Notes under the pieces: model-generated | What the model saw: only the letters and a program-made list of their open reading frames with translations | What the model was told of the DNA's origin: nothing | The model's database searches: none | DNA from: Nitzschia sp. pyKryTriq1 | Taxonomy: Eukaryota; Bacillariophyta; Bacillariophyceae; Bacillariales; Bacillariaceae | Assembly: GCA_956465555.1 (NCBI GenBank) | Contig: OY101121.1 | Span: 1,574,722 to 1,638,721 of the forward strand | Direction of reading: 5' to 3' | DNA length: 64,000 nt | In this document: positions 1 through 64,000 of the stretch, one piece after another | Numbering within the stretch: position 1 is the first letter of the stretch | Layout of the letters: each line of letters begins with the position of its first letter | Program-made: the position numbers and the translations under genes

Positions 1-2
1 GT

Positions 3-1106
3 ACGCTCCATGTCAGTGGTGTGTCTCAGTCACTGGCGGCATCTCGTCTCCGTGCGGTATCCGTGGCAGCAGCTACGGCGCTAGACGAATTGTCCACAAT
101 GACTACACTATCTATTGACAGCGCCGACTTGGATGTGGTCGAGAAGTTTGCCAAGGCGGGCTTGATCACCGATGCCACTACCAACCCTCTCTTTGTGTCG
201 CAAGCGGGCGCCAGTGGAGATAAACGATACGAGGATATGGTATTCGATGCTATCATGTATGCCAAAGAGAAGAGAGGTGGAGGAGATTCGCCGTTGCCCG
301 ACTTTGAACCCGAGCTAAATATTGCTATGGACAAGCTGGCCGTCAATTTGGGAGCCAAACTCTTGAGTTTTGTTCCTGGAAAGGTGTCCACCGAAGTCGA
401 CGTTCGATTGAGCTACGACACCCAAGGAACTATTGAACGGGCGAAGAGTATTATTGACATGTACGCGGAAATGGGTGTAGACAAGAGCCGTGTCTTGATC
501 AAGATTGCTGGTACCTGGGAGGGCATTCAGGCCGCCAAGGAGCTAGAAAAGCTCGGCATTCAAACCAACATTACATTGATCTTTTCTTTCTTGCAGGCAG
601 CAGCAGCTGCTCAAGCCGGTTGCTACCTTATCTCGCCCTTCCCGGGACGAATTTTGGATTGGCACAAGGCCAAGGGTGGCAAACAAAGCTACCATCCCAC
701 CGCAGACCCCGGTGTGCTTTCGGTGAAGCGAATGTACGGATACTTTCGCAAGTATGGCTACAAGACTATCTGCATGCCAGCGTCTTGGCGACCTTCGAGA
801 GGTGCGGCGGTCGCAGGCAGTGACGTCGACGAGATCTTGGCCCTCGCAGGGGTTGACGAAATGACTATTCCTCCTGCCCTTCTCGAGTCTCTAATGTCTC
901 GCGGCGCTGGAGATATTGTCCGGGAATGCGACCCCAAAGCGGACGCCGCCGTCTGCTGTGAACCTGACTTCAAGCTAGACGAAGACACCTACAAGGCTTA
1001 CTGGGATACTGATGCTTGTGGTAAAGACAAATTGGAAGAAGGAATTCAAGCATTTACCAAGAGTGTTGACGAGCTTCGTGAAGTGCTCATCTCCAAATTT
1101 GGTTAA
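3..1106 (+). CDS. tal: Transaldolase (5' end outside window)
   Basis: Transaldolase of the non-oxidative pentose phosphate pathway moves a dihydroxyacetone unit between sugar phosphates through a Schiff base on lysine. The reading frame holds the family landmarks in order: DATTNP near the N-terminus, the Schiff-base lysine in VLIKIAGTWEG, then TNITLIFSF and SPFPGRILDWHK. It ends in a normal stop at 1106. The frame is open to the left edge. The first in-frame ATG (99) would remove part of the conserved N-terminal helix (LDELSTMTTLSIDS), so the true start or an upstream exon probably lies outside the window. The Ala/Arg-rich stretch before it (RLRAVSVAAATALDE) may be the end of a leader, but targeting cannot be decided. 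No intron is seen in the visible part. Confidence 0.95.
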   Translation, partial: TLHVSGVSQSLAASRLRAVSVAAATALDELSTMTTLSIDSADLDVVEKFAKAGLITDATTNPLFVSQAGASGDKRYEDMVFDAIMYAKEKRGGGDSPLPDFEPELNIAMDKLAVNLGAKLLSFVPGKVSTEVDVRLSYDTQGTIERAKSIIDMYAEMGVDKSRVLIKIAGTWEGIQAAKELEKLGIQTNITLIFSFLQAAAAAQAGCYLISPFPGRILDWHKAKGGKQSYHPTADPGVLSVKRMYGYFRKYGYKTICMPASWRPSRGAAVAGSDVDEILALAGVDEMTIPPALLESLMSRGAGDIVRECDPKADAAVCCEPDFKLDEDTYKAYWDTDACGKDKLEEGIQAFTKSVDELREVLISKFG

Positions 1107-2583
1107 GTCCTTCTGATATCCTACTTGGATGCCGTCGCTTCTACTAGCAGTTTGAGTAATTGTAATACTGTAATTGAAACCAGATCATTGCACAATATAT
1201 ACAAGCTACGATTGTTAGCTGGTAATGACGACTGCGCTAAGCTGCGCATCACAACAATGTCCTCTCGTCAAACGAACCAATCTGCTTCTTAGAGTTGGAG
1301 CACGAGACGAGTTTCGACACGAATTTATGATTGGGACGACGACGACGGGCGTTGCGCTACAAGAAATAGTGCTTGACCTATTCCAACGAAAGAACACGAG
1401 ACTATTGCAACGGCGGGTGAAACTAACATAGTGTAGTACATGAAGAGCGAGGTTGGTTCGATAGCAACAAACTCTACCTGTAATGGTATCCATACTGTAC
1501 GGTACAAGTATACCGGTACGCGGTAGCTATGTTCCAAAAGTTACGAGGTCTTTCGCACCCCCAACGAGAGACGGACAGACCAGAAGTCGACCAGAGTGCG
1601 CCAAATAATATCCAACCGACCGACGACATTCGGCCCCAAATCATTGAATTGACGAGCAACCTTGCCGAAGACATGGTCGACATATCGGGAACAGATGCCA
1701 CAAGCCAAGATGACGAGATGAGACTGGACTACTAAGTTCAATGGCCGCCCACCATCCCTTACACCTTGAAACGAGGCAAGGTGATGTACCAAACGGTAAC
1801 CCGAAAGACAGAGAACCGCTACGCAGTTCGAAGTCGAGTAGGGTCTTAGGCCAACGAATTTGAAAGACTACACTAACATTCATCGGTCTATACTGTCCGA
1901 GAGAGTTGAGGGCTGGTTGGCGCCTGCGCCATTCGCACCCCCAACGAGAGACCGACAGACCAGAAGTCGACCAGAGTGCGCCAAATAATATCCAACCGAC
2001 CGACGAGAGACGACCGATGATCACACAAGATCATCGATCAAACGAACATCGCTTCGTCTTCGAGTTACCAGTAAGAATAGTTTAAAAAACCCGCCCACCA
2101 TCCCTTACACCTTGAAACGAGGCAAGGTGATGTACCAAACGGTAACCCGAAAGACAGAGAACCGCTACGCAGTTCGAAGTCGAGTAGGGTCTTAGGCCAA
2201 CGAATTTGAAAGACTACACTAACATTCATCGGTCTATACTGTCCGAGAGAGTTGAGGGCTGGTTGGCGCCTGCGCCACCCAGCAAAACGTTTCGTGCTCC
2301 TTTTTAGGTCCGTCGGGCGTACGTCTTTCATTCTCTACAGTATCTTCGACAATGACGAAAAAACAATGCCACCAACAATTAAAGCACACGGCGGAGGGCG
2401 GAGGCGACGATGTCACCTGACAATACTTGTGTATACCTTCTACGAAGTCAAGTGTTAGTATCTCCACAATCTTGCAAGCTAAGTTGTGTGATTATACAAG
2501 TCGTCGTCATACCCCGTCGGAAGCAAAGACTGCACTCGCCGAAGATTTTAAGGTGGAGAAAAAGATCGTGAAATCAATCAACC
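1107..2583. other. Spacer without gene, holds a duplicated block
   Basis: About 1.5 kb between transaldolase and HUS1. Short frames here are not credible genes. Several of them on the minus strand share the same peptide only because the underlying DNA is duplicated (see the repeat entry at 1552-2277). Confidence 0.6.
1552..2277. repeat. Two-part direct duplication (A-B-A-B)
   Basis: A 75-bp block A occurs at 1552-1626 and 1932-2006 with one visible mismatch. A 187-bp block B occurs at 1745-1931 and 2091-2277 and looks almost identical. The order is A, spacer, B, A, shorter spacer, B. The offsets differ (380 bp for A, 346 bp for B), so the two spacers are unrelated or have diverged by insertion or deletion. 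B1 abuts A2 directly. The near identity implies a recent event. No coding content is apparent. Confidence 0.9.
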
Positions 2584-3661
2584 ATGAGATTCAAGGCAAA
2601 ACTAGCCACCGACCAGGTGTCCGTCTTGTGCAATGTAGTGGCGCCCATGTCCAAACTCCAAGACGCTCACCGTGGTGCAGTGCTCTACTTGGATCCCGAT
2701 CACCTTCGAATTTCTTGCAGAAGCGATTCAGGAATCACCTGTTTCGCCGAGCTCTCCAAAATGATTTTCTTGGAACATCGCATCGAATCTGCGGCGGAAA
2801 ATGTGATTGTCTGCCAAGTCGATTTGGTGTCTCTGAAACTGGCCCTCCAATCCGTCATCACTCCCGGGAATCATCACCATCACAGCAATGCTAATAACGC
2901 TACCAAGAAAGGAAATGTCACACAACCCTCTCAAGGTCACACAACAATGATTCAGTCACTGCTGGCCCAGCAAACTGTGGTTCTCAAATTGGCAAAACGG
3001 AATCGGTTGCCTTGCTTGTGCTTGGATGGACACGCGACGGAAGAAGGAGCTGTAGAAATTCATCAAGCGATTCCAATTCGCATCTTGAGGGTTACCGACA
3101 TGCAACACCACCTACCGCCACAGATCAACACGCCAACCGTGCAGCTAGAGCTTCCGATGGATCGCCCCCTACGCACCGTGGTCGACAAGCTCAAGTCCAT
3201 GGGACCGCACAGTAAGTCGAAATGGAATTCCAAACGAACGACGACTCTCCTTCAAGCAGTTCTCACAGTTTCCTACTTTGCATTTTATTTTAATTTAAGT
3301 TTACTTGGAAGCTTCCATGAAGGGTGATTTGACGGTCCGCCTGGACCATGATGGCGCTTCGCTGGCATGCTTTTACCACAATTTACAACCCAGGTGGGAG
3401 GAGCAAGAGGATTCTTCTCAAAATAGTAGTAGTGCCATTCCTCCGATCACGGCGGATAGCTCATGCATACTCAAAGTGGATGGGACTAAATTGGCCCAAT
3501 GCTTGCAGTGGCAGCAATCTCATCTTGCCACTAGCTCCTGCCTGGCTGCCATGGTCCACAATGAAATGCTGGTTTTGCACGTCCTGCTCCACCCGGAGCA
3601 ATTCGGATTCTTCACTTACTACTTACCGGTATACTGTTTGACGGAAGAAGATCTTCAGTAG
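2584..3661 (+). CDS. HUS1: HUS1-like checkpoint clamp subunit
   Basis: HUS1 forms the 9-1-1 ring with RAD9 and RAD1, a PCNA-like clamp loaded at damaged DNA that activates the ATR pathway. Exon 1 (2584-3211) starts MRFKAKLA, matching the family start M(K/R)F(R/K)AK, and contains IPIRILR and VDKLKSM. Exon 2 (3300-3661) begins within the segment IYLEASMKGDLTVRLDHDG, equivalent to the IEANLDGEL region of animal HUS1. It ends with a LKVDGTKLAQCL...FTYYLPV tail typical of the family. The 88-bp intron (GTAAGT...TTTAAG) splits an Ile codon. Residues about 97-120 (NHHHHSNANN and following) look like a species-specific low-complexity insertion. The spliced product is about 329 residues. Confidence 0.85.
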
Positions 3662-5529
3662 TCACCTACTCGTAATTTCGTCGAGGTGGAAGGCCTTCCT
3701 TGCTGGTAAAATGGAAAATGGCTAGCGCTTTCCATCAGCATGGCTACATGTACTCTCCTCTACTCTACAAGTACCTGTCTTATGTGGAACAAGGACGGTT
3801 ATACAATTCAGAGAGGAGGGGTACACCCAAAAGTGGGACCCTCTGATGGAAAGCGCACTTTGAAGGGGGATGGACATGATGACTCTTCGTAATCGTAGAC
3901 GGAGAGATTCAAAGCGAAATGACGTAGAAAGCTTGCCTGAAACTTGATTAAGGAAGTGCCGCTGAAGAAGAATCGTCGCCGGCACTGTGACAATACATGC
4001 AAACGAGAATGGGTACTTGCTGCGGCTATTGGCCTACTACTACCGGTACAGGTACTACTACTACTACTAGTAGTAGATGTGCAGACTTCTCTCTCTACCG
4101 GTACCGGTACTTGTACGTTCTGTAGTAGTAGAGTAGGTAGATAGCGCTGATCTCCCGTTCTGGCGAAAAGAGTCCATTGAGTCAATATTAATTACTGTAG
4201 ATTGTGCTGCTATGGACAAATAATAATAACCAACACGGGATGTGCAACGCCTCGTAGAGCACCGCGCACGATCGCGTTCCATTCGTGGAGTCCAGGAGCA
4301 AGACGGCCGCCCGATAGCTCGTGATGACTCCTAAAACGGAGAAACCTCGCAAAACGCAAAAACGAACACGCCCCACACTGTGCCCAGCCCATAACACGTG
4401 TTGTAGTAACTAACTACCTGTCTGACAATATATCACTATCACCAAATTAATTGGCTGACGTTACGAATCGTCTAAGTATGTTTTAGGTGGAGTGTGCTGT
4501 GCAAGGCTATGACCTTCAGAGCTAACCAAGAATGGCACACCATGGGCACTAGATTGAACCACTACCTAGGGCCAAGCAACGTCGACCATAACAATCAGAC
4601 GATAGACCACCATGACAGATGGCCGATTGTCAACGTCACGTTGTGAGGACCCATGTGCGGTCCTACCTACACAACAATCAATCACGGGCAGTGGTGCTCG
4701 GAAACCAAATCTCATTGCCCAGAAAGTACAATAGCGCAAGAAGCAGAGTGCTCCATGCGACTTGCACGATTATCGAGATGAGAACCGTGGTAAAGTACCA
4801 GTACCGCGGTATGAGTACATGTACCGAACTGTTTTGTACCACTGCGCGGATAGAGAAGCACTCCTCTTTTCGGGGAAATAGAATTGAAGGAAGGTTCTAC
4901 GCGCGTCGTCGAGTAAAGAAGTACGAGTAGAGAGCGCGCATTTTGACTGTACCGGTACGGTAGTTACCTTCTTTGGGTACAAGTACAAGTACAGTAGCGT
5001 TACCGGTAGGTAGTTTTAGGGCCTCTCCTACGGCACCTGGTACGCGGTAGGACTTCGGACGCTACACGGTACTTGAACTTAACCAAGCGCGGAGAAAACG
5101 GAATTAGGGTGGTTCCCGTTTGGCTTCATTGAACCACAGATCAATAGCGGGCTATTCGTGTTGGAACGTCTCTAGATCGTCCTCAGAGAACATCCGATGA
5201 TTTTTGGTTCTGTTCCTCCTTTGATGACAATAATTAAAAAGTAATAGCGTGCGCGTTCATCATCACGTATCCGTACCCATCGATGAAAAATAGACCGCAC
5301 CCTGGTACAGCATGAGTAGTGTAATGTACGAGTACAAGTCCATTACAAGTGGTACTTGCTAGTAGCTTGTACCGTTAGGGCCCTACCACCGTGCATTCCT
5401 CATACGGGTTCAATGTTGTCTTTTTGTTCCACGGCGACTGAACACTCCTCATCTCGTCTGCTCACAATAATTTCGATTCTTCGTCGACGACGCATTTATC
5501 TCGACCTCAACAAAATAATAACCACCACC
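3662..5529. other. Spacer without gene, GTAC-rich patches
   Basis: I see no credible gene. The stretch carries palindromic runs built from ACCGGT and GTAC (for example 4040-4115 and 4790-5060) and short TACTAC/TAGTAG runs. Its 3' end holds the promoter and 5' leader of the gene starting at 5530. Confidence 0.5.
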
Positions 5530-6045
5530 ATGTGCATGCTAATCAAAAGCCCCAACACCATTGACAAGCAAACCACCTTCTACAGCGGGAACAAAAGACC
5601 CCTGCCGAGTTCAGAACCGACACGAAAGAAGGTTTCGTTTGCAGAGACTTGCAGGGCTAGGAATATACTTCACCTCGACAGCTATACAGATGCTGAGATT
5701 TCTTCAACCTGGTACTCTATCGAGGAATACGCTGAACAAAGGCGAAAATGCAGGAACATCATTTTAAAGATAATTGATGGGAAGCCACACAAGTACTGTG
5801 CAAGGGGGCTCGAACGTATGACACCAGAAGCCATCGAACAGCGCGAAAGCATCCGGCTGGATGCCTATATCGCGGTTTTCAAGGAGCAAAAAAAACAGTC
5901 TTTGATGCAAATCAATGACCCCGAGGCGATTGCGAATGAATACAGAAAAATATCTGCGATGAAACATCAACAAGTGGCATCTGAAATCGGTCGCAGGGAT
6001 GAATTGATCGCCCTGAAAATCACAGGCAGAAGCACGCATAGATAG
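5530..6045 (+). CDS. Small KKVSFAE-type protein, function unknown
   Basis: A 171-residue protein. The start at 5530 is chosen because ATG lies in a strong ACCACC context; the frame extends upstream but only with poor composition. The layout is RKKVSFAE near residue 32, then an aromatic patch (STWYSIEEY), a CARGLE motif, and a helical charged C-terminus (KEQKKQSLMQ, YRKIS). I recognise this general pattern from a large family of small proteins of unknown function in diatom genomes. KVSFAE resembles a short linear docking motif of the protein-phosphatase-1 type (K/R-V-x-F), which would suggest a regulatory role, but this is inference. No signal peptide, membrane segment or intron is visible. 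Confidence 0.75.
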   Translation: MCMLIKSPNTIDKQTTFYSGNKRPLPSSEPTRKKVSFAETCRARNILHLDSYTDAEISSTWYSIEEYAEQRRKCRNIILKIIDGKPHKYCARGLERMTPEAIEQRESIRLDAYIAVFKEQKKQSLMQINDPEAIANEYRKISAMKHQQVASEIGRRDELIALKITGRSTHR

Positions 6046-6199
6046 CAGAAGAAACTCAAAAATAGACATACAGTAGAGAAATTACCACATACTACAACTC
6101 TTGCTGTCTTTTTCTTCTCCGCGTGTCTAATGTCTCTTCAAATAGGATACGAATCATACCAGATGCAGACAGATAGACAATCAGACAAAGTCACTTCGT

Positions 6200-7410
6200 T
6201 TACAACTCATCGTGCGCGGAATGATCAGCCCCCATCGAAGCCAGATGCTTAGCCATGAGATGGTCTCGGGCACTGATAGGTGGGTGCTTCGCCTCTGCGT
6301 CCGTTTCTGTCGTCAAAGCTTCAATGATTGTGTCTCCGTTGATATTCACAAAGTATGCCATAGAATATCGCCGTTTCGGTGGACCAGAGTCACTCATGCC
6401 ACGGGTGGGCATGACAACACGATGGAGGGTGGACACCCATTCGTCTAATGGACACAACGGATTGCCAATGCGGTGAGTTCTGCTAGAATCCGAATGTTGG
6501 TACTACCTAAACTCATCATCAACGTACCATTGGTCCATCTCTGCATCAAATCGCCCAAATTGATCACAAAGGCTCCCGGTACTACGGGCACTGAATACCA
6601 GTTTGTGCGGCTTCGATTCTGTGTATCGTATCGTAGGACTTGAAGTCCGGGCTGTCCAGCGAGTAGTATTGTCAACGCCCCATAGTCCGTATGTGCCCCA
6701 GCTCGAATGACTGGAGTTGATTTTTCCATTGATGATTCTTCCAACGGGTAGTAATGAATCAGTCGGAGGGCCGACATGTGATGGTCCATCTTGTCTTCAA
6801 AAAAATCCACAGGTTGGCCCAAGGCCAACGCGAACACCTCAAGGAGCTTCAGCGCTAGACCTTCCATTGCTCCATAGTAAGTTTCTAGTGCGGACTGAAA
6901 CTTTGGAACCGAAGGAGCATCGATCCATCGTCGTAAGGGCATACCCGACTTCAAATCATTTGGACCAATAGCAAAAGTCTCCTTGGATTCAACAATAGGG
7001 GTACCGTCGTCGGCCCCCGATCCTGCGCCATCCAAAGCCTTTCCTTTGCTCAATTGTTCATTTTGCTCGTATCCATAAGGATATTCCGCGTCGTTTCCCC
7101 CCTTATGGTCCAATTTTTCATCGACCGGCAATTCGAAAAAGTTCGCCGAAGCATCCCAGGCGTCTTGAATGACTTTGGGGTCCACGCCGTGGTTGGTGAT
7201 GGTGAAAAATCCAACGGTATGACAAGCCTCCAAAATCGCATCGACAATCTTTTGCTGCTCGGGTGTCGTGTTGTTCGTGGGAGATCCAGAATCATCATTT
7301 ATCCAGGCGCTCAAATCGATCAAGGGAACGCTGGGAAAATTCGCCGAGCCAGGAGAGGACAACGCCAGAATTTCAACGCATACGAGCAACCATTGGAGCG
7401 GTCGCTGCAT
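6200..7410 (-). CDS. 2-oxoglutarate/Fe(II) dioxygenase, secretory leader
   Basis: Belongs to the isopenicillin-N-synthase/gibberellin-oxidase-like 2OG-Fe(II) superfamily, which hydroxylates or desaturates small molecules. Exon 1 is 7410-6528 and exon 2 is 6444-6200. The 83-bp intron (GTACGT...ATTAG) falls inside the conserved GDLMQRWTND-EWVSTLHRV segment, which reads through perfectly once joined. The family N-terminus is present (VPLIDLSAW, then GFFTITNHGVD). The iron ligands are HTDYG and the His in STLHRVV, and the 2OG-binding Arg-x-Ser is in RRYSMAYF. The first ATG (7410) gives a hydrophobic leader (RPLQWLLVCVEILAL), so the enzyme probably enters the secretory route. The product has 375 residues. 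The substrate cannot be predicted. Confidence 0.9.
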
Positions 7411-8003
7411 GCTGACGATGATTTCTACAATTGCTATGGAAGCAGCGCTTGGTACCTTCAAGTTGGAGATGTTGTGGTTTCCAGGAGAAGGAAAGGGTGA
7501 AGGGTGGTGAAGGTGGAATAGAGCTACTTCGCAGTGGAGAGCCTGTAGTACTCAGGTCGCTATCGAACATTTTTTTCTGCATCTTTCGTGATGAGGTTTA
7601 CGTACCGTTATGCGCGGCCAGATTGGTGTGTGCAGGACAGACGCCAGCCGCTACCCAAATCACGCCTACTTGAAAATAAGAGATTTTTACTCGGAAAATG
7701 GGAGCAGCAAGCTCATAGCTCTAGTACTTGTACCCTCGCTACTACAACAACTACTACTATATCGTAAAGCAGCGAAAAAGGGCACTTTCTAATATAGTTA
7801 CTACGGGTACAAGTACCAGGTACCCCTGTACAACTACGTTGGTACGATATAGTACTTCGTGAGGCTGCTACAGGAGACTAGTAAATATAAGAAGAGGACT
7901 GCAGCTCTAGAGCTATGATAAAGAAAATAGTATTGTGTCAACATTGATTTTATTAATAACATTAGGTAAGTGCTATGCGTAATAGTGATGGTCGTGGTGA
8001 TAT
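7411..8003. other. Spacer without gene
   Basis: Nothing coding is recognised. It contains the left arm of a 47-bp inverted repeat (7758-7804) and a GTAC-rich patch around 7800-7850. Confidence 0.5.
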
Positions 8004-10040
8004 TCAACAATATTGGTACCAACATTCGTCATAGACTTCTTCGTCCGAGGAGTCTGAACCTGTGGACGCAAGAGACAGGTCATCCTCGTCGTCTCGTCGT
8101 CCATCCATAGTATCTCCTCTGTTGCGTCTCGACAGCAGTTCTTTGTTGAGAGATCTAAAATCGTCCATGAGTAATTCTGCCCGATAGTCCTTGTCCTCGC
8201 TGAGGGTGGTGCTGGTAGTAGTACTCGTCGCCCTCATCGTTGTTGTTACCGCACAAGGAGGAGGAAGAGTACTGCGATGATGACGAGGGTCCTCATGATG
8301 GTCATCCTCTGGAATAATGATCATCCTCCAACCAGCATCATCAAACAGATCTGGTTTCTCGCTGGCCTTCTTTTTCTGCCTCTTAGTGATGTTGTTCAGG
8401 ATCCTCGTCCTCCAGCATGACAGTGTTGGTGACAGCGAAGAAACGACTGTTTGCTGCTGTCCAACAGCAGCAGCTGTAGTAGTAAGACGACCACATTCTT
8501 CAGGCTCCTCGCCACTCTTTTGACCACTGATATCGGAAGAAAAGCTTTCCCCAAGTGTACTCGCAGTGCGACTGCTGGTATTGAATGAGCAGTCAGACCA
8601 CGTCTTCTTGTGCTGCTTGTTCTTGTTCGCCCAGTGGTACGACAGCGGCGACGATGGTACTGCTATCGGTGACGAAGCAGGACGAGTCGTCGTCGTCGTA
8701 CCTTGTATGACGTTCCTCTGGTGTGATGATTCATAATTCACATTCATACTGTGGTAAGTATTCATGGCTCTTGTTGTGTGAAAGACGAAGTGACACTTTC
8801 TAATTTATGCTCTGACCGTCATCTACTAGCTAGCCTGTAATCTTGAAGGTTTGGAAGACGATTTCGGGAACGGTGCATTCATTGTAGACTACGGTACTAC
8901 CTGTACTGGATGCGATAGAGGAGAACTGCCCGTGAGAAGCGAAGCAAGCGATGTCGCGGCTCGCCATTATTTTTTATCTTCATGTTCCGCAAACTATTAG
9001 ACGTAGACTAATAATAGTTTCATACGAGTAGCAATCATCTTGAAGGTGGTGGTTGCGTGGGCACGAGGAGAATGTTGGTTTAATTAAGGGTGCGAACTGT
9101 GTGAGAGAAGGGAAGTCGCCACCACTGCCGTATCTCAGTTCTCAATGCGCCATGTTCCGCAAAATGAACCCTTAGCTGCGGCAGCTCTCAGGCGAACCCT
9201 TCGTCGGTGCGCACGATTTACTGTTACAATTTTGGATTGGGTCCGTGAGAATCATCATCGAAATTCGAAATCTCCGCTACTACTTGAACTTTCTCGTCGT
9301 CTGGACTGGACGCACGTTCCGTAAAACTTATGAACAAGAAGTAACCGAAGATAGAAGGGAACTATCATGATTGAAGTTAAATGGTGTATTGTCGTTGGTT
9401 GCTGTGTATGTAGGACTTCATCGCCAGCACTTCTTCTCAACTACTGGGAGCAATTCGGAATCTAGTTAGTCATCCAAAAGGAGCACTAACAACTATGGCA
9501 TCAGCCTGGTCCCCACAAAAATCCCCACTCAGAGCGTAGAGTCGTTGTAAGTAAATCCACCTCAAGATGGGCTGGCATATATTGTTGCGAGGCCTAAGAT
9601 ATCGATCTAAACTAGATTGATTCCAAATTGTGAGCTTATTTTATGTTTCTGTTTCTTGATCTAGATTTGCTAATCGTGATCTGATCTTGGTCAAATCGTT
9701 TGGTACTCTGCGCTGCCAACTATCCATGGGAGAGAAGCTTGCTATTCTACGTGATAGTTGGCAGCAGTCTGCTCTAATGTTGAATCGCGCAAGCGAAATG
9801 GATGAAGGATGCAAGCACAGAACTAGGTTCCATCGTCTTTGTAGATGTCCAGACTAGCGCTGATGATCCCGTAAGGGTGAAAAGAGTCCACTTAGTCAAT
9901 CAGAGGACTGTCATCTGGCGTGGCTGCTACTGTCATCTGGCGTGGCTGCTATCGTTCCGGCGGAAGATAGATTCATTGCTCTCGACCGTCAAGGTAGTAA
10001 CTAAATTAGACAGTGCACTTTTTCGCTGCTTTACGATATA
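7758..10040. repeat. 47-bp inverted repeat pair 2.2 kb apart
   Basis: The sequence at 7758-7804 is the reverse complement of 9994-10040 with three mismatches by eye. The arms point towards each other and enclose the low-complexity gene at 8004-8765 plus about 1.2 kb of non-coding DNA. Similarity stops abruptly on both sides. I see no clear target-site duplication and no transposase, so a non-autonomous DNA transposon is possible but unproven. Confidence 0.7.
8004..8765 (-). CDS. Low-complexity hypothetical protein
   Basis: A 253-residue frame with an ATG start at 8765 and a stop at 8004. The sequence is rich in Ser, Thr, Asp and Glu, with poly-Thr runs, a basic patch (KRQKKKASEK) and an acidic tail (DSSDEEVYDE). 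No domain is recognised and it is probably largely disordered. It lies wholly between the two arms of the 47-bp inverted repeat. It could be a real host gene or cargo of a mobile element; transcript evidence would decide. Codon quality is plausible but repetitive, so a chance frame is not excluded. Confidence 0.5.
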   Translation of the reverse strand: MNTYHSMNVNYESSHQRNVIQGTTTTTRPASSPIAVPSSPLSYHWANKNKQHKKTWSDCSFNTSSRTASTLGESFSSDISGQKSGEEPEECGRLTTTAAAVGQQQTVVSSLSPTLSCWRTRILNNITKRQKKKASEKPDLFDDAGWRMIIIPEDDHHEDPRHHRSTLPPPCAVTTTMRATSTTTSTTLSEDKDYRAELLMDDFRSLNKELLSRRNRGDTMDGRRDDEDDLSLASTGSDSSDEEVYDECWYQYC

Positions 10041-10355
10041 CTCTCTCTACTACTACTAGTAATGCATGTAATAAAAAGCTTCACCGCGACAAGTGCATGT
10101 AATAAAAAGTAAAAAGCTTCACCGCGACGTTTCGCGCAGAAGCGCGTGAAAACCGGGCTCTGCGCTCTCCACTCTCCATTCCCGGGCAACGAAATGTGAT
10201 GCGTGATGCACGCATGATTTGCATGAATGATGATGAAACAAGAAAGCAAGGCCACATCATCATCCATGAACACTACTGATGATAGGGGTACCTACGCGAA
10301 GACGACTCAACACTATTACACCATAGTCCGCCCATAAGTTTCTTCGTTCAACAAA
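8766..10355. other. Spacer without gene, two small tandem repeats
   Basis: I recognise no gene in this 1.6 kb. It holds a perfect 22-bp tandem duplication (9908-9929 and 9930-9951), an imperfect 28-bp tandem duplication (10063-10090 and 10094-10128, the second copy with a 7-base insertion), and the right arm of the 47-bp inverted repeat (9994-10040). Confidence 0.5.
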
Positions 10356-11102
10356 ATGTATTCAGCTGTGGCGGTAACTGTGCCTCGAGTCGTCCTCGCT
10401 CCTGCTGTACGAGTATGGGGCTCCACCCGATCCAGCCTCAACCACATCAGTGGTCGTATGTTGGCGGGAAATGATCCAATGCAGAGACTCGCGAGAACCG
10501 GATGTTTGGTGAACCTTCCCGCATCGATTGCTTCTTTCTCGACGCAAGCCAGTGAAAATAGCGGTGGTGGTATCCGGGGCTGGTTGGACGATCGGAGTAA
10601 GCGAAAGCAACAGGAAGAATACTTGGCGCAAATGAAACGGCTTTCCGAAATGGACAAGCTCACCATGGAAAAGTACAAGGGCGAATTGGAACGCGGATTG
10701 AATCAGTGGGGCGCGAAGGTTTCCTTCCTTCAGACGAAGGAAGTTAAAACCGCCAACGAGGTGGTGGAAGTGGTAAAAGCTCTGATTGATGTGAAAGGTG
10801 GCGAGGCCACGGCGGATGACTTGCTGAAGATGGACCGACTGGAACGTTTGAAGGTTGCGACGGCAACAAACAAGACAGTGGAGGAAATCTCGATTTTAAT
10901 GTCTCAAATTCAAAATATGGATTTGATGCAGAGGACGCTCCGAAAACGTCACAATGAAGGAAAGCCAATCCCTCCGGATCCAGTCTCGATGCAAGCTGTC
11001 ATCAAAAAGGACGCCCTAGCGGTCATGACAAAGTCCCAAAAAGAGACGATGATAAAACGCCAAGCCAGCATGGCAAAGCGGGCCATGCGAAAGAAGCGAT
11101 AA
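10356..11102 (+). CDS. Mitochondrial protein with SRP54 M-domain-like segment
   Basis: A 248-residue single-exon protein. The first 70 residues are rich in Arg, Ser, Ala and Val with no acidic residues until about position 40, and end near SIASFSTQASE, a typical mitochondrial presequence. The rest is helical and very basic. Residues about 152-200 (DLLKMDRLERLKVATATNKTVEEIS and on through MQRTLRKR) resemble the end of the bacterial Ffh/SRP54 M domain, where R-x-RIA-x-GSGTSVQEVN is followed by a QM-rich helix. The SRP GTPase (NG) domain is absent. The similarity is my own pattern match and is weak, so an unrelated mitochondrial helical protein is possible. The C-terminus is strongly cationic (KRQASMAKRAMRKKR), compatible with RNA binding. 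Confidence 0.75.
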   Translation: MYSAVAVTVPRVVLAPAVRVWGSTRSSLNHISGRMLAGNDPMQRLARTGCLVNLPASIASFSTQASENSGGGIRGWLDDRSKRKQQEEYLAQMKRLSEMDKLTMEKYKGELERGLNQWGAKVSFLQTKEVKTANEVVEVVKALIDVKGGEATADDLLKMDRLERLKVATATNKTVEEISILMSQIQNMDLMQRTLRKRHNEGKPIPPDPVSMQAVIKKDALAVMTKSQKETMIKRQASMAKRAMRKKR

Positions 11103-11459
11103 GATAGATGTCTCTGTCAGACTTTTTCGGATCTTTTTCTGGATTGTTACTACCACAATTTCAGCACAAGTAAGAGGGAGCTGAGAGTTATCTTCTATCC
11201 TTTGGCTGTATCTACGATGATTCCTTCGCGTAGACTACTCGAAGTAAAAAAGATAACAAGTCGTTCGGATCATTGGCTGGTATTAGACAGAGTGTGCGAT
11301 GCAGATGTACTACAGTATGATGTGTGTTAGAGTTGTTGCGCGTGCGCCGCTCTTACGAGCGTGCACCCCAGGTTTGTCGACTAACGTACAGTTGGTAATA
11401 ATTGAACTGAACACAACATGCTGACCTTATTGCAGTCCCAGCTAATGATCAATTTTCGC
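11103..11459. other. 3'-3' spacer, nothing recognised
   Basis: About 360 bp between the converging 3' ends of the mitochondrial protein gene and the KDEL receptor gene. It must hold both 3' UTRs. No feature is visible. Confidence 0.4.
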
Positions 11460-12402
11460 TTAGCTGGTGGTCGGCAACGAAAATTTGCCGCCCTTTGATT
11501 TACTATGACGAAAAAATGAAATGGAGGCAACACGAAACAGTGAGATTTCGATAACTTTCATCCGACATGAGGAGTCGTCGTCATGCATGCTCCATCCACT
11601 CGTCTGGAAACAAACGTACCTTTTCACGTAGTAGTAAAAGAAATCAGCATATAACAAAGTTTGAATCACCCCACAGATATAGACGACCCAATGATGTCTG
11701 TAGTTCTTCTCAGTGTTCGCACGGTAAATCCAATTCAGAATGTACAAGCCCCGATAGGCACCCATGAAGAAAATGTAATTTCCAGTCAAGTTTTCAACTT
11801 CTCGGTAGCGTTGAAGGACAATCAACTGGGGGAGAATTGCAATCGCCTCTAGATAGATCGAGAAAGTCCACAGAAGCTCCATTAGACTAAACTCCGAAAT
11901 GCCCGATCCGATCAAATGTGTCAAAAAGGCAAGCGCAAAACAAGGGGCTGCTCCAAACTTCCAATGCAAGAAGGCATCCTGACTCTTATCGTAGGTGCTC
12001 TTGATTGGTTCCTGGAATTTGATAGTGTAAACGATCATTGCTGTCGATCCGATGTAAACCATCTTCATCACCGAGTTGTACAGTGAGTAAAATGTGGTAA
12101 ACAGATCCAGATACCGAGTGATAAAGACAACAAGGAAAAGTTCGTGCGATCGCACGGAAATACCTGTGTCATAAGAATAGTATGGGTATAGACATTATTG
12201 CAGAAAAACCAACAACGGAAAAGTTGAGACAACTACTTCATTCTCAAACAAGACCTTCTCATGGTGCGCACACACAACGGTCGGAGTAATCATTGGCCCA
12301 ACAAGACGTACCCTGAGCATTCCGAGCAACTCGGAGCCGAAGCAACAGCACGATGATGCTGAAGAGATGCGACATATCGCCGGACAGCCGAAAGATATTC
12401 AT
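11460..12402 (-). CDS. ERD2: KDEL receptor (ER lumen protein retaining receptor)
   Basis: ERD2 is a seven-helix receptor that captures escaped ER proteins with K/HDEL tails in the Golgi and returns them in COPI vesicles. Three exons were resolved: 12402-12312, 12163-11620 and 11502-11460, with introns of 148 and 117 bp (both GTACGT donors). The start MNIFRLSGDMSH and the junction RNAQG-ISVRSHEL match the family exactly. Further hallmarks are TRYLDLFT, the WTFSIYLEAIAILPQL helix, TGNYIFFMGAYRGLYILNWIYR, and a short basic C-tail (YYYVKSKSKGGK) encoded mostly by the tiny third exon. The product is 225 residues, close to the usual 210-220. Confidence 0.96.
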
Positions 12403-12845
12403 GGTTACAGTTTCTCTCTTGAAAGATGTGAAAGATAGTAATAAAATGACTTTGCTGCTCGAGATATGCCGCAATGCTGCAAATAAGAAGCGGAGAGCGT
12501 CCGCAATCCGCAACAACAACGTTGCGGCCGGCGGATGGCCTCAACGAAAAAAGGTCGAGTTGTTGTGACGAGCGCGCGTGCAATGACCTCGAGACTCGCG
12601 ACCGTTCCGTCCGTTTGGGGCTTGGGGCTTGGGCGGGGCGGCGGGCAGGCAGGGGGCAGGAAGGGGAGGGCCACCGGTGTACTGTACCGGTACCCTGGTA
12701 CTGTACAATTTCAGTACTGTTACTGTACCGGTCATACAGTACCGGTACCGCGGTACGAGTAGTGGCACGACAGACAGTCTTGCTGTCAAGTCGTTTGAGT
12801 CAGTCGTCGTCGACTTTGCAGGCAGCAGGCAGGCAGGCAGACATA

Positions 12846-12966
12846 CAGGGATCAATAAATACGAGGGAGGTGCCAAGCCGCACGATGGCTCGTGAAAAGA
12901 AAAATTCCCTTTGGGGAATTTCGCCTCCCATGCACTTGGGACATCCCTCGTATTTATTGATCCCTG
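12846..12966. repeat. 121-bp imperfect palindrome
   Basis: Outer arms 12846-12868 and 12944-12966 are perfect 23-bp inverted repeats. The similarity continues inwards with a few mismatches to about 12878/12934, and the centre is a further small hairpin (AAATTCCC/GGGAATTT). The whole could form a long cruciform. It directly abuts the CAGA microsatellite. Confidence 0.85.
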
Positions 12967-13180
<214 letters not shown>

Positions 13181-13412
13181 GCCAGACAGGCGTACCAAGA
13201 CCCAAACGGCGTGATGCAAGAATGGAGAAGTCTCTCGTCGATCATCGTCGATGTTGATCTTATGAGATGATGCTTCTCATTTTTTTTCTCCTCATTCCTC
13301 ATTCCCCAAATCTCCATGATAATATGGTCTTCCAACGCCACTTTTGCATCGTCTCATAAAAGTCAAATAATATCAAATTTCATCAACAGCTAAAACAATT
13401 TTTCTAAAAAAA

Positions 13413-14402
13413 ATGGCCAAAACACGATGGTTTCCTGAGTTTGTCAAGGAGGAGCTTCCTTCCGATGTCAGTGGCAAAGTTTTCGTCATTACTGGGACAA
13501 CATCTGGCACAGGTTTCGTTGCTGCCAAGACAGCCGCTCAATTGGGCGGAGAGGTCGTCATGCTCAACCGAGATTCCAGCCGAGTTGCCGATATGTTGGA
13601 TAAATTGAAGAAAGAGGTACCCGAGGGCAAGTTTGTTGCCGTGGAATGCGATCTTCAGGATTTCTCTTCGGTCCGAAAAGCTATTCAAGAAATCAAGTCG
13701 AAGTATTCCAAGATTTACTGTCTTGCCAACAACGCGGGCATCATGGCCACTCCAGACAAGGCTACTGTCGACGGCTACGACACTCAAATGCAAACAAATC
13801 ATCTTTCACACTTTTTGATCACAGCAGAGCTGCTACCGCTCCTGGAAGCCGAGGCCAACGAGGCTGCCGGGGATGCCCGCATCGTGAACCACTCCAGTAA
13901 CGCACGTCACCTGACACCCAAACACTGTCTTGAAGAAAAATATTTCGGGAAGAATGGAGGAAATCTTGGGGGTGATGAAATCAAAATGATGAAAGGGCCT
14001 TGTTGGGAAAGATACTTTCAGAGTAAATTGGCGAATGCTGTCTTCAATAAGGGGCTTCATGACAAATTGCAACTGAAGAATTCAAAGGTCCGAGCTGTCT
14101 GCGTCGACCCTGGAGGCTCCGACACCAATCTGGGCGATCACTTGAACACGGGAATGCTTACTAGTTTTATTGTGAATTGGATATTCATGCCCTTCTTCGC
14201 CCAAAGCAGCGAGGACGGTACGATGGGTCTACTCAAGGGGATGATGGGCCCTGATGCAGAATCTGGCGTTCACTACGGGCCTGTAAGCATGTCGGGCAAA
14301 CCTGTCCCCAATCCTCTGAATCCGTACGAAACAGATCCTGAGTCAATCAAAATGTTATGGAAAACTAGTGAAGAAGCCACCGGTGTCTCTTTTGAGATCT
14401 AA
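13413..14402 (+). CDS. Short-chain dehydrogenase/reductase
   Basis: A 329-residue single-exon SDR of the retinol-dehydrogenase/WW-oxidoreductase-like branch. The Rossmann glycine motif is TGTTSGTG (residues about 26-33), followed by CDLQD, NNAG and the HSSN serine site. The catalytic pair appears as YFQSKLAN, the Y-x3-K motif, and VDPGGSDTNL follows the usual VHPG position. This layout predicts an NAD(P)H-dependent oxidoreductase of a lipophilic alcohol or ketone. There is no obvious signal peptide; a hydrophobic stretch around FIVNWIFMPFF could associate with membrane. The substrate is unknown. Confidence 0.9.
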   Translation: MAKTRWFPEFVKEELPSDVSGKVFVITGTTSGTGFVAAKTAAQLGGEVVMLNRDSSRVADMLDKLKKEVPEGKFVAVECDLQDFSSVRKAIQEIKSKYSKIYCLANNAGIMATPDKATVDGYDTQMQTNHLSHFLITAELLPLLEAEANEAAGDARIVNHSSNARHLTPKHCLEEKYFGKNGGNLGGDEIKMMKGPCWERYFQSKLANAVFNKGLHDKLQLKNSKVRAVCVDPGGSDTNLGDHLNTGMLTSFIVNWIFMPFFAQSSEDGTMGLLKGMMGPDAESGVHYGPVSMSGKPVPNPLNPYETDPESIKMLWKTSEEATGVSFEI

Positions 14403-14557
14403 AAGGGTTGTGACTCATGACATCGGAGGGTTACCCATAAAACGAGTTTTCTACTAGTAAATCTTGAATTGTCAACAATGTTAATGTTGAAAAACTTACA
14501 AAAACTACCGTGGATTAGAGTACGGCAGGCTATTGAACCAAATTGGCGAGTTCCCGC

Positions 14558-16630
14558 TTAACGTCGAAGTCGGCGACTCTTGTGCATAGTAGCCAGGACG
14601 ACAAAAGCAGCACAACTCACCAGTCCAAATACTGCCGACCATGACGGCTTTGTCAGTGGTTGGTTCCTGAAGGAAGGAAAAGACGTGAGATCCTCGTACT
14701 CGTCCAGATCGTCATCCATTCTAGATTTTCGCACTAAAGCGAATAACTCGTCCCGATAACTTTCCATGACCTGTAGCATCTCAGGTAGATCAAAGCTTAT
14801 TCGTCTCAGGCTGAATCCGTTGGTCGGACGCTTGAAGGCTATCATCGCCAAGAAACCCAATGAGCAAACAAAATTTGCTGCACATTCGTTTTCCCTGGCG
14901 ACTCTTTCGCGCCATTCTGCCAAGTCTTCGTACAATTGTAGCTGCGATGGCGTCCAATCGATGCCTTCGCTTTTGCATCGGACTAGCAGTGCCTTAAAGT
15001 CAGAGTTTCTGAGGGCGGGTTCTGTGTTCTCGGTCCAAAGATCAAGGCACCGATCTTGACTGCGGGAAATGGCTTGCATCAATGCTAGATTCATCCGCAG
15101 CTCGTAGGCGTCGAAGTGGGACTGTCTCTCCCCATGTTCTCCTATTGATTCAGTAGGCTCCATCATGGCATTATGATAGGTGGACGTGTCGGAAATGTTG
15201 TCAGTTGGCGTTTGAAAGCCCGAATCGTCACTGCATTCATCAACAAAGGCCTCCTCGTCTTCGTCGAAATTTCGAAGCATGGCAGCCATCGAATTCCTCA
15301 CTTGCTGTGCTTCTGCGTCACGAAGGTCCTTCTCCCATAATTGTGGTTTCGCCAAGTCTCGCATCATAAGTCTCCTCAATTGGATCAAGTAGTGGACATC
15401 ATATCGGCCGTAGCGTATCATTGGCTCTGAAAGTGGCCGACGAGTCCAATCTGTCGTTTGATATTCTTGTTTCAGGGTTTCATAGATACTGCAGTTGGGC
15501 AATCGATAGAAGTCACAAACCTTTGCAAGGCCTTTGCTTGGTAGACCCAAACACGCAGCCGCCTCATACGTATCAAACGCATTTACGACAAAGATCCCAA
15601 AGTCTCGATGCAATGAACGGACATCCAAACCACCAATCGAGTGACCAATTTTGACAATATTTGGGTCGGCAAAGAAAGGTGCCAGCAGATTCACGGAATC
15701 CCAAACGCCTGGTGCCAATGGATCAATAACGTACTCCCTACCGTTGCTGGTCGCTAGTTGAATTAAGCAGGTCACTTGCAAGTACTTGGATTTATTGTAG
15801 CATTCCAAATCAAAGGCAATCTCTGTGGTACCAGACTCTTTCAACTCTTGAAAACATTGCTGCATCTTCTCGGGCGAGTCTACTAGCATCCAATCGTCCC
15901 CTTCAAAACTTGGTGGTGTCGTCTGTGATAAATCTTCGGATTCCATAGCGTTGAAATCCAAAAGGTCGATCCCGTCCCTCAAGCATTCTCCAGGCTGATC
16001 CACCAATCGAAAGACCGCCTTGCGCCCTCGTTTGGTAGCCTTCTTGGGATCTATTGCTGCTTCATTGTCACCGAGATTGGTCGGCCGTCGCAACGCCCAA
16101 GGTGTGAACTGAGAAAGTGTTGAGAGTGTCTTGGAACTTTGTCGCAGCTGCTTTTGATACTCTTCGTCTTGAAAACCGGGAATATATTCAAATCCATCCC
16201 GATAAATGGAAACGACCACGCATCGATCGACTTTTTGGCGACCTATGCTGGTGTGGTAAAGGCCTAGATCGGTACATACTTCATGGATTGTCTTTCGCTG
16301 TTTCTGAGAAAAGCCTTTTGGGAATACCAAGTACGGTTGTTGCAATGTCTCCACAGTTAATATAGGGAGCTGCGTGTCGAAAATGGTGGGTATATCGGTA
16401 TCGAAGGAGGGGAGTGGTTCGCCTCGCAACAGGCAAAACGCCCCATTTTGATAGTGTTCTAAATATCGTACCAGAAACTTGCGATCGCCCATGGAAACCG
16501 ATTGCTTGGATGCATCGGCAGTATTGGTGGAAATAGCGACTCCACCAGAGTTCGCGCTGCTGGAATCATGGGATTGTTCGGAAACATCGTTCAAAGTCGC
16601 TTGCCAACGTTTCCGTCGAAATCTTCCCAT
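14558..16630 (-). CDS. DEDDy 3'-5' exonuclease with C-terminal membrane anchor
   Basis: A 690-residue RNase D/EXD-type exonuclease. The start at 16630 is the first ATG. Residues about 95-155 look like an R3H-type nucleic-acid-binding segment (GFSQKQRKTIHEV, then DRCVVVSIY). The DEDDy core follows: Exo I AFDLECYN, Exo II IGHSIGGLDVRSLHRDF, and Exo III YGRYDVHYL, so all four acidic residues and the tyrosine are present. No clear HRDC domain is seen; the next region is acidic and then helical. The last 25 residues are a hydrophobic helix (WSAVFGLVSCAAFVVLATM) followed by KSRRLRR, which looks like a tail anchor. The enzyme may therefore sit on mitochondria or ER with its catalytic part in the cytosol. 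Confidence 0.88.
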   Translation of the reverse strand: MGRFRRKRWQATLNDVSEQSHDSSSANSGGVAISTNTADASKQSVSMGDRKFLVRYLEHYQNGAFCLLRGEPLPSFDTDIPTIFDTQLPILTVETLQQPYLVFPKGFSQKQRKTIHEVCTDLGLYHTSIGRQKVDRCVVVSIYRDGFEYIPGFQDEEYQKQLRQSSKTLSTLSQFTPWALRRPTNLGDNEAAIDPKKATKRGRKAVFRLVDQPGECLRDGIDLLDFNAMESEDLSQTTPPSFEGDDWMLVDSPEKMQQCFQELKESGTTEIAFDLECYNKSKYLQVTCLIQLATSNGREYVIDPLAPGVWDSVNLLAPFFADPNIVKIGHSIGGLDVRSLHRDFGIFVVNAFDTYEAAACLGLPSKGLAKVCDFYRLPNCSIYETLKQEYQTTDWTRRPLSEPMIRYGRYDVHYLIQLRRLMMRDLAKPQLWEKDLRDAEAQQVRNSMAAMLRNFDEDEEAFVDECSDDSGFQTPTDNISDTSTYHNAMMEPTESIGEHGERQSHFDAYELRMNLALMQAISRSQDRCLDLWTENTEPALRNSDFKALLVRCKSEGIDWTPSQLQLYEDLAEWRERVARENECAANFVCSLGFLAMIAFKRPTNGFSLRRISFDLPEMLQVMESYRDELFALVRKSRMDDDLDEYEDLTSFPSFRNQPLTKPSWSAVFGLVSCAAFVVLATMHKSRRLRR

Positions 16631-17265
16631 TATAGACCAGTCCAGTCCTTGTGATTTCCCGACCAAACTGCAATTAACAAGGAGGGTTAAAGTAATAGAT
16701 TTGACTCAAGATAGAGTCAAGGCCCAATCGCAGCAACAAGAGAAGACAACAACAAAAACCAAACATGTACATCCCGGATCCTGGATTGCCCGCTGTTGCG
16801 ATCCTCCTTTATTTTGCGCGCGAAAGATTACCTACGCATGATATGCCCCGCAGTGTGACGTACTCGTAGTAATACTGTACGAGTACTTCTGACGCGCACG
16901 CAGTTCCCGCCGCGCGTTTTGAAAGAAAGATATTCCGGTCTACCGCGCGTATGTATGAGCTGTATTGAGTATTATGACACACGCGAAAAGAAGGAGCTCT
17001 TTTCGCAACGATTAACGTTTCGAGGTCCAACGCATCTCAGCAGTCAGCATAATAATAGTGATGAGTCGAAAGACAGTGTCATATTATAAACAAGCAACTT
17101 CTGACAACACCAGCATCTCCCTTCACTCTCAGGTTCCAAAAGAAGACAAGACCTGGTCCTCGAAAGCGTTCACGTTGTGACTTGAAGATTCGAAGATTTG
17201 CTTTAACGCGTCGTCGCTGTTTGGAGTTGTGATACGTCGGACTTACTGAACACAGAATTTTTTTA
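16631..17265. promoter_or_regulatory. Divergent intergenic region
   Basis: About 635 bp between the start codons of the exonuclease (minus) and the SGNH hydrolase (plus). It must carry both promoters. A GTAC-rich patch lies at 16858-16888. No specific binding site is claimed. Confidence 0.4.
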
Positions 17266-18363
17266 ATGGGGCAAAAGTCTGCAGAGTCTGGTCCAAGAGG
17301 GCGTGTATTGCGATCTCCAAGCTCTAGTAGGATGAGCTGCAGCCCCCGAGTAACCACCCTACTGAGTGGTTTGTGTGGCCTAGTGATATTCTTTTTGCTG
17401 CGAAATCCCGACTCCTTGACTGCAGGAACGATAATCCAAAAATGGTTCGATAACTCCACAATCATCATCGAGCAAAGACTGACGGCATGTGATGCCTTCG
17501 AGTGGCATGACAGTAGCCAGAATTACTTGGAAGAACTGATGCTGGCGACCAAGAAATGGCCACGCGATCAAGATTTCAACGTCGCAAGCCATTGCATTTA
17601 CGAGCACGAGGACGAAGAACACCTGAAACAGTGTCAATGCCGGAATCCAACCATTCCAGTACCCCGGACCGCAGAATTCTGGCAGGCTGCCTTCCAGCGG
17701 AATCAAGCTTTCGTGAAGAGAGAATCGTCCTTGTCGCCGGAGGGTCGATCGTTTGATAGTATGCTAGATGTTGTGTTGCTCGGAGACTCGATCACAGAAC
17801 ACTGGATTGGAGAGGCTGCTGGCAGGAAGAATGATGCCTTTGCTGAGCACTTCAACGCATTTCAGACGGTTCTCACGAGAAAGGGAGGAGGATCCATAGA
17901 TGCGATGGCGCTCGGTATTGCAGCTGATCGAATCCCAAATCTACTATTTCGCATTCAAGCAGGCCAGTATGCCCAGCTTCTCAAACCACGTATGTGGTGG
18001 GTTTTGATCGGAAGCAATGATATGGCTATGGGATGGTGCAACGAGGATGCGGTGCTAGCAGGAAATATTGCTATTGTGGAAGAAATCAGAGCTAGCCAAC
18101 CCGATGCAGTCATTGTGATCAATTCCATTCTACCCCGACTTCCGAAGGAGCTCCAACCCCATATTGATGGATTGAACGCTCGACTACGTGACTACGCCTG
18201 TGAGACCCAGGATGTTTATTTTTTCAATGCCACTTCTATATTCCGCGACGAAGAGGGTAACGTTCGGCATCTTCCAGATGGTGTACATCCAGATGGCTCG
18301 TCGTCATGGATTTGGGCACGTGAAATTGCAGCAACAGTCCAAGAATTGTCTGGAATGCGATGA
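17266..18363 (+). CDS. Membrane-anchored SGNH/GDSL hydrolase
   Basis: A 365-residue protein with a cytosolic basic start, one membrane segment (TLLSGLCGLVIFFLL, residues 27-41) and a lumenal or extracellular SGNH esterase domain. Block I is VVLLGDSITEHW (nucleophile Ser), the block II region is GIAADRIPNLLFRI, block III is WWVLIGSNDMAMG with the Asn, and block V is DGVHPDGSS with the catalytic Asp and His. This resembles platelet-activating-factor acetylhydrolase beta/gamma-type enzymes. A Cys-containing segment (CQCRNPTIPVPRT) before the domain hints at disulfides. It ends 21 bp from the converging TruA gene. The substrate is unknown, but an ester of a lipid or acetylated glycan is likely. 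Confidence 0.88.
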   Translation: MGQKSAESGPRGRVLRSPSSSRMSCSPRVTTLLSGLCGLVIFFLLRNPDSLTAGTIIQKWFDNSTIIIEQRLTACDAFEWHDSSQNYLEELMLATKKWPRDQDFNVASHCIYEHEDEEHLKQCQCRNPTIPVPRTAEFWQAAFQRNQAFVKRESSLSPEGRSFDSMLDVVLLGDSITEHWIGEAAGRKNDAFAEHFNAFQTVLTRKGGGSIDAMALGIAADRIPNLLFRIQAGQYAQLLKPRMWWVLIGSNDMAMGWCNEDAVLAGNIAIVEEIRASQPDAVIVINSILPRLPKELQPHIDGLNARLRDYACETQDVYFFNATSIFRDEEGNVRHLPDGVHPDGSSSWIWAREIAATVQELSGMR

Positions 18364-18384
18364 TTCAAATTTTATTTTTCTCGT

Positions 18385-19710
18385 TCAATAGCGAAGTGGC
18401 TGCCAATCAAGCTGCAGGGGTCCAAAATCCACATTTGCGAGCACAAGTCCATGGGCTGGTGCACACTCGAATTCTTTGCGACGGGGCTCTTGTCCAGGAA
18501 TCTCCCAGTTGCCAACTTCCACCGCGCGCTGCAAATCCTCGCAGTCCAGCTTTCCTGTTCCGACGGCCACCAACGCACCGACTAAGAAACGAACCATCTT
18601 GTAGAGGAAACGATCGCCTTCGACGGTCACTTTGTAGTACTGGATTGGAGGGGACAGTCCTTGAAAGTGCACTTCGGACGGCGCTGGCAGCTCTTCGATG
18701 CCCAAACGCATAAGAGTGCATTTGCTTGAGTCTGGATTTTCTTGGCCCATTCGTTGTTTCTTTCTGTCCTCAGGACCTCGTGGAGCACCTTGGAATGCCG
18801 TAAAACTATGTGTCCCGACCAGTATTTTACATCCTTGCTCAATTTTGGAGATGTCCAGACTCTCACCAACGTACCAGGCAAATCTTGCCATCATTGGATC
18901 TTGAAAAGCCCCTACCGATAGCTTGTATTCGTACCGTTTGGATTGACTACTTAGGGTCGGATGGAAAGGGAGACCAGAGGATACAGTAACATTTGGTAGA
19001 TGTGCGATTCCCGTCACCTGGACATCTGATGGGAGCATGCGGTTCATTGCAAAGGCTAGCCGCGACAAGTTTCCATTCATCGGCAAAGGCTCAAAGTAGG
19101 AATGGTCGTTTGGAGATTCTGGGTGCGGCAGTCGCTTTCCAGGTATGGAACAGTGGATCGGAGATACCGATATATCAGAGTTACTCGTTTCTGCTTTCCC
19201 ATCGTTGTCAAGTTGTTCTAGTACGCCAGCTTGTAGACAATATATTTGAGCAATCATTCCTTGAGCGTGGACACCACGATCGGTGCGACTGCAACCTTCC
19301 ACGACAATGCGTCGAGGGTCGACATCCCCATAGATCTTGGCTAGATTTTTACGCAAAACCCCTTCGATGGAACGCACAAAACCTTTTGGTAAAATAGGTG
19401 AACCTTCCATCTTGTTTCGTCGCCTACTTCGTTTGGAAAATTTTGGGAGCTCCAATCCCTCGCCGCCTGTAGTACCATCGTTCGAAGCGCTCCACCCAGT
19501 GCATCTGGTACCATCATAGGAGATACGAAGAATGGCACTAGTCGAAGTGAAATACTGTGATTCGCCGCCATCCACTTGTGTAGACGACCTTTTCGAAACG
19601 GTTGCTCTACTGAATCGTTTTGGCGGCTGAAAAGACCAGCATCGCTGCCATCGAAAGTTTACGAAAGAAATAAGAAGAGCTGGAACCAACCTTCCGAGAA
19701 AAGATCTCAT
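18385..19710 (-). CDS. TruA-type tRNA pseudouridine synthase
   Basis: Converts uridine to pseudouridine in tRNA (positions 38-40 for bacterial TruA). The catalytic Asp is in CSRTDRGVHA. Further family blocks are ISYDGTRCTGW near the start, FHPTLSSQSKRYEY, GTHSFTAFQG, and FLYKMVRFLVGALVAVGTGKL near the end. The product has 441 residues, longer than bacterial TruA because of an N-terminal leader and inserts rich in Ser and Arg. The start at 19710 is the first ATG and gives a hydrophobic leader (LGRLVPALLISFVNF) followed by CWSFQPP. This weakly resembles the A-F cleavage site of diatom plastid leaders, so an organellar tRNA target is possible. The 3' end overlaps no gene but faces the SGNH hydrolase at 21 bp. 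Confidence 0.9.
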   Translation of the reverse strand: MRSFLGRLVPALLISFVNFRWQRCWSFQPPKRFSRATVSKRSSTQVDGGESQYFTSTSAILRISYDGTRCTGWSASNDGTTGGEGLELPKFSKRSRRRNKMEGSPILPKGFVRSIEGVLRKNLAKIYGDVDPRRIVVEGCSRTDRGVHAQGMIAQIYCLQAGVLEQLDNDGKAETSNSDISVSPIHCSIPGKRLPHPESPNDHSYFEPLPMNGNLSRLAFAMNRMLPSDVQVTGIAHLPNVTVSSGLPFHPTLSSQSKRYEYKLSVGAFQDPMMARFAWYVGESLDISKIEQGCKILVGTHSFTAFQGAPRGPEDRKKQRMGQENPDSSKCTLMRLGIEELPAPSEVHFQGLSPPIQYYKVTVEGDRFLYKMVRFLVGALVAVGTGKLDCEDLQRAVEVGNWEIPGQEPRRKEFECAPAHGLVLANVDFGPLQLDWQPLRY

Positions 19711-20194
19711 GGTGTTTCCAACAATTATGAATTGCACTTTGCACAAAACGCCAAAGGGTATTCATGCCGGTACCGTAGTGTGATGTTGTGATGGGTGCAA
19801 AAGATGCGCCGATAGTTTATCGGTATGAATACTGAATACCGTTCGTACCTGTAGGACGATGAAAGAATGAAGGGACAGCATAATACAGCATCATGGCGCG
19901 TAATCCAGACCGTAAACGGGAGGCAGACAGACATGTCGATGACTAGTTCGATCGGAATTCGACTCATCCGACTGCCAATTTCTTTTTTCAATGCCTACTA
20001 CCGGTTGCTAGCGAGCTCACTCTCTATAAAGAGAGGTAGACTACTCTCTCTCTACTCTACTCTCTCTCTACTCTAGAGTAGAGAGACTACTGTTAGCTAG
20101 GAGTAGTACAGAGAATCAATCGAGAATCCACACCACCTTCCTCTATTATCTAAAGTAGATTTACAAGTTACGGCGTCGAATGTTCTGGTGTCTC
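19711..20194. other. Spacer with CT/GA-rich tract
   Basis: No gene. A pyrimidine-rich, partly self-complementary CTCTCTAC tract lies at about 20018-20095. The region serves as 5' flank of the TruA gene and 3' flank of the TDP2-like gene. Confidence 0.45.
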
Positions 20195-21088
20195 TCAATC
20201 ACCCTCCTTTGGTTGCCATTTATACTGAAATGTAGTGGAAATACCAAAATGGTCGCTCAAAAAGTGGAACTTGTTGGTTACAGGTTTGTTCGCAATAAGC
20301 TCGAAGGAAAGAACCGATAGCGTTGCTTCGGGGGATTGGTCGGTAGCATAGATTCTATCGTACCGTGCATTGTATTGTCTCGTATCTTCCCCATAGTAAC
20401 GGTTGAATTGAGTACCGTGGTCCTTGGTATCCCAAGTCCATTTCGTTTTCCAATCGCTGCCAGCTAGTTTCCAAAATTCAACGAGTTCCAACTGATTCTC
20501 CATCACTTTATCTTCTGCAACACGCATGTTGGTATCTCCAGCAATGATCAATGGAGTACTAGATTCTCCCGCTGTTCGTATCAAGGCCTCCATTTCCATT
20601 CTACGATCCATGTTGCCATCTCCAAACGGAGCCAAATGGACGCTGGCGACCAAAAGTTCTCGGTTTCCGTGTGATAGTTTCGCCAAGACGGCAGGAACGC
20701 TACTTGTAGAGATAGGAGCCTGAAGAATCGGTACCAGTTCTGCCTGGATCCCTTTTCGCACCAGCAAAATGACATAGTCCATGTGCGAGCGAGTGTCGCC
20801 GACGGCGGTGTAGCCAGGAAACACTGCAGTTGCCCAAGCTACGGTGCCAGGGCATTCTTGAAGTGCCAGAATATCAGGATCGGTTAGTAAGATTTCATCA
20901 CGAATAGCAATGGTCGCATCGTTTTCCCCCCAGCCTTGAGGTGCTTCCTTGGACGGATGGCACCCTGCAATATTCATGGATACCAAAGTCAACCGTTCCA
21001 AAGATACCGCATTTCTACTGTTAGTAGTGTTGACGCTGTCATTGTTGCCCAGCAACTTGATTTTTTTTGTGGGAGGAGAAGACGTCAT
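20195..21088 (-). CDS. TDP2-like endonuclease/exonuclease/phosphatase protein
   Basis: A 297-residue EEP-superfamily enzyme. The metal and catalytic residues appear in order: SMNIAG (Asn), ALQECPG (Glu), ASVHLAPFGDG (His), IAGDTNMR (Asp and Asn), TWDT, RYDRIYA, and the terminal LSDHFGIS (Asp-His). GDTNMR plus TWDT plus RYDRIY is the pattern of tyrosyl-DNA phosphodiesterase 2, which removes topoisomerase II adducts from DNA 5' ends. The start at 21088 gives MTSSPPTKKIKLL, a basic patch compatible with a nuclear signal. The frame continues upstream through a hydrophobic stretch without an ATG before a stop, so a membrane-anchored form from an upstream exon cannot be ruled out. The alternative is a general EEP phosphodiesterase. 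Confidence 0.85.
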   Translation of the reverse strand: MTSSPPTKKIKLLGNNDSVNTTNSRNAVSLERLTLVSMNIAGCHPSKEAPQGWGENDATIAIRDEILLTDPDILALQECPGTVAWATAVFPGYTAVGDTRSHMDYVILLVRKGIQAELVPILQAPISTSSVPAVLAKLSHGNRELLVASVHLAPFGDGNMDRRMEMEALIRTAGESSTPLIIAGDTNMRVAEDKVMENQLELVEFWKLAGSDWKTKWTWDTKDHGTQFNRYYGEDTRQYNARYDRIYATDQSPEATLSVLSFELIANKPVTNKFHFLSDHFGISTTFQYKWQPKEGD

Positions 21089-21890
21089 GTTGACTGTACT
21101 TGGTTGAAACAAAGACAAGAAGACTCCAACAAATAATATTACCAAAGTGATGATACACTCAAAAATCGTTCGGCCACCACGTCTGTGCAGTAGTGTTCGT
21201 ACCAGCGTTGCCGGCTGTCGAGACGGACGCCTCAAGACTGGTGGAGACGGTGTTTGGTGGTGCTGGTCGGTAGACGATGAAAGATGAATTTGATTCCCTG
21301 ATCATCAAGAAAGGAAACAAGGGGGAGAGTGAGATTTCGTTCCGACGTGCCCCGTCCGAACCAGTAACGAAATCGCTACAGGTATACTTGTACGGTACCA
21401 GTAGGCCCTACGAACGAGTACTCGTAGGTATCTGCCAATGCGACTTTTTCTTTCCCAAAGTGACCGTACGTGTAGTGTTCTTTATCTGATATTTTGGTAG
21501 ATGGTGACAGCGACAGGACTGTCGTTCTTTTTTCTAGTAGACTATGATATGCTTTGGCTGTCAATGTCATGGATGAAATGCAATGCAATGCAATCATCGA
21601 AAATAGACAAAAATCTCGATCCGTGGATCACGAGAAGAAGAAAGTCGAATGGGTCAGTCACGTTAAAAAAGTCTCAAATTCTCATTCGTGCATGCGACAT
21701 GCGATCTCGTTGCGATAATATTAGCAGCAACGAATTTCAGAATTTCAACGATGACACCATAGCTTGCTCCTTCCTCGTTCAAAAGGGAGACGGCGGGCAA
21801 AGAAAAGCTTGCTACATCAAGTTTCATACCTGGGACCAGTATTCATTCTTACCCCCTGGACGAAGGAGTAGACGAAAAGTGAAAACCGTC
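21089..21890. promoter_or_regulatory. Divergent intergenic region
   Basis: About 800 bp between the starts of the TDP2-like gene (minus) and the LRR gene (plus). Both flanking frames stay open into it without good start codons. A GTAC-rich patch lies at 21380-21425. No defined site is claimed. Confidence 0.35.
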
Positions 21891-23459
21891 ATGGCTCGCG
21901 ACGAAGAAGAAATCTTACTATCTCAGCTGCTGGCGGACGACACGAAACACAGTGGCATCGGTGACAGCAGCGACGATGAAAATGATAATGCTCCGGAGAA
22001 TCATCATCTCCAGGGGCCGTGTGGACAGGAAGGAGGTGACGGCACTGTCTGGTGCACCCGAGTCGTCGTCGTCGATGATGATGATAGATCGGATATAAAT
22101 GACTATTTTTCGAGAACTGTCCAGCGCCTTGAAAATCACGACCCGACGCTGCAAACTTTGGAGCTCTGTAATCAGATGCTCTGGGACTTTGATCGATGGC
22201 GGCACCCAGTCATGGAGGAGCAGGAAGAGGTGTACATTCTCGACGTAGAGGCATGGTTGAGTGCGATTGCTCATATTCTGTGCCTAGCGCAGACCAATCC
22301 TCAAATTGTACGCCTTGAATTTATGAATATTCCTATCAATCATCCCACGATTGTCAAAGCCATTATCGATTTGTTCACTTGTGACAAACGAACGTGGCTT
22401 CAGTGGACGATTGAAGAATGCGATGGTTTTGATGCTCGATTTTTGGCAGACGCCATGGCCATGTCGTCGTCGACGACGACGAAGCAAACATGCCGAATAC
22501 GATCACTAAGATTGATCAATAATACAAGATTCTCCCCACAGGGAATGTCGGATGTAGGTCGAATCATCGCTACGAGTACATCCCTGACTGAGCTCCGAGT
22601 CACCGAAAATCTGGACGCTTCGGCAATCATCAATTTATCCGAGGGACTTGTCAACAACACCACGCTTTCCCGATTAGACTTTCAAGGGAGCTCTTTTGAG
22701 GACGACTACTCTGCACCAAATTCTGCGACTGGAGCACTGGCAGAGGGATTGCGAGGATTACGAAATCTTCTGACATTATCATTTGCCTATTGCAGCCTGT
22801 CTGACTATCCATTGGCTACTCTCGTACGAGCTGTGCGTAAGCACAGCACTCTGTGTTGGTTGGACCTGTCGCGTAATGAGTGCGGCCTCGAGTCTTGCCA
22901 AGCAATAACGTCGCTCCTCGTGAAGAGCACGGACGAAGAATCATCATCTTCCACAAGCTGTAAATTGCGCGGTCTGACGATGAACGGTTGCGATATCGGT
23001 GATCTTGGGCTTTTGACAATACAGCCTGCTCTTGCAGAGCCACAATGTACTCTGCAGCACCTTCATCTTTGTGACAATCGCATCACCGACGATGGACTTG
23101 TTGAGTTTCTGAAAGGTTGTTCCGATCAGCCCTCACTTTGCTCTCTCTGGCTCTCGGGTAACGACTTTGGAGCTCGTGGAGCAAGCGAACTCTTGAAAGT
23201 GGTCCAACACAATTACCAGTTGGACCAAGTGGTCCTGGATAGCTATCTGGCATGCTTTCGTGAGATCCAGTATTTTACACTTCTCAACCAGGGCGGTCGT
23301 AAATTGCTTCAGTCCGATCAACACAACGTGCCGCTAGGTCTCTGGCCGCTCGTCTTGGAACGTGCCCAACGCATACCGGTAAAACTTTCTACTCAACAAG
23401 CCGGTGCTGCGGTGGATATCTTGTATCATTTACTTCAAGGGCCTGCTCTTTCCAAGTAG
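21891..23459 (+). CDS. Leucine-rich repeat protein
   Basis: A 522-residue protein. The start at 21891 (MARDEEEILLSQLL) is preferred because the upstream open frame is poor. After an acidic N-terminal region, ribonuclease-inhibitor-type LRRs run from about residue 130 to 440. Examples are LTELRVTENL, LSRLDFQGSSF, LLTLSFAYCSL, LCWLDLSRNECG, LRGLTMNGCDI, LQHLHLCDNRI and LCSLWLSGNDFG. The C-terminus (LNQGGRKLL, then GLWPLVLERAQ and YHLLQGPAL) matches a conserved ending I associate with a large diatom LRR family. The role is probably protein-protein interaction; partner and location are unknown. No signal peptide is visible at this start. Confidence 0.82.
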   Translation: MARDEEEILLSQLLADDTKHSGIGDSSDDENDNAPENHHLQGPCGQEGGDGTVWCTRVVVVDDDDRSDINDYFSRTVQRLENHDPTLQTLELCNQMLWDFDRWRHPVMEEQEEVYILDVEAWLSAIAHILCLAQTNPQIVRLEFMNIPINHPTIVKAIIDLFTCDKRTWLQWTIEECDGFDARFLADAMAMSSSTTTKQTCRIRSLRLINNTRFSPQGMSDVGRIIATSTSLTELRVTENLDASAIINLSEGLVNNTTLSRLDFQGSSFEDDYSAPNSATGALAEGLRGLRNLLTLSFAYCSLSDYPLATLVRAVRKHSTLCWLDLSRNECGLESCQAITSLLVKSTDEESSSSTSCKLRGLTMNGCDIGDLGLLTIQPALAEPQCTLQHLHLCDNRITDDGLVEFLKGCSDQPSLCSLWLSGNDFGARGASELLKVVQHNYQLDQVVLDSYLACFREIQYFTLLNQGGRKLLQSDQHNVPLGLWPLVLERAQRIPVKLSTQQAGAAVDILYHLLQGPALSK

Positions 23460-23795
23460 TAGTGACAGCGCGAGGACCGATATCACTCACTCTACTGTGT
23501 TGGTCTCTCATACTGTAGGTCCGAAGCGAGTCTATTCTACTCCATGCATGGCACCGCCTGGACGCGCATGATTCATTCAATCTACTTCGTATTCGATGAT
23601 TCTTCAAGACGAAAAAGTAGAAACTTCCACTATAATGTGCCCGTGCGTTGTTGTTCTGGGTAGGATACTTTTTGCCGATCAAATAGAATTGCCTGACCAT
23701 AGTATTCGCCATCGTCCGTATAACAATTCCAGACCTGGTGCATGCAAATGCAAAACAGTTGTAGAATGTTAGTCGCTCCACAACAATATTCGTAT
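23460..23795. other. 3'-3' spacer, nothing recognised
   Basis: About 340 bp between the converging LRR and hypothetical genes. Presumably 3' UTRs. Confidence 0.4.
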
Positions 23796-24509
23796 CTACT
23801 TTTTCACTGTAGCTCCCAGCACATGGACCGACCATCGCATTAAACCTACCACTGCATCCCGAATATAAAAGCGCCGTCCATCTACCAACGTTGACCGATA
23901 TCCTTGATAAATGTCAATCCAATTTTCCGGATCTTCCCGCAAGGTTTGCAATCGCATACTCCACGCCTCCTGATCCAGCCCAGGAGCAGCCACTCGACAG
24001 GCCGGCATGTTCAGAAGAGCGTCCCGAGACAGTTGAAAGGCACTGCAGGCACCAAAATTGACGTAATTGTTGGTGGGTCCATCCATCCCATTGACGCTCC
24101 CGTGCGACATGAGGGCAAAGCGAAGGTTCATGTGGACTTCGTCGTCCCACCCCTCCTCCGAAGAATCGTCGTCGTGATCATTTCTATTACCGAGTAATCC
24201 CATCCACTCCAATAAGCCCTGTTTGCTGAAGCGTTTCAGGTTTCGATCCAAGATAGAGAGGTGCACCGTTTGATCGAATTCTTCTTCTTCTTCGTCATCG
24301 GCGTCGGTGCTTTTTGCATTGAAAGAGGGTGACGGAGATGAAGATGACGCGATATGAAAGTTGTTCTTGTTCCTCATCACCAGACGGCGATGACGACGAT
24401 CACCACCGCGACCACCTTTTCTTGGAAGTAGCATGGTACTCGGAGTCCAACCATGACAGAATCTTAATAAGAAAACTGAGCACCAGAAAAGCGATTGGAT
24501 AACCTGCAT
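23796..24509 (-). CDS. Hypothetical protein with signal peptide
   Basis: A 237-residue frame from ATG 24509. Residues 1-20 form a hydrophobic signal (IQSLFWCSVFLLRFCHG), followed by a basic Arg/Gly-rich and then Ser-rich linker, an acidic run, and a folded-looking C-terminal half with EGWDDEVHMNLRFALM and VDGRRFYIRDAVVGLMRWSV. No family is recognised. The order signal, basic linker, domain would fit a plastid protein, but the cleavage site lacks a clear A-F motif. It is convergent with the LRR gene and diverges from the Fic-RING gene. Confidence 0.65.
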   Translation of the reverse strand: MQVIQSLFWCSVFLLRFCHGWTPSTMLLPRKGGRGGDRRHRRLVMRNKNNFHIASSSSPSPSFNAKSTDADDEEEEEFDQTVHLSILDRNLKRFSKQGLLEWMGLLGNRNDHDDDSSEEGWDDEVHMNLRFALMSHGSVNGMDGPTNNYVNFGACSAFQLSRDALLNMPACRVAAPGLDQEAWSMRLQTLREDPENWIDIYQGYRSTLVDGRRFYIRDAVVGLMRWSVHVLGATVKK

Positions 24510-24953
24510 AATAATGTAATGCTACTGAATGTATGTGTTTGTGTTGGTAGAGGAGAATGAGTTGGATGTGATGGTGGTGACAGATGCATATTGTACATGG
24601 ATCGCATGGATAGGTCATGTTGTATGTTGTGCCTCTCGATGTGTGGCATCGCCGATGATGATTATTGCCTTCTCGTACACGTACACGTACCGGCATGTAC
24701 CTGCCCGATACAGTACGAACCGGTACTGCGGGTGTACCGTGGTCGGTCGACTTAATCAAACCGTTGCAGTCGAAGTAATCCGTCCACGATAAAACGCCCA
24801 GCATAGAAGAAAGACGAAGAAAGAAGAAAACGACGAAAAAATGACGAGAACCATAAAGCATCCATCAACATACTCGTATTAGTGACCATTGTTGACCATG
24901 ACAATGTGGCAGAGTATAAACCAAGCTACGAGTAAATCAATCTGTCGCAGAAT
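24510..24953. promoter_or_regulatory. Divergent intergenic region upstream of Fic-RING gene
   Basis: About 440 bp between two divergent starts. It holds a GTAC/ACCGGT patch (24674-24735) and a TATA-like sequence (GAGTATAAACC at about 24912) some 40 bp before the Fic-RING ATG. The TATA role is inferred only from position. Confidence 0.35.
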
Positions 24954-27296
24954 ATGAGCGATCCACCCGAGCGGCCCAATGCTGGCTTCAAGCGTTCCAG
25001 AGTCGACCTCGAACCAAACAACAATCCAGCTTCGTCAGCTGCTGCTGCTGCTGCTGCTGCTGCTTTTCGTCAAGGCCAAGGCATTTCGAGTACGAGTAAT
25101 ACAAATAATAATGCGGCACGAATACTTCAAACTGGAAACTTTGGCGCCTGGCTAGCAAAAATTGCCGAGAATCCCGCGCAGGACGGCCATGAAATTTTTG
25201 GAAGCCTCCCCGCTGTTGGAACACCCTCCTTTCAGACCCTTCAACTGATTGCTAATTTTCTGGCGCAACATCATCTCGCCGAAGCCGCTTCCAAGAGCGG
25301 TGGTGGCGACGGCGACAACAACAACAACAACAATCCGTCGAATAGTAGTCCGAGAGACCAGCACATTTCCACAGCACCCTACTACCTACCGACGCTGAAA
25401 GAATTTGCGCACGCTCAGCTAGATCGCCAGGCAGCCGGCCTCGGAACAAATGCGAGCCGAGAAACAGCAGCGGGTGTGACGCAGCTCATTGAAGATCACT
25501 CGAATGCGCTGCAAGTGGTGTTGGCGGCAGAACAGACTACGTCCTCGCTCTTGTCGAACGAAACCATATGTCTGGTGCATAGGCGTCTGTGTCCGACACT
25601 TCCAGTGTCAGGACGATATCGAACTTCCAGAGCGAGAGCGGGACAAACATTTTTTTGTCCTCCAGAGAATATTTCAAGGGAGATGGATCTCTTCTGGACT
25701 AGTATGCAGAAGCTTGAGCAGCAATACATACATTCCAGCAACCGCCCACCAGATATTACCCGAGACATTTCCAAGCTATATTTTTCTATTGCTATGGCGG
25801 CCACAGCAATGTATGCTATCAATGATATACATCCATTCGCAGATGGAAACGGACGAACTTCACGCATCTATGCCAACGGACTTTTGAAACAACTTCTTCA
25901 ACTGCCATTCACCATCACGATTGCCGCGACACCGCAGCAACGACAAGAATATGTGGACGGACTTCGAAATGGACACCGGCGAATCATCATCGATCAGAAT
26001 AACACCAACACGAGCGCTACAAGTACGACGACTAATAGTCCTGGTGTCGTTGCAGCAGTCATGCAGCCACTCATTCAAATGCTGATGGAGCGTATAGCTC
26101 ATGCGGTGGCACAAGTTCAATCGCTATTGACAGAGCGGGCCAGAGCTGCCGTAGATGAAGAAGAGGCTCGCATCGCAAGACGAGTCCGCGAACGGGCGGC
26201 ACAAGGTCAATGCATCATTTGCTTGGACGCGTCCCCAAATATCGCTACATTGTGTTGTGGACAAGCGGTGCATCTGAATTGCATCGCCGAGTGGCTTGCC
26301 AACGGGACTACGTGTGTCAATTGCCGGAATCCTTTGCCCCGGTTGAGTGTGGCTAATAATAGGCAACCGGGTGCTGCTGCCGCTCCCCAGAATGCTGGAG
26401 GAGATATGGATAACTTGCACGAAGCTTTTCAGGCAATGCAAGATGCCGTGCAACGGGCCATTGAGCTACAAAATAATATGGATGGTGTCCAGCAGAACGG
26501 GGAAGACTTCACAACAAACACTACTACATCCGTACATGACGATGATGAGGAATCTACCACTACAACAGCGGTGGGAGCAAATGCACCACCGCTGCCCCCT
26601 ACTTGTCCCAATTGTCAAAATCGCTCGGCTATTGATTGTGACAATGGAATGTGTGGAAGATGTTGTGGGATCTATGGTGGAGGCTCATGTCCCCGGCATG
26701 GAACGATAGGGGGGCATCAAAACCATGCGGATACGACGTCCACAGTAGACGACGACCAAGATACGACTACTACCACCGTGGCACCAGCACCGCCACCACG
26801 ACCCCAGTGCCATCGTTGCAACAACATTATGGCTGTAGATTGTGATAATCAAATGTGCGCACAATGCTGTGGCACATACGGTAATGATCCCTGCAATCGA
26901 CACGGAACTGCAGGAAATCGTGCTTCTCAGATCGAAGACACCACTACTACTACGACTACCACGGACGATGATGCGACCAACCAGGCTTCCGACGAGTGTC
27001 CTACCTGCTCCAACATATCAGCCTTTGGTTGTACCAACCACATGTGCGGTAGATGTTGTCCGACTCTTGGGGCCCATACATGTGAACGACACGACCCACC
27101 GCAGCCACAGCCCGATGAGGATACGTCCTCCACGACGACGACAAGTACGGTGCAACAAGCTCCATCATCTCAGCCAACATACTGCGACTCTTGCAGTCGG
27201 AATCGAGCTGCCTTGGACTGTGCCAACCATATGTGTGGTAGATGCTGCGTCTTGAGCGGACTTACCCATCGCTGTAATCGTCATGGTGGCATGTAG
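24954..27296 (+). CDS. Fic-domain / RING-finger fusion with Cys-rich repeats
   Basis: A 780-residue single-exon protein with an unusual architecture. Residues about 180-345 are a Fic domain with the full active-site motif HPFADGNGR (293-301); Fic enzymes usually transfer AMP to protein hydroxyls. Just before it, VLAAEQ (189-194) resembles a degenerate autoinhibitory motif whose Glu is kept. Residues 420-457 are a RING finger (CIICLDAS, CCGQAVHLNCIAEW, CVNCRNP), the signature of E3 ubiquitin ligases. The C-terminal third carries four copies of a Cys-rich module of about 32 residues (551-582, 619-650, 682-713, 744-777) with pattern CxxC...DC-x-N-x-MC-xx-CC...C-xx-H. Acidic, poly-Thr linkers separate them. 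The N-terminus is low-complexity with poly-Ala and poly-Asn. There is no signal peptide, so cytosolic or nuclear action is likely. Confidence 0.92.
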   Translation: MSDPPERPNAGFKRSRVDLEPNNNPASSAAAAAAAAAFRQGQGISSTSNTNNNAARILQTGNFGAWLAKIAENPAQDGHEIFGSLPAVGTPSFQTLQLIANFLAQHHLAEAASKSGGGDGDNNNNNNPSNSSPRDQHISTAPYYLPTLKEFAHAQLDRQAAGLGTNASRETAAGVTQLIEDHSNALQVVLAAEQTTSSLLSNETICLVHRRLCPTLPVSGRYRTSRARAGQTFFCPPENISREMDLFWTSMQKLEQQYIHSSNRPPDITRDISKLYFSIAMAATAMYAINDIHPFADGNGRTSRIYANGLLKQLLQLPFTITIAATPQQRQEYVDGLRNGHRRIIIDQNNTNTSATSTTTNSPGVVAAVMQPLIQMLMERIAHAVAQVQSLLTERARAAVDEEEARIARRVRERAAQGQCIICLDASPNIATLCCGQAVHLNCIAEWLANGTTCVNCRNPLPRLSVANNRQPGAAAAPQNAGGDMDNLHEAFQAMQDAVQRAIELQNNMDGVQQNGEDFTTNTTTSVHDDDEESTTTTAVGANAPPLPPTCPNCQNRSAIDCDNGMCGRCCGIYGGGSCPRHGTIGGHQNHADTTSTVDDDQDTTTTTVAPAPPPRPQCHRCNNIMAVDCDNQMCAQCCGTYGNDPCNRHGTAGNRASQIEDTTTTTTTTDDDATNQASDECPTCSNISAFGCTNHMCGRCCPTLGAHTCERHDPPQPQPDEDTSSTTTTSTVQQAPSSQPTYCDSCSRNRAALDCANHMCGRCCVLSGLTHRCNRHGGM

Positions 27297-28043
27297 TACT
27301 CGTAGTCTCACGGCTCTTGCTGCTAATTCTGTGCTCTGATGCCTGAATGATATTATGCCATTGAGGATTAATGATCGAGAATGCACCACGAGCGTCCTCA
27401 TGTCGATAAACATCTTCAATGCACCAGGAGAGTCTTTACGAATACACCTCATTTTAAACTTTCCTGAGGCCGATTGTGTAGACTAGTAGCCATAGTAGAT
27501 GGTAACCTCCCCGCATGCCTTGCATCTTAGAGTAGCATCATATTCTACTCTACCAGCCTATCTACCGGTATGACGTGTACCGGTACCGGTACCTACAGTA
27601 GTCAGTAGTGTAAAAGGAGTAATTTGGCTGATTTTCGTGTTTTGGATTTTGCGTCTGTGCGTCGTCACTTCGGCTCTTTAAGCATTTTATCAAAAACTCT
27701 GAATAACGCGTGTTCTTTGAACGTGGCCCTCTAATCTGATGCTTTCGATCATAGTTGATTGCATGACGAAAACGCGTACTTCAGAGTTTTGACGAGCTCC
27801 ATGTAGGATTGTACCAGATCCTACGTACATGGAAATCAAAGGCGTTTCGAGAAACACAAAGAAGCGCAAGAACACGACGATCGATGAAGAAAATTACGAC
27901 ATCACCAATCCAAAATCCAAATCACCACAATGACACATCATAAAAAAACAAGTTTACAAGGTACTGTCTTTGATCCCTTCCTTTGACCAACACCCTAGAG
28001 AGTCGTCTACCAGTAGAAGCTAACCGTTATATTCTACATACGA
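27297..28043. other. Spacer without gene
   Basis: About 750 bp. It holds a GTAC/ACCGGT patch at 27562-27600 and the promoter of the atlastin-like gene. Nothing coding is recognised. Confidence 0.45.
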
Positions 28044-29865
28044 ATGACCACAGAAGAGGAAGAAGTCGTCATGGTGGAGCATTCGGACGCCAAAACAACT
28101 AGCAGTGACGACACAGATGCCGTTCCCGACCTAGCCGAAGAAGAGACTTCGAAAAGGAAGAACAATAATTCTCCAGAACCGACACAGATTGTGTCCATCG
28201 GGACAGAGGAAGACGCCTTTGCATTCACGTTCCATGAGGACAGACTCAATGAGATTATCCGCAAAGTTCCTCCTGGTTGGAAGGTCGCCGTCGTGAGCGT
28301 GGTCGGTGCGTTTCGAACGGGTAAGAGTTTCCTGCTGAGCTGGTTCTTGAAGTACTTGCATCACTTGACGAATGGTGGAGAATCAGGCAATGATGATGAC
28401 TCCTCCAAAAAATGGTACGAGCAAGTGCAGAGCCTGGGGCAAGACTCGGGATTTGATTGGCGAGGAGGAAGTGAACGTAACACAACTGGAATCTGGATGT
28501 GGAGTCAACCTCATTTCGTTACCAAGCCTAGTGAGGATGGAACGGGCGGTCAGGAAACCATCGCAGTTCTTCTCGTTGATTCTCAAGGCATGTTTGACAA
28601 TGAAACTACCATGAGTTTGACGGCGAGCATCTTTGGGTTGTCGACCCTGCTTAGCTCCTACCAGATTTACAATGTTGACAAGCGCATTCAAGAAGACAAT
28701 TTGCAGCAACTAGCTCTCTTTTCAGAGTACGCGAGATTGGCTGTGGAAGCCGATCAGGCTCATCAAAGTGCTGGTGTCGAGATTGTGAAACCGTTCCAGA
28801 GAATGGAATTCTTGGTCCGAGATTGGCAACACTTTGAAGAAGAGGAGAACTATGACGCCATGGAGAAAGAAATGGGGGAGTACCTGGACAAAGTTATTGC
28901 AGAGCGGGACGCAAAGGATTTGCAGGAGACTAGAGAGCAAATATTGGCTTGTTTCGAGTCGTTGTCATGTTTTGGACTGTGCCACCCGGGTATGTCAGTA
29001 ATCAAAAAGTCCTACGATGGAAGCGTTGACAAGATCGAAAAGGACTTTTTGGAGCTGTTGGACAGGTACTGCAAGCGCGTCTTTAGCGTGGATCGTTTGA
29101 TGCCAAAGACCATCCAAGGCCGTCAAGTGACGGCGGCTGAGCTGGCTGCCTACATCAAGGCCTACGCGACTATGTTTTCATCCGGCGCCAGCTTTCCTGA
29201 AGCCAGTACCATGCTGGAGGCCACGGCGACTGCAAATAACCAAAACGCTGTCAATCTGGCTATTGCTGCATACAAGGACCCTATGAGTCGTATTGCTGGA
29301 CCGAAGTGCTCCAACTATATTCGTCCCCAGGAGTTAAAGGATGATCACAAGAAGCTTCTTGCCAAGGCTCTGGAAGTCTTCGATACTATGGCCACCTTTG
29401 GAAGTAAAAAAGCAATCGAAGGTGCTCGGAACACAGTCGTTGAGCAGATTCATGACGACTTTGAAGTGTACACCTCGCTGAATGATTCTCGCAATCCTTT
29501 AGCGGGGCTCGAAACGTGGGTACTGCTTGATTTATTTATTTTGAAGTGTCGACAAAGCTTTTATGTGCTCAGAAACTCACCCCACTTTTTTCTCGTTTAC
29601 TCGGCATCTGTGTAGTTACGCCCTGCCACTCACTGTTGCGTTGGTGGCATTCATTTTGAGATGGATTGCCGATATGACGTGCTCGCCGTACTCGCAGGTT
29701 TGTAGAAAGAGTTCTGACTTTCTGTCTCATATCTATGCCGTCGTCATTATCTTTTTGTTCATCGTGGGCGCCACCAAGGCCAAGCAAATTAAAGACCTTT
29801 TCAACAAGGTCAAGGCCGCATTCGAAATGATGAATTCCGACGGTGCCAAGAAAAAGAAGGACTAG
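28044..29865 (+). CDS. Atlastin/GBP-like large GTPase with C-terminal membrane hairpin
   Basis: Dynamin-superfamily GTPase of the atlastin type, which tethers and fuses ER tubules. Exon 1 is 28044-29515 and exon 2 is 29616-29865. The P-loop is VGAFRTGKSFLL, the switch region has RNTTGIWMW, G3 is VLLVDSQGMFD, and the guanine-specificity Arg-Asp is in FLVRDWQHF. A helical middle domain follows. Exon 2 encodes two hydrophobic segments (YALPLTVALVAFILRW and HIYAVVIIFLFIVGA) and a Lys-rich helical tail, as in atlastins. Keeping the frame into exon 2 requires donor GTGGGT after 29515, a less common but legal GT donor; the nearer GTACTG is out of phase. The product is 573 residues. Confidence 0.9.
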
Positions 29866-30122
29866 TCGTGCCACCCACTTGTCGCTGCTTTCGTAATGCC
29901 GGGTAGAAGTAAATAGAGTACCGATACAAACGAAAATGTAAACCAGTGAACTCATCTCTCTCTATGTAGACTAGAGCTGGAGAACCTCATGCAGTACGTG
30001 CATACACAGACAGTACGTCGTACGTGCATAGACTACAGTACCGGTATCGGTAATGACACCAAAAGTCATGCGTCGACATTAATCAACGAATGCCTAATTT
30101 TTGACATACCCATCAAACAATT

Positions 30123-31340
30123 CTACCGTAATGTGTTTGGCGAAACATTTTGTTCGAAGCGTTCGTTGAACATTTCGACAATGATCGTCGCAGTCTCCTC
30201 CACAGAAACCCCGGTAACATCTATTTCTGTCCAATTGTGTTTCTGGGCCAACATGCGAGCGTTCTGTAGATCTTTCAAAAGGTAATTGCGATCAGCATAG
30301 TTCGATTGACTGGATCCTGACGCCTCGTTCTTGGCTTCAACCTTTCGAACATTCCGACGCTCCAATCGGCTGGTTCGGATTTTCCTCAGTTGAGTCGGGG
30401 CAATGGTTAAACAAAAGACTCGGCGTGGGTCTACTTCCTCAAGTAGTTCAGCCGGAGGGGGTACTTCCAGTACCAGCGGGATATTTGCAACTTTAAGTGA
30501 CATCGTCTGCGACAAGACGACTGAGAGAGGTGTTTTCCCGCTTCTGCTAACCCCCACAATGACAACATCAGCCTCAGACAGCAACCATGGTGATTGTCCA
30601 TCGTCTGCTTTCAGGCAAAATTCCACAGCATCCATCCGTTTATAATACGAGTCGCCAAGTGTCCGACGCCTTGAGCTGCCCTGGAAACGCGCTGGAATTC
30701 CATAGGGCTTCTTTCCCAGATGGTCTCCAAGGATATCAAGTGCCGGTCCCATCAAATCTACATGAAGGATTCCCTTTTCGCCACATAGATCTGCAGCAAA
30801 TCTTCGCAATTCACCATCAGCCAATGTATACATGACACAAGCGTCTTTTTCCTTTGCTGTTTGAAGAATCTGAGATAAAGCCGACGTGCTTCGGATAAAA
30901 GTAAACGTCCTGCTCTGCACGTCACAGGCATCGCCAAACATGTCGGCTTCGCCGTATCCATCGTCGCTCCCACCAATATCATCAGCACAAGTGTCAAACT
31001 GCGCCAGGCTTTTAAGAAGTGTTGATCGCGCCGTTACTCCAGTGGCATCCGACACCAAAAATACCATCCTTGTTGTCGGGGCCACTCCTGGTGGCGTGCA
31101 GTCGATGTCGTCGTCTTCTGGTCGATACAATATCGCCCGCGCAGATACAGCACTTTCAGTCATGTTCAATATTTCGTAATCAACATCCTGACTTGACTGA
31201 TCTTCGACAGACAAATCCAACGTTTGTGGAGAATGTCGCGATCGGACCACCGTGCATTCCACACAATTGCGTCGAACGAGGAAAGCATGACACGGCAAGC
31301 CCAAAACAATCGAAGCGGTGATGGAGATAAGAGATCTCAT
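30123..31340 (-). CDS. PPDK regulatory protein (bifunctional kinase/phosphorylase)
   Basis: A 405-residue member of the DUF299/PPDK-regulatory-protein family. The plant enzyme inactivates PPDK by ADP-dependent phosphorylation of a threonine and reactivates it by phosphorolysis. Landmarks are FLVSDATGVTARSTL (residues 94-108), the segment RRTLGDSYYKRMDAVEF, the P-loop GVSRSGKT (263-270), and the family's C-terminal SNYADRNYLLKDL and ARMLAQKHNW. The N-terminus (LISITASIVLGLPCHAFLVRR) is a signal-like leader ending in HAF, compatible with diatom plastid targeting. It stands head to head with the PPDK gene, its expected substrate, 549 bp away. Confidence 0.93.
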   Translation of the reverse strand: MRSLISITASIVLGLPCHAFLVRRNCVECTVVRSRHSPQTLDLSVEDQSSQDVDYEILNMTESAVSARAILYRPEDDDIDCTPPGVAPTTRMVFLVSDATGVTARSTLLKSLAQFDTCADDIGGSDDGYGEADMFGDACDVQSRTFTFIRSTSALSQILQTAKEKDACVMYTLADGELRRFAADLCGEKGILHVDLMGPALDILGDHLGKKPYGIPARFQGSSRRRTLGDSYYKRMDAVEFCLKADDGQSPWLLSEADVVIVGVSRSGKTPLSVVLSQTMSLKVANIPLVLEVPPPAELLEEVDPRRVFCLTIAPTQLRKIRTSRLERRNVRKVEAKNEASGSSQSNYADRNYLLKDLQNARMLAQKHNWTEIDVTGVSVEETATIIVEMFNERFEQNVSPNTLR

Positions 31341-31889
31341 TCTAGAATAAGTAGGCTGAGCCTTTTTTCAGTTTCGTTGGAGCGATGGAGACAAGGCCTT
31401 GCTGCTGACTGCTGCATTTCCCCTTGCGGTCGTCTGATATCGTCTCATTGGAATGGTGTATCTCAGCAATGATGAAAAGAAAAAAGAACAAGACACAAGA
31501 CACGCCGCCATCGGCCGCGAGCGAAGAAGAACAACAACGAATTTTCCAGGGTTGACACCAGTCGGGCGTCTTTTTGGATATCACGGGTTTTTGCAGCTGG
31601 GTTTGTAGATTTATTAAGGGATTTGCTTATGCGTCATGTCGTATACGACACAATCACTTAATGTTTCCTTCTTAGATCTTTCTTTTCCCACGCCACGTCA
31701 GAAAAGGTAGATATGCCCTCACATTTGATGGCTTTCTTCTTTTCTTTTATGATAATGAATGGGATGTGAGCGATTGATGAAGATGATGTTGCCGTTCCTT
31801 CTTTCCATTGTGATTGTTGACGAAGCTTCTCACAAAAATAATAAGAATCACAAACCTGCAAGGTCCGCCAACAATATCGATCAAAGGTC
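31341..31889. promoter_or_regulatory. Shared divergent promoter region of RP and PPDK
   Basis: The 549 bp between the two start codons. It contains ACGTCA at 31695-31700 and GCGTCA at 31631-31636. These match the CRE-like CO2/cAMP-responsive hexamers described for diatom carbonic anhydrase promoters (TGACGT, ACGTCA, TGACGC). Such hexamers are expected by chance fairly often in a region of this size, so the link to CO2 control is only a hypothesis. The bidirectional role is inferred from geometry. Confidence 0.5.
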
Positions 31890-34874
31890 ATGAAAGTCTG
31901 CCGACTTACCATAAGTAGCCTGCTGCTTCTCGCTGGGGTCTCCGAGGCATTTGCTCCCCGAGCTTTCCTCCCCACCCGAGGCCAATCGAGTTTGCTCGTT
32001 GCGACCGATCCAACGGCCACTTCCAATGACAGGCTGGGATTGGAATATCCTGCAATTTCACCTTTTGGCAAGGGTCAAGATGTCGGCTCTGCCGACAAAC
32101 AAATCTTGGGCGGTAAAGGCGCCAACTTGGCGGTCATGACCAGCATTGGTTTGAGTGTACCGCCTGGGTTTACCCTTTCAACAGAATGTTGTGATCGGTT
32201 TTGCAACGCGTGGAACATGGAGCTGCCCGACGAACTCTGGGACCAAGTCAAAGCATCTCTCAAGGCAGTCGAAGAAGAGATGGGAGCGGAATTCGGCTCT
32301 CCGTCGAACCCCCTTCTTCTCTCAGTCCGTTCAGGAGCAGCCATTTCAATGCCGGTAAGAATTTCTTTTTTGTGACTGTCGAAGCGTTCTTGGAAATCAA
32401 TCTCAACCTGTTTCATGTCGACTGTACGAGCAGGGAATGATGGATACGGTCTTGAACCTTGGCATGAATGATGAAGTTGTTGTGGGTCTAGCGCAAAAGA
32501 CAGGCAACCCTCGATTCGCTTGGGATTCGTACAGGCGCTTTCTTGAGATGTTCGGCAACGTCGTGCTGGATATTCCGAGGAGCGAATTCGAAGATGAGTT
32601 AGACGATGTCAAGTACGATAAAAATATCTTTGAAGACTCCGAATTAACAGCTGAAGACTTCCAGGTGGTAGTGGAAAAGTTCAAACAGGTTTACCACAAT
32701 AATAACATCTCTTTTACCCAAGATCCCATGGAGCAACTGAAATTGGCGATTGGAGCTGTCTTCAAGGGGTGGATGGGCTCTCGTGCGGTGAAGTATCGAG
32801 AAGTTGAAAACATTCGCAATCTATTGGGAACTGCCGTCAATGTCCAGTCAATGGTCTTCGGGAACATGGGTGATACGTCGGGCACTGGCGTATGTTTCAC
32901 TCGTGACCCCAACACAGGCGAAAATGAAATTTTTGGAGAGTTCTTGATCGATGCTCAAGGAGAGGACGTTGTCGCTGGTATCCGCACACCAAAACCTATC
33001 TCTGAACTTGAGGAAATTATGCCAGAAGTCTATGCTGAGTTCAAGCGCAATACCGAGATTCTGGAGAAGCACTACGGTGACATGCAAGACATTGAATTCA
33101 CTATCCAGGAAGGCAAGCTGTTTATGCTACAGACTCGAAATGGAAAGCGAGGTGGGGAAGCGGCTGTCAAAATTTCTGTTGACTTGGTTCGCGAGGGGTT
33201 GATTACAAAGGAAGAAGCCATCATGAAGGTACTTCCAGAACATTTGGATCAACTCTTGCACCCTCGTTTCCCTGACGTGGAACAAAAGGAATACAAGGAT
33301 GCCGTCATGACCAGGGGGCTGCCAGCGTCTCCGGGTGCCGCTGTCGGCCGAATCGCTTTCTCAAATGAAAAAGTTGTAGAAAACAAGGAAAAGGGAATTC
33401 CATCTATCATGGTCCGCGATGAGGTAAGAAAACAAAATGTTTCGGTGGATGGTGGGATGTAATAAAGGATGTAACTGTCTAACAATCACAAACTGTCGTC
33501 AAGACGTCTCCTGATGACGTCGAGGGAATGTACGCCGCTGAAGGTATCTTGACCGCCCGTGGAGGGATGACTAGTCATGCAGCAGTTGTTGCCCGTGGGT
33601 GGGGAAAACCGTGCATCTGTGGTTGCTCATCTATCAGCGTTGACGAGGCAAACGGTCAGGTTACCATTGCTTTGGAAGGCGGTAGAAAGAAAACGTTTCA
33701 AGAGGGGGACTTCATTAGTCTAAATGGACAGACGGGAGAAGTCTTGGAGGGCCAGCAAACCGTTGCCCCTCCAGCAATCACTGGTAACCTCAAGACTTTG
33801 ATGGAATGGGTGGATGACATCAGGACCATCGATGTTCTGGCAAACGCTGATACGCCAGCTGATGCCGCAGAAGCAAGGAAGAATGGTGCGAATGGAATTG
33901 GTCTCTGCCGTAGCGAGCACATGTTTTTCGCTCCTGCTCGTATCAGTATGGTGAGGCAGCTGATCCTCGGCAATGATGAGCAAGCAGAGGAAGCATTGAA
34001 GGAACTATTAGTATTCCAACGCGAAGATTACGAAGGCATCTTCAAGGCTATGGATGGCCTTCCTGTCACGATCCGACTCTTAGACCCCCCACTTCACGAG
34101 TTCCTTCCTTCGCCGAAGGACGAGGAGGTTTTTAAGGATCTGGCGGAGCAACTAGGATCTTCTGTTGATGAGCTTCGAGAAAAGGTCGAGGACATGGAAG
34201 AAGTCAATCCTATGCTTGGGCTTCGAGGATGCCGCCTTGGTATTACACGACCCGCTATCATCGAGATGCAAACCCGTGCCATCATCGAAGGGGCTTTGAA
34301 TGCAATCGAGAACGATGTCGATGCCAAGTCTGACATTATGGTCCCGTTGGTCGGAAAGGTTGAGGAGTTTCGAAATCAAGCCGCCTTGATTCGTAAAGTC
34401 GCCAACCAAGTCTTTGAGGAGCGGGGCAAGACTTGTGATTTTAAAGTTGGAACTATGATCGAGATTCCACGAGCAGCTTTGACCGCTCATGAAATTGCCG
34501 AGGAGGCCGACTTCTTCTCGTTCGGATCTAACGATCTGACTCAGATGACGTTTGGATATTCCCGTGACGATGTAGGAACATTCTTGCCTTCCTACATAAA
34601 CCAAGGTATTCTACTGGACGACCCCTTCGTTACAATCGATACCGCCGGCGTCGGTCAATTGATCAAGATGACCGTGGAGAAGGGTCGTGCTGTCAAGCCT
34701 GGTTTGAAGATCGGTGTTTGTGGCGAGCATGGTGGTGATCCGCGCTCTGTCCGCTTCTTCTCCAATGATGCTGGATTGTCCTATGTAAGCTGCTCGCCAT
34801 TCCGAGTTCCTATTGCTCGTCTGGCTGGTGCGCAAGCTGAAGTGGAAAAGCCGACAAACGGCTTTCATCCTTAG
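31890..34874 (+). CDS. PPDK: Pyruvate, phosphate dikinase, plastid-targeted
   Basis: Interconverts pyruvate, ATP and phosphate with phosphoenolpyruvate, AMP and pyrophosphate. Three exons: 31890-32354, 32434-33423 and 33504-34874, with introns of 79 and 80 bp, both phase 0. The first joins [10 protein letters not shown] to [10 protein letters not shown] and the second joins VRDE to [14 protein letters not shown], restoring conserved blocks. The swivelling His is in [18 protein letters not shown] (His510), and the regulatory threonine two residues before it (Thr508), the RP target, is present. The PEP/pyruvate domain has [17 protein letters not shown] and [18 protein letters not shown]. The N-terminus is a signal peptide ([19 protein letters not shown]) with a classic A-F plastid cleavage motif. 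The product is 941 residues, with a short extra tail after the usual end. Confidence 0.97.
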
Positions 34875-35126
34875 AGAACTTTTGTAAATGATATTCTTAG
34901 AGCACAATGTATGTAATCCGCTTGTTCATCCATTTGGTGATTCAACGATACCAACTCATTTGCCACGTCTCCCGCTATTCTGGTGCAACATACTCTACAT
35001 AGGAAAGGTAAATAAATACTACAGGAAATTGTTACGGGATGAAACTTCCCCTCTTGCCCAAAAGCCGGCAGGAGATGAGCACCGCGAACATTTTAAAATG
35101 AGTAGACTTGACAAGCAAAGAAGACC

Positions 35127-35804
<678 letters not shown>

Positions 35805-35837
35805 TTATTTTTTCGGAAGTCTTCTACTCCGCGGAAA

Positions 35838-36634
35838 TTAAAAAAATACAAGCCTTTTCTCTCTGCAAACAAGTGGTACAGTGTAAGTACGGGTTATATT
35901 GAAGACAGTCTCGTTTGTCACAGCATGAAACGACAACACTTCCAATTCATCTAGCTGACGATGATTGATGATTGATTCACTTGAAACGTTGGATATGGCG
36001 ATTTGCCGAGAGACCGGCTCGCCTTGATACGCAATGACCGAGATCCGAATTCCCTCATGAGAGCTCGAAGGGTGTAAAATCACCATCGTGGCCGCCATAC
36101 CATGGAATCTTTCGACTCATACGAATGAACTCCAAACCAAAGAGGAGCTGCCCGCAAGCTGCCCGCGCGATAAAAGGCGCTTTCCAAAAACACACATCGT
36201 GCTTGCAGTTCAGGTTCCCAAAGACCTTGCATTTCAACAGAATTTCTGAAAGCTTAATCTCCGAATCGATCAGCTCCTCCCAAAGCCACCGCAGATGCAT
36301 TGGCAACATCTCCTGCCATGTCTTACCTGAAAGTTTAGCGCAAGCAAAAAGTAGTGTAGGGAAACTTTTTTGAGAATTCGGCATCCATCGCGCCGGCGCC
36401 GGAGACACCCCGACCCGAAGACTTTCCGTTGAGGTTGCTCAGTACCAGGACAACGTGGTCGTACGTAGCATTGTGACACGACTTGAAAACGGGAACCAAA
36501 TTCGAATCGTTCGACTTCAAATGTCTACTAGTATTCAGCTGCTTGTACCAGGTACCAGTACTGTACCGGCAGCTGATGCTGTATTGTGCCTTCTCTATTA
36601 TGGAGGATTGTGACTTGCCTTCCATCGTAGCCAT
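35838..36634 (-). other. Uncertain coding region, frames overlap
   Basis: Three overlapping minus-strand frames (36634-36335, 36408-36055 and 36098-35838) have protein-like composition, for example DHVVLVLSNLNGKSSGRG, GKTWQEMLPMHLRWLWEEL and ISVIAYQGEPVSRQIAISN. None has a convincing start and stop alone, and I could not settle exon junctions; a TTTCAG acceptor at about 36325 is one candidate. It may be a small multi-exon gene of unknown function or a decaying one. No family is recognised. Confidence 0.3.
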
Positions 36635-36751
36635 ACATGATAGCTACAGGTATCTTGTTTTACATTTTTGTTTGACCAACTAGAAAATGATATAATGCAC
36701 TCCAGTGTTTTGACTTTACTGAGATACATACTGCTTATAAAACTATCATTA

Positions 36752-37542
36752 CTACGTTGTTGCGTTCGCTGGTGCTTCCAACAATGACTGATTATACACC
36801 TCGATTGCAAGGTTCATCCTTCGTTCGAATCCCATACATGGTTTGTCAATCTTCGCTCGAACCTGTGTGAACGGATTCATTGTATACTTGACGTATGCAT
36901 CGTGGACGTTTGCCTGGTAGTGGTACAGAGAAGAAATCGAGAAAAGTCGTCAGCAAGCACACCTCTAGAGTCCACTTCGTCAAGAAGTTATACGTAGACA
37001 AACCACAATTAAATGAAATCGAATCGAATCGAATCGAAAACTTACAAACAAATTCTTGATGTTGGCATCTTTTCGCTTCGTCAACGGGATGACACTGTCT
37101 CGCTTAATGAGTGCAATGATCTTTACATTGCTCGTCGTAACGTAGCCGTATATTTCGGATTCCTCCATGGGAAGTAAGGGTCCCATCCACTTGGTACCTC
37201 GCTGCATTTTGACAATGTCAAAAAACTTTGGGGATCCAAGAATTTCCTCCAAGCGATCCAATGCTGCATGCATCATGAACTTTTTATTTCATCAGTGGGA
37301 CGAGCAACGTTGAGCGAGGTTGAGTAAATAAGGGAGACAGTCACTCAGTGGATCATTGAAAAAGCTATCGCGTGACTTACTTCTTGCCGGATTGAGAGAC
37401 CAGAGCCCTCCGCTTCCGACTCTAGAAATCCAAACATATCTTGAGGGCTAGAGTTGTCGGCATCGTCGGCAGTCCTCCCCGGTGCACGAAGGTACAGGGG
37501 CTCGTTTTTTGTTCCCAAAATTGCAAGACATTCGAGGGCCAT
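36752..37542 (-). CDS. TRAPPC2L: TRAPPC2L, TRAPP complex subunit
   Basis: A longin-fold subunit of the TRAPP complexes, which act as exchange factors for Rab1/Rab11-type GTPases at the Golgi. Three exons: 37542-37381, 37279-37046 and 36913-36752, all phase 0, with introns of 101 and 132 bp. The start MALECLAILGTKNEPLYLR matches the family beginning (x-IAVIAKENYPLYIR). The joined core reads RQEFMMHAALDRLEE, then SEIYGYVTTSNVKIIALI, then HDAYVKYTMNPF, then CMGFERRM, as in animal and plant TRAPPC2L. The product is 185 residues versus about 140 in animals; the excess is an acidic insert (TADDADNSSPQDMFGFLE) after the first strand. The last exon is separated from the Rab6 gene by about 1 kb. Confidence 0.9.
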
Positions 37543-38352
37543 TTTTGAGCTTAGACTTGATCTACGAATCGACGATTTGGCTTCACTAAAAAGACAGACA
37601 GTGGAACGACTTGGTCGAAGGGATGTATCGGATGAGCGAGATAGTTTGTTTGACGACTGCAACGCAACTCCCCGACGCCTGGAACAACGAACGCTATTAT
37701 CGTCATTGTCGGTCGTCAAGAGTTTAAAAAAAAAAGAGGGTGGGTCTTTTGGTTCTTGGGGATCGGACGCCTTCATGGACGCCTTCGACTGTACTGTAGT
37801 CCGAGTTGTCGTCGTCTATCAAAGTATGGCGGCTGTTCTGATTTTCGGTTGTAGACTCATTTCTCCGACGCCACGTCTCACACCATGACGTCGCCCATCA
37901 GCCACGCCTCCCCGCTCTTGAACCCTTGTCATCATTCATCATCATGAAGAAGAAAACTAAGAGATGAGAACAGTCAGGTCCCGAGTTATGATTTAACGAA
38001 AATCACCTTCAAAGGTAATCCTTGACGCTAAAACATAACATTTTATCATTTGTAATTACTATGGCGTAAAATATTTAGGGTCTAAAACGCGCTAAAAAAA
38101 CCTTCTAAACGATAAACCAGAACCCATGTGACGATTCCCTTCGATTGGTTTCTCGTCACCCTTGTTTCCACCACATCTTGCGGTGATCCTGTCTGCTGGT
38201 GCCGTTTGTATCATCAAAGGAGCCTCCAGTCGTCACCATCATCGCCCAAAGATCGTTCTCATTTCGACATTGCGTCCACTCCTCCTCGTCGAGTTGTCAC
38301 AATACTTACTCCACTGCATCTTGAACGTCTACCTCCGAAATAACTACCCAAG
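37543..38352. promoter_or_regulatory. Divergent intergenic region, TRAPPC2L / desaturase
   Basis: About 810 bp between divergent start codons. A frame continues 78 codons upstream of the TRAPPC2L ATG but is Ser/Arg-rich and unlike the family. Nothing else is recognised. Confidence 0.4.
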
Positions 38353-39433
38353 ATGGATCTGTCTCCGAAAATGTTTATGGATATTCCCAAAGTGGTGAGC
38401 TACCACTGGAAGGAAAGAAACTTCAACTGGCCAATGATGATCTACATTTCCTTGGTTCATGTTGTCGCCGCGTTTGGTCTTTTCAAAGTGACAAGTTGTT
38501 CACGAGAGACGTTACTATGGGCATTCTGTTTGTGGCCCATCAGGTATGTTCACACAGCATCAGTTCATAGCTGCATCAGCATTTTCACCAACCTTCTCTC
38601 ACATAATTCACCCAACGTTTCTCCTTGTCAGTGGGTTTGGAATCACAGTAGGCGTTCACAGACTATGGTCACACCGATCATATGAGGCGCACTTCATTCT
38701 TCGCTTCGCACTTATGCTTTGCAACTCTATCGCCAACCAAGGTAGCATTTACCACTGGGCTCGTGATCACCGTGTCCACCACAAATTCTCGGAGACCGAG
38801 GCAGATCCTCACAATGCCAAGCGCGGATTTTTCTTCGCACACATGGGATGGTTGTTTGTAAAGAAGCACCCCGACGTGATCAAGGCGGGACGTGAAATGG
38901 ACTTTTCTGATTTGATGGAGGATCCTATTGTGCGAGTACAAAAGATGTTGGACCCTTGGTTTGCCCTGTACATGTGTTATGTGATGCCCGCTCAAGTGGC
39001 CTCGCATTTCTGGGGAGAAGACTTCTGGAATGCCTTCTTTGTCGCTGGAGCGCTCCGATACTGCATCGTTCTTCACTTTACCTGGTTTGTCAACTCGGCA
39101 GCGCACTTGTATGGAGATCACCCCTATGATGTCTTGTCGTACCCTGCGGAAAATCCCTTTGTCTCGTGGTGTGCTGTTGGCGAAGGATGGCACAACTGGC
39201 ACCACAAGTACCCCTTTGACTATGCGGCTTCGGAATACGGAGTTTCTGCGCAATTCAATCCCAGCAAGTTGTTCATTGATTCTTGTGCCGCGGTGGGTCT
39301 GGTGTGGGGACGCAAGCGAGGAACCGCTGCGTGGCAAATGGGCCGTGCTCGCCGGGATCGCGACAAGGCAAATGGAATTCCTCTTCCCAAGCCTGACCCA
39401 AGACCATGGCAAGTTCCTCAAAAGAGTGATTAG
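38353..39433 (+). CDS. Delta-9 acyl-CoA desaturase
   Basis: An ER membrane di-iron enzyme that puts a cis double bond at carbon 9 of saturated acyl-CoA. Exon 1 is 38353-38543 and exon 2 is 38632-39433; the 88-bp intron (GTATGT...GTCAG) splits a Ser codon and joins LWPIS to GFGITVGVHRLWSH. All three histidine boxes are present: HRLWSH, HRVHHK and WHNWHHKYPFDYAASEYG. Hydrophobic segments flank the boxes (PMMIYISLVHVVAAFGLF, then CIVLHFTWFVNSAAHL). The product is 330 residues with no cytochrome b5 domain, like animal SCD and cyanobacterial DesC rather than the yeast Ole1 fusion. No plastid leader is seen, which argues for acyl-CoA rather than acyl-ACP as substrate. Confidence 0.95.
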
Positions 39434-39754
39434 AAAAACTGTATAAACAAATAATAGAATCCCGGAATCCCTTTTGACGTACAATGATGGTCTCAGCACT
39501 TGGTAGGGCTCATCCACGACCGAAACTAGAGAACTACTACTCCATGACACAATACCAGTTCTAGATACGAAATGGAGACTCAAGCTAGACGATTCTTTCT
39601 GCTGGGCGTCGCTGGTCGATATTTCGGAGTGGAACTTCGTCAACGACTAACAACTGATATCTTCTGGAATCTACCGAGTACTGCCGGCTGCCGTTCCGCT
39701 GAAAGACTGTGAGCCTATACTGTACAATATGCTAGCTCTACTAGTCGAGGCCGA
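39434..39754. other. 3'-3' spacer, nothing recognised
   Basis: About 320 bp between the desaturase and the converging small membrane protein gene. Confidence 0.4.
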
Positions 39755-40306
39755 CTATTCGTTCTTGTCGTGCCCAGTTCGGGCCAAGTTGTTGGCCCCT
39801 ATAACCTCTGTATTGCTAGGGCTGCGTGTCTCTCGTCGTATTTTCTCGGAAACCTGATCCATAAGCACTTGTAATCCAGCAAGGTTGGATTTCACTTCCT
39901 TTTGCATCTCTCGCATGCCCTTTAGCTCGCTGGCGAGAGATTGGTGGGATTCCCGTTGCTTTTTCCAAATCTTATCTCGCACCTCTTTCAATTCCTTACT
40001 ACACAATGCTACATCATCCTGTCGTGTATCCTCCTGGCCCCATCCCCTTATTTGTTGGATCCGTTTCGACAGCTGACGACATTGATACCGTATGGTGACG
40101 GTACCAACGACCAAAATTACCAGAGCCAACAAGGAAACCCACACAATCTCCTTGCTGCTCAGGTGTGACAGTGGCCTGGTACTGTACAGAACGACAGGAC
40201 AGAATGGAAATCAGGATTTGATCACGAATAACTTGAACTGAATCTTACTTCAGGTCAATGCATATTCGCACCTTGTATCAAATGCAAGCATTTCGAGACC
40301 ATCCAT
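39755..40306 (-). CDS. Small membrane protein with coiled coil
   Basis: The last exon (40181-39755) encodes a single membrane helix (IVWVSLLALVILVVGTVTI) followed by a long charged coiled coil (LSKRIQQIRGW through VSEKIRRETRS). A 90-bp intron (40272/40181, GTGCGA...TACAG) joins it to an upstream exon whose first in-frame ATG is at 40306 (MDGLEMLAFD), giving at least 153 residues. Upstream of that ATG the frame stays open for about 50 codons through an acidic stretch (QPPEEEEIDYNK) and a signal-like hydrophobic run (CCLVIVCVATLSVL) without an ATG. A further 5' exon supplying a signal peptide is therefore likely, which would make this a type I membrane protein. No family is recognised. Confidence 0.6.
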
Positions 40307-40829
40307 AGCAGGACCTCGCTTGTTATAATCGATCTCTTCCTCTTCTGGCGGCTGATGCCACAAATAACATTCCACTATGTAGGATGGGGCTTCGAGGACC
40401 GACAATGTAGCAACACAGACTATAACTAGACAACACCAATACGTCTCAATGGGTGCAACTTATTGTATTGTACGATCATCCGACGTCTTTTACTGGTACG
40501 AGGCATTTTCCCGCCAAACCTTTCGTTTCCGCTACGTTGAACTCAGTACCAGATCCTACGCAGACTTCCATCCGACATTTCGGTCACATCAGCCACAAGA
40601 GCTCCTTCACCATGACGTTGTCATTTTTCTCTTGAGCCCTCTGCACTCGGTTGACCCACATAGCCTACATACTCTTCTGTGTGGTCAAAGCAGGCAACCT
40701 GTACATGCCCATATTTTGAATGAAAACGAGGAAGTACGTGTAGGCTTCCGCGTACAATACTCGTACTACTACGTAGCATCCATCAGTCGCATCGCACTTG
40801 GCAGCTGGCAAGCGCCACAATCATCCTAG
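40307..40829. promoter_or_regulatory. Divergent intergenic region, 5' end of membrane protein unresolved
   Basis: About 520 bp. The left 160 bp probably belongs to the 5' exon of the minus-strand membrane protein. The remainder should hold the METTL16 promoter. A plus-strand frame here (40449-40829) ends at the METTL16 start and looks non-coding. Confidence 0.4.
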
Positions 40830-42449
40830 ATGGACATTGACGATGACATGGCTACCGACGATCGGCTGGCTGCCGTCGATAGTTCGCATAGGAAACGTCG
40901 GCATCAGGAATCGTCTACTGCCATGCCGAGCAAGTCGTCGTTGGAAATTTTGCAATTGGTGGAGCATCCCAATTTTGAAGAATTGGCGCGCTGGAACCCC
41001 ATGTTCCAGCGAGCATGGAATGCCACACGACAAGCTCAAAAAGAAAGTAACAAGACCTTTTCAGCCTGCGTGTCTCAAGAATTCACCATCGCATTGACGC
41101 GTGCCCTCTTGAAGACGCACTTGGATTTATCACTTCCATATTTGGAGGATAACCACCTCTGCCCACCGGTACCGAACCGATTCTTTTACTTGCATTGGAT
41201 TCATTCAGAACTCCTGCAGTCTATTGGGGGGATCAGAGCTGGTAGATTTGGAATGGATATTGGGTCTGGGGCCACTGGGATCTATTCCCTATTGGCGGCA
41301 AAGTTCTTTCAATGTCATATGTTTTCAACCGAGATTGATGAGCGAGCAGCATCCATGGCCCAACGAAATGCCGATGCCAACCACCTCACTTCTCACATAC
41401 ATATTGCTCATGTGACACCTAGTCACTCCCAAGATCCGAATCAACCACCTGGTGGGCCACTGGAACATTCGTTGGTGGCCCTCGAACAGTTCCTAGTACA
41501 AAAGCAACGTCCGCCGACAGCTCTTGACTTTGTCATGACTAATCCTCCTTTTTATGATCCTTCTACAAATGAACATGTCAATCCTCGAGCGGGTGATGGT
41601 CGAGCACGGACTGCCATGACAGTATCGGAAGGAAGCTATCCAGGAGGAGAGGTGGGTTTTGTAACAGAAATCATCGGCGACAGTCTCCGAGGACGACGAA
41701 AGTCGTCTCGTTGGTTCTCTTCCATGTTGGGCAAAAAGGCATCCCTGGTCCAACTCCAAAAGATGCTAACGCATGTATTGGGACCCGCTCATGTTCGAGC
41801 TACTGAATATGGACCAGGACAATACACCCGGTGGTTTTTGGCGTGGACTTTGGAGCGACCCTCGGCTAATGCATCCAATGCTCGTGTACCGTGCCATGAC
41901 AATACCGATCGTTTTACCGTCAGTGTTCCGACAGCACCAAATATCGCCATTGGCGTTTCGGAAGTCGTCTCGCGGATCGTCGCTTTCTGTGAATCCTCTC
42001 CGGGAGGTTGGAAACTGACTGCAACAACGCCAATGTCCCCTTCCAATGCCACCACCACCACCACCACCACCACCACGACGACGACAACGACGGCATGTGT
42101 CCATATTCAAGAAACCAACCCCTTGCCCATTTCCCTTTTCGTTGACGAGTCGGATCCCTATGCGGAGCAAATGGCCATCCCCAGTTCTATACTTGACGCC
42201 CTCCAAGGGCAAGACAATTCATATTTGTTGCCTCTAGAGGGCCATTTTGTAATTACCATTTCCGTGGAGGCGATCGGATTCAATTCGACCACGGATGAGT
42301 GTCACGTCGGGGTGCATTTGATAGGCTATCGACACTCGTCTCGGGGACATGCGGCCATCAAAAAGATTAGTAGCACAATCCAAGGAGACGTATGTCGTAC
42401 CAATCGCTATTGGCGCCGCAAACTCCAACGGCAGCAGGAACAAGACTAA
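40830..42449 (+). CDS. METTL16: METTL16-like N6-adenosine RNA methyltransferase
   Basis: METTL16/RlmF family. The human enzyme methylates A43 of U6 snRNA and hairpins in MAT2A mRNA. The 539-residue single-exon protein has the family N-terminal block (FTIALTRALLKTHLDLSL, then VPNRFFYLHWI), the SAM-binding motif GMDIGSGATGIYSLL, the acidic ribose-binding residue in STEIDE, and the catalytic NPPFY in LDFVMTNPPFYDPS. After it come GGEVGFVTEII and ARWF-like ending blocks (GQYTRWFLAW). The C-terminal third includes a poly-Thr run (about 42045-42090) and a region without clear match to vertebrate VCR domains. N-terminal acidic and basic stretches (DSSHRKRRHQE) suit nuclear import. Confidence 0.92.
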   Translation: MDIDDDMATDDRLAAVDSSHRKRRHQESSTAMPSKSSLEILQLVEHPNFEELARWNPMFQRAWNATRQAQKESNKTFSACVSQEFTIALTRALLKTHLDLSLPYLEDNHLCPPVPNRFFYLHWIHSELLQSIGGIRAGRFGMDIGSGATGIYSLLAAKFFQCHMFSTEIDERAASMAQRNADANHLTSHIHIAHVTPSHSQDPNQPPGGPLEHSLVALEQFLVQKQRPPTALDFVMTNPPFYDPSTNEHVNPRAGDGRARTAMTVSEGSYPGGEVGFVTEIIGDSLRGRRKSSRWFSSMLGKKASLVQLQKMLTHVLGPAHVRATEYGPGQYTRWFLAWTLERPSANASNARVPCHDNTDRFTVSVPTAPNIAIGVSEVVSRIVAFCESSPGGWKLTATTPMSPSNATTTTTTTTTTTTTTACVHIQETNPLPISLFVDESDPYAEQMAIPSSILDALQGQDNSYLLPLEGHFVITISVEAIGFNSTTDECHVGVHLIGYRHSSRGHAAIKKISSTIQGDVCRTNRYWRRKLQRQQEQD

Positions 42450-42573
42450 CAAGCCACAAACCAAAAATAATGTGCTATCGATCCTTAGAAAGGTCGTGTC
42501 ATTCTAAAAGGTTGTGTTACGAGAACTCTGGCTCACTAGTTATCCATACCCTATCATCCCTCTAGCTGGTTCA

Positions 42574-43866
42574 TCAATTGGATGCAACTGGTTGACAGGA
42601 ATGCCGAATATCCCGAATGAAATCGACGGCCGACTTGACTCCCATGCTGGATGCAAACATGGCAGGCAAGGCGGGAGAATACACATGTGTGACGGCGGTC
42701 ATGAGACATTCATTGGGAGAAATCTCTTGGAGCAAATTAACTCCAAGCAAAATTTCATTGCGAGCCAAGTCGGCCAATTCGGCATCATCGATCACGCCGG
42801 GTACCGCTCGACTGACCACTACATATCCGTTCTTGTAGGGACTTGCATCCGCCATCAAGGGATCCGTATCCCTGAGCGGCCGCGAGTGCATGAGTGTCAC
42901 TGTGACCATTTTGGAACTGGTGACGGGTGGCTGAGTCAAATTGCGGACAATTTTGGTATTTCGATTGAATATTCGGATATCCTTTCGGCCTAAACTCATT
43001 TTGTTGTAAATCTTGACTCTGGAAGAATCCATGAGTAGGTTTGCCATTTCCTCGGCCCCCAGAGGCAAGATGGATTGCGTCTTGATGAGAGGCAAATGCG
43101 ATCCAACTACTCCCTCTTTTCGAGCCTTGCCGACGTATACCAGCACATGTCCATCCTCTTCCAAAGCTCGCATCCGATCTCCATATTCATCCAATAGTTT
43201 TTCGGTGCTAGAATGTGTAAACCATTCCACATTGGGATCCTCATCTCCTTGCGAGTTGCACAGTTCCAAACCGGATTGCACCAACGATTCCACCAGTTCA
43301 GGGTCTTGAAATTCCAACCCCGTTGCTACTTCCCAGGCATCTTGTGGAATCAATGGACGCGACAATTGGATCGCAAGTTCTTTGCTACTAATCGTAGTCG
43401 TAGTGGTAGTCGTAGCAGAAGATTCGGTGGAAGACTGTGATAACTGTTTTTCGTTGCCACGACGACGTCGTCGTCGTACTTTACCCTTCACCGAGGCAGG
43501 CTGCAGCTCCACCATATCCCGGTCGTCGTCATCCTCTCGTAGCGAGCTACTGGGTGTTGGCAGTGTCAACCCATGATAATTGTCAGGGAAAACTCTGGTG
43601 GTTCGCGATGGCGATGAGGAGGAGGAAGCTGCTTTCACAATATTATGATGGGGTCGTTTGCCATATCTCCAAAATGTCAAACTTTCCGCCGAGAGTGGTA
43701 AACTTCCGAGTCTGGAAAAACTGTAACTGCTCGTGTCCTCCAGTCGTCGCATCGCTAAACAGCACTGGGGCATCACAAGTACTTGCAGAAGTAGTAGTAT
43801 CACCATGTCCATCCGTGGCGACAAGATGTTGATGGTGATGATTCGAACCTTGCTTTTTGGCAACAT
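42574..43866 (-). CDS. START-like domain protein with leader
   Basis: A 430-residue single-exon protein. A hydrophobic leader (MVILLLLQVLVMPQCCLA) begins about residue 21, so translation may start at 43866 or at the second ATG, 43812. Then comes a Ser-rich and basic linker (KVRRRRRRGNEK). The C-terminal half (about 190-430) resembles START/Bet v1-like lipid-binding folds: HVLVYVGKARKEGVVG, LGAEEMANLLMDSSRVKIYNK, a repeated strand region with VTVTLMHSRPLRD and NGYVVVSRAVPG, and a final long helix (SAVDFIRDIR). The assignment rests on pattern only and the ligand is unknown. Entry into the secretory pathway or a plastid is likely. Confidence 0.7.
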   Translation of the reverse strand: MLPKSKVRIITINILSPRMDMVILLLLQVLVMPQCCLAMRRLEDTSSYSFSRLGSLPLSAESLTFWRYGKRPHHNIVKAASSSSSPSRTTRVFPDNYHGLTLPTPSSSLREDDDDRDMVELQPASVKGKVRRRRRRGNEKQLSQSSTESSATTTTTTTISSKELAIQLSRPLIPQDAWEVATGLEFQDPELVESLVQSGLELCNSQGDEDPNVEWFTHSSTEKLLDEYGDRMRALEEDGHVLVYVGKARKEGVVGSHLPLIKTQSILPLGAEEMANLLMDSSRVKIYNKMSLGRKDIRIFNRNTKIVRNLTQPPVTSSKMVTVTLMHSRPLRDTDPLMADASPYKNGYVVVSRAVPGVIDDAELADLARNEILLGVNLLQEISPNECLMTAVTHVYSPALPAMFASSMGVKSAVDFIRDIRHSCQPVASN

Positions 43867-44663
43867 ATTTTTTGACTGATGACCGACCGACTCGCCTTTT
43901 GCGTTACTACCTACAGTACTACTTCTTCTTTTGGGATCTATCTGTCAATGCTTTATCGTTCAAACAATTTATTTGCACAATAGTCAATACAATCATTATC
44001 TGACGAAGTTGAAAGTTGAATGTGATGCGATGATGTCAACAAACTGCCAATGTCGAATCTCGTGAAAGCTGATGGAAAACGAGCACCAAATTCCGGGAAA
44101 TTTTCCGAAATCCTCAAACCTGTGAAATAAACAGTTGTACTCATACAGTATTTTGAACGATCAATTTCCGGAAAAGTCATTATTTTTTGCCTGAAGAAGG
44201 TAAATGATCGGACTAATCAATCCAACCTCTAATGACGTCGAATATCCGGGTTTTTTCCATCCGAAGAGCGACGCGTGGAATATCGTCTCATGCATCTTGT
44301 TCATTGTTTTTTTTGATGCGTTGTTTCGATGATCGGACATCGGACGAAATGATGATATGGATGCTATCCCTCGGACGCTTCGGGACCATGGGAACTGCAA
44401 TCTAAATCGATCTACAACAACTCTCGCACAACACCACAACATATCAGCAGGTGGTTTCGTGTGACATTACATGCACAATCCATCTTCAGCTTTCACTTCC
44501 ACATAAAGCAAGCAGCAACGAAAGAGCGTCACACGGCTCTGCGATTTCATTATTTTCTCTCTCTCATCATTGGACTTTTTGTGGACTGCACGAGGGTTAT
44601 TGATTGGTTGATTGATTGATTGATTGATTGATTTTATAGTACAGCTGTAGGACTGACTGACTC
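43867..44663. other. Divergent spacer with (TGAT)n repeat
   Basis: About 800 bp between divergent genes. A short TGAT tetranucleotide array lies at about 44599-44635, some 30 bp before the next start codon. No gene is recognised. Confidence 0.5.
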
Positions 44664-47345
44664 ATGATGGCCCAGCCTACCAATACTCGTACCACTTCCC
44701 ACGGGCTCCTCAAGACACATTTCTGGTATGCAGCAGTAGCGTCACTGCTGATCGTCTCGTCGGTACCTTTCACACAAGCCCGGCGTTTCTCGATTCCTAG
44801 TGCAGCAGTAGCAGCAGCAAGTAAGCACAGTGCTGGCAAAAGCCTTTCCCTTGTCTCGGGAATATTTGGGTTCGGAAATGACAACAGCAACAACAAAAAT
44901 GAGGCAACCACAAAAGCCCCACCGCCTCCCGCCACCCAAAGTTTTGGTCGATCGGCGTCGGCGTCCCTTCCACCCCATTTGCGCAATCGGAATCATCCCC
45001 CGTACCCCAGCAGTAGTAGTAGTGGTAGTAGTGGTATTGGCGCTAATCCAACAAGACGTCCTCCTCCCCCGCCTCCACCGCCACGAGTAGGGGCGGCTAC
45101 GCAAACAACGTCGGACCACAACCAAGTCCTCGCCGCTGCCGCCTCCGCATTGGAGGGAACCAACCAGACTGGAGTAGAAGAAGAAGCTTCTTCCTCTGCA
45201 ATAAAGAACTTGCGTCCCCCACCACCTCCCGCCTTGCCTCAGTGGGGCATGGCACCGGGCAATCAGCAGCTGCAGCAGCAGGCATCTCCACCCCAACAGA
45301 TGATGCAAACGCAAGGTTGGATGAAGCCTCCGCCCGGACAGTACGAGGATCAATGGCAAAGCAGTGTTGGTGGTGGGCCTGACGCCTACTATCATGGGGA
45401 AGACTATTTACGATCCGAACTAGAAGAGTCCTATCAACGAGAAGGGAATTTGATAGCAGAACTGGACAATATGACCGCGGCTATTGTGGTCATGGAACAA
45501 CGCGAAGAACTCCATATTCGGCAACTGGATGTACTGACAGAACGCGTCATGGACGTCGAAGCGCAAGCGGCAGAAGATCGGAATTTGTTGGTGACCTATG
45601 AAGCCAATTGCACGGCGTTGGGAAGGACTGTCGCCACCTTGCAAGAGGAACTGGAGGATTGGCAGAAGCGATGCAAGGAATTTGCGGCGCGACACGATAC
45701 GGATCAAGAAAAGTTGAACGATCTCAAGAGGCTCATCAAAGACAAGGAGTCGGAGGCCGAGGAAATCGCCATTGCGATTGAAAACGTGAGATTGGCTGAG
45801 AAACGCAGAGAATCCAGCCAATCTCGCCGGAAGGGTGCTCGTCGGGGAGGATTATTTTCCTGGATTCTTGGATTTTTCGTCACTACTGACCCTGATTATG
45901 ATGAAGCCATGCGCCAAGTAAGTACTGTACCACAAATTTTGAATGGTAGAGATCATCCTACGAATCATCATCCAACATACAGGTTGCTCACACTTTCCAA
46001 AGGAGGCCTACGAATTGGCCAAGTCCACACTCTTGCGCGCTCTGCAATCAGAACGAGGCAACGTCCACGAACTAGAGGCGGCAGTGATGTCACTTCAACA
46101 GAACAACTCGGCGATTTCGGAAATGGTGGAGTCTAGAGACAGTATCATTGATGAGCTGAATAATCGCATCGCTGTATTCGAGGAGGACAAGGTCGTTTTG
46201 AAAGCTGCACTGAGGCAACTCCAGAAGGAAATCAAGGAGGAGGCGCCGAAAGCGCAAAAACTGATGGACGATCTCGCCAAGGCTGAACAAGGTAAGAATG
46301 GCCGACATCGTTTGCAAATAATATTGCAGAATGATTATACTCATCCGTTCCTCCCTCAGAAATCAAAAGGCTCAAGTCTGAGATGAACACCATCATCGAG
46401 ACCCATCAAGACGAGATTATTGCATTACAAGACAGCCTATCCACCAAGCAAAAAGCTATCTCCGAAACCGAATCGAATCTTACAGCGATTGGTACGTATG
46501 TAGATCGGCTGGAGGAACGCCTCACTTCCTTCGCAGTGACACGACGCGATATGGAGGAACGGGAGAAGAAATGCAAACAGATTGAAGAAGCGGCTATCTT
46601 AACTGAGAACGAGAGAAATGCACTACAAGAAAAGGTAGATGAGTATTCCAAGGAGCAGTCAGAAGTTAAGAAATTACTCGAGGAGCTTGCGGTGGAACGA
46701 ACAACACTGCAAAAAGAGAATCGAAAACTGTACACAGAACGTGAATTCCGTATCGCAGAACAGGAGCAGCTCCAGACCAGGTGCGCTTCTCTCGAAAATA
46801 CAACCAAGACGCTACAGGATGAGCTCGATCAGTGGAAATCTAGGAATGATAATCTTCTTCCTGAGCTGGAGGCAGCTAGAGCTTCGGGTGCAGAGTTGCA
46901 GTCAAGGCTGGAGGCCATGCAAGAAATGGAGCATGAGCTCGAAGCGTCAAGACGTCGATGTACCGAGCTCGAAAGTGATCTTTCCCGAGCGGGTGCAGGC
47001 TTGGAAGCCGAACAGGCTGAGAAAGAGAAACTCGCCGAGCTTGTTCGAAACCAGACGCTGGCGCTTGCTGAATACGAGAAAAATGCAATAGAAGCGGAGA
47101 CGACAAAACCGACAATATCTTCCCATCACGAAATCAACGAAGGACGCGATGTTCCGTTTCGTAAACTGCGAAAACAGCTTTCAAAAGCAACTGGGATACA
47201 TGGGTTGCTGACCGCGCCATCTCAGGCGGAGGCGATTGGCCGTTTTCAAAGCAAGCAGCCCGTCATGAAAGAGGAGGGGCAAAAGAAGCTCCCCCCACCA
47301 CCGCCAAGGTCGGGCCCTCCACCGCTTCCAAAAGAAGCGTCATGA
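44664..47345 (+). CDS. Secretory polyproline / coiled-coil protein
   Basis: Three exons: 44664-45917, 46003-46291 and 46360-47345, with introns of 85 and 68 bp, giving 842 residues. A signal-like segment (FWYAAVASLLIVSSVPFTQARR) lies near residues 20-40. Residues about 75-230 are rich in Pro, Ser and Gln with several polyproline runs (PPPPPPPP, RPPPPPALP). From about 250 to 780 it is almost all heptad-like coiled coil, broken by a hydrophobic patch (GLFSWILGFFVTT) near 405. The C-terminus returns to PPPPPRSGPPPLPKEAS. No globular domain is seen. Polyproline plus coiled coil normally suits cytoskeletal scaffolds, yet the leader suggests secretion, so the leader may instead act as a membrane anchor. 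The function is unknown. Confidence 0.8.
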
Positions 47346-47576
47346 TTTTAGGCGCTGTTTCTACGAATGTACTCCGGAGCAGCTTCTTTCCGCCGTTTAA
47401 CCGCCGCTAGACCAATATTCGCAACGAAGGTGATGCTCATCTTTCTTATTAGCTAGGCTACATACTGTCTGAACAAAGAAAAAAGGAAGTCTATCGAATT
47501 TATTTATTCACCAAGCAATGATGAATGTGTTACGCATCGTTTGCTAACGACCCATAGGCAAAGGATCGCTGTCACC

Positions 47577-48002
47577 TTACATGGCATATGCACCACCGAG
47601 ACTCTTTTCCTTTGTAGCAGATGGTAGCTCCCCGCCTGCTTTCTTTACCTTCTTGCAGGCCTCACTCCGCGCGTTGCCGCTTTGTCCATACTTGCAAAGG
47701 GCTTCATCGGACGAGAGTTTCGGGATACACTTTGGATCTCGCTTTGGGTCACAGTTCTTTTGGTCATTTGCCAATTCTGAGTTCATGAACGCATCCATAT
47801 CAAGACCGAAAGCTGCTTTGGGAGCGGAAGCAGCAATGCCACCTGCACAAAGGATTTGTTGCAACGCTTTGCGTCGTCCAAACACTTGGTCTTCATTTGT
47901 CATCGGTTGGTCCACATTCTGGAGTCCGTTCGACTGCTGGCTCATTCTGAAACTTTTATTGGCCGCCAGGGCTGTTGTTGCTAACAATTTAAGTCCACGC
48001 AT
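47577..48002 (-). CDS. Thylakoid-lumen candidate with Tat-type signal
   Basis: A 141-residue protein. Residues 43-67 form a twin-arginine transfer signal: GRRKALQQILCAGGIAAS, then APKAAFG with an A-x-A cleavage site. The mature part is about 75 residues, starts with DMDAFMNSELA, and has four cysteines (NCDPKRDPKCIPK, then ALCKYGQ and SEACKK). This layout is typical of thylakoid-lumen proteins of red-lineage plastids, where a leader precedes the Tat signal. The N-terminal leader (MRGLKLLATTALAANKSF) is short and lacks a clear A-F motif. No lumen family such as PsbQ or PsbU is recognised. The small size and paired cysteines suggest a disulfide-stabilised peptide, perhaps an accessory of photosystem II; this is inference. 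Confidence 0.75.
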   Translation of the reverse strand: MRGLKLLATTALAANKSFRMSQQSNGLQNVDQPMTNEDQVFGRRKALQQILCAGGIAASAPKAAFGLDMDAFMNSELANDQKNCDPKRDPKCIPKLSSDEALCKYGQSGNARSEACKKVKKAGGELPSATKEKSLGGAYAM

Positions 48003-49306
48003 ATTGTCTGTTTCGATTGTAGTTCTGTGTCTTTGAAAAGAGAGTCAACTTTAATTTTGTGAGAGCAAAAGTACAAGAAGTTTAGAAGCTCAATTGAATG
48101 ATGATGGAGGGTGATGTGTTTTGGATAGACAACACAACAAAACAAACCACTCCAATCATCATCGACTGACGTGTTGAAAAACGTCTAAATACCCCCGAGT
48201 CATGAGCAAGATAGAAGCCCTGTGGTAGCGAACTTTTTCGACGCGCAAGGAACTAAAGACGATTGATTGCTTTCTCCGGGGGGTTGCTCGATGCACTTCG
48301 GGTATGTACATGACCAACATCCCACCTGCGGGGCGGGCCGGCGCGTCCATTATTTTTTAATGCGCCGACGACGCACCTACATACTTGTACCGGGACTGAC
48401 GGAAATCGGTACCGGATGTACTCTTGTACTGGTACCAGGTATTCATACCGTACTTCTGCCGTTTGAATTTGAATGATCCTGAAACGGAAATTGCCGGATC
48501 ACTGACGGTCGTGAAGTACTGTATCATAGGCCATCTGCAGTAGTCCAAGTCTACTAATACTGGCTGTAACTGCTGCTTGTACCCAGCTCGTGGTACTCTC
48601 TCGTACTTCTTGTAGTCTACTACTACTGTACAAGTACCGTCAGGGCCAGTTAGTAGAGTAGTACTCTACTACCAGAGATACTTCGTGCTGCGCGGTATTT
48701 TACTCGTGACCACATTAGTAAGGTAGAAGAGGCATAAGACTCGTCTTGTAATAGTACTATCACGCTGCGATCGCTTTCTACTACAGTATTTTCTGATAAA
48801 ATAATAGTAGAAAGCGATCGACGAGGGCGACTGCCAAAATGCAAACTCGTTATATTCGTACTTCGTACATAACAGAGCAAACAATGTCCTCAATGCTCAA
48901 CTAGTTGCTGATACTCATTCTACGCTGCTTCTGTGAAGTCTATAGTAATTGATAGCCAAAGATAAGAGTAATGCCCATGCCGACATAAGAAGAACATAGA
49001 ACGAATCGTTCGAGGCACCATCATCGATGATGTGTGGTACAAAAAGTGGACGCCTTAGATAATGAGCAATATGCTCAGTAGCACGTTTTTGAAATAGCAC
49101 ATCTAGTCGCTACTTCGATGTCTGGCAAACATATTCGTCGACGAAAGAAGGAAGCACACCAGTTACGAGATGCCGACGCCGACTAAGGATGCATCGATAT
49201 ATCCAGGGATAGGAAGCTGTCATCCGTGGCAGGTAACATCCAAATTTGAATTTCTCATCACAAGCGAAAGACGAGGAGTCAGCTGCTATCCATATTCCAA
49301 ACGCAA
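48003..49306. other. Spacer without gene
   Basis: About 1.3 kb. It holds GTAC-rich patches (48380-48460, 48585-48675) and a strong stem-loop (48768-48820). No gene is recognised. Confidence 0.45.
48768..48820. repeat. Perfect 16-bp stem-loop, extended imperfectly
   Basis: 48768-48783 is the exact reverse complement of 48805-48820. The pairing continues into the loop with a two-base gap (CAGTATTTT against AAAATA), leaving a loop of only a few bases. It could be an RNA hairpin or the remnant of a small palindromic element. Confidence 0.75.
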
Positions 49307-50354
49307 TCACTTGTCATCCATGAATTGGCAGAGATCACTTTCTAGGGAGAAACCGGAACTATTCCCGATTTTCGAGCTTCCGTCGTCGTGCCACTTTCTC
49401 AACCCACCCGAACTTGGACATCTTGCTAAACATGGTGTGCTTTTAGCGTCTAGTTCCTCCTGGGAGTTTGGCATCACACCAAAGGAAAATTGGCATTCAT
49501 ATGTTTCGTAGTCTGGGGTCATTGTCAACGGCAATCCCATGTCCTCAATGAAAAAGTTCTGTGTCGGGATCTTACATGCATTGACACATACGGACGCACA
49601 TCCTGATTCCTCCAAGAATCGACACCGCTTCACTAACAGCCCTTGATCTTTGTATATTTGTCCATCGATTTCAATGTCGTTGACTTCGCATTCGCCCATC
49701 AACCAAGTCCCGCCCATTCTTGTAGCCCACGCATTCATCCTAGCTGAGAATTCCGGGAAAGGTTTCGAAAAGAGAATGGAATATTGACCTGGAAGCCAAC
49801 TTGGAAACAAATCTCCTGTTCGAAATTCATAGTGTATATAGTCAATAGAAACGAAGTATTAGATCACAATGTCCCTCGTATGGTAGTAACCCCCAACAAC
49901 TACGACGTACGAAGTGTGTCTTGTGCAAGCTGCTGAATTTTCGCCCGATCACTGAAACGAGCATTCATCGCTGCTGCCAGCTCGATAATACCTAGGTAGT
50001 CGTCCTTAAAATGGAATAACAAAGGGGTGAGATTATGTGCTCCATAAAACCTTGGAAAAATTTGGTAACACTCACCTTGGGCAATGAAGAGTCGATTCCA
50101 GTATTTTTGGCTAGACTTGAGCGGAACGTTTTCAGGAAAACCCGATCTAATTCCTTTCCCAGTGGACCGTGTATGTTATCGTAGTCGGGTTTTGTTTCAG
50201 GGTCTGGACCGGCTGCAACATGCAAAGCTGTGATGGACGATCGGCACTGCACAAGAGGCCGACACAGTGCTGGTTGCGTGAGACTGAAGGCTTCGCAAAA
50301 TAAAAGGTGCCACAAAGTGGCAATCAACAGGGATGCTGCAAATGATATCGTCAT
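49307..50354 (-). CDS. D27-like carotenoid isomerase, plastid-type leader
   Basis: Related to DWARF27 (DUF4033), the iron-dependent beta-carotene 9-cis/all-trans isomerase that starts strigolactone synthesis in plants. Three exons: 50354-50076, 50004-49911 and 49815-49307, with introns of 71 and 95 bp; the product is 293 residues. The joins give SSLPK-DDYLGIIELAAAMN and QDTLR-DLFPSWLPG. The DUF4033 core in exon 3 is complete: WLMGECEVNDIEIDG, LLVKRCRFLEESGC, ASVCVNACKIPTQNFF, GLPLTMTPDYETYECQF and a terminal PCLARCPS with conserved cysteines. The N-terminus (ISFAASLLIATLWHLLFCEAFSLTQP) is a signal peptide with an E-A-F cleavage site of the diatom plastid type. Confidence 0.9.
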
Positions 50355-51877
50355 TTCCCAACTATATTCTCGGGGAGGTCGAACGACAAGGATTTCAAAC
50401 CGATGATTCACTTTTCTTTGGGCTCGCTTTTTTTTGTTATGGCAGCTGTCTTCGTAATGGATTATAGAACCGGTCTACCAGAAAAGGGTAAGAACGGTAT
50501 GTATGGTAAATGCAAAGTCCGTACATGGTACAACAGGTCGCATGTCTTCAGTCCCCACAAGACACCCAAGGTCATTAACGCCATGGTCAACACGAGGAGG
50601 AGTTTGGTCGTGTGGTTGTCCGTCATTCGTCATGTACGCACTCAAGTCGAACGAAACAATACGGTCGTGGGAGTCGAAAGCCAAACCCTCATTCGTTCAA
50701 TCATGCATCCCATCATCACTCTCATCATGAATCATGATGTTGTCGTCAGCAGCGCACCCAGCAGTATTCAACTCTTGACCGTGAACACCCCCCTTGGATG
50801 TCGTCGGATAATGCAATTGTACAGCTGGCAGCACATTACAAGTAAACTACTCTACTAGGGCCCTAGTACAAACCAAAAGGAAGAAGAAAAGTACTACTAG
50901 ATCTTGGCTGATGGTGGAGTGCGTGTCCAACAAGAACATACTGAGAAATGCCACCAAATCTTCGCCTTATTTTCTGCTAGCGCTGGAATGGCGATCAAGA
51001 GGATAGCTAGTAGCTAAAAGATAGTAATAGAGAGAGCATTCTTCAAATCATCATCCTGTATGGCACGACCATCGTGGTCTTTTGATGAGGGCACGGTACC
51101 TGGTACGGTTGCGAGCGAAGAGGAGGAAGGAGGAGGGAGTGAGGAGGAGGGGTCATAAAAGTTTGGTCGTCTCATTTTATTCGGATAGTTCCCGATTTGT
51201 TGCTGGAAGAAAGTTTTGGGCGCAAGATGTTCAACCGGGAGTGCTGGAAGTTTTGTAAAATCACCATTCGATTGGCCAATGAAAACAATTGATACAAAAG
51301 GTTGCTGAAAAGTACAGAAGTTGTCGAAGGTCAGACGGCGAAGTGTTAAGTGTACTTAGATCGGGAAAATTTCCACAGTCGTTAATTAAAACAAGTTAGA
51401 AATAGCCCTTTGATAAAAATGAAGAATTCCACGTGTCGCACTTGCGCATGCCGGCAGCGAAAAGAAGCATGCCATTCTCCATGCATCTACCCCCTCCGCC
51501 GGTACGGTACCAGGTACCGGTACAGTACGAGTAGTATGGTTATGCAGACAGTACATACCAGGTATGGATACCGCCGGTATACTCGTAGTACACCACCGAC
51601 TGCGCCCGACGCGTATTTTGGCACAAACGACATTCGCCTTCCATCTACCGGTATCGATCATCGCCTCAATAATGAAACCCCACCTGCTCTCGAGGCGCGA
51701 ACCATGTCGGACTTCCTTTTGAATTCTGCTGGAACCACCCCAATGTTCTAATCATCTCTTCTGGTTACCGCCGTCTTTCTGTTTATCGATCATTCGGCAG
51801 CAGAGTGGAAACAGACTGGATAACAGGCAGGCAGTTGCATCCTCAAAGAAATCACCATTTCTTAAAATACGAGCATA
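50355..51877. other. Spacer without gene
   Basis: About 1.5 kb between the D27-like gene (minus) and the first RING/GAF paralog (plus). It holds a GA-rich tract (51115-51160) and a dense GTAC/ACCGGT patch (51500-51600). No gene is recognised. Confidence 0.45.
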
Positions 51878-54245
51878 ATGATGCATTCGTATGCAGCCGA
51901 GTCCCAGCTAACCCCTCTGCTTAAGGGTCAGGAAATGGGAATGCATAATGATGTTCCGACTGCGTTTTCGATGGAGTCGGCATTTTCTAGTGCTGCAGCC
52001 AATCATGCTCCCCATCCAGTATCAATGAATCATCAGCAACTTTGCAGGCGTTGCCACCACGACGGAGTCGATGTGAAGATTCTAGGTTGTGGTTGCTGCT
52101 TTCATGCGGTAAGTTCCCAAAAGGATTCTCCTTTTACCTTCATGGGAATACGAGCGAATGAATCTAACACTTCTTGGCCTGCGGCTCCTTTCACAACAGC
52201 GATGTACTCCTGTGTCGGAAAACCAAAACTTGGGGGAGTGCCCTTCGTGCCATTCACCCGTGCGCAACCTATATTTGATGCCCATGAATTTTGATGAGAT
52301 CGATGCGGCGAAGGCAGCCGCTGCGAGCATGGCACCAAGCTCGAAGAGGGGAAAGAAACGTAAGAATGCAACTATTGCACGTCTGAATCCATCAGCTAGT
52401 ATTGCAGCTACAGAGGAAAGTGGAGAAGGCGCTGATCTGAGGACCGGGCGTTGGACTACCGAGGAAACTCTCTACTGTGATAAGTTGATAGAGTTCTTCG
52501 AATCTGGCAGTCTTCCAATTACAGAAGGGATCAAGTTGAACGACTTCTTGTCCAACATGCTCAAGTCGAAACAGTCTCGCCTCACAAAGAAGATGAAGAA
52601 TGCGCGCTTGAGCTCAAAAGCATATAAACATGGTAACGGGTTCCTGGCAAATTTCGGGGCGGCCAAGGAATTCTCTGAGCTGGAAAAGTCTTTCTTCGAC
52701 TCGATCCAATGTGATCTTGAAAAGGCGGAGATCCGTTTCCATATGCAGAAAGAGTGGCGTGAACACTTTAGCTCTTTCTGTGTAGCCATGGGCCAGAAAC
52801 TGGATGCCGACTCTTGGCTGTCGAGCGTGGAAGAGATGGATCGTAGAGTGTCGAGAGCAAAGGATTCAGCAAGAATGGCCCGACGAAAAGTCATGATGGG
52901 CTACGCCCTGAGTCAGGATGCTATGAATCAAGAGCGGGGTGTGTTTATTGAGAATCCAGCTGCGGCCGAGGCTTCCGGCAGTCAACTCTTGTCTGGCCAA
53001 CTATCGCCCAGCGAACAGCTGAGGAAAAGGACCGGCAATTCGGCGCGTGCTCTCCGAGACTTTTCTTCCCCCTTCGTTGGGAAGGTGATCCAGTACATGG
53101 ATCGTCACCAGATACCCTTCGAGCATATCGATGCATGGGTACCTTCGTTCATTCCCAGCGGAGAAGCCCCATGTGGGGGTGGAGAGCAACAGAAATGTCG
53201 ACTGTGCTTTTCAGGTTTTGCATCGACTGACTTCAAAGTTCCAGCAGACGGCGGACGCCCGGAACCAATGAGCAGCCAAGATCATTTTGACCTTCTTTCA
53301 TTTGGAGAATACAGCTCAAAATTTTCATTTGACGTTGGCTGTGGGCTTCCGGGTCGAGTTTACAGTTCTGGTATTTGTTCTTGGGAGCAAGGTGTTGCCA
53401 ACGCACCGAGCAATCAATTCGAAAGATGTGGAGGAGCTTCTCAATGGGGTATCAAGACTGTACTCGGTGTTCCCATTCCTAGTCCAAATGTAGGGCGTAT
53501 TGTGATATTACTGTACTCAAGGCACGATCGCCCTCGGGATCCTGAAATGGTTCGCCGAATTACAGAGGAACTGACGAAGGTAAGCCGCCGAATGATTTCG
53601 CCACTCTTCCAAACCCAGTGAGCCGCCCTCACACAGCTCACGATTCTGTCCTCCCTGCAGTTAATGCCAACTCCGAAGTGGAAACTTGTTGTAGATGTCG
53701 GAGCCGCACCGACCGAAGAGAAACCAGGAAAGCCAGCTGACGATCGTGTGGGAGAAGTTCTCAAGTTGCTTTCTGGGAACACGCCAACTCATCGGAATTC
53801 TCCTTATTCGCTTTACTTGCCTGGTTTTGAAGCTTTGAGGCAGCTTTTGATGAAGGAAGACAAAACTGAGGAAGAGGAGGAATTGGTTGCCACGACGCTG
53901 AATTCTTATTCTTCTTTCGTCTCTTCAGGCCGAAAACCTTCCGATATTTCATGGATGATTGCGCGTGACTTCATGCTCATGTCACAGTCGGCGAGGGTAC
54001 CACAGCAGCGAAATCTCCACATGTCAAATGGTCAGATGAACTTGGATCAGGTTGCCAACCTCGCAGGCCAATCTCAAATTCCCCTATTGCACGCTCAATC
54101 AGCTCAATCAGGAGCATATCCAATGGGAAGTATAATGCCTCGGCTGCAACATTCGCATGTCCAGAACGTGTTTGGCCTTCAAGCGTCGGCCTTTCATCCA
54201 ATGGCCAATCAGCAGCATCCCCACACAGGTGGCAATCTAAATTAA
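51878..54245 (+). CDS. RING-like/GAF-like regulator, paralog A
   Basis: Three exons: 51878-52108, 52200-53579 and 53661-54245, all phase 0; 731 residues. Residues 56-94 form a RING-like zinc motif (CRRC, CGCCFHARC, CPSC) interrupted by intron 1. A basic stretch (KRGKKRKN) and a helical block (about 158-217) with GRWTTEE and MLKSKQSRLTKKMKNA follow; the latter is very basic and could bind DNA. Residues about 440-530 look like a GAF-type sensor domain with FDVGCGLPGRVY and WGIKTVLGVPIPSPN, similar to the GAF region of plant NIN-like and MYC-type regulators. The C-terminal exon has an acidic helical domain (GRKPSDISWMIARDFMLM) and a Gln/His-rich tail. I infer a transcriptional or signalling regulator. 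It is tail to tail with paralog B, 205 bp apart. Confidence 0.85.
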
Positions 54246-54450
54246 AGTTTTGGTTCAATCCCACAATGATCTGATTGAGTGGAAACTGTTTTAATGAATA
54301 TGTTCGAGTGATATTATGTACTAAATTGCCTATTCCATGATAGGTTCCTGTTGTGAGATATTTAATTGAATGTGTATTTCATATACAAAATTGTGGACGG
54401 CTGATAAAATGTATCCCCTTCAAAATAAATCATCAGCTCCCCGCATTATA

Positions 54451-56988
54451 TCAGTTGGAGATGATTGAAATTGTGTCACCGATGCCGATGCCGATGGGAG
54501 CAAGAGCGGGGGAATTTTGGACATCGAAAATAGAAAACCCGGGCAGCGTAGGTAGTTGGTTATTGCTCACCATACCCTGCCCGATACTAAAAAAAGCGTT
54601 CTGCTGCTGCTGTTGTTGTTGTTGTTGATTCTTTGCTTGGCACAGGAACATGTAGTCCCGGGCCAACATGACTCCAATGTCTGCGCGCGCCCTTCCGCCT
54701 TGTGAATAGGAGGAAAAAGAATCAAGCATGGTGCGCACACGTTCCTCTTCATCAGGCGATCTGGATGGACGCAGCAAAAGGAGTCTGAGGGACATGAAGC
54801 CATTGATGTACGGTGAGAGTGGTGAGTTCGGGTCCGACGGCATGAGTTCTCCGAGAAGAGAAACAACCTCGTCGATTCGAGGATCCTTGGTAACCGCATT
54901 TGACTTGTCAGAGACAGAGTTATTGTCCGACAGCTCGACCGATCCATGTGCGTAATTGGAGTTCAAACCACTGATCTGATTGGCAGCAGGTGTATTGCTG
55001 ACTGGATCAGGCTCACCAACGTCGACTACCAGCTTCCACTTAGGAGAAGGCGATAGCTGTGGGAGAGAAATAAGCTGTAAGTGAACGATCTAGCGAGACG
55101 ATAATTGATGTTAACAGTCGATGGGATATCTTACCCTTGTGAATTCCTCGGAAAGTCTGGCAACCATGTCTTGGTCCTTTTCTCTGTCTTGCAGAGAGTA
55201 CAAAATCACGACGACGCGGCCGACATTTGGACTGGCAATGGGAATCCCAAGAACGGTCTTGATTCCCCATTGCAACGCCCCACCACAACGTTCAAAATGG
55301 TGGTGAGGTGCGTTGTGGACACTTTGTTCCCAAGTAGGACGACCACTTTCATAAACGCGTCCGGGCAATCCACAGCCAACATCAAAAGAAAATTTTTGGC
55401 TGTAGTCACCGAACGCATACAAATTGAATTGGTCTTCCGTTGATACTGGTTTACCAGTCTTGCCATCTTCCGCGACGGTTTCGTCAACTGTCGCACTTCC
55501 TGCAAAGCAGAGACGGCAATTCGATGCTGCACCGTTGGGGTCATCGTTAGGCACAAAAGATGGAACCCACAAGTCAACATGTTCGAAAGGAATATTGTGC
55601 CTCTGGATGTAAGCAACAGTTTTGGCGAGGAAAGGAGCAGAGTGAAGAAGACTGCTTTTCCCGTTGATGTCAGAATGAACACCCGCCTTGGCTTCTTCGG
55701 CGAGGAGCTGCAACATCTCCTGGTGCTCGGCGATGTCATCATCATGCAAGCCGAGAGCGCCATCCGTCAAACGCTCATCAGCTTCAGTCGTTTCGATGAA
55801 AACACCGTGATCAGGGTTCTTGCTGTCCGTTCGAAGCGCAAATCCCATCATGAGCTTTCTCTTGGCCATACGTGCTGCGTCCTTGGCTTGCGACGCACGC
55901 CTGTCCATTTCCTCGACACTGCTTAACCACCCATCCGCATCCAAAGGCTGACCGATGGCGACGCAATATTGGCTAAACTGCTCGCGCCACTCTCGCTGCA
56001 TGTGAAACTTAATTTCGGCTCGCTCCTGTGGGTCCTGAACAGATTGAAAGAAACAATCTTCGATTTCAGAGAACTCGCGGGCCTCGTTGATATCAATGAT
56101 TCCACCACTAGCAACCTGGTAGGTCCTGGAGCTCAACTTGGCGTTTTTCATCTTCTTGGTAAGTCGAGACTGCTTGGACTTGAGCATGCTTCCGAGAAAC
56201 TCGTTCAGCTTGACCCCCTTGCTAACAGGGAGTTCACCTGTCTCGAACTTGGCGATGAGCTTGTCGCATAGAGCCATCTCTTCGGTGGTCCAACGACCAG
56301 TGCGGCGTTCCGAGACGTACACACTCTTCCCTTCCAGATCGGCAGTATCCGACTTTCTCTTCCTTCCCCTTCCACGGGCGCCCGCAGGAAGCGACTGGGA
56401 TTGCTTTCGGGCCTCGTCGATCTCACGGAAACTCATCGGAAAGAGCACCAAGCCAGAAGTCGGCCTGACGCAGGCAGGGCATGCGGCCAGCGGGGAGTTG
56501 GCAGGGATCATGACACATCGCTGTAATGTTCGAGAAACACAATAGGTGAGATTGATGCAGCGAGCCGATGCACGGGGAAAATATTTCTCGATTCAGCAGT
56601 ACTAAAAACACGTAGCCGGCTACGTAAAGCCGATGACGGACACATCCAGAAGTTTTCACATGTCGATACAGGCCATCTCTTGTAGCCCCCTGACGATGTT
56701 GCAAGTAACGTCGTCACCGATGACGTTCATGCCTTCTCACGGTAGTTATAGGGAAAAGGAGTTTGGTGGATGTAATCCCGGCCCAGCCTCTCACTCAAGA
56801 AGCGTCCAGATCTCACTCACCGCATGTAGTGTACATCCACAACCAGCAACTCGTACGTCGCAACCCCCGAAACCGCAGCGATTGCAGCGCACGTATTCAT
56901 CACCGTTCATTGCGATATTGCCAAAGACCGCAGCTGCGTTGGAGGGGATACCTCCGATATCAACGTCAAGAGCGTCGAGGGTGGACAT
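54451..56988 (-). CDS. RING-like/GAF-like regulator, paralog B
   Basis: Three exons: 56988-56821, 56520-55135 and 55056-54451, all phase 0; 719 residues. Domain order and intron positions are the same as in paralog A. The RING-like motif (CNRC, CGCTLHARC, CPAC) is cut by intron 1 at the same HA-RC point, then come RRTGRWTTEE and MLKSKQSRLTKKMKNA, the GAF-like FDVGCGLPGRVY and WGIKTVLGIPIASPN, and intron 2 just before SPSPKWKLVVDVG. The C-terminus carries a nine-residue poly-Gln run instead of A's His/Gln tail. Intron 1 is long for this window (300 bp). Differences from A are spread evenly, so both copies look functional and the duplication is not recent. Confidence 0.85.
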
Positions 56989-59605
56989 CTAATTTTGGGA
57001 ATTATTATTGTTATTCAGTGTTGTGAGGTGTAGCGCTGCGAGTGAGGGGAGTATTTTTTATCCATAGAGAAGACAACGCCGGGGTGCGGTGGATTGCAGG
57101 GGTTTCGTTGGTCCGGAGCGTTCGTACACTGTGCGGTACCTGGTACAGTACTCGTACGGGTACCAGAGGTACTGGGTACCGTTCTCGTACCCTCACTCGT
57201 ACGGTACAACCGGTACGGTCGGTATGTGATTGAAGATTGAGAATCATCATCATCGATCATCATCATCATCGATCATCATCATCATCAGTGGCGTGCGTGC
57301 GAACTGTAGGATCCAGGTACTGTAATTGTACCGTAGGAACTGAAGTACCTGGTACGAAGTGCCGTGGTACCGGTACACAGCACAGTACGAGTACCAGTGC
57401 TGTCTACGTGGTACGACCTCAAGCGCTAGTACCAGGTACCGGTATTGGTGGTACTTTACTCGGTGACTTTTTTAATAATATCCTATCAACGATGTGTATG
57501 GTAGGATTTCAACGAGGCATAGCATCTCCGAGTTCACAATGATTAGTGTGAGTACAACATTGACGGAGAATTATTTTTTATTAAGCCCTTCCATTCAAGT
57601 TTAATCATAATCATCAACCACATACATCCATGCGTCGTCTTTTATTACTAGTACTCCTCGCTCGTGCGTAAGCACGAGTATAAGAAGGCCCTCTTCAAAA
57701 AGGAGAAAAAATGCGTTACTGATAATAGCGAAGACTTATGGAACAAGAATCAATCAATCTAATTATTCCATTTTATGTTATTAGTTGCTTTTTGAAGTTG
57801 TTTGGGCGGGCGGTTCCGACTTTTTTGTTCGGGCGCGTGCAGTGCCCTGTCGACGTCACGCTCCGACGTCATCCGTCTTTCCATCTCCGTTTCCCGCCGA
57901 GTAAGTGATTCGTAACTGATTTTGACACCGCTGCGCATGCTTTTACGCGCTTACTCCAAAAGGCAGGGAACCTCCAAATAACCAATCTACGCATCAAGGC
58001 ATTTCCCGACACCGACCATACCACCTTGTTTAGCGTGCTTGTCGGATTCAGTTTGGTATTAGAAAAGTGGAACATCTCCCAATGTTTCCGAAGATATGAA
58101 TTCTCAAAGATTGGGTCTGATTATTTATTTTATTTTGTGCTGATTTTCGCGCTGCGCGTGCTACTTCGCGCTAATTTTAGAGGAACGTCACGCCAACATC
58201 TGCAATGTACACATCAACGACTACCCAAATACTGACTACACCACTGTGTCACACGTGCGTTTTGCCCGGAAGGCATCACCATGGTGGATTGTTGATTTTT
58301 TTGTGCGTTTCCGAGGAAGACAACGTCGTTTTGACGGTTAAAAGTTCATGACTGGAGGATATTCCAGTCACAAGCCATGCACGATCGCTATGATCATTGA
58401 GTTTTCTCTACCCCCTATGTAGATATTGCGCTTTGTATATGTTGCTTCGTGCCGAATAAAGCTGCATGTTCGAACATGAAAATGGGGGGGGAAACGGCAC
58501 AAGAGGAGGGGAAAAAAGAAAGGGAAAAGAAAAAGGAAAAAGGGGGACCTGTGAGAATTCCAAAGCCGGATTCCCTCCGAAGAACAGGAGAGGCGGTGGG
58601 GGATACGAAGCTGGAGGCGGCGGTGGGGGATACGAAGCTGGAGGCGGCGGTGTAGCTCATAGAGGCACTCGCGGTACAATCGTGAATGCTGGTCCATTTG
58701 GTCGACGATGCGGTGGAGAAGATGGAACAGCCCGAGCTTGCAAACAATACCGAAACCAAACAGTATCTTCCAGAAATCCTTACTTCACTTTTGGTCGTGT
58801 CCCTCGCTTCTTGCAGGACTTTACAGAGCCATTTCGTCTCTGAGATTGGCAACCCATGATTCGGTCGTTGTTAGTTATTGTTGTACCGGTAGTACTAGCA
58901 ACTACTACTTGTGGTTGCTTCTGTTGCTGCACCGATGGAGGCAGATGCCCCCTTGGGCGCTGCAGATAAGGGTTTACTACTCTCATGGTTGATGAGACAA
59001 TCATTGTCACAAATTTTATGAGTTTGGAATCTTGGAATGATTATTAGGAGGGCAACGAAAGATATGAAAGCATTGGTTTGGGGGTCGGAGCCTTGGTTTG
59101 TGAGAAAGAATAACATGGAGCCGGGCTTCGGAGTCAAAAATGGCGCGGAGTCATTGATGCAGAGTCTCTAAGTGATAAAGACTTTGTAAAGACACACGTA
59201 AAGACATCAGTACTTATAGACACACATGTAATGATTGGTTCAGATTTGTGCCAGATTAATATTGTAGGACCCAAAATGTCCAATCTACGTAAAAATCCGG
59301 ATCCTCTCTGTACCGAGATTGCTGGATGCGAGTGGTTGGTGACTGGAGTGAGTCAGACGAGTCGTCCGATAAAATAGGTCCTGGAAGTCGGAAATTGTTT
59401 CGTCATCATTCATCATTCATCTCAAAAACTATAATAATCCCATGAAAAAGATTTACAAAAAAAAGATACATGCTACAATTGAAATAGGAAGGTATTACTA
59501 GGAATATATAAATTTCCCAACGAGAAACAGAGTTGCGAAGTTGCCCAAGCGTCGAACTGAATCTAACTTGTCAGAATCAACAGTTCAAAAATACATCGTA
59601 TTCGC
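56989..59605. other. Long spacer, no convincing gene
   Basis: About 2.6 kb. It holds an ATC-repeat tract (57244-57287), GTAC palindrome clusters (57124-57216 and 57315-57450), a purine-rich tract (58480-58550) and a two-copy 27-bp tandem repeat (58592-58651) that creates a Gly-rich frame on one strand. None of the frames has the look of a conserved gene. Confidence 0.5.
57124..57216. repeat. Densest GTAC palindrome cluster
   Basis: I count twelve GTAC tetranucleotides in 93 bp, many embedded in larger palindromes such as GGTACC and ACCGGTAC; a random sequence would have less than one. Similar but smaller clusters lie in many other spacers of the window. Confidence 0.9.
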
Positions 59606-61600
59606 TTATAATGGAATGTTGGAATGCTTCTTGGGAATCTCTGGCATTTTCTTCGTTCGCAGCACCCTCAGGTCGTTGCAAATGAATTTTCGTGTGTCTT
59701 GAGGATCAATGATATCATCGACAAAGCCACGTTGGGCGGCAACCATAGGATTGGCAAAACGCGAAGTGTATTCGGCCGTGTGTTCTTCAATGTCCTTTCC
59801 GTGATAGAGGATCTCCACAGCACCCTGAAGAGTTACGAAGAATGAGCCCAAGGGTGAGTGTATTTGTTCCAAGAAAAAGCATGAGGTATACTTCGCACAA
59901 TAAAAATCTTACCTTTGCGCCCATGACAGCGATTTCGGCACCAGGCCATGCATAGTTGGCATCTGCACGAAGATGTTTACTGGCCATCACATCATAGGCT
60001 CCACCGTATGCTTTTCGTGTAATCACGGTGACTTTTGGAACGCTAGCTTCGGAATACGCAAAAAGAAGTTTAGCTCCATGACGAATAATACCGCCAAACT
60101 CTTGTGCAGTACCTGGCAAGAACCCGGGGACGTCGACAAAGGTCACTAGGGGGATATTGAATGCGTCACAGAATCGCACAAATCGAGCTGCCTTGTTCGA
60201 AGCATTGATATCTAAGCAACCAGCCAAAGTCATAGGATTGTTTCCAATGACACCAACGGTATGACCTTCCATTTTCGCAAATCCAATCACCATATTTTTC
60301 GCCCAATCCTGTGAGGCAATCAGCAAGGGAAAATAGGTTAGTTGTGATGATTGTCCAACGATATAGCATAATGTTTTCAACCATTTCTGTTTCACTTACT
60401 GGCATGATTTCGAACAAGTCGCCATGATCCACAATAGATTTGATGACGTCCTTCATATCGTATGGGGTATTTGGGTCGTCTGGAACCAATCGGTCCACTT
60501 CGGGCACGAGACGATCACCGGGATCGGTGGCTTCCTTGACGGGTAAAGTCGATTTGTCGTTGGAACTAGGCAAAAAGTCCAAGAGACGTCTCATGGCACG
60601 CAAAGCTGCGACATCGTTGTGAAAGTCCCCATGTGCGACTCCCGATTTGGCAGTGTGGACCTTGCTTCCACCCAGGTTTTCTTTCGTGACCGTCTCGTTG
60701 GTGACTGTCTTGACAACTTCTGGTCCTGTGACAAACATGTATGATGTGTCTTCCACCATGAAGATAAAGTCGGTCATGGCAGGACTGTAGACAGCACCTC
60801 CTGCACAAGGACCCATAATGACAGAGATTTGAGGAATGACGCCCGAGGCATCGACATTGGCTTGGAAGACGTCGGCATATCCTCCCAAGGAGTCGACACC
60901 TTCTTGGATTCTGGCACCTCCACTGTCGTTCAGGCCGATGACAGGAGCCCCGACTCGCGTGGCCATTTCCATAATCTTGACCATCTTCTGTGCATGGGTT
61001 TCACTAAGACTGCCTCCGAGGACGGTGAAATCTGGAAAATGACAAAAAAATAAAAAAGTCAGTGGGACACACAATAAGAATGATTTTTCAACACGCCATC
61101 GATCGATTGATCGGTCGGTCGGTCATTTCGTGCTCACCTTGACTGAAAGCATAAACATGACGGCCGTTGATAAGACCGTGGCCGGTGACAACACCATCAC
61201 CGGGGAATGTCACGCCGTCCATGCCGAATTCAGTGCAGCGATGCGCCTTGAGTTGATCGACCTCTTGGAAGCTTCCTTCGTCGAAGAGTAATTCAATGCG
61301 TTCTCTGGCTGTCAGGGAGCCTCGCGCATGTTGACGCTCGATTCTCTTGGGTCCACCGCCTAACTTTGCCTGTTCTCGTTCCTTCGCAAGTCGCTCTTTG
61401 AATTTCAACTTGATCAAAGAAGGGTCCCTGAGGAAGGCGGGGTCGTCGGCTTCTTCTACGGCGGCCGAAAAGAATCTCGTATTCGAGGCAGTGGCGACAA
61501 CGTCCTTGGTTGAGACACCGAGGCACCGGAGGGTTTGTGGCAATACACGACGCCCCATGCTCATGGCTTGTCGGGCGGGGAGACGAGAGTACATCATCAT
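59606..61600 (-). CDS. PCCB: Propionyl-CoA carboxylase beta subunit, mitochondrial
   Basis: Carboxyltransferase half of propionyl-CoA carboxylase; moves CO2 from biotin to propionyl-CoA, giving methylmalonyl-CoA in breakdown of odd-chain fats and branched amino acids. Four exons: 61600-61138, 61031-60400, 60308-59913 and 59824-59606, with introns of 106, 91 and 88 bp; 569 residues. The start gives [18 protein letters not shown], an amphipathic mitochondrial presequence ending near RFFSA. Family blocks are [105 protein letters not shown] and the [19 protein letters not shown] end. 3-Methylcrotonyl-CoA carboxylase beta is the main alternative; motif details favour PCCB. Confidence 0.94.
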
Positions 61601-62278
61601 TTTCTTGCAATGTTGTAGCAAACTTTAATTCAACTAAAACTGCAGCAGCTGCTTCTTTGTTTTCTGGTTGTTGCTTTTGGGATTTTATGATCGGAATATG
61701 TGGAGTGTAAAATGCGAAGGCACAAAGGGTGGTGCGGTTTGGATCCTCTACTTTTCTATTATTTGGATGCGAACAGTCCAGTTGTGCTGCAATCCTTTTG
61801 GGCCAAAATGTTAGAGTTCTGTTTCATCGTGCTTTTTTTGCGCAGGCAGGAAAATTGCGAAGCGTAGAACATGGTGTCAACTCCGCCTCCTCCTGCCGCC
61901 TGGAGGATCGATGCAAGAATGCGCGAAGACGGTTCGACTTTGGGCTCGAATGAATCGAACGAATGAAAATCGGGGGTGGTGGTGTGACGGACGGACCCTG
62001 AACTTTCCTTGGGTCAGAGAAGTCGAACAGCCTCTACTTTTATTCTTGCCGCGTTGCAGTATCGCAGTACCATACCGTACCCAGGTATGAGTACCATACT
62101 GTACCGGTACAAGTTCCGGTATGCGGTTCTCATCGCGTTTGAGCGTGGTGTGTTGGCTTTTGGCTTCGCGCTACGCCCTATCGTAAATACCTTTTGGGTG
62201 ATCGTCTTCTTGCATGCAATTTAGTTGCATTGATACAACATACAACTCAAACAGTAAAAGGTGTTACAGTACCGGTAT
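61601..62278. promoter_or_regulatory. Divergent spacer upstream of PCCB
   Basis: About 680 bp between PCCB (minus) and the small secreted protein (plus). A GTAC-rich patch lies at 62065-62125. No specific site is claimed. Confidence 0.35.
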
Positions 62279-62998
62279 ATGATGATGATGATGGTGGTGG
62301 TGGTGAAGCCTCTGTCTTTCCTTTTTCTATTTACAATTGCTACGGTAGTACGAGTACCTTCGGTGGAAGCCAAAGTCTGGCTCGCTGAAGAATTGGCAAT
62401 CGGCGAGTGGGACGTGACATTACGAGGGCGGTGGTGGTTTGACCCATCCAGGATTTTTCCTCGCACTACTTATGCGCGATCAAGCAGCAGGAATAATAAT
62501 AGTGCAGAGCAAGAATTGCCATTGAAACGGCGATTTTGGGGTTCGTCCATGGATTGCTGTTTGTCACTTTGTCAGGATGGCACATTTGTGTTGACGCCTG
62601 CTGCCACCGAGTCATTGTCGTCGTCGTCGTCGTCGTCGTCCAAGCAAGCACCAACTCGCCTTGCCCTACAAGGTCAATGGAACGTTCTATCCAATCCTTA
62701 TTGCATAACGGATCGGTTCTATGATCAGCTCCAATTGAAATCGTATCTTCGTGCTACGAAGAGAGGTTCTGCTCGATCGGCCGGGGGCAGAATTCATCTT
62801 TCCTGTCGGGTGTGGGGGAGGTTTGCCAAGTCCAAGACGATCGGACGAAAGGGTTGCATGACACATGGGACTCTGGTATGGAAGGATGACAAGATATCAT
62901 CACGTCCTAGGCGCATCGTGGCCTCGTTCTCTGCCAAACGGAAGGCTAATGAACCAAGTCACGAAGGGTGGGAGGACCAAGCGTATTTTGGATATTAG
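62279..62998 (+). CDS. Hypothetical secreted protein
   Basis: A 239-residue frame starting at a run of five ATG codons (62279). A strongly hydrophobic signal peptide (VVVVKPLSFLFLFTIATVVRV) ends near PSVEAKVW. The mature part contains GEWDVTLRGRWWFDPS, DCCLSLCQDGTFVLTP, QGQWNVLSNPYCITDRFYD and HLSCRVWGRF. The repeated strand-like G-x-W patterns resemble a small beta-barrel, and five cysteines are visible. A poly-Ser run encoded by TCG repeats lies in the middle (62616-62640). The family is not recognised. The 3' end faces the RNase H-like gene across about 100 bp. Confidence 0.68.
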   Translation: MMMMMVVVVKPLSFLFLFTIATVVRVPSVEAKVWLAEELAIGEWDVTLRGRWWFDPSRIFPRTTYARSSSRNNNSAEQELPLKRRFWGSSMDCCLSLCQDGTFVLTPAATESLSSSSSSSSKQAPTRLALQGQWNVLSNPYCITDRFYDQLQLKSYLRATKRGSARSAGGRIHLSCRVWGRFAKSKTIGRKGCMTHGTLVWKDDKISSRPRRIVASFSAKRKANEPSHEGWEDQAYFGY

Positions 62999-63100
62999 GA
63001 GAAAGTTATTGGAACTGACTAGCATTGATAGAAATACTTTGCGTTCAGAGCAACCGCTGGTGTGGCAATATTGCGGTGGCGACAACTGACTCGTACTTTG

Positions 63101-64000
63101 CTACTGTACCCATAACTTGGATCCTTCACACCAGGTCTTCGCCATGGCATTTGATCTGAATTTCTCAAGCAAGTGATGCCAGTCATGATGGATGTCATCG
63201 TGCCATTGGATAGCGTCTTCCACGGGAACAAGCATACTTGCACGGTTGAAGAGATCCGAGTCTTGATCTTGTCCACCGAACGTCGACAGAAGGATTCGGT
63301 GTTTTCTAGCCAAATGCGCAGCTTTCTTCACCTTGCCCTGACCAGCCCACCCACGAATCTGATTCCGTATCCCCTGTGCCAGCATGACTTTGTCTTTACG
63401 AATCGTCGACTCGGCGGCCTGTCTTTCACCAATCTCCACCAGTGTATCTAAATCGACCGGCTTTATGGCCAGGGAGGCGATCGCTTGATACAAGGCTGGT
63501 CGCCAGGAATACTTGATCCGACAGCGAAACTCCGATTTCAAGTAGCGAGAAAACAAATAATCCACGTTCATATCCTGTGCTTCTTTCTCTTGGTTCGACG
63601 AAGCTTGCGATACCGTTCCTGCACAATCATGGATACAATTTGCCCATGATTTTTCCAAGTCTTTCATCAAGCTTGCCAGTTCCTTCCACTCGATCACATT
63701 CATCAAGTTGGAACACAGACTGTCGCACAGAACATTGTCTTCTCTAGGAATATGTATCGCTTCGATATTATCGAATTTGGTCTCGAGCTGATCTAGAAGA
63801 CCTTGTGCTTTATTGTGAAGCGACTCCACTTTTCTCGGGATAGACCTGCCAGACAGCTGGTCTATGACTGCCTTGCAATCCCCGCGAATTACTAGGGTCC
63901 GTTTGCTTTCATCACCTTCTAAAAAAATTAGTTCCGGTAGAGTTTTCACGCCATTCAGAAATTCGAGTCCTAGCAACAGTCCACCATATTCCGCATGCGA
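63101..64000 (-). CDS. RNase H-fold (RVT_3-like) protein, 5' end outside window
   Basis: The frame is open to the right edge, with at least 299 residues visible. The N-terminal visible part has the plant-type RNase H pattern: HAEYGGLLLGLEFL (the Glu of the active site), LVIRGDCKAVIDQLSGR (an Asp), a helix with NKAQGLL, and IPREDNVLCDSLCSNL near the last acidic site. The first catalytic Asp would lie outside the window. A helical C-terminal region of about 190 residues with basic patches (RKHRILL, KFRSNAMAKTW) follows and is not recognised. No reverse transcriptase is in view, so I treat it as a host protein, possibly an RNA/DNA-hybrid nuclease or a nucleic-acid-binding relative. Confidence 0.75.
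   Translation of the reverse strand, partial: SHAEYGGLLLGLEFLNGVKTLPELIFLEGDESKRTLVIRGDCKAVIDQLSGRSIPRKVESLHNKAQGLLDQLETKFDNIEAIHIPREDNVLCDSLCSNLMNVIEWKELASLMKDLEKSWANCIHDCAGTVSQASSNQEKEAQDMNVDYLFSRYLKSEFRCRIKYSWRPALYQAIASLAIKPVDLDTLVEIGERQAAESTIRKDKVMLAQGIRNQIRGWAGQGKVKKAAHLARKHRILLSTFGGQDQDSDLFNRASMLVPVEDAIQWHDDIHHDWHHLLEKFRSNAMAKTWCEGSKLWVQ

What the first reader, a model, noticed from the sequence alone, without database searches (positions are those of the whole stretch)
24954..27296. Fic AMPylase-type domain fused to a RING finger and four Cys-rich modules
The sequence shows an intact Fic motif HPFADGNGR and, 120 residues later, a complete C3HC4-type RING, then four regularly spaced Cys/His modules. 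Fic enzymes and RING E3 ligases are each well known, but I do not know of a eukaryotic protein combining them. Such a chain could AMPylate and ubiquitinate the same client, or use Fic to regulate its own RING. The Cys-rich modules may bind zinc and recognise substrates. A degenerate inhibitory motif (VLAAEQ) sits just before the Fic core.
Basis: partly seen in the sequence, partly recalled or inferred. Interest (0 to 1): 0.9.

Follow-up and report, generated by a model that had tools for sequence, protein, structure and literature searches.

The report
Fic AMPylase joined to RING domain
A gene, probably from a diatom, makes one protein that joins an enzyme domain for attaching AMP to other proteins (Fic) to a RING-type, ubiquitin-ligase-like domain and four small zinc-finger-like units, a combination kept in a family of related proteins that could let one molecule place two different protein tags.

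Summary

Three corrections. The RING is not canonical C3HC4: Gln replaces the ligand-4 His, an invariant extra Cys precedes ligand 3, and AlphaFold2 models it with low confidence. VLAAEQ lies in helix alpha1; the canonical inhibitory motif is absent. The Cys modules resemble the plant SHI/SRS RING-like zinc finger, below Pfam's cut-off.

A third family gene here has lost the Fic active site but keeps the RING; dead-Fic relatives form a clade.

Most likely: a nuclear/cytosolic AMPylase carrying an E2-recruiting RING. Neither activity, nor zinc binding, was shown. My searches of open-licence papers listed none describing it.

The parts
24954..27296 (+). Whole gene: single-exon open frame, 780 aa, Fic-RING-4 Cys modules
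24990..25004 (+). N-terminal basic cluster KRSRV (residues 13-17), possible nuclear localisation signal
   Evidence: a basic cluster in the first 80 aa of 50 of 73 family members of 500 aa or more; shuffles of the window's own N-terminus match at 1.6%; nuclear role inferred
25383..25451 (+). Conserved helix 144-166 (F..xQLDRQ.A.L) directly before alpha1, where the class II inhibitory helix sits; canonical (S/T)xxxE(G/N) absent
   Evidence: register of E150/D157 to the inhibitory Glu unresolved
25467..25535 (+).
25551..25883 (+). Fic domain (residues 200-310)
   Evidence: Pfam PF02661 E=4e-14; fold match to FICD
25830..25865 (+). Fic active-site motif HPFADGNGRTSR (293-304)
26064..26201 (+). 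Long conserved linker helix (371-416) joining Fic to RING
   Evidence: spacing
26211..26327 (+). RING variant (420-458): C-x2-C-x10-C-C-x4-H-x2-C-x10-C-x2-C-R
   Evidence: zf-RING_2; invariant residues; alignment to gp78; low-confidence model
26604..26699 (+). Cys module 1 (551-582), SHI-like
26808..26903 (+). Cys module 2 (619-650), SHI-like
26997..27092 (+). Cys module 3 (682-713), SHI-like by spacing
   Evidence: no Pfam match on its own; not confidently modelled
27183..27284 (+). Cys module 4 (744-777), the near-universal C-terminal module
   Evidence: no Pfam match on its own

Best explanation
The gene encodes a member of a Fic-RING protein family that I found no description of, with the few named members in diatoms. 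A FICD-like Fic domain with a complete AMP-transferase motif is held by a conserved helical linker at a nearly fixed distance from a RING variant that keeps the residues used to bind a ubiquitin-charged E2. C-terminal SHI-like Cys modules probably bind zinc and recruit or localise clients. The likely working model is a nuclear/cytosolic enzyme that AMPylates (or de-AMPylates) a client while its RING recruits an E2, so that AMP and ubiquitin signals are coupled on one scaffold. Shown: architecture, conservation, Fic motif and modelled Fic fold. Inferred: AMP transfer, E2 recruitment, zinc binding, localisation, shared clients.
Against: RING region pLDDT about 43-58, and the canonical ligand-4 His is missing, so the RING may not be an active E3. 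Two of 75 rows have a defective Fic motif (P0025, P0074), and a separate dead-Fic clade keeps the RING, so AMP transfer is not needed in every lineage. The protein search scored only the 8000 candidates sharing most words, and the RING is rich in conserved words, so the share with both domains may be inflated. No expression data for this genome and no enzymology.
Confidence: 0.55

Rival explanations
1. The Fic domain is mainly a nucleotide-responsive regulator of the attached RING E3: it AMPylates the RING, the linker or the E2 in cis, or senses ATP, and the RING is the real output.
For: The RING is the most conserved segment of those I measured (mean majority fraction 0.78 against 0.60 for the Fic core); the dead-Fic paralogue L003 and its relatives P0075 and P0076 lost the Fic motif but keep the RING pattern; the rigid Fic-RING spacing.
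Against: The Fic motif is complete in nearly all rows of the main alignment, more than a passive sensor needs; the C-terminal modules suggest separate clients, and two of the three dead-Fic proteins lack a module by my pattern.
Confidence: 0.25
2. Only the Fic enzyme is active; the RING variant is a structural zinc knot or protein-binding element without E3 activity.
For: The ligand-4 position is Q, K or N in 72 of 75 rows (V and A in one each, His in one); low model confidence over 421-470.
Against: Invariant W447 and R458, I/V at 422, and eight invariant Cys/His residues match the E2-binding face and linchpin of RING E3s (recalled knowledge); ungapped similarity to the gp78 RING, E=9e-6; the RING outlives loss of Fic.
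Confidence: 0.17
3. The Fic domain performs a related chemistry (de-AMPylation or transfer of another nucleotide) instead of AMP transfer.
For: The ER Fic protein does both AMPylation and de-AMPylation (start of the abstract of PMC6066327, seen in the listing). The canonical inhibitory motif is absent.
Against: The motif HxFx(D/E)GNGRxxR is the one linked to adenylylation in PMC3667792 (passages).
Confidence: 0.15
4. The fusion is an assembly or gene-reading artefact.
For: None found; no transcripts for this genome were available.
Against: Homologues from many contigs and from transcript collections share the order and spacing.
Confidence: 0.02

Closest known systems
FICD/HYPE, metazoan Fic AMPylase (class II Fic)
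   Different: No Pfam TPR match, no hydrophobic N-terminus, no canonical (S/T)xxxE(G/N) inhibitory motif; carries RING and Cys modules instead
BT_2513 and other prokaryote-type class II Fic proteins
   Different: No RING in their Pfam lists; scans of viral contigs (59 loci) and prokaryote genomes (80 listed of 93) gave no match spanning the RING
gp78/AMFR-type RING E3 ligases
   Same: Ungapped RING alignment; I, W and linchpin R kept
   Different: Ligand-4 His is Gln; extra invariant Cys before ligand 3
SHI/STY/LRP1 (SRS) plant RING-like zinc finger, Pfam DUF702
   Same: Modules 1-3 have the Cys spacing CX2CX7CX4CX2C2 followed by a last Cys; 15 of 30 module peptides have DUF702 among their matches at E<=10 (best E=0.02), next family 3 of 30
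   Different: Last gap 7-8 residues here against 6 in the published motif; the window's best module reaches 12.4 bits against a cut-off of 20.6; repeated and C-terminal on an enzyme

Membership tests
Fic (AMPylating) | HxFx(D/E)GNGRxxR motif (definition: PMC3667792, passages) | tested here: met
   HPFADGNGRTSR, residues 293-304
Fic (AMPylating) | Pfam PF02661 over cut-off | tested here: met
   53.7 bits against 24
Fic (AMPylating) | Fic fold | tested here: met
Fic (AMPylating) | AMP transfer activity | not testable with these tools
   needs purified protein
Class II Fic (FICD-like) | Inhibitory helix with (S/T)xxxE(G/N) before alpha1 | tested here: not met
   motif absent in the window protein; an N-side match in 6 of 72 members. 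A conserved helix 144-166 lies at that place, so inhibition by another residue is open
FICD orthologue | N-terminal membrane anchor and TPR repeats (recalled) | tested here: not met
   no TPR match at E<=10; highest 19-residue hydropathy starting in the first 60 residues 0.6
RING E3 | Eight canonical zinc ligands | tested here: not met
   Q437 at ligand 4; C434 may substitute (inference)
RING E3 | Pfam RING model over cut-off | tested here: met
   zf-RING_2, 27.7 bits against 27.3
RING E3 | E2-contact Ile/Val, Trp and linchpin Arg (recalled from c-Cbl and RNF4 work) | tested here: met
   I422 73 of 75 (+2 V), W447 75 of 75, R458 75 of 75; the E2-contact Pro is V455 here (V36, P34, I3, M2 of 75)
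RING E3 | Cross-brace RING fold | tested here: inconclusive
   pLDDT about 43-58 over 421-470, helix 441-449 at the expected place; a separate RING model could not be run
RING E3 | E2-dependent ubiquitin ligation | not testable with these tools
   needs biochemistry
SHI/SRS zinc finger | CX2CX7CX4CX2C2X6C | tested here: inconclusive
   modules 1-3 agree except X7 for X6; module 4 has X8 and X8
SHI/SRS zinc finger | Pfam DUF702 over its cut-off | tested here: not met
   window modules 1 and 2 at 12.4 and 7.7 bits against 20.6, modules 3 and 4 no match; of 30 module peptides 15 matched at E<=10, best E=0.02
SHI/SRS zinc finger | IXGH domain | not tested
   -

The most novel reading that the evidence does not exclude
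Diatoms evolved a single-chain AMPylase-ubiquitin ligase that replaced stand-alone Fic: a FICD-like Fic freed of the canonical inhibitory motif is mechanically coupled, through a long helix, to a new RING variant that uses an adjacent Cys pair in its zinc site, and a dead-Fic partner encoded in a convergent neighbouring gene tunes an active paralogue.
Probability: 0.22. Interest if true: 0.88.

Novelty: new variant of a known kind. Interest (0 to 1): 0.7.

Why it matters
Animal Fic biology rests largely on one ER enzyme, FICD (recalled). A conserved family that joins AMP transfer to a ubiquitin-ligase-like RING in one chain would link two protein-tagging systems directly and, if it is indeed nuclear or cytosolic, would extend Fic function beyond the ER in major ocean primary producers. 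The dead-Fic/live-RING paralogues offer a natural experiment on what the Fic part contributes.

Tried and rejected
Rejected: VLAAEQ as inhibitory motif. Rejected: canonical C3HC4 RING. Not supported: a prokaryote or viral source of the whole architecture. Fic domains themselves are common there, so the Fic ancestry is open. Tried without result: placing E150 or D157 opposite the inhibitory Glu of 121 class II-like loci; the profile alignment puts IEG near E150 in that stretch but with low confidence. My first idea that SSQLDRQ equals SSxIEGN is therefore unproven. DUF702 search of the own genome gave nothing, and a PDB search with the module profile gave no convincing structure. The fold comparison lists only Fic chains in its 50 rows and barely tests the RING or the modules, so absence of RING rows there means nothing. 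Paper searches on Fic listed no paper whose title or abstract start describes a Fic-RING protein; one search showed 15 of 152 papers, the library is open-licence PubMed Central only, and I read none in full. Passages only: PMC4454073 holds none of RING, zinc finger, ubiquitin, diatom, Phaeodactylum or Thalassiosira in its main text; the reviews PMC8097203 and PMC12894286 mention E3 ligases only as interplay with bacterial effectors in the passages shown.

Full report
The frame at 24954-27296 (+) encodes 780 residues without a stop or intron. Pfam finds Fic (residues 200-310, E=4e-14) and zf-RING_2 (419-458, E=3.2e-6), both over the curated cut-offs, the RING only just; by sequence the nearest solved structures are FICD for residues 205-335 and gp78/AMFR for the RING.

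The architecture is a family trait. A protein search gave 74 homologues (only the 8000 candidates sharing most words were scored); 69 of the 74 have both PF02661 and PF13639 precomputed, four Fic only (P0007, P0033, P0071, P0073) and one RING only (P0025). The four 'Fic only' rows still show the RING pattern in the alignment. Three homologues come from transcript collections (P0014, P0037, P0038). A profile search gave 92 proteins: 83 family members down to E=1.7e-53, then nine stand-alone Fic proteins of prokaryote type from E=4.5e-9.

RING part. Residues 420-458 read C-x2-C-x10-C-C-x4-H-x2-C-x10-C-x2-C-R. All eight Cys/His residues, W447 and R458 are invariant in 75 of 75. The ungapped alignment to gp78 puts Q437 at the ligand-4 His; that column is Q37, K28, N7, V1, H1, A1. 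Of 30 RING loci of this genome, my pattern caught 18 as canonical, none as the CCG-without-His form, and 12 by neither; these were the top-scoring loci of 104 matches, so biased towards canonical. The model has low confidence over 421-470, so the fold is unproven. E2-facing I422, W447 and the linchpin R458 argue for a working RING (roles recalled).

Coupling. The distance from the Fic His to RING Cys1 is 105-149, median 124, sd 7.1 in 81 of 92 sequences (11 lack one motif or the other), while RING to last module varies with sd 45.2 (82 sequences). The linker helix 371-416 is modelled as one long helix, and its region is nearly as conserved as the Fic core (0.55 against 0.60).

Cys modules. The window has four; by a loose pattern, of 78 sequences scanned (window plus P0001-P0077) 47 have one, 16 two, 7 three, 1 four and 7 none; in the 71 with a module the last one ends 1-10 residues before the C-terminus. 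The last module's Cys and His are near-invariant (90% or more); extra modules occur in 24 of the 78. The spacing resembles the SHI/SRS motif CX2CX7CX4CX2C2X6C (PMC7084930 and PMC10576376, passages); 15 of 30 peptides have DUF702 among their matches at E<=10, best E=0.02, and the window's own modules stay below cut-off. In this genome a search with module 1 found five places at E<=1, four in the window gene and one in L002; it missed the diverged module of L003, so it is not exhaustive. Modules 1, 2 and 4 are modelled mostly at pLDDT 80-91 (67 at the end of module 4) with the same order of two bridge residues and a short helix; module 3 is not.

Genome. Two Pfam Fic matches exist, the window gene and L002 (six frames, introns ignored), and both are RING-fused. 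Next to L002, convergent and about 100 bp away, lies L003 (784 aa): RING over cut-off, no Fic match at E<=1, and ETIKPNRN where HPFADGNGR should be. Homologues P0075 and P0076 share the loss and have no Cys module by my pattern; the three form one group with support 100, with a long-branch warning (quick method, 72 rows). P0076's RING is below cut-off (22.2 against 27.3 bits). P0057 (live) and P0076 (dead) report the same longest contig length (12457), which suggests, without proof, that the live/dead pair is conserved.

Localisation is inferred: 50 of 73 members of 500 aa or more have a basic cluster in the first 80 residues, and the window protein has no strongly hydrophobic N-terminus.

Verdict: a real, conserved Fic-RING family that my paper searches did not find described. 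Two known enzyme modules in a new combination make it a new variant of a known kind. Bifunctionality is the leading but untested reading; the non-canonical RING and the dead-Fic paralogues are the main reasons for caution.

Noticed in passing
30123-34874: A Kinase/pyrophosphorylase gene (PF03618, the family of PPDK regulatory proteins, recalled; 30123-31340, -) lies divergently next to pyruvate phosphate dikinase pieces (32437-33462 and 33528-34874, +): enzyme and possible regulator side by side.
   Followed up: no
28044-29615: A guanylate-binding-protein (GBP) GTPase gene directly downstream of the Fic-RING gene.
   Followed up: no
23796-24509: Short reverse-strand ORF with a MEKHLA-domain match just over cut-off, upstream of the Fic-RING gene.
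   Followed up: no
L003:337-2691 (own genome, contig C3): Fic-RING paralogue with a destroyed Fic motif, intact RING pattern and a diverged Cys module, convergent with the live paralogue L002 about 100 bp away.
   Followed up: partly
L002:400-3312: Live paralogue of 970 aa with a longer N-terminal region before the part that aligns to the family; at E<=1 Pfam names no domain there.
   Followed up: no
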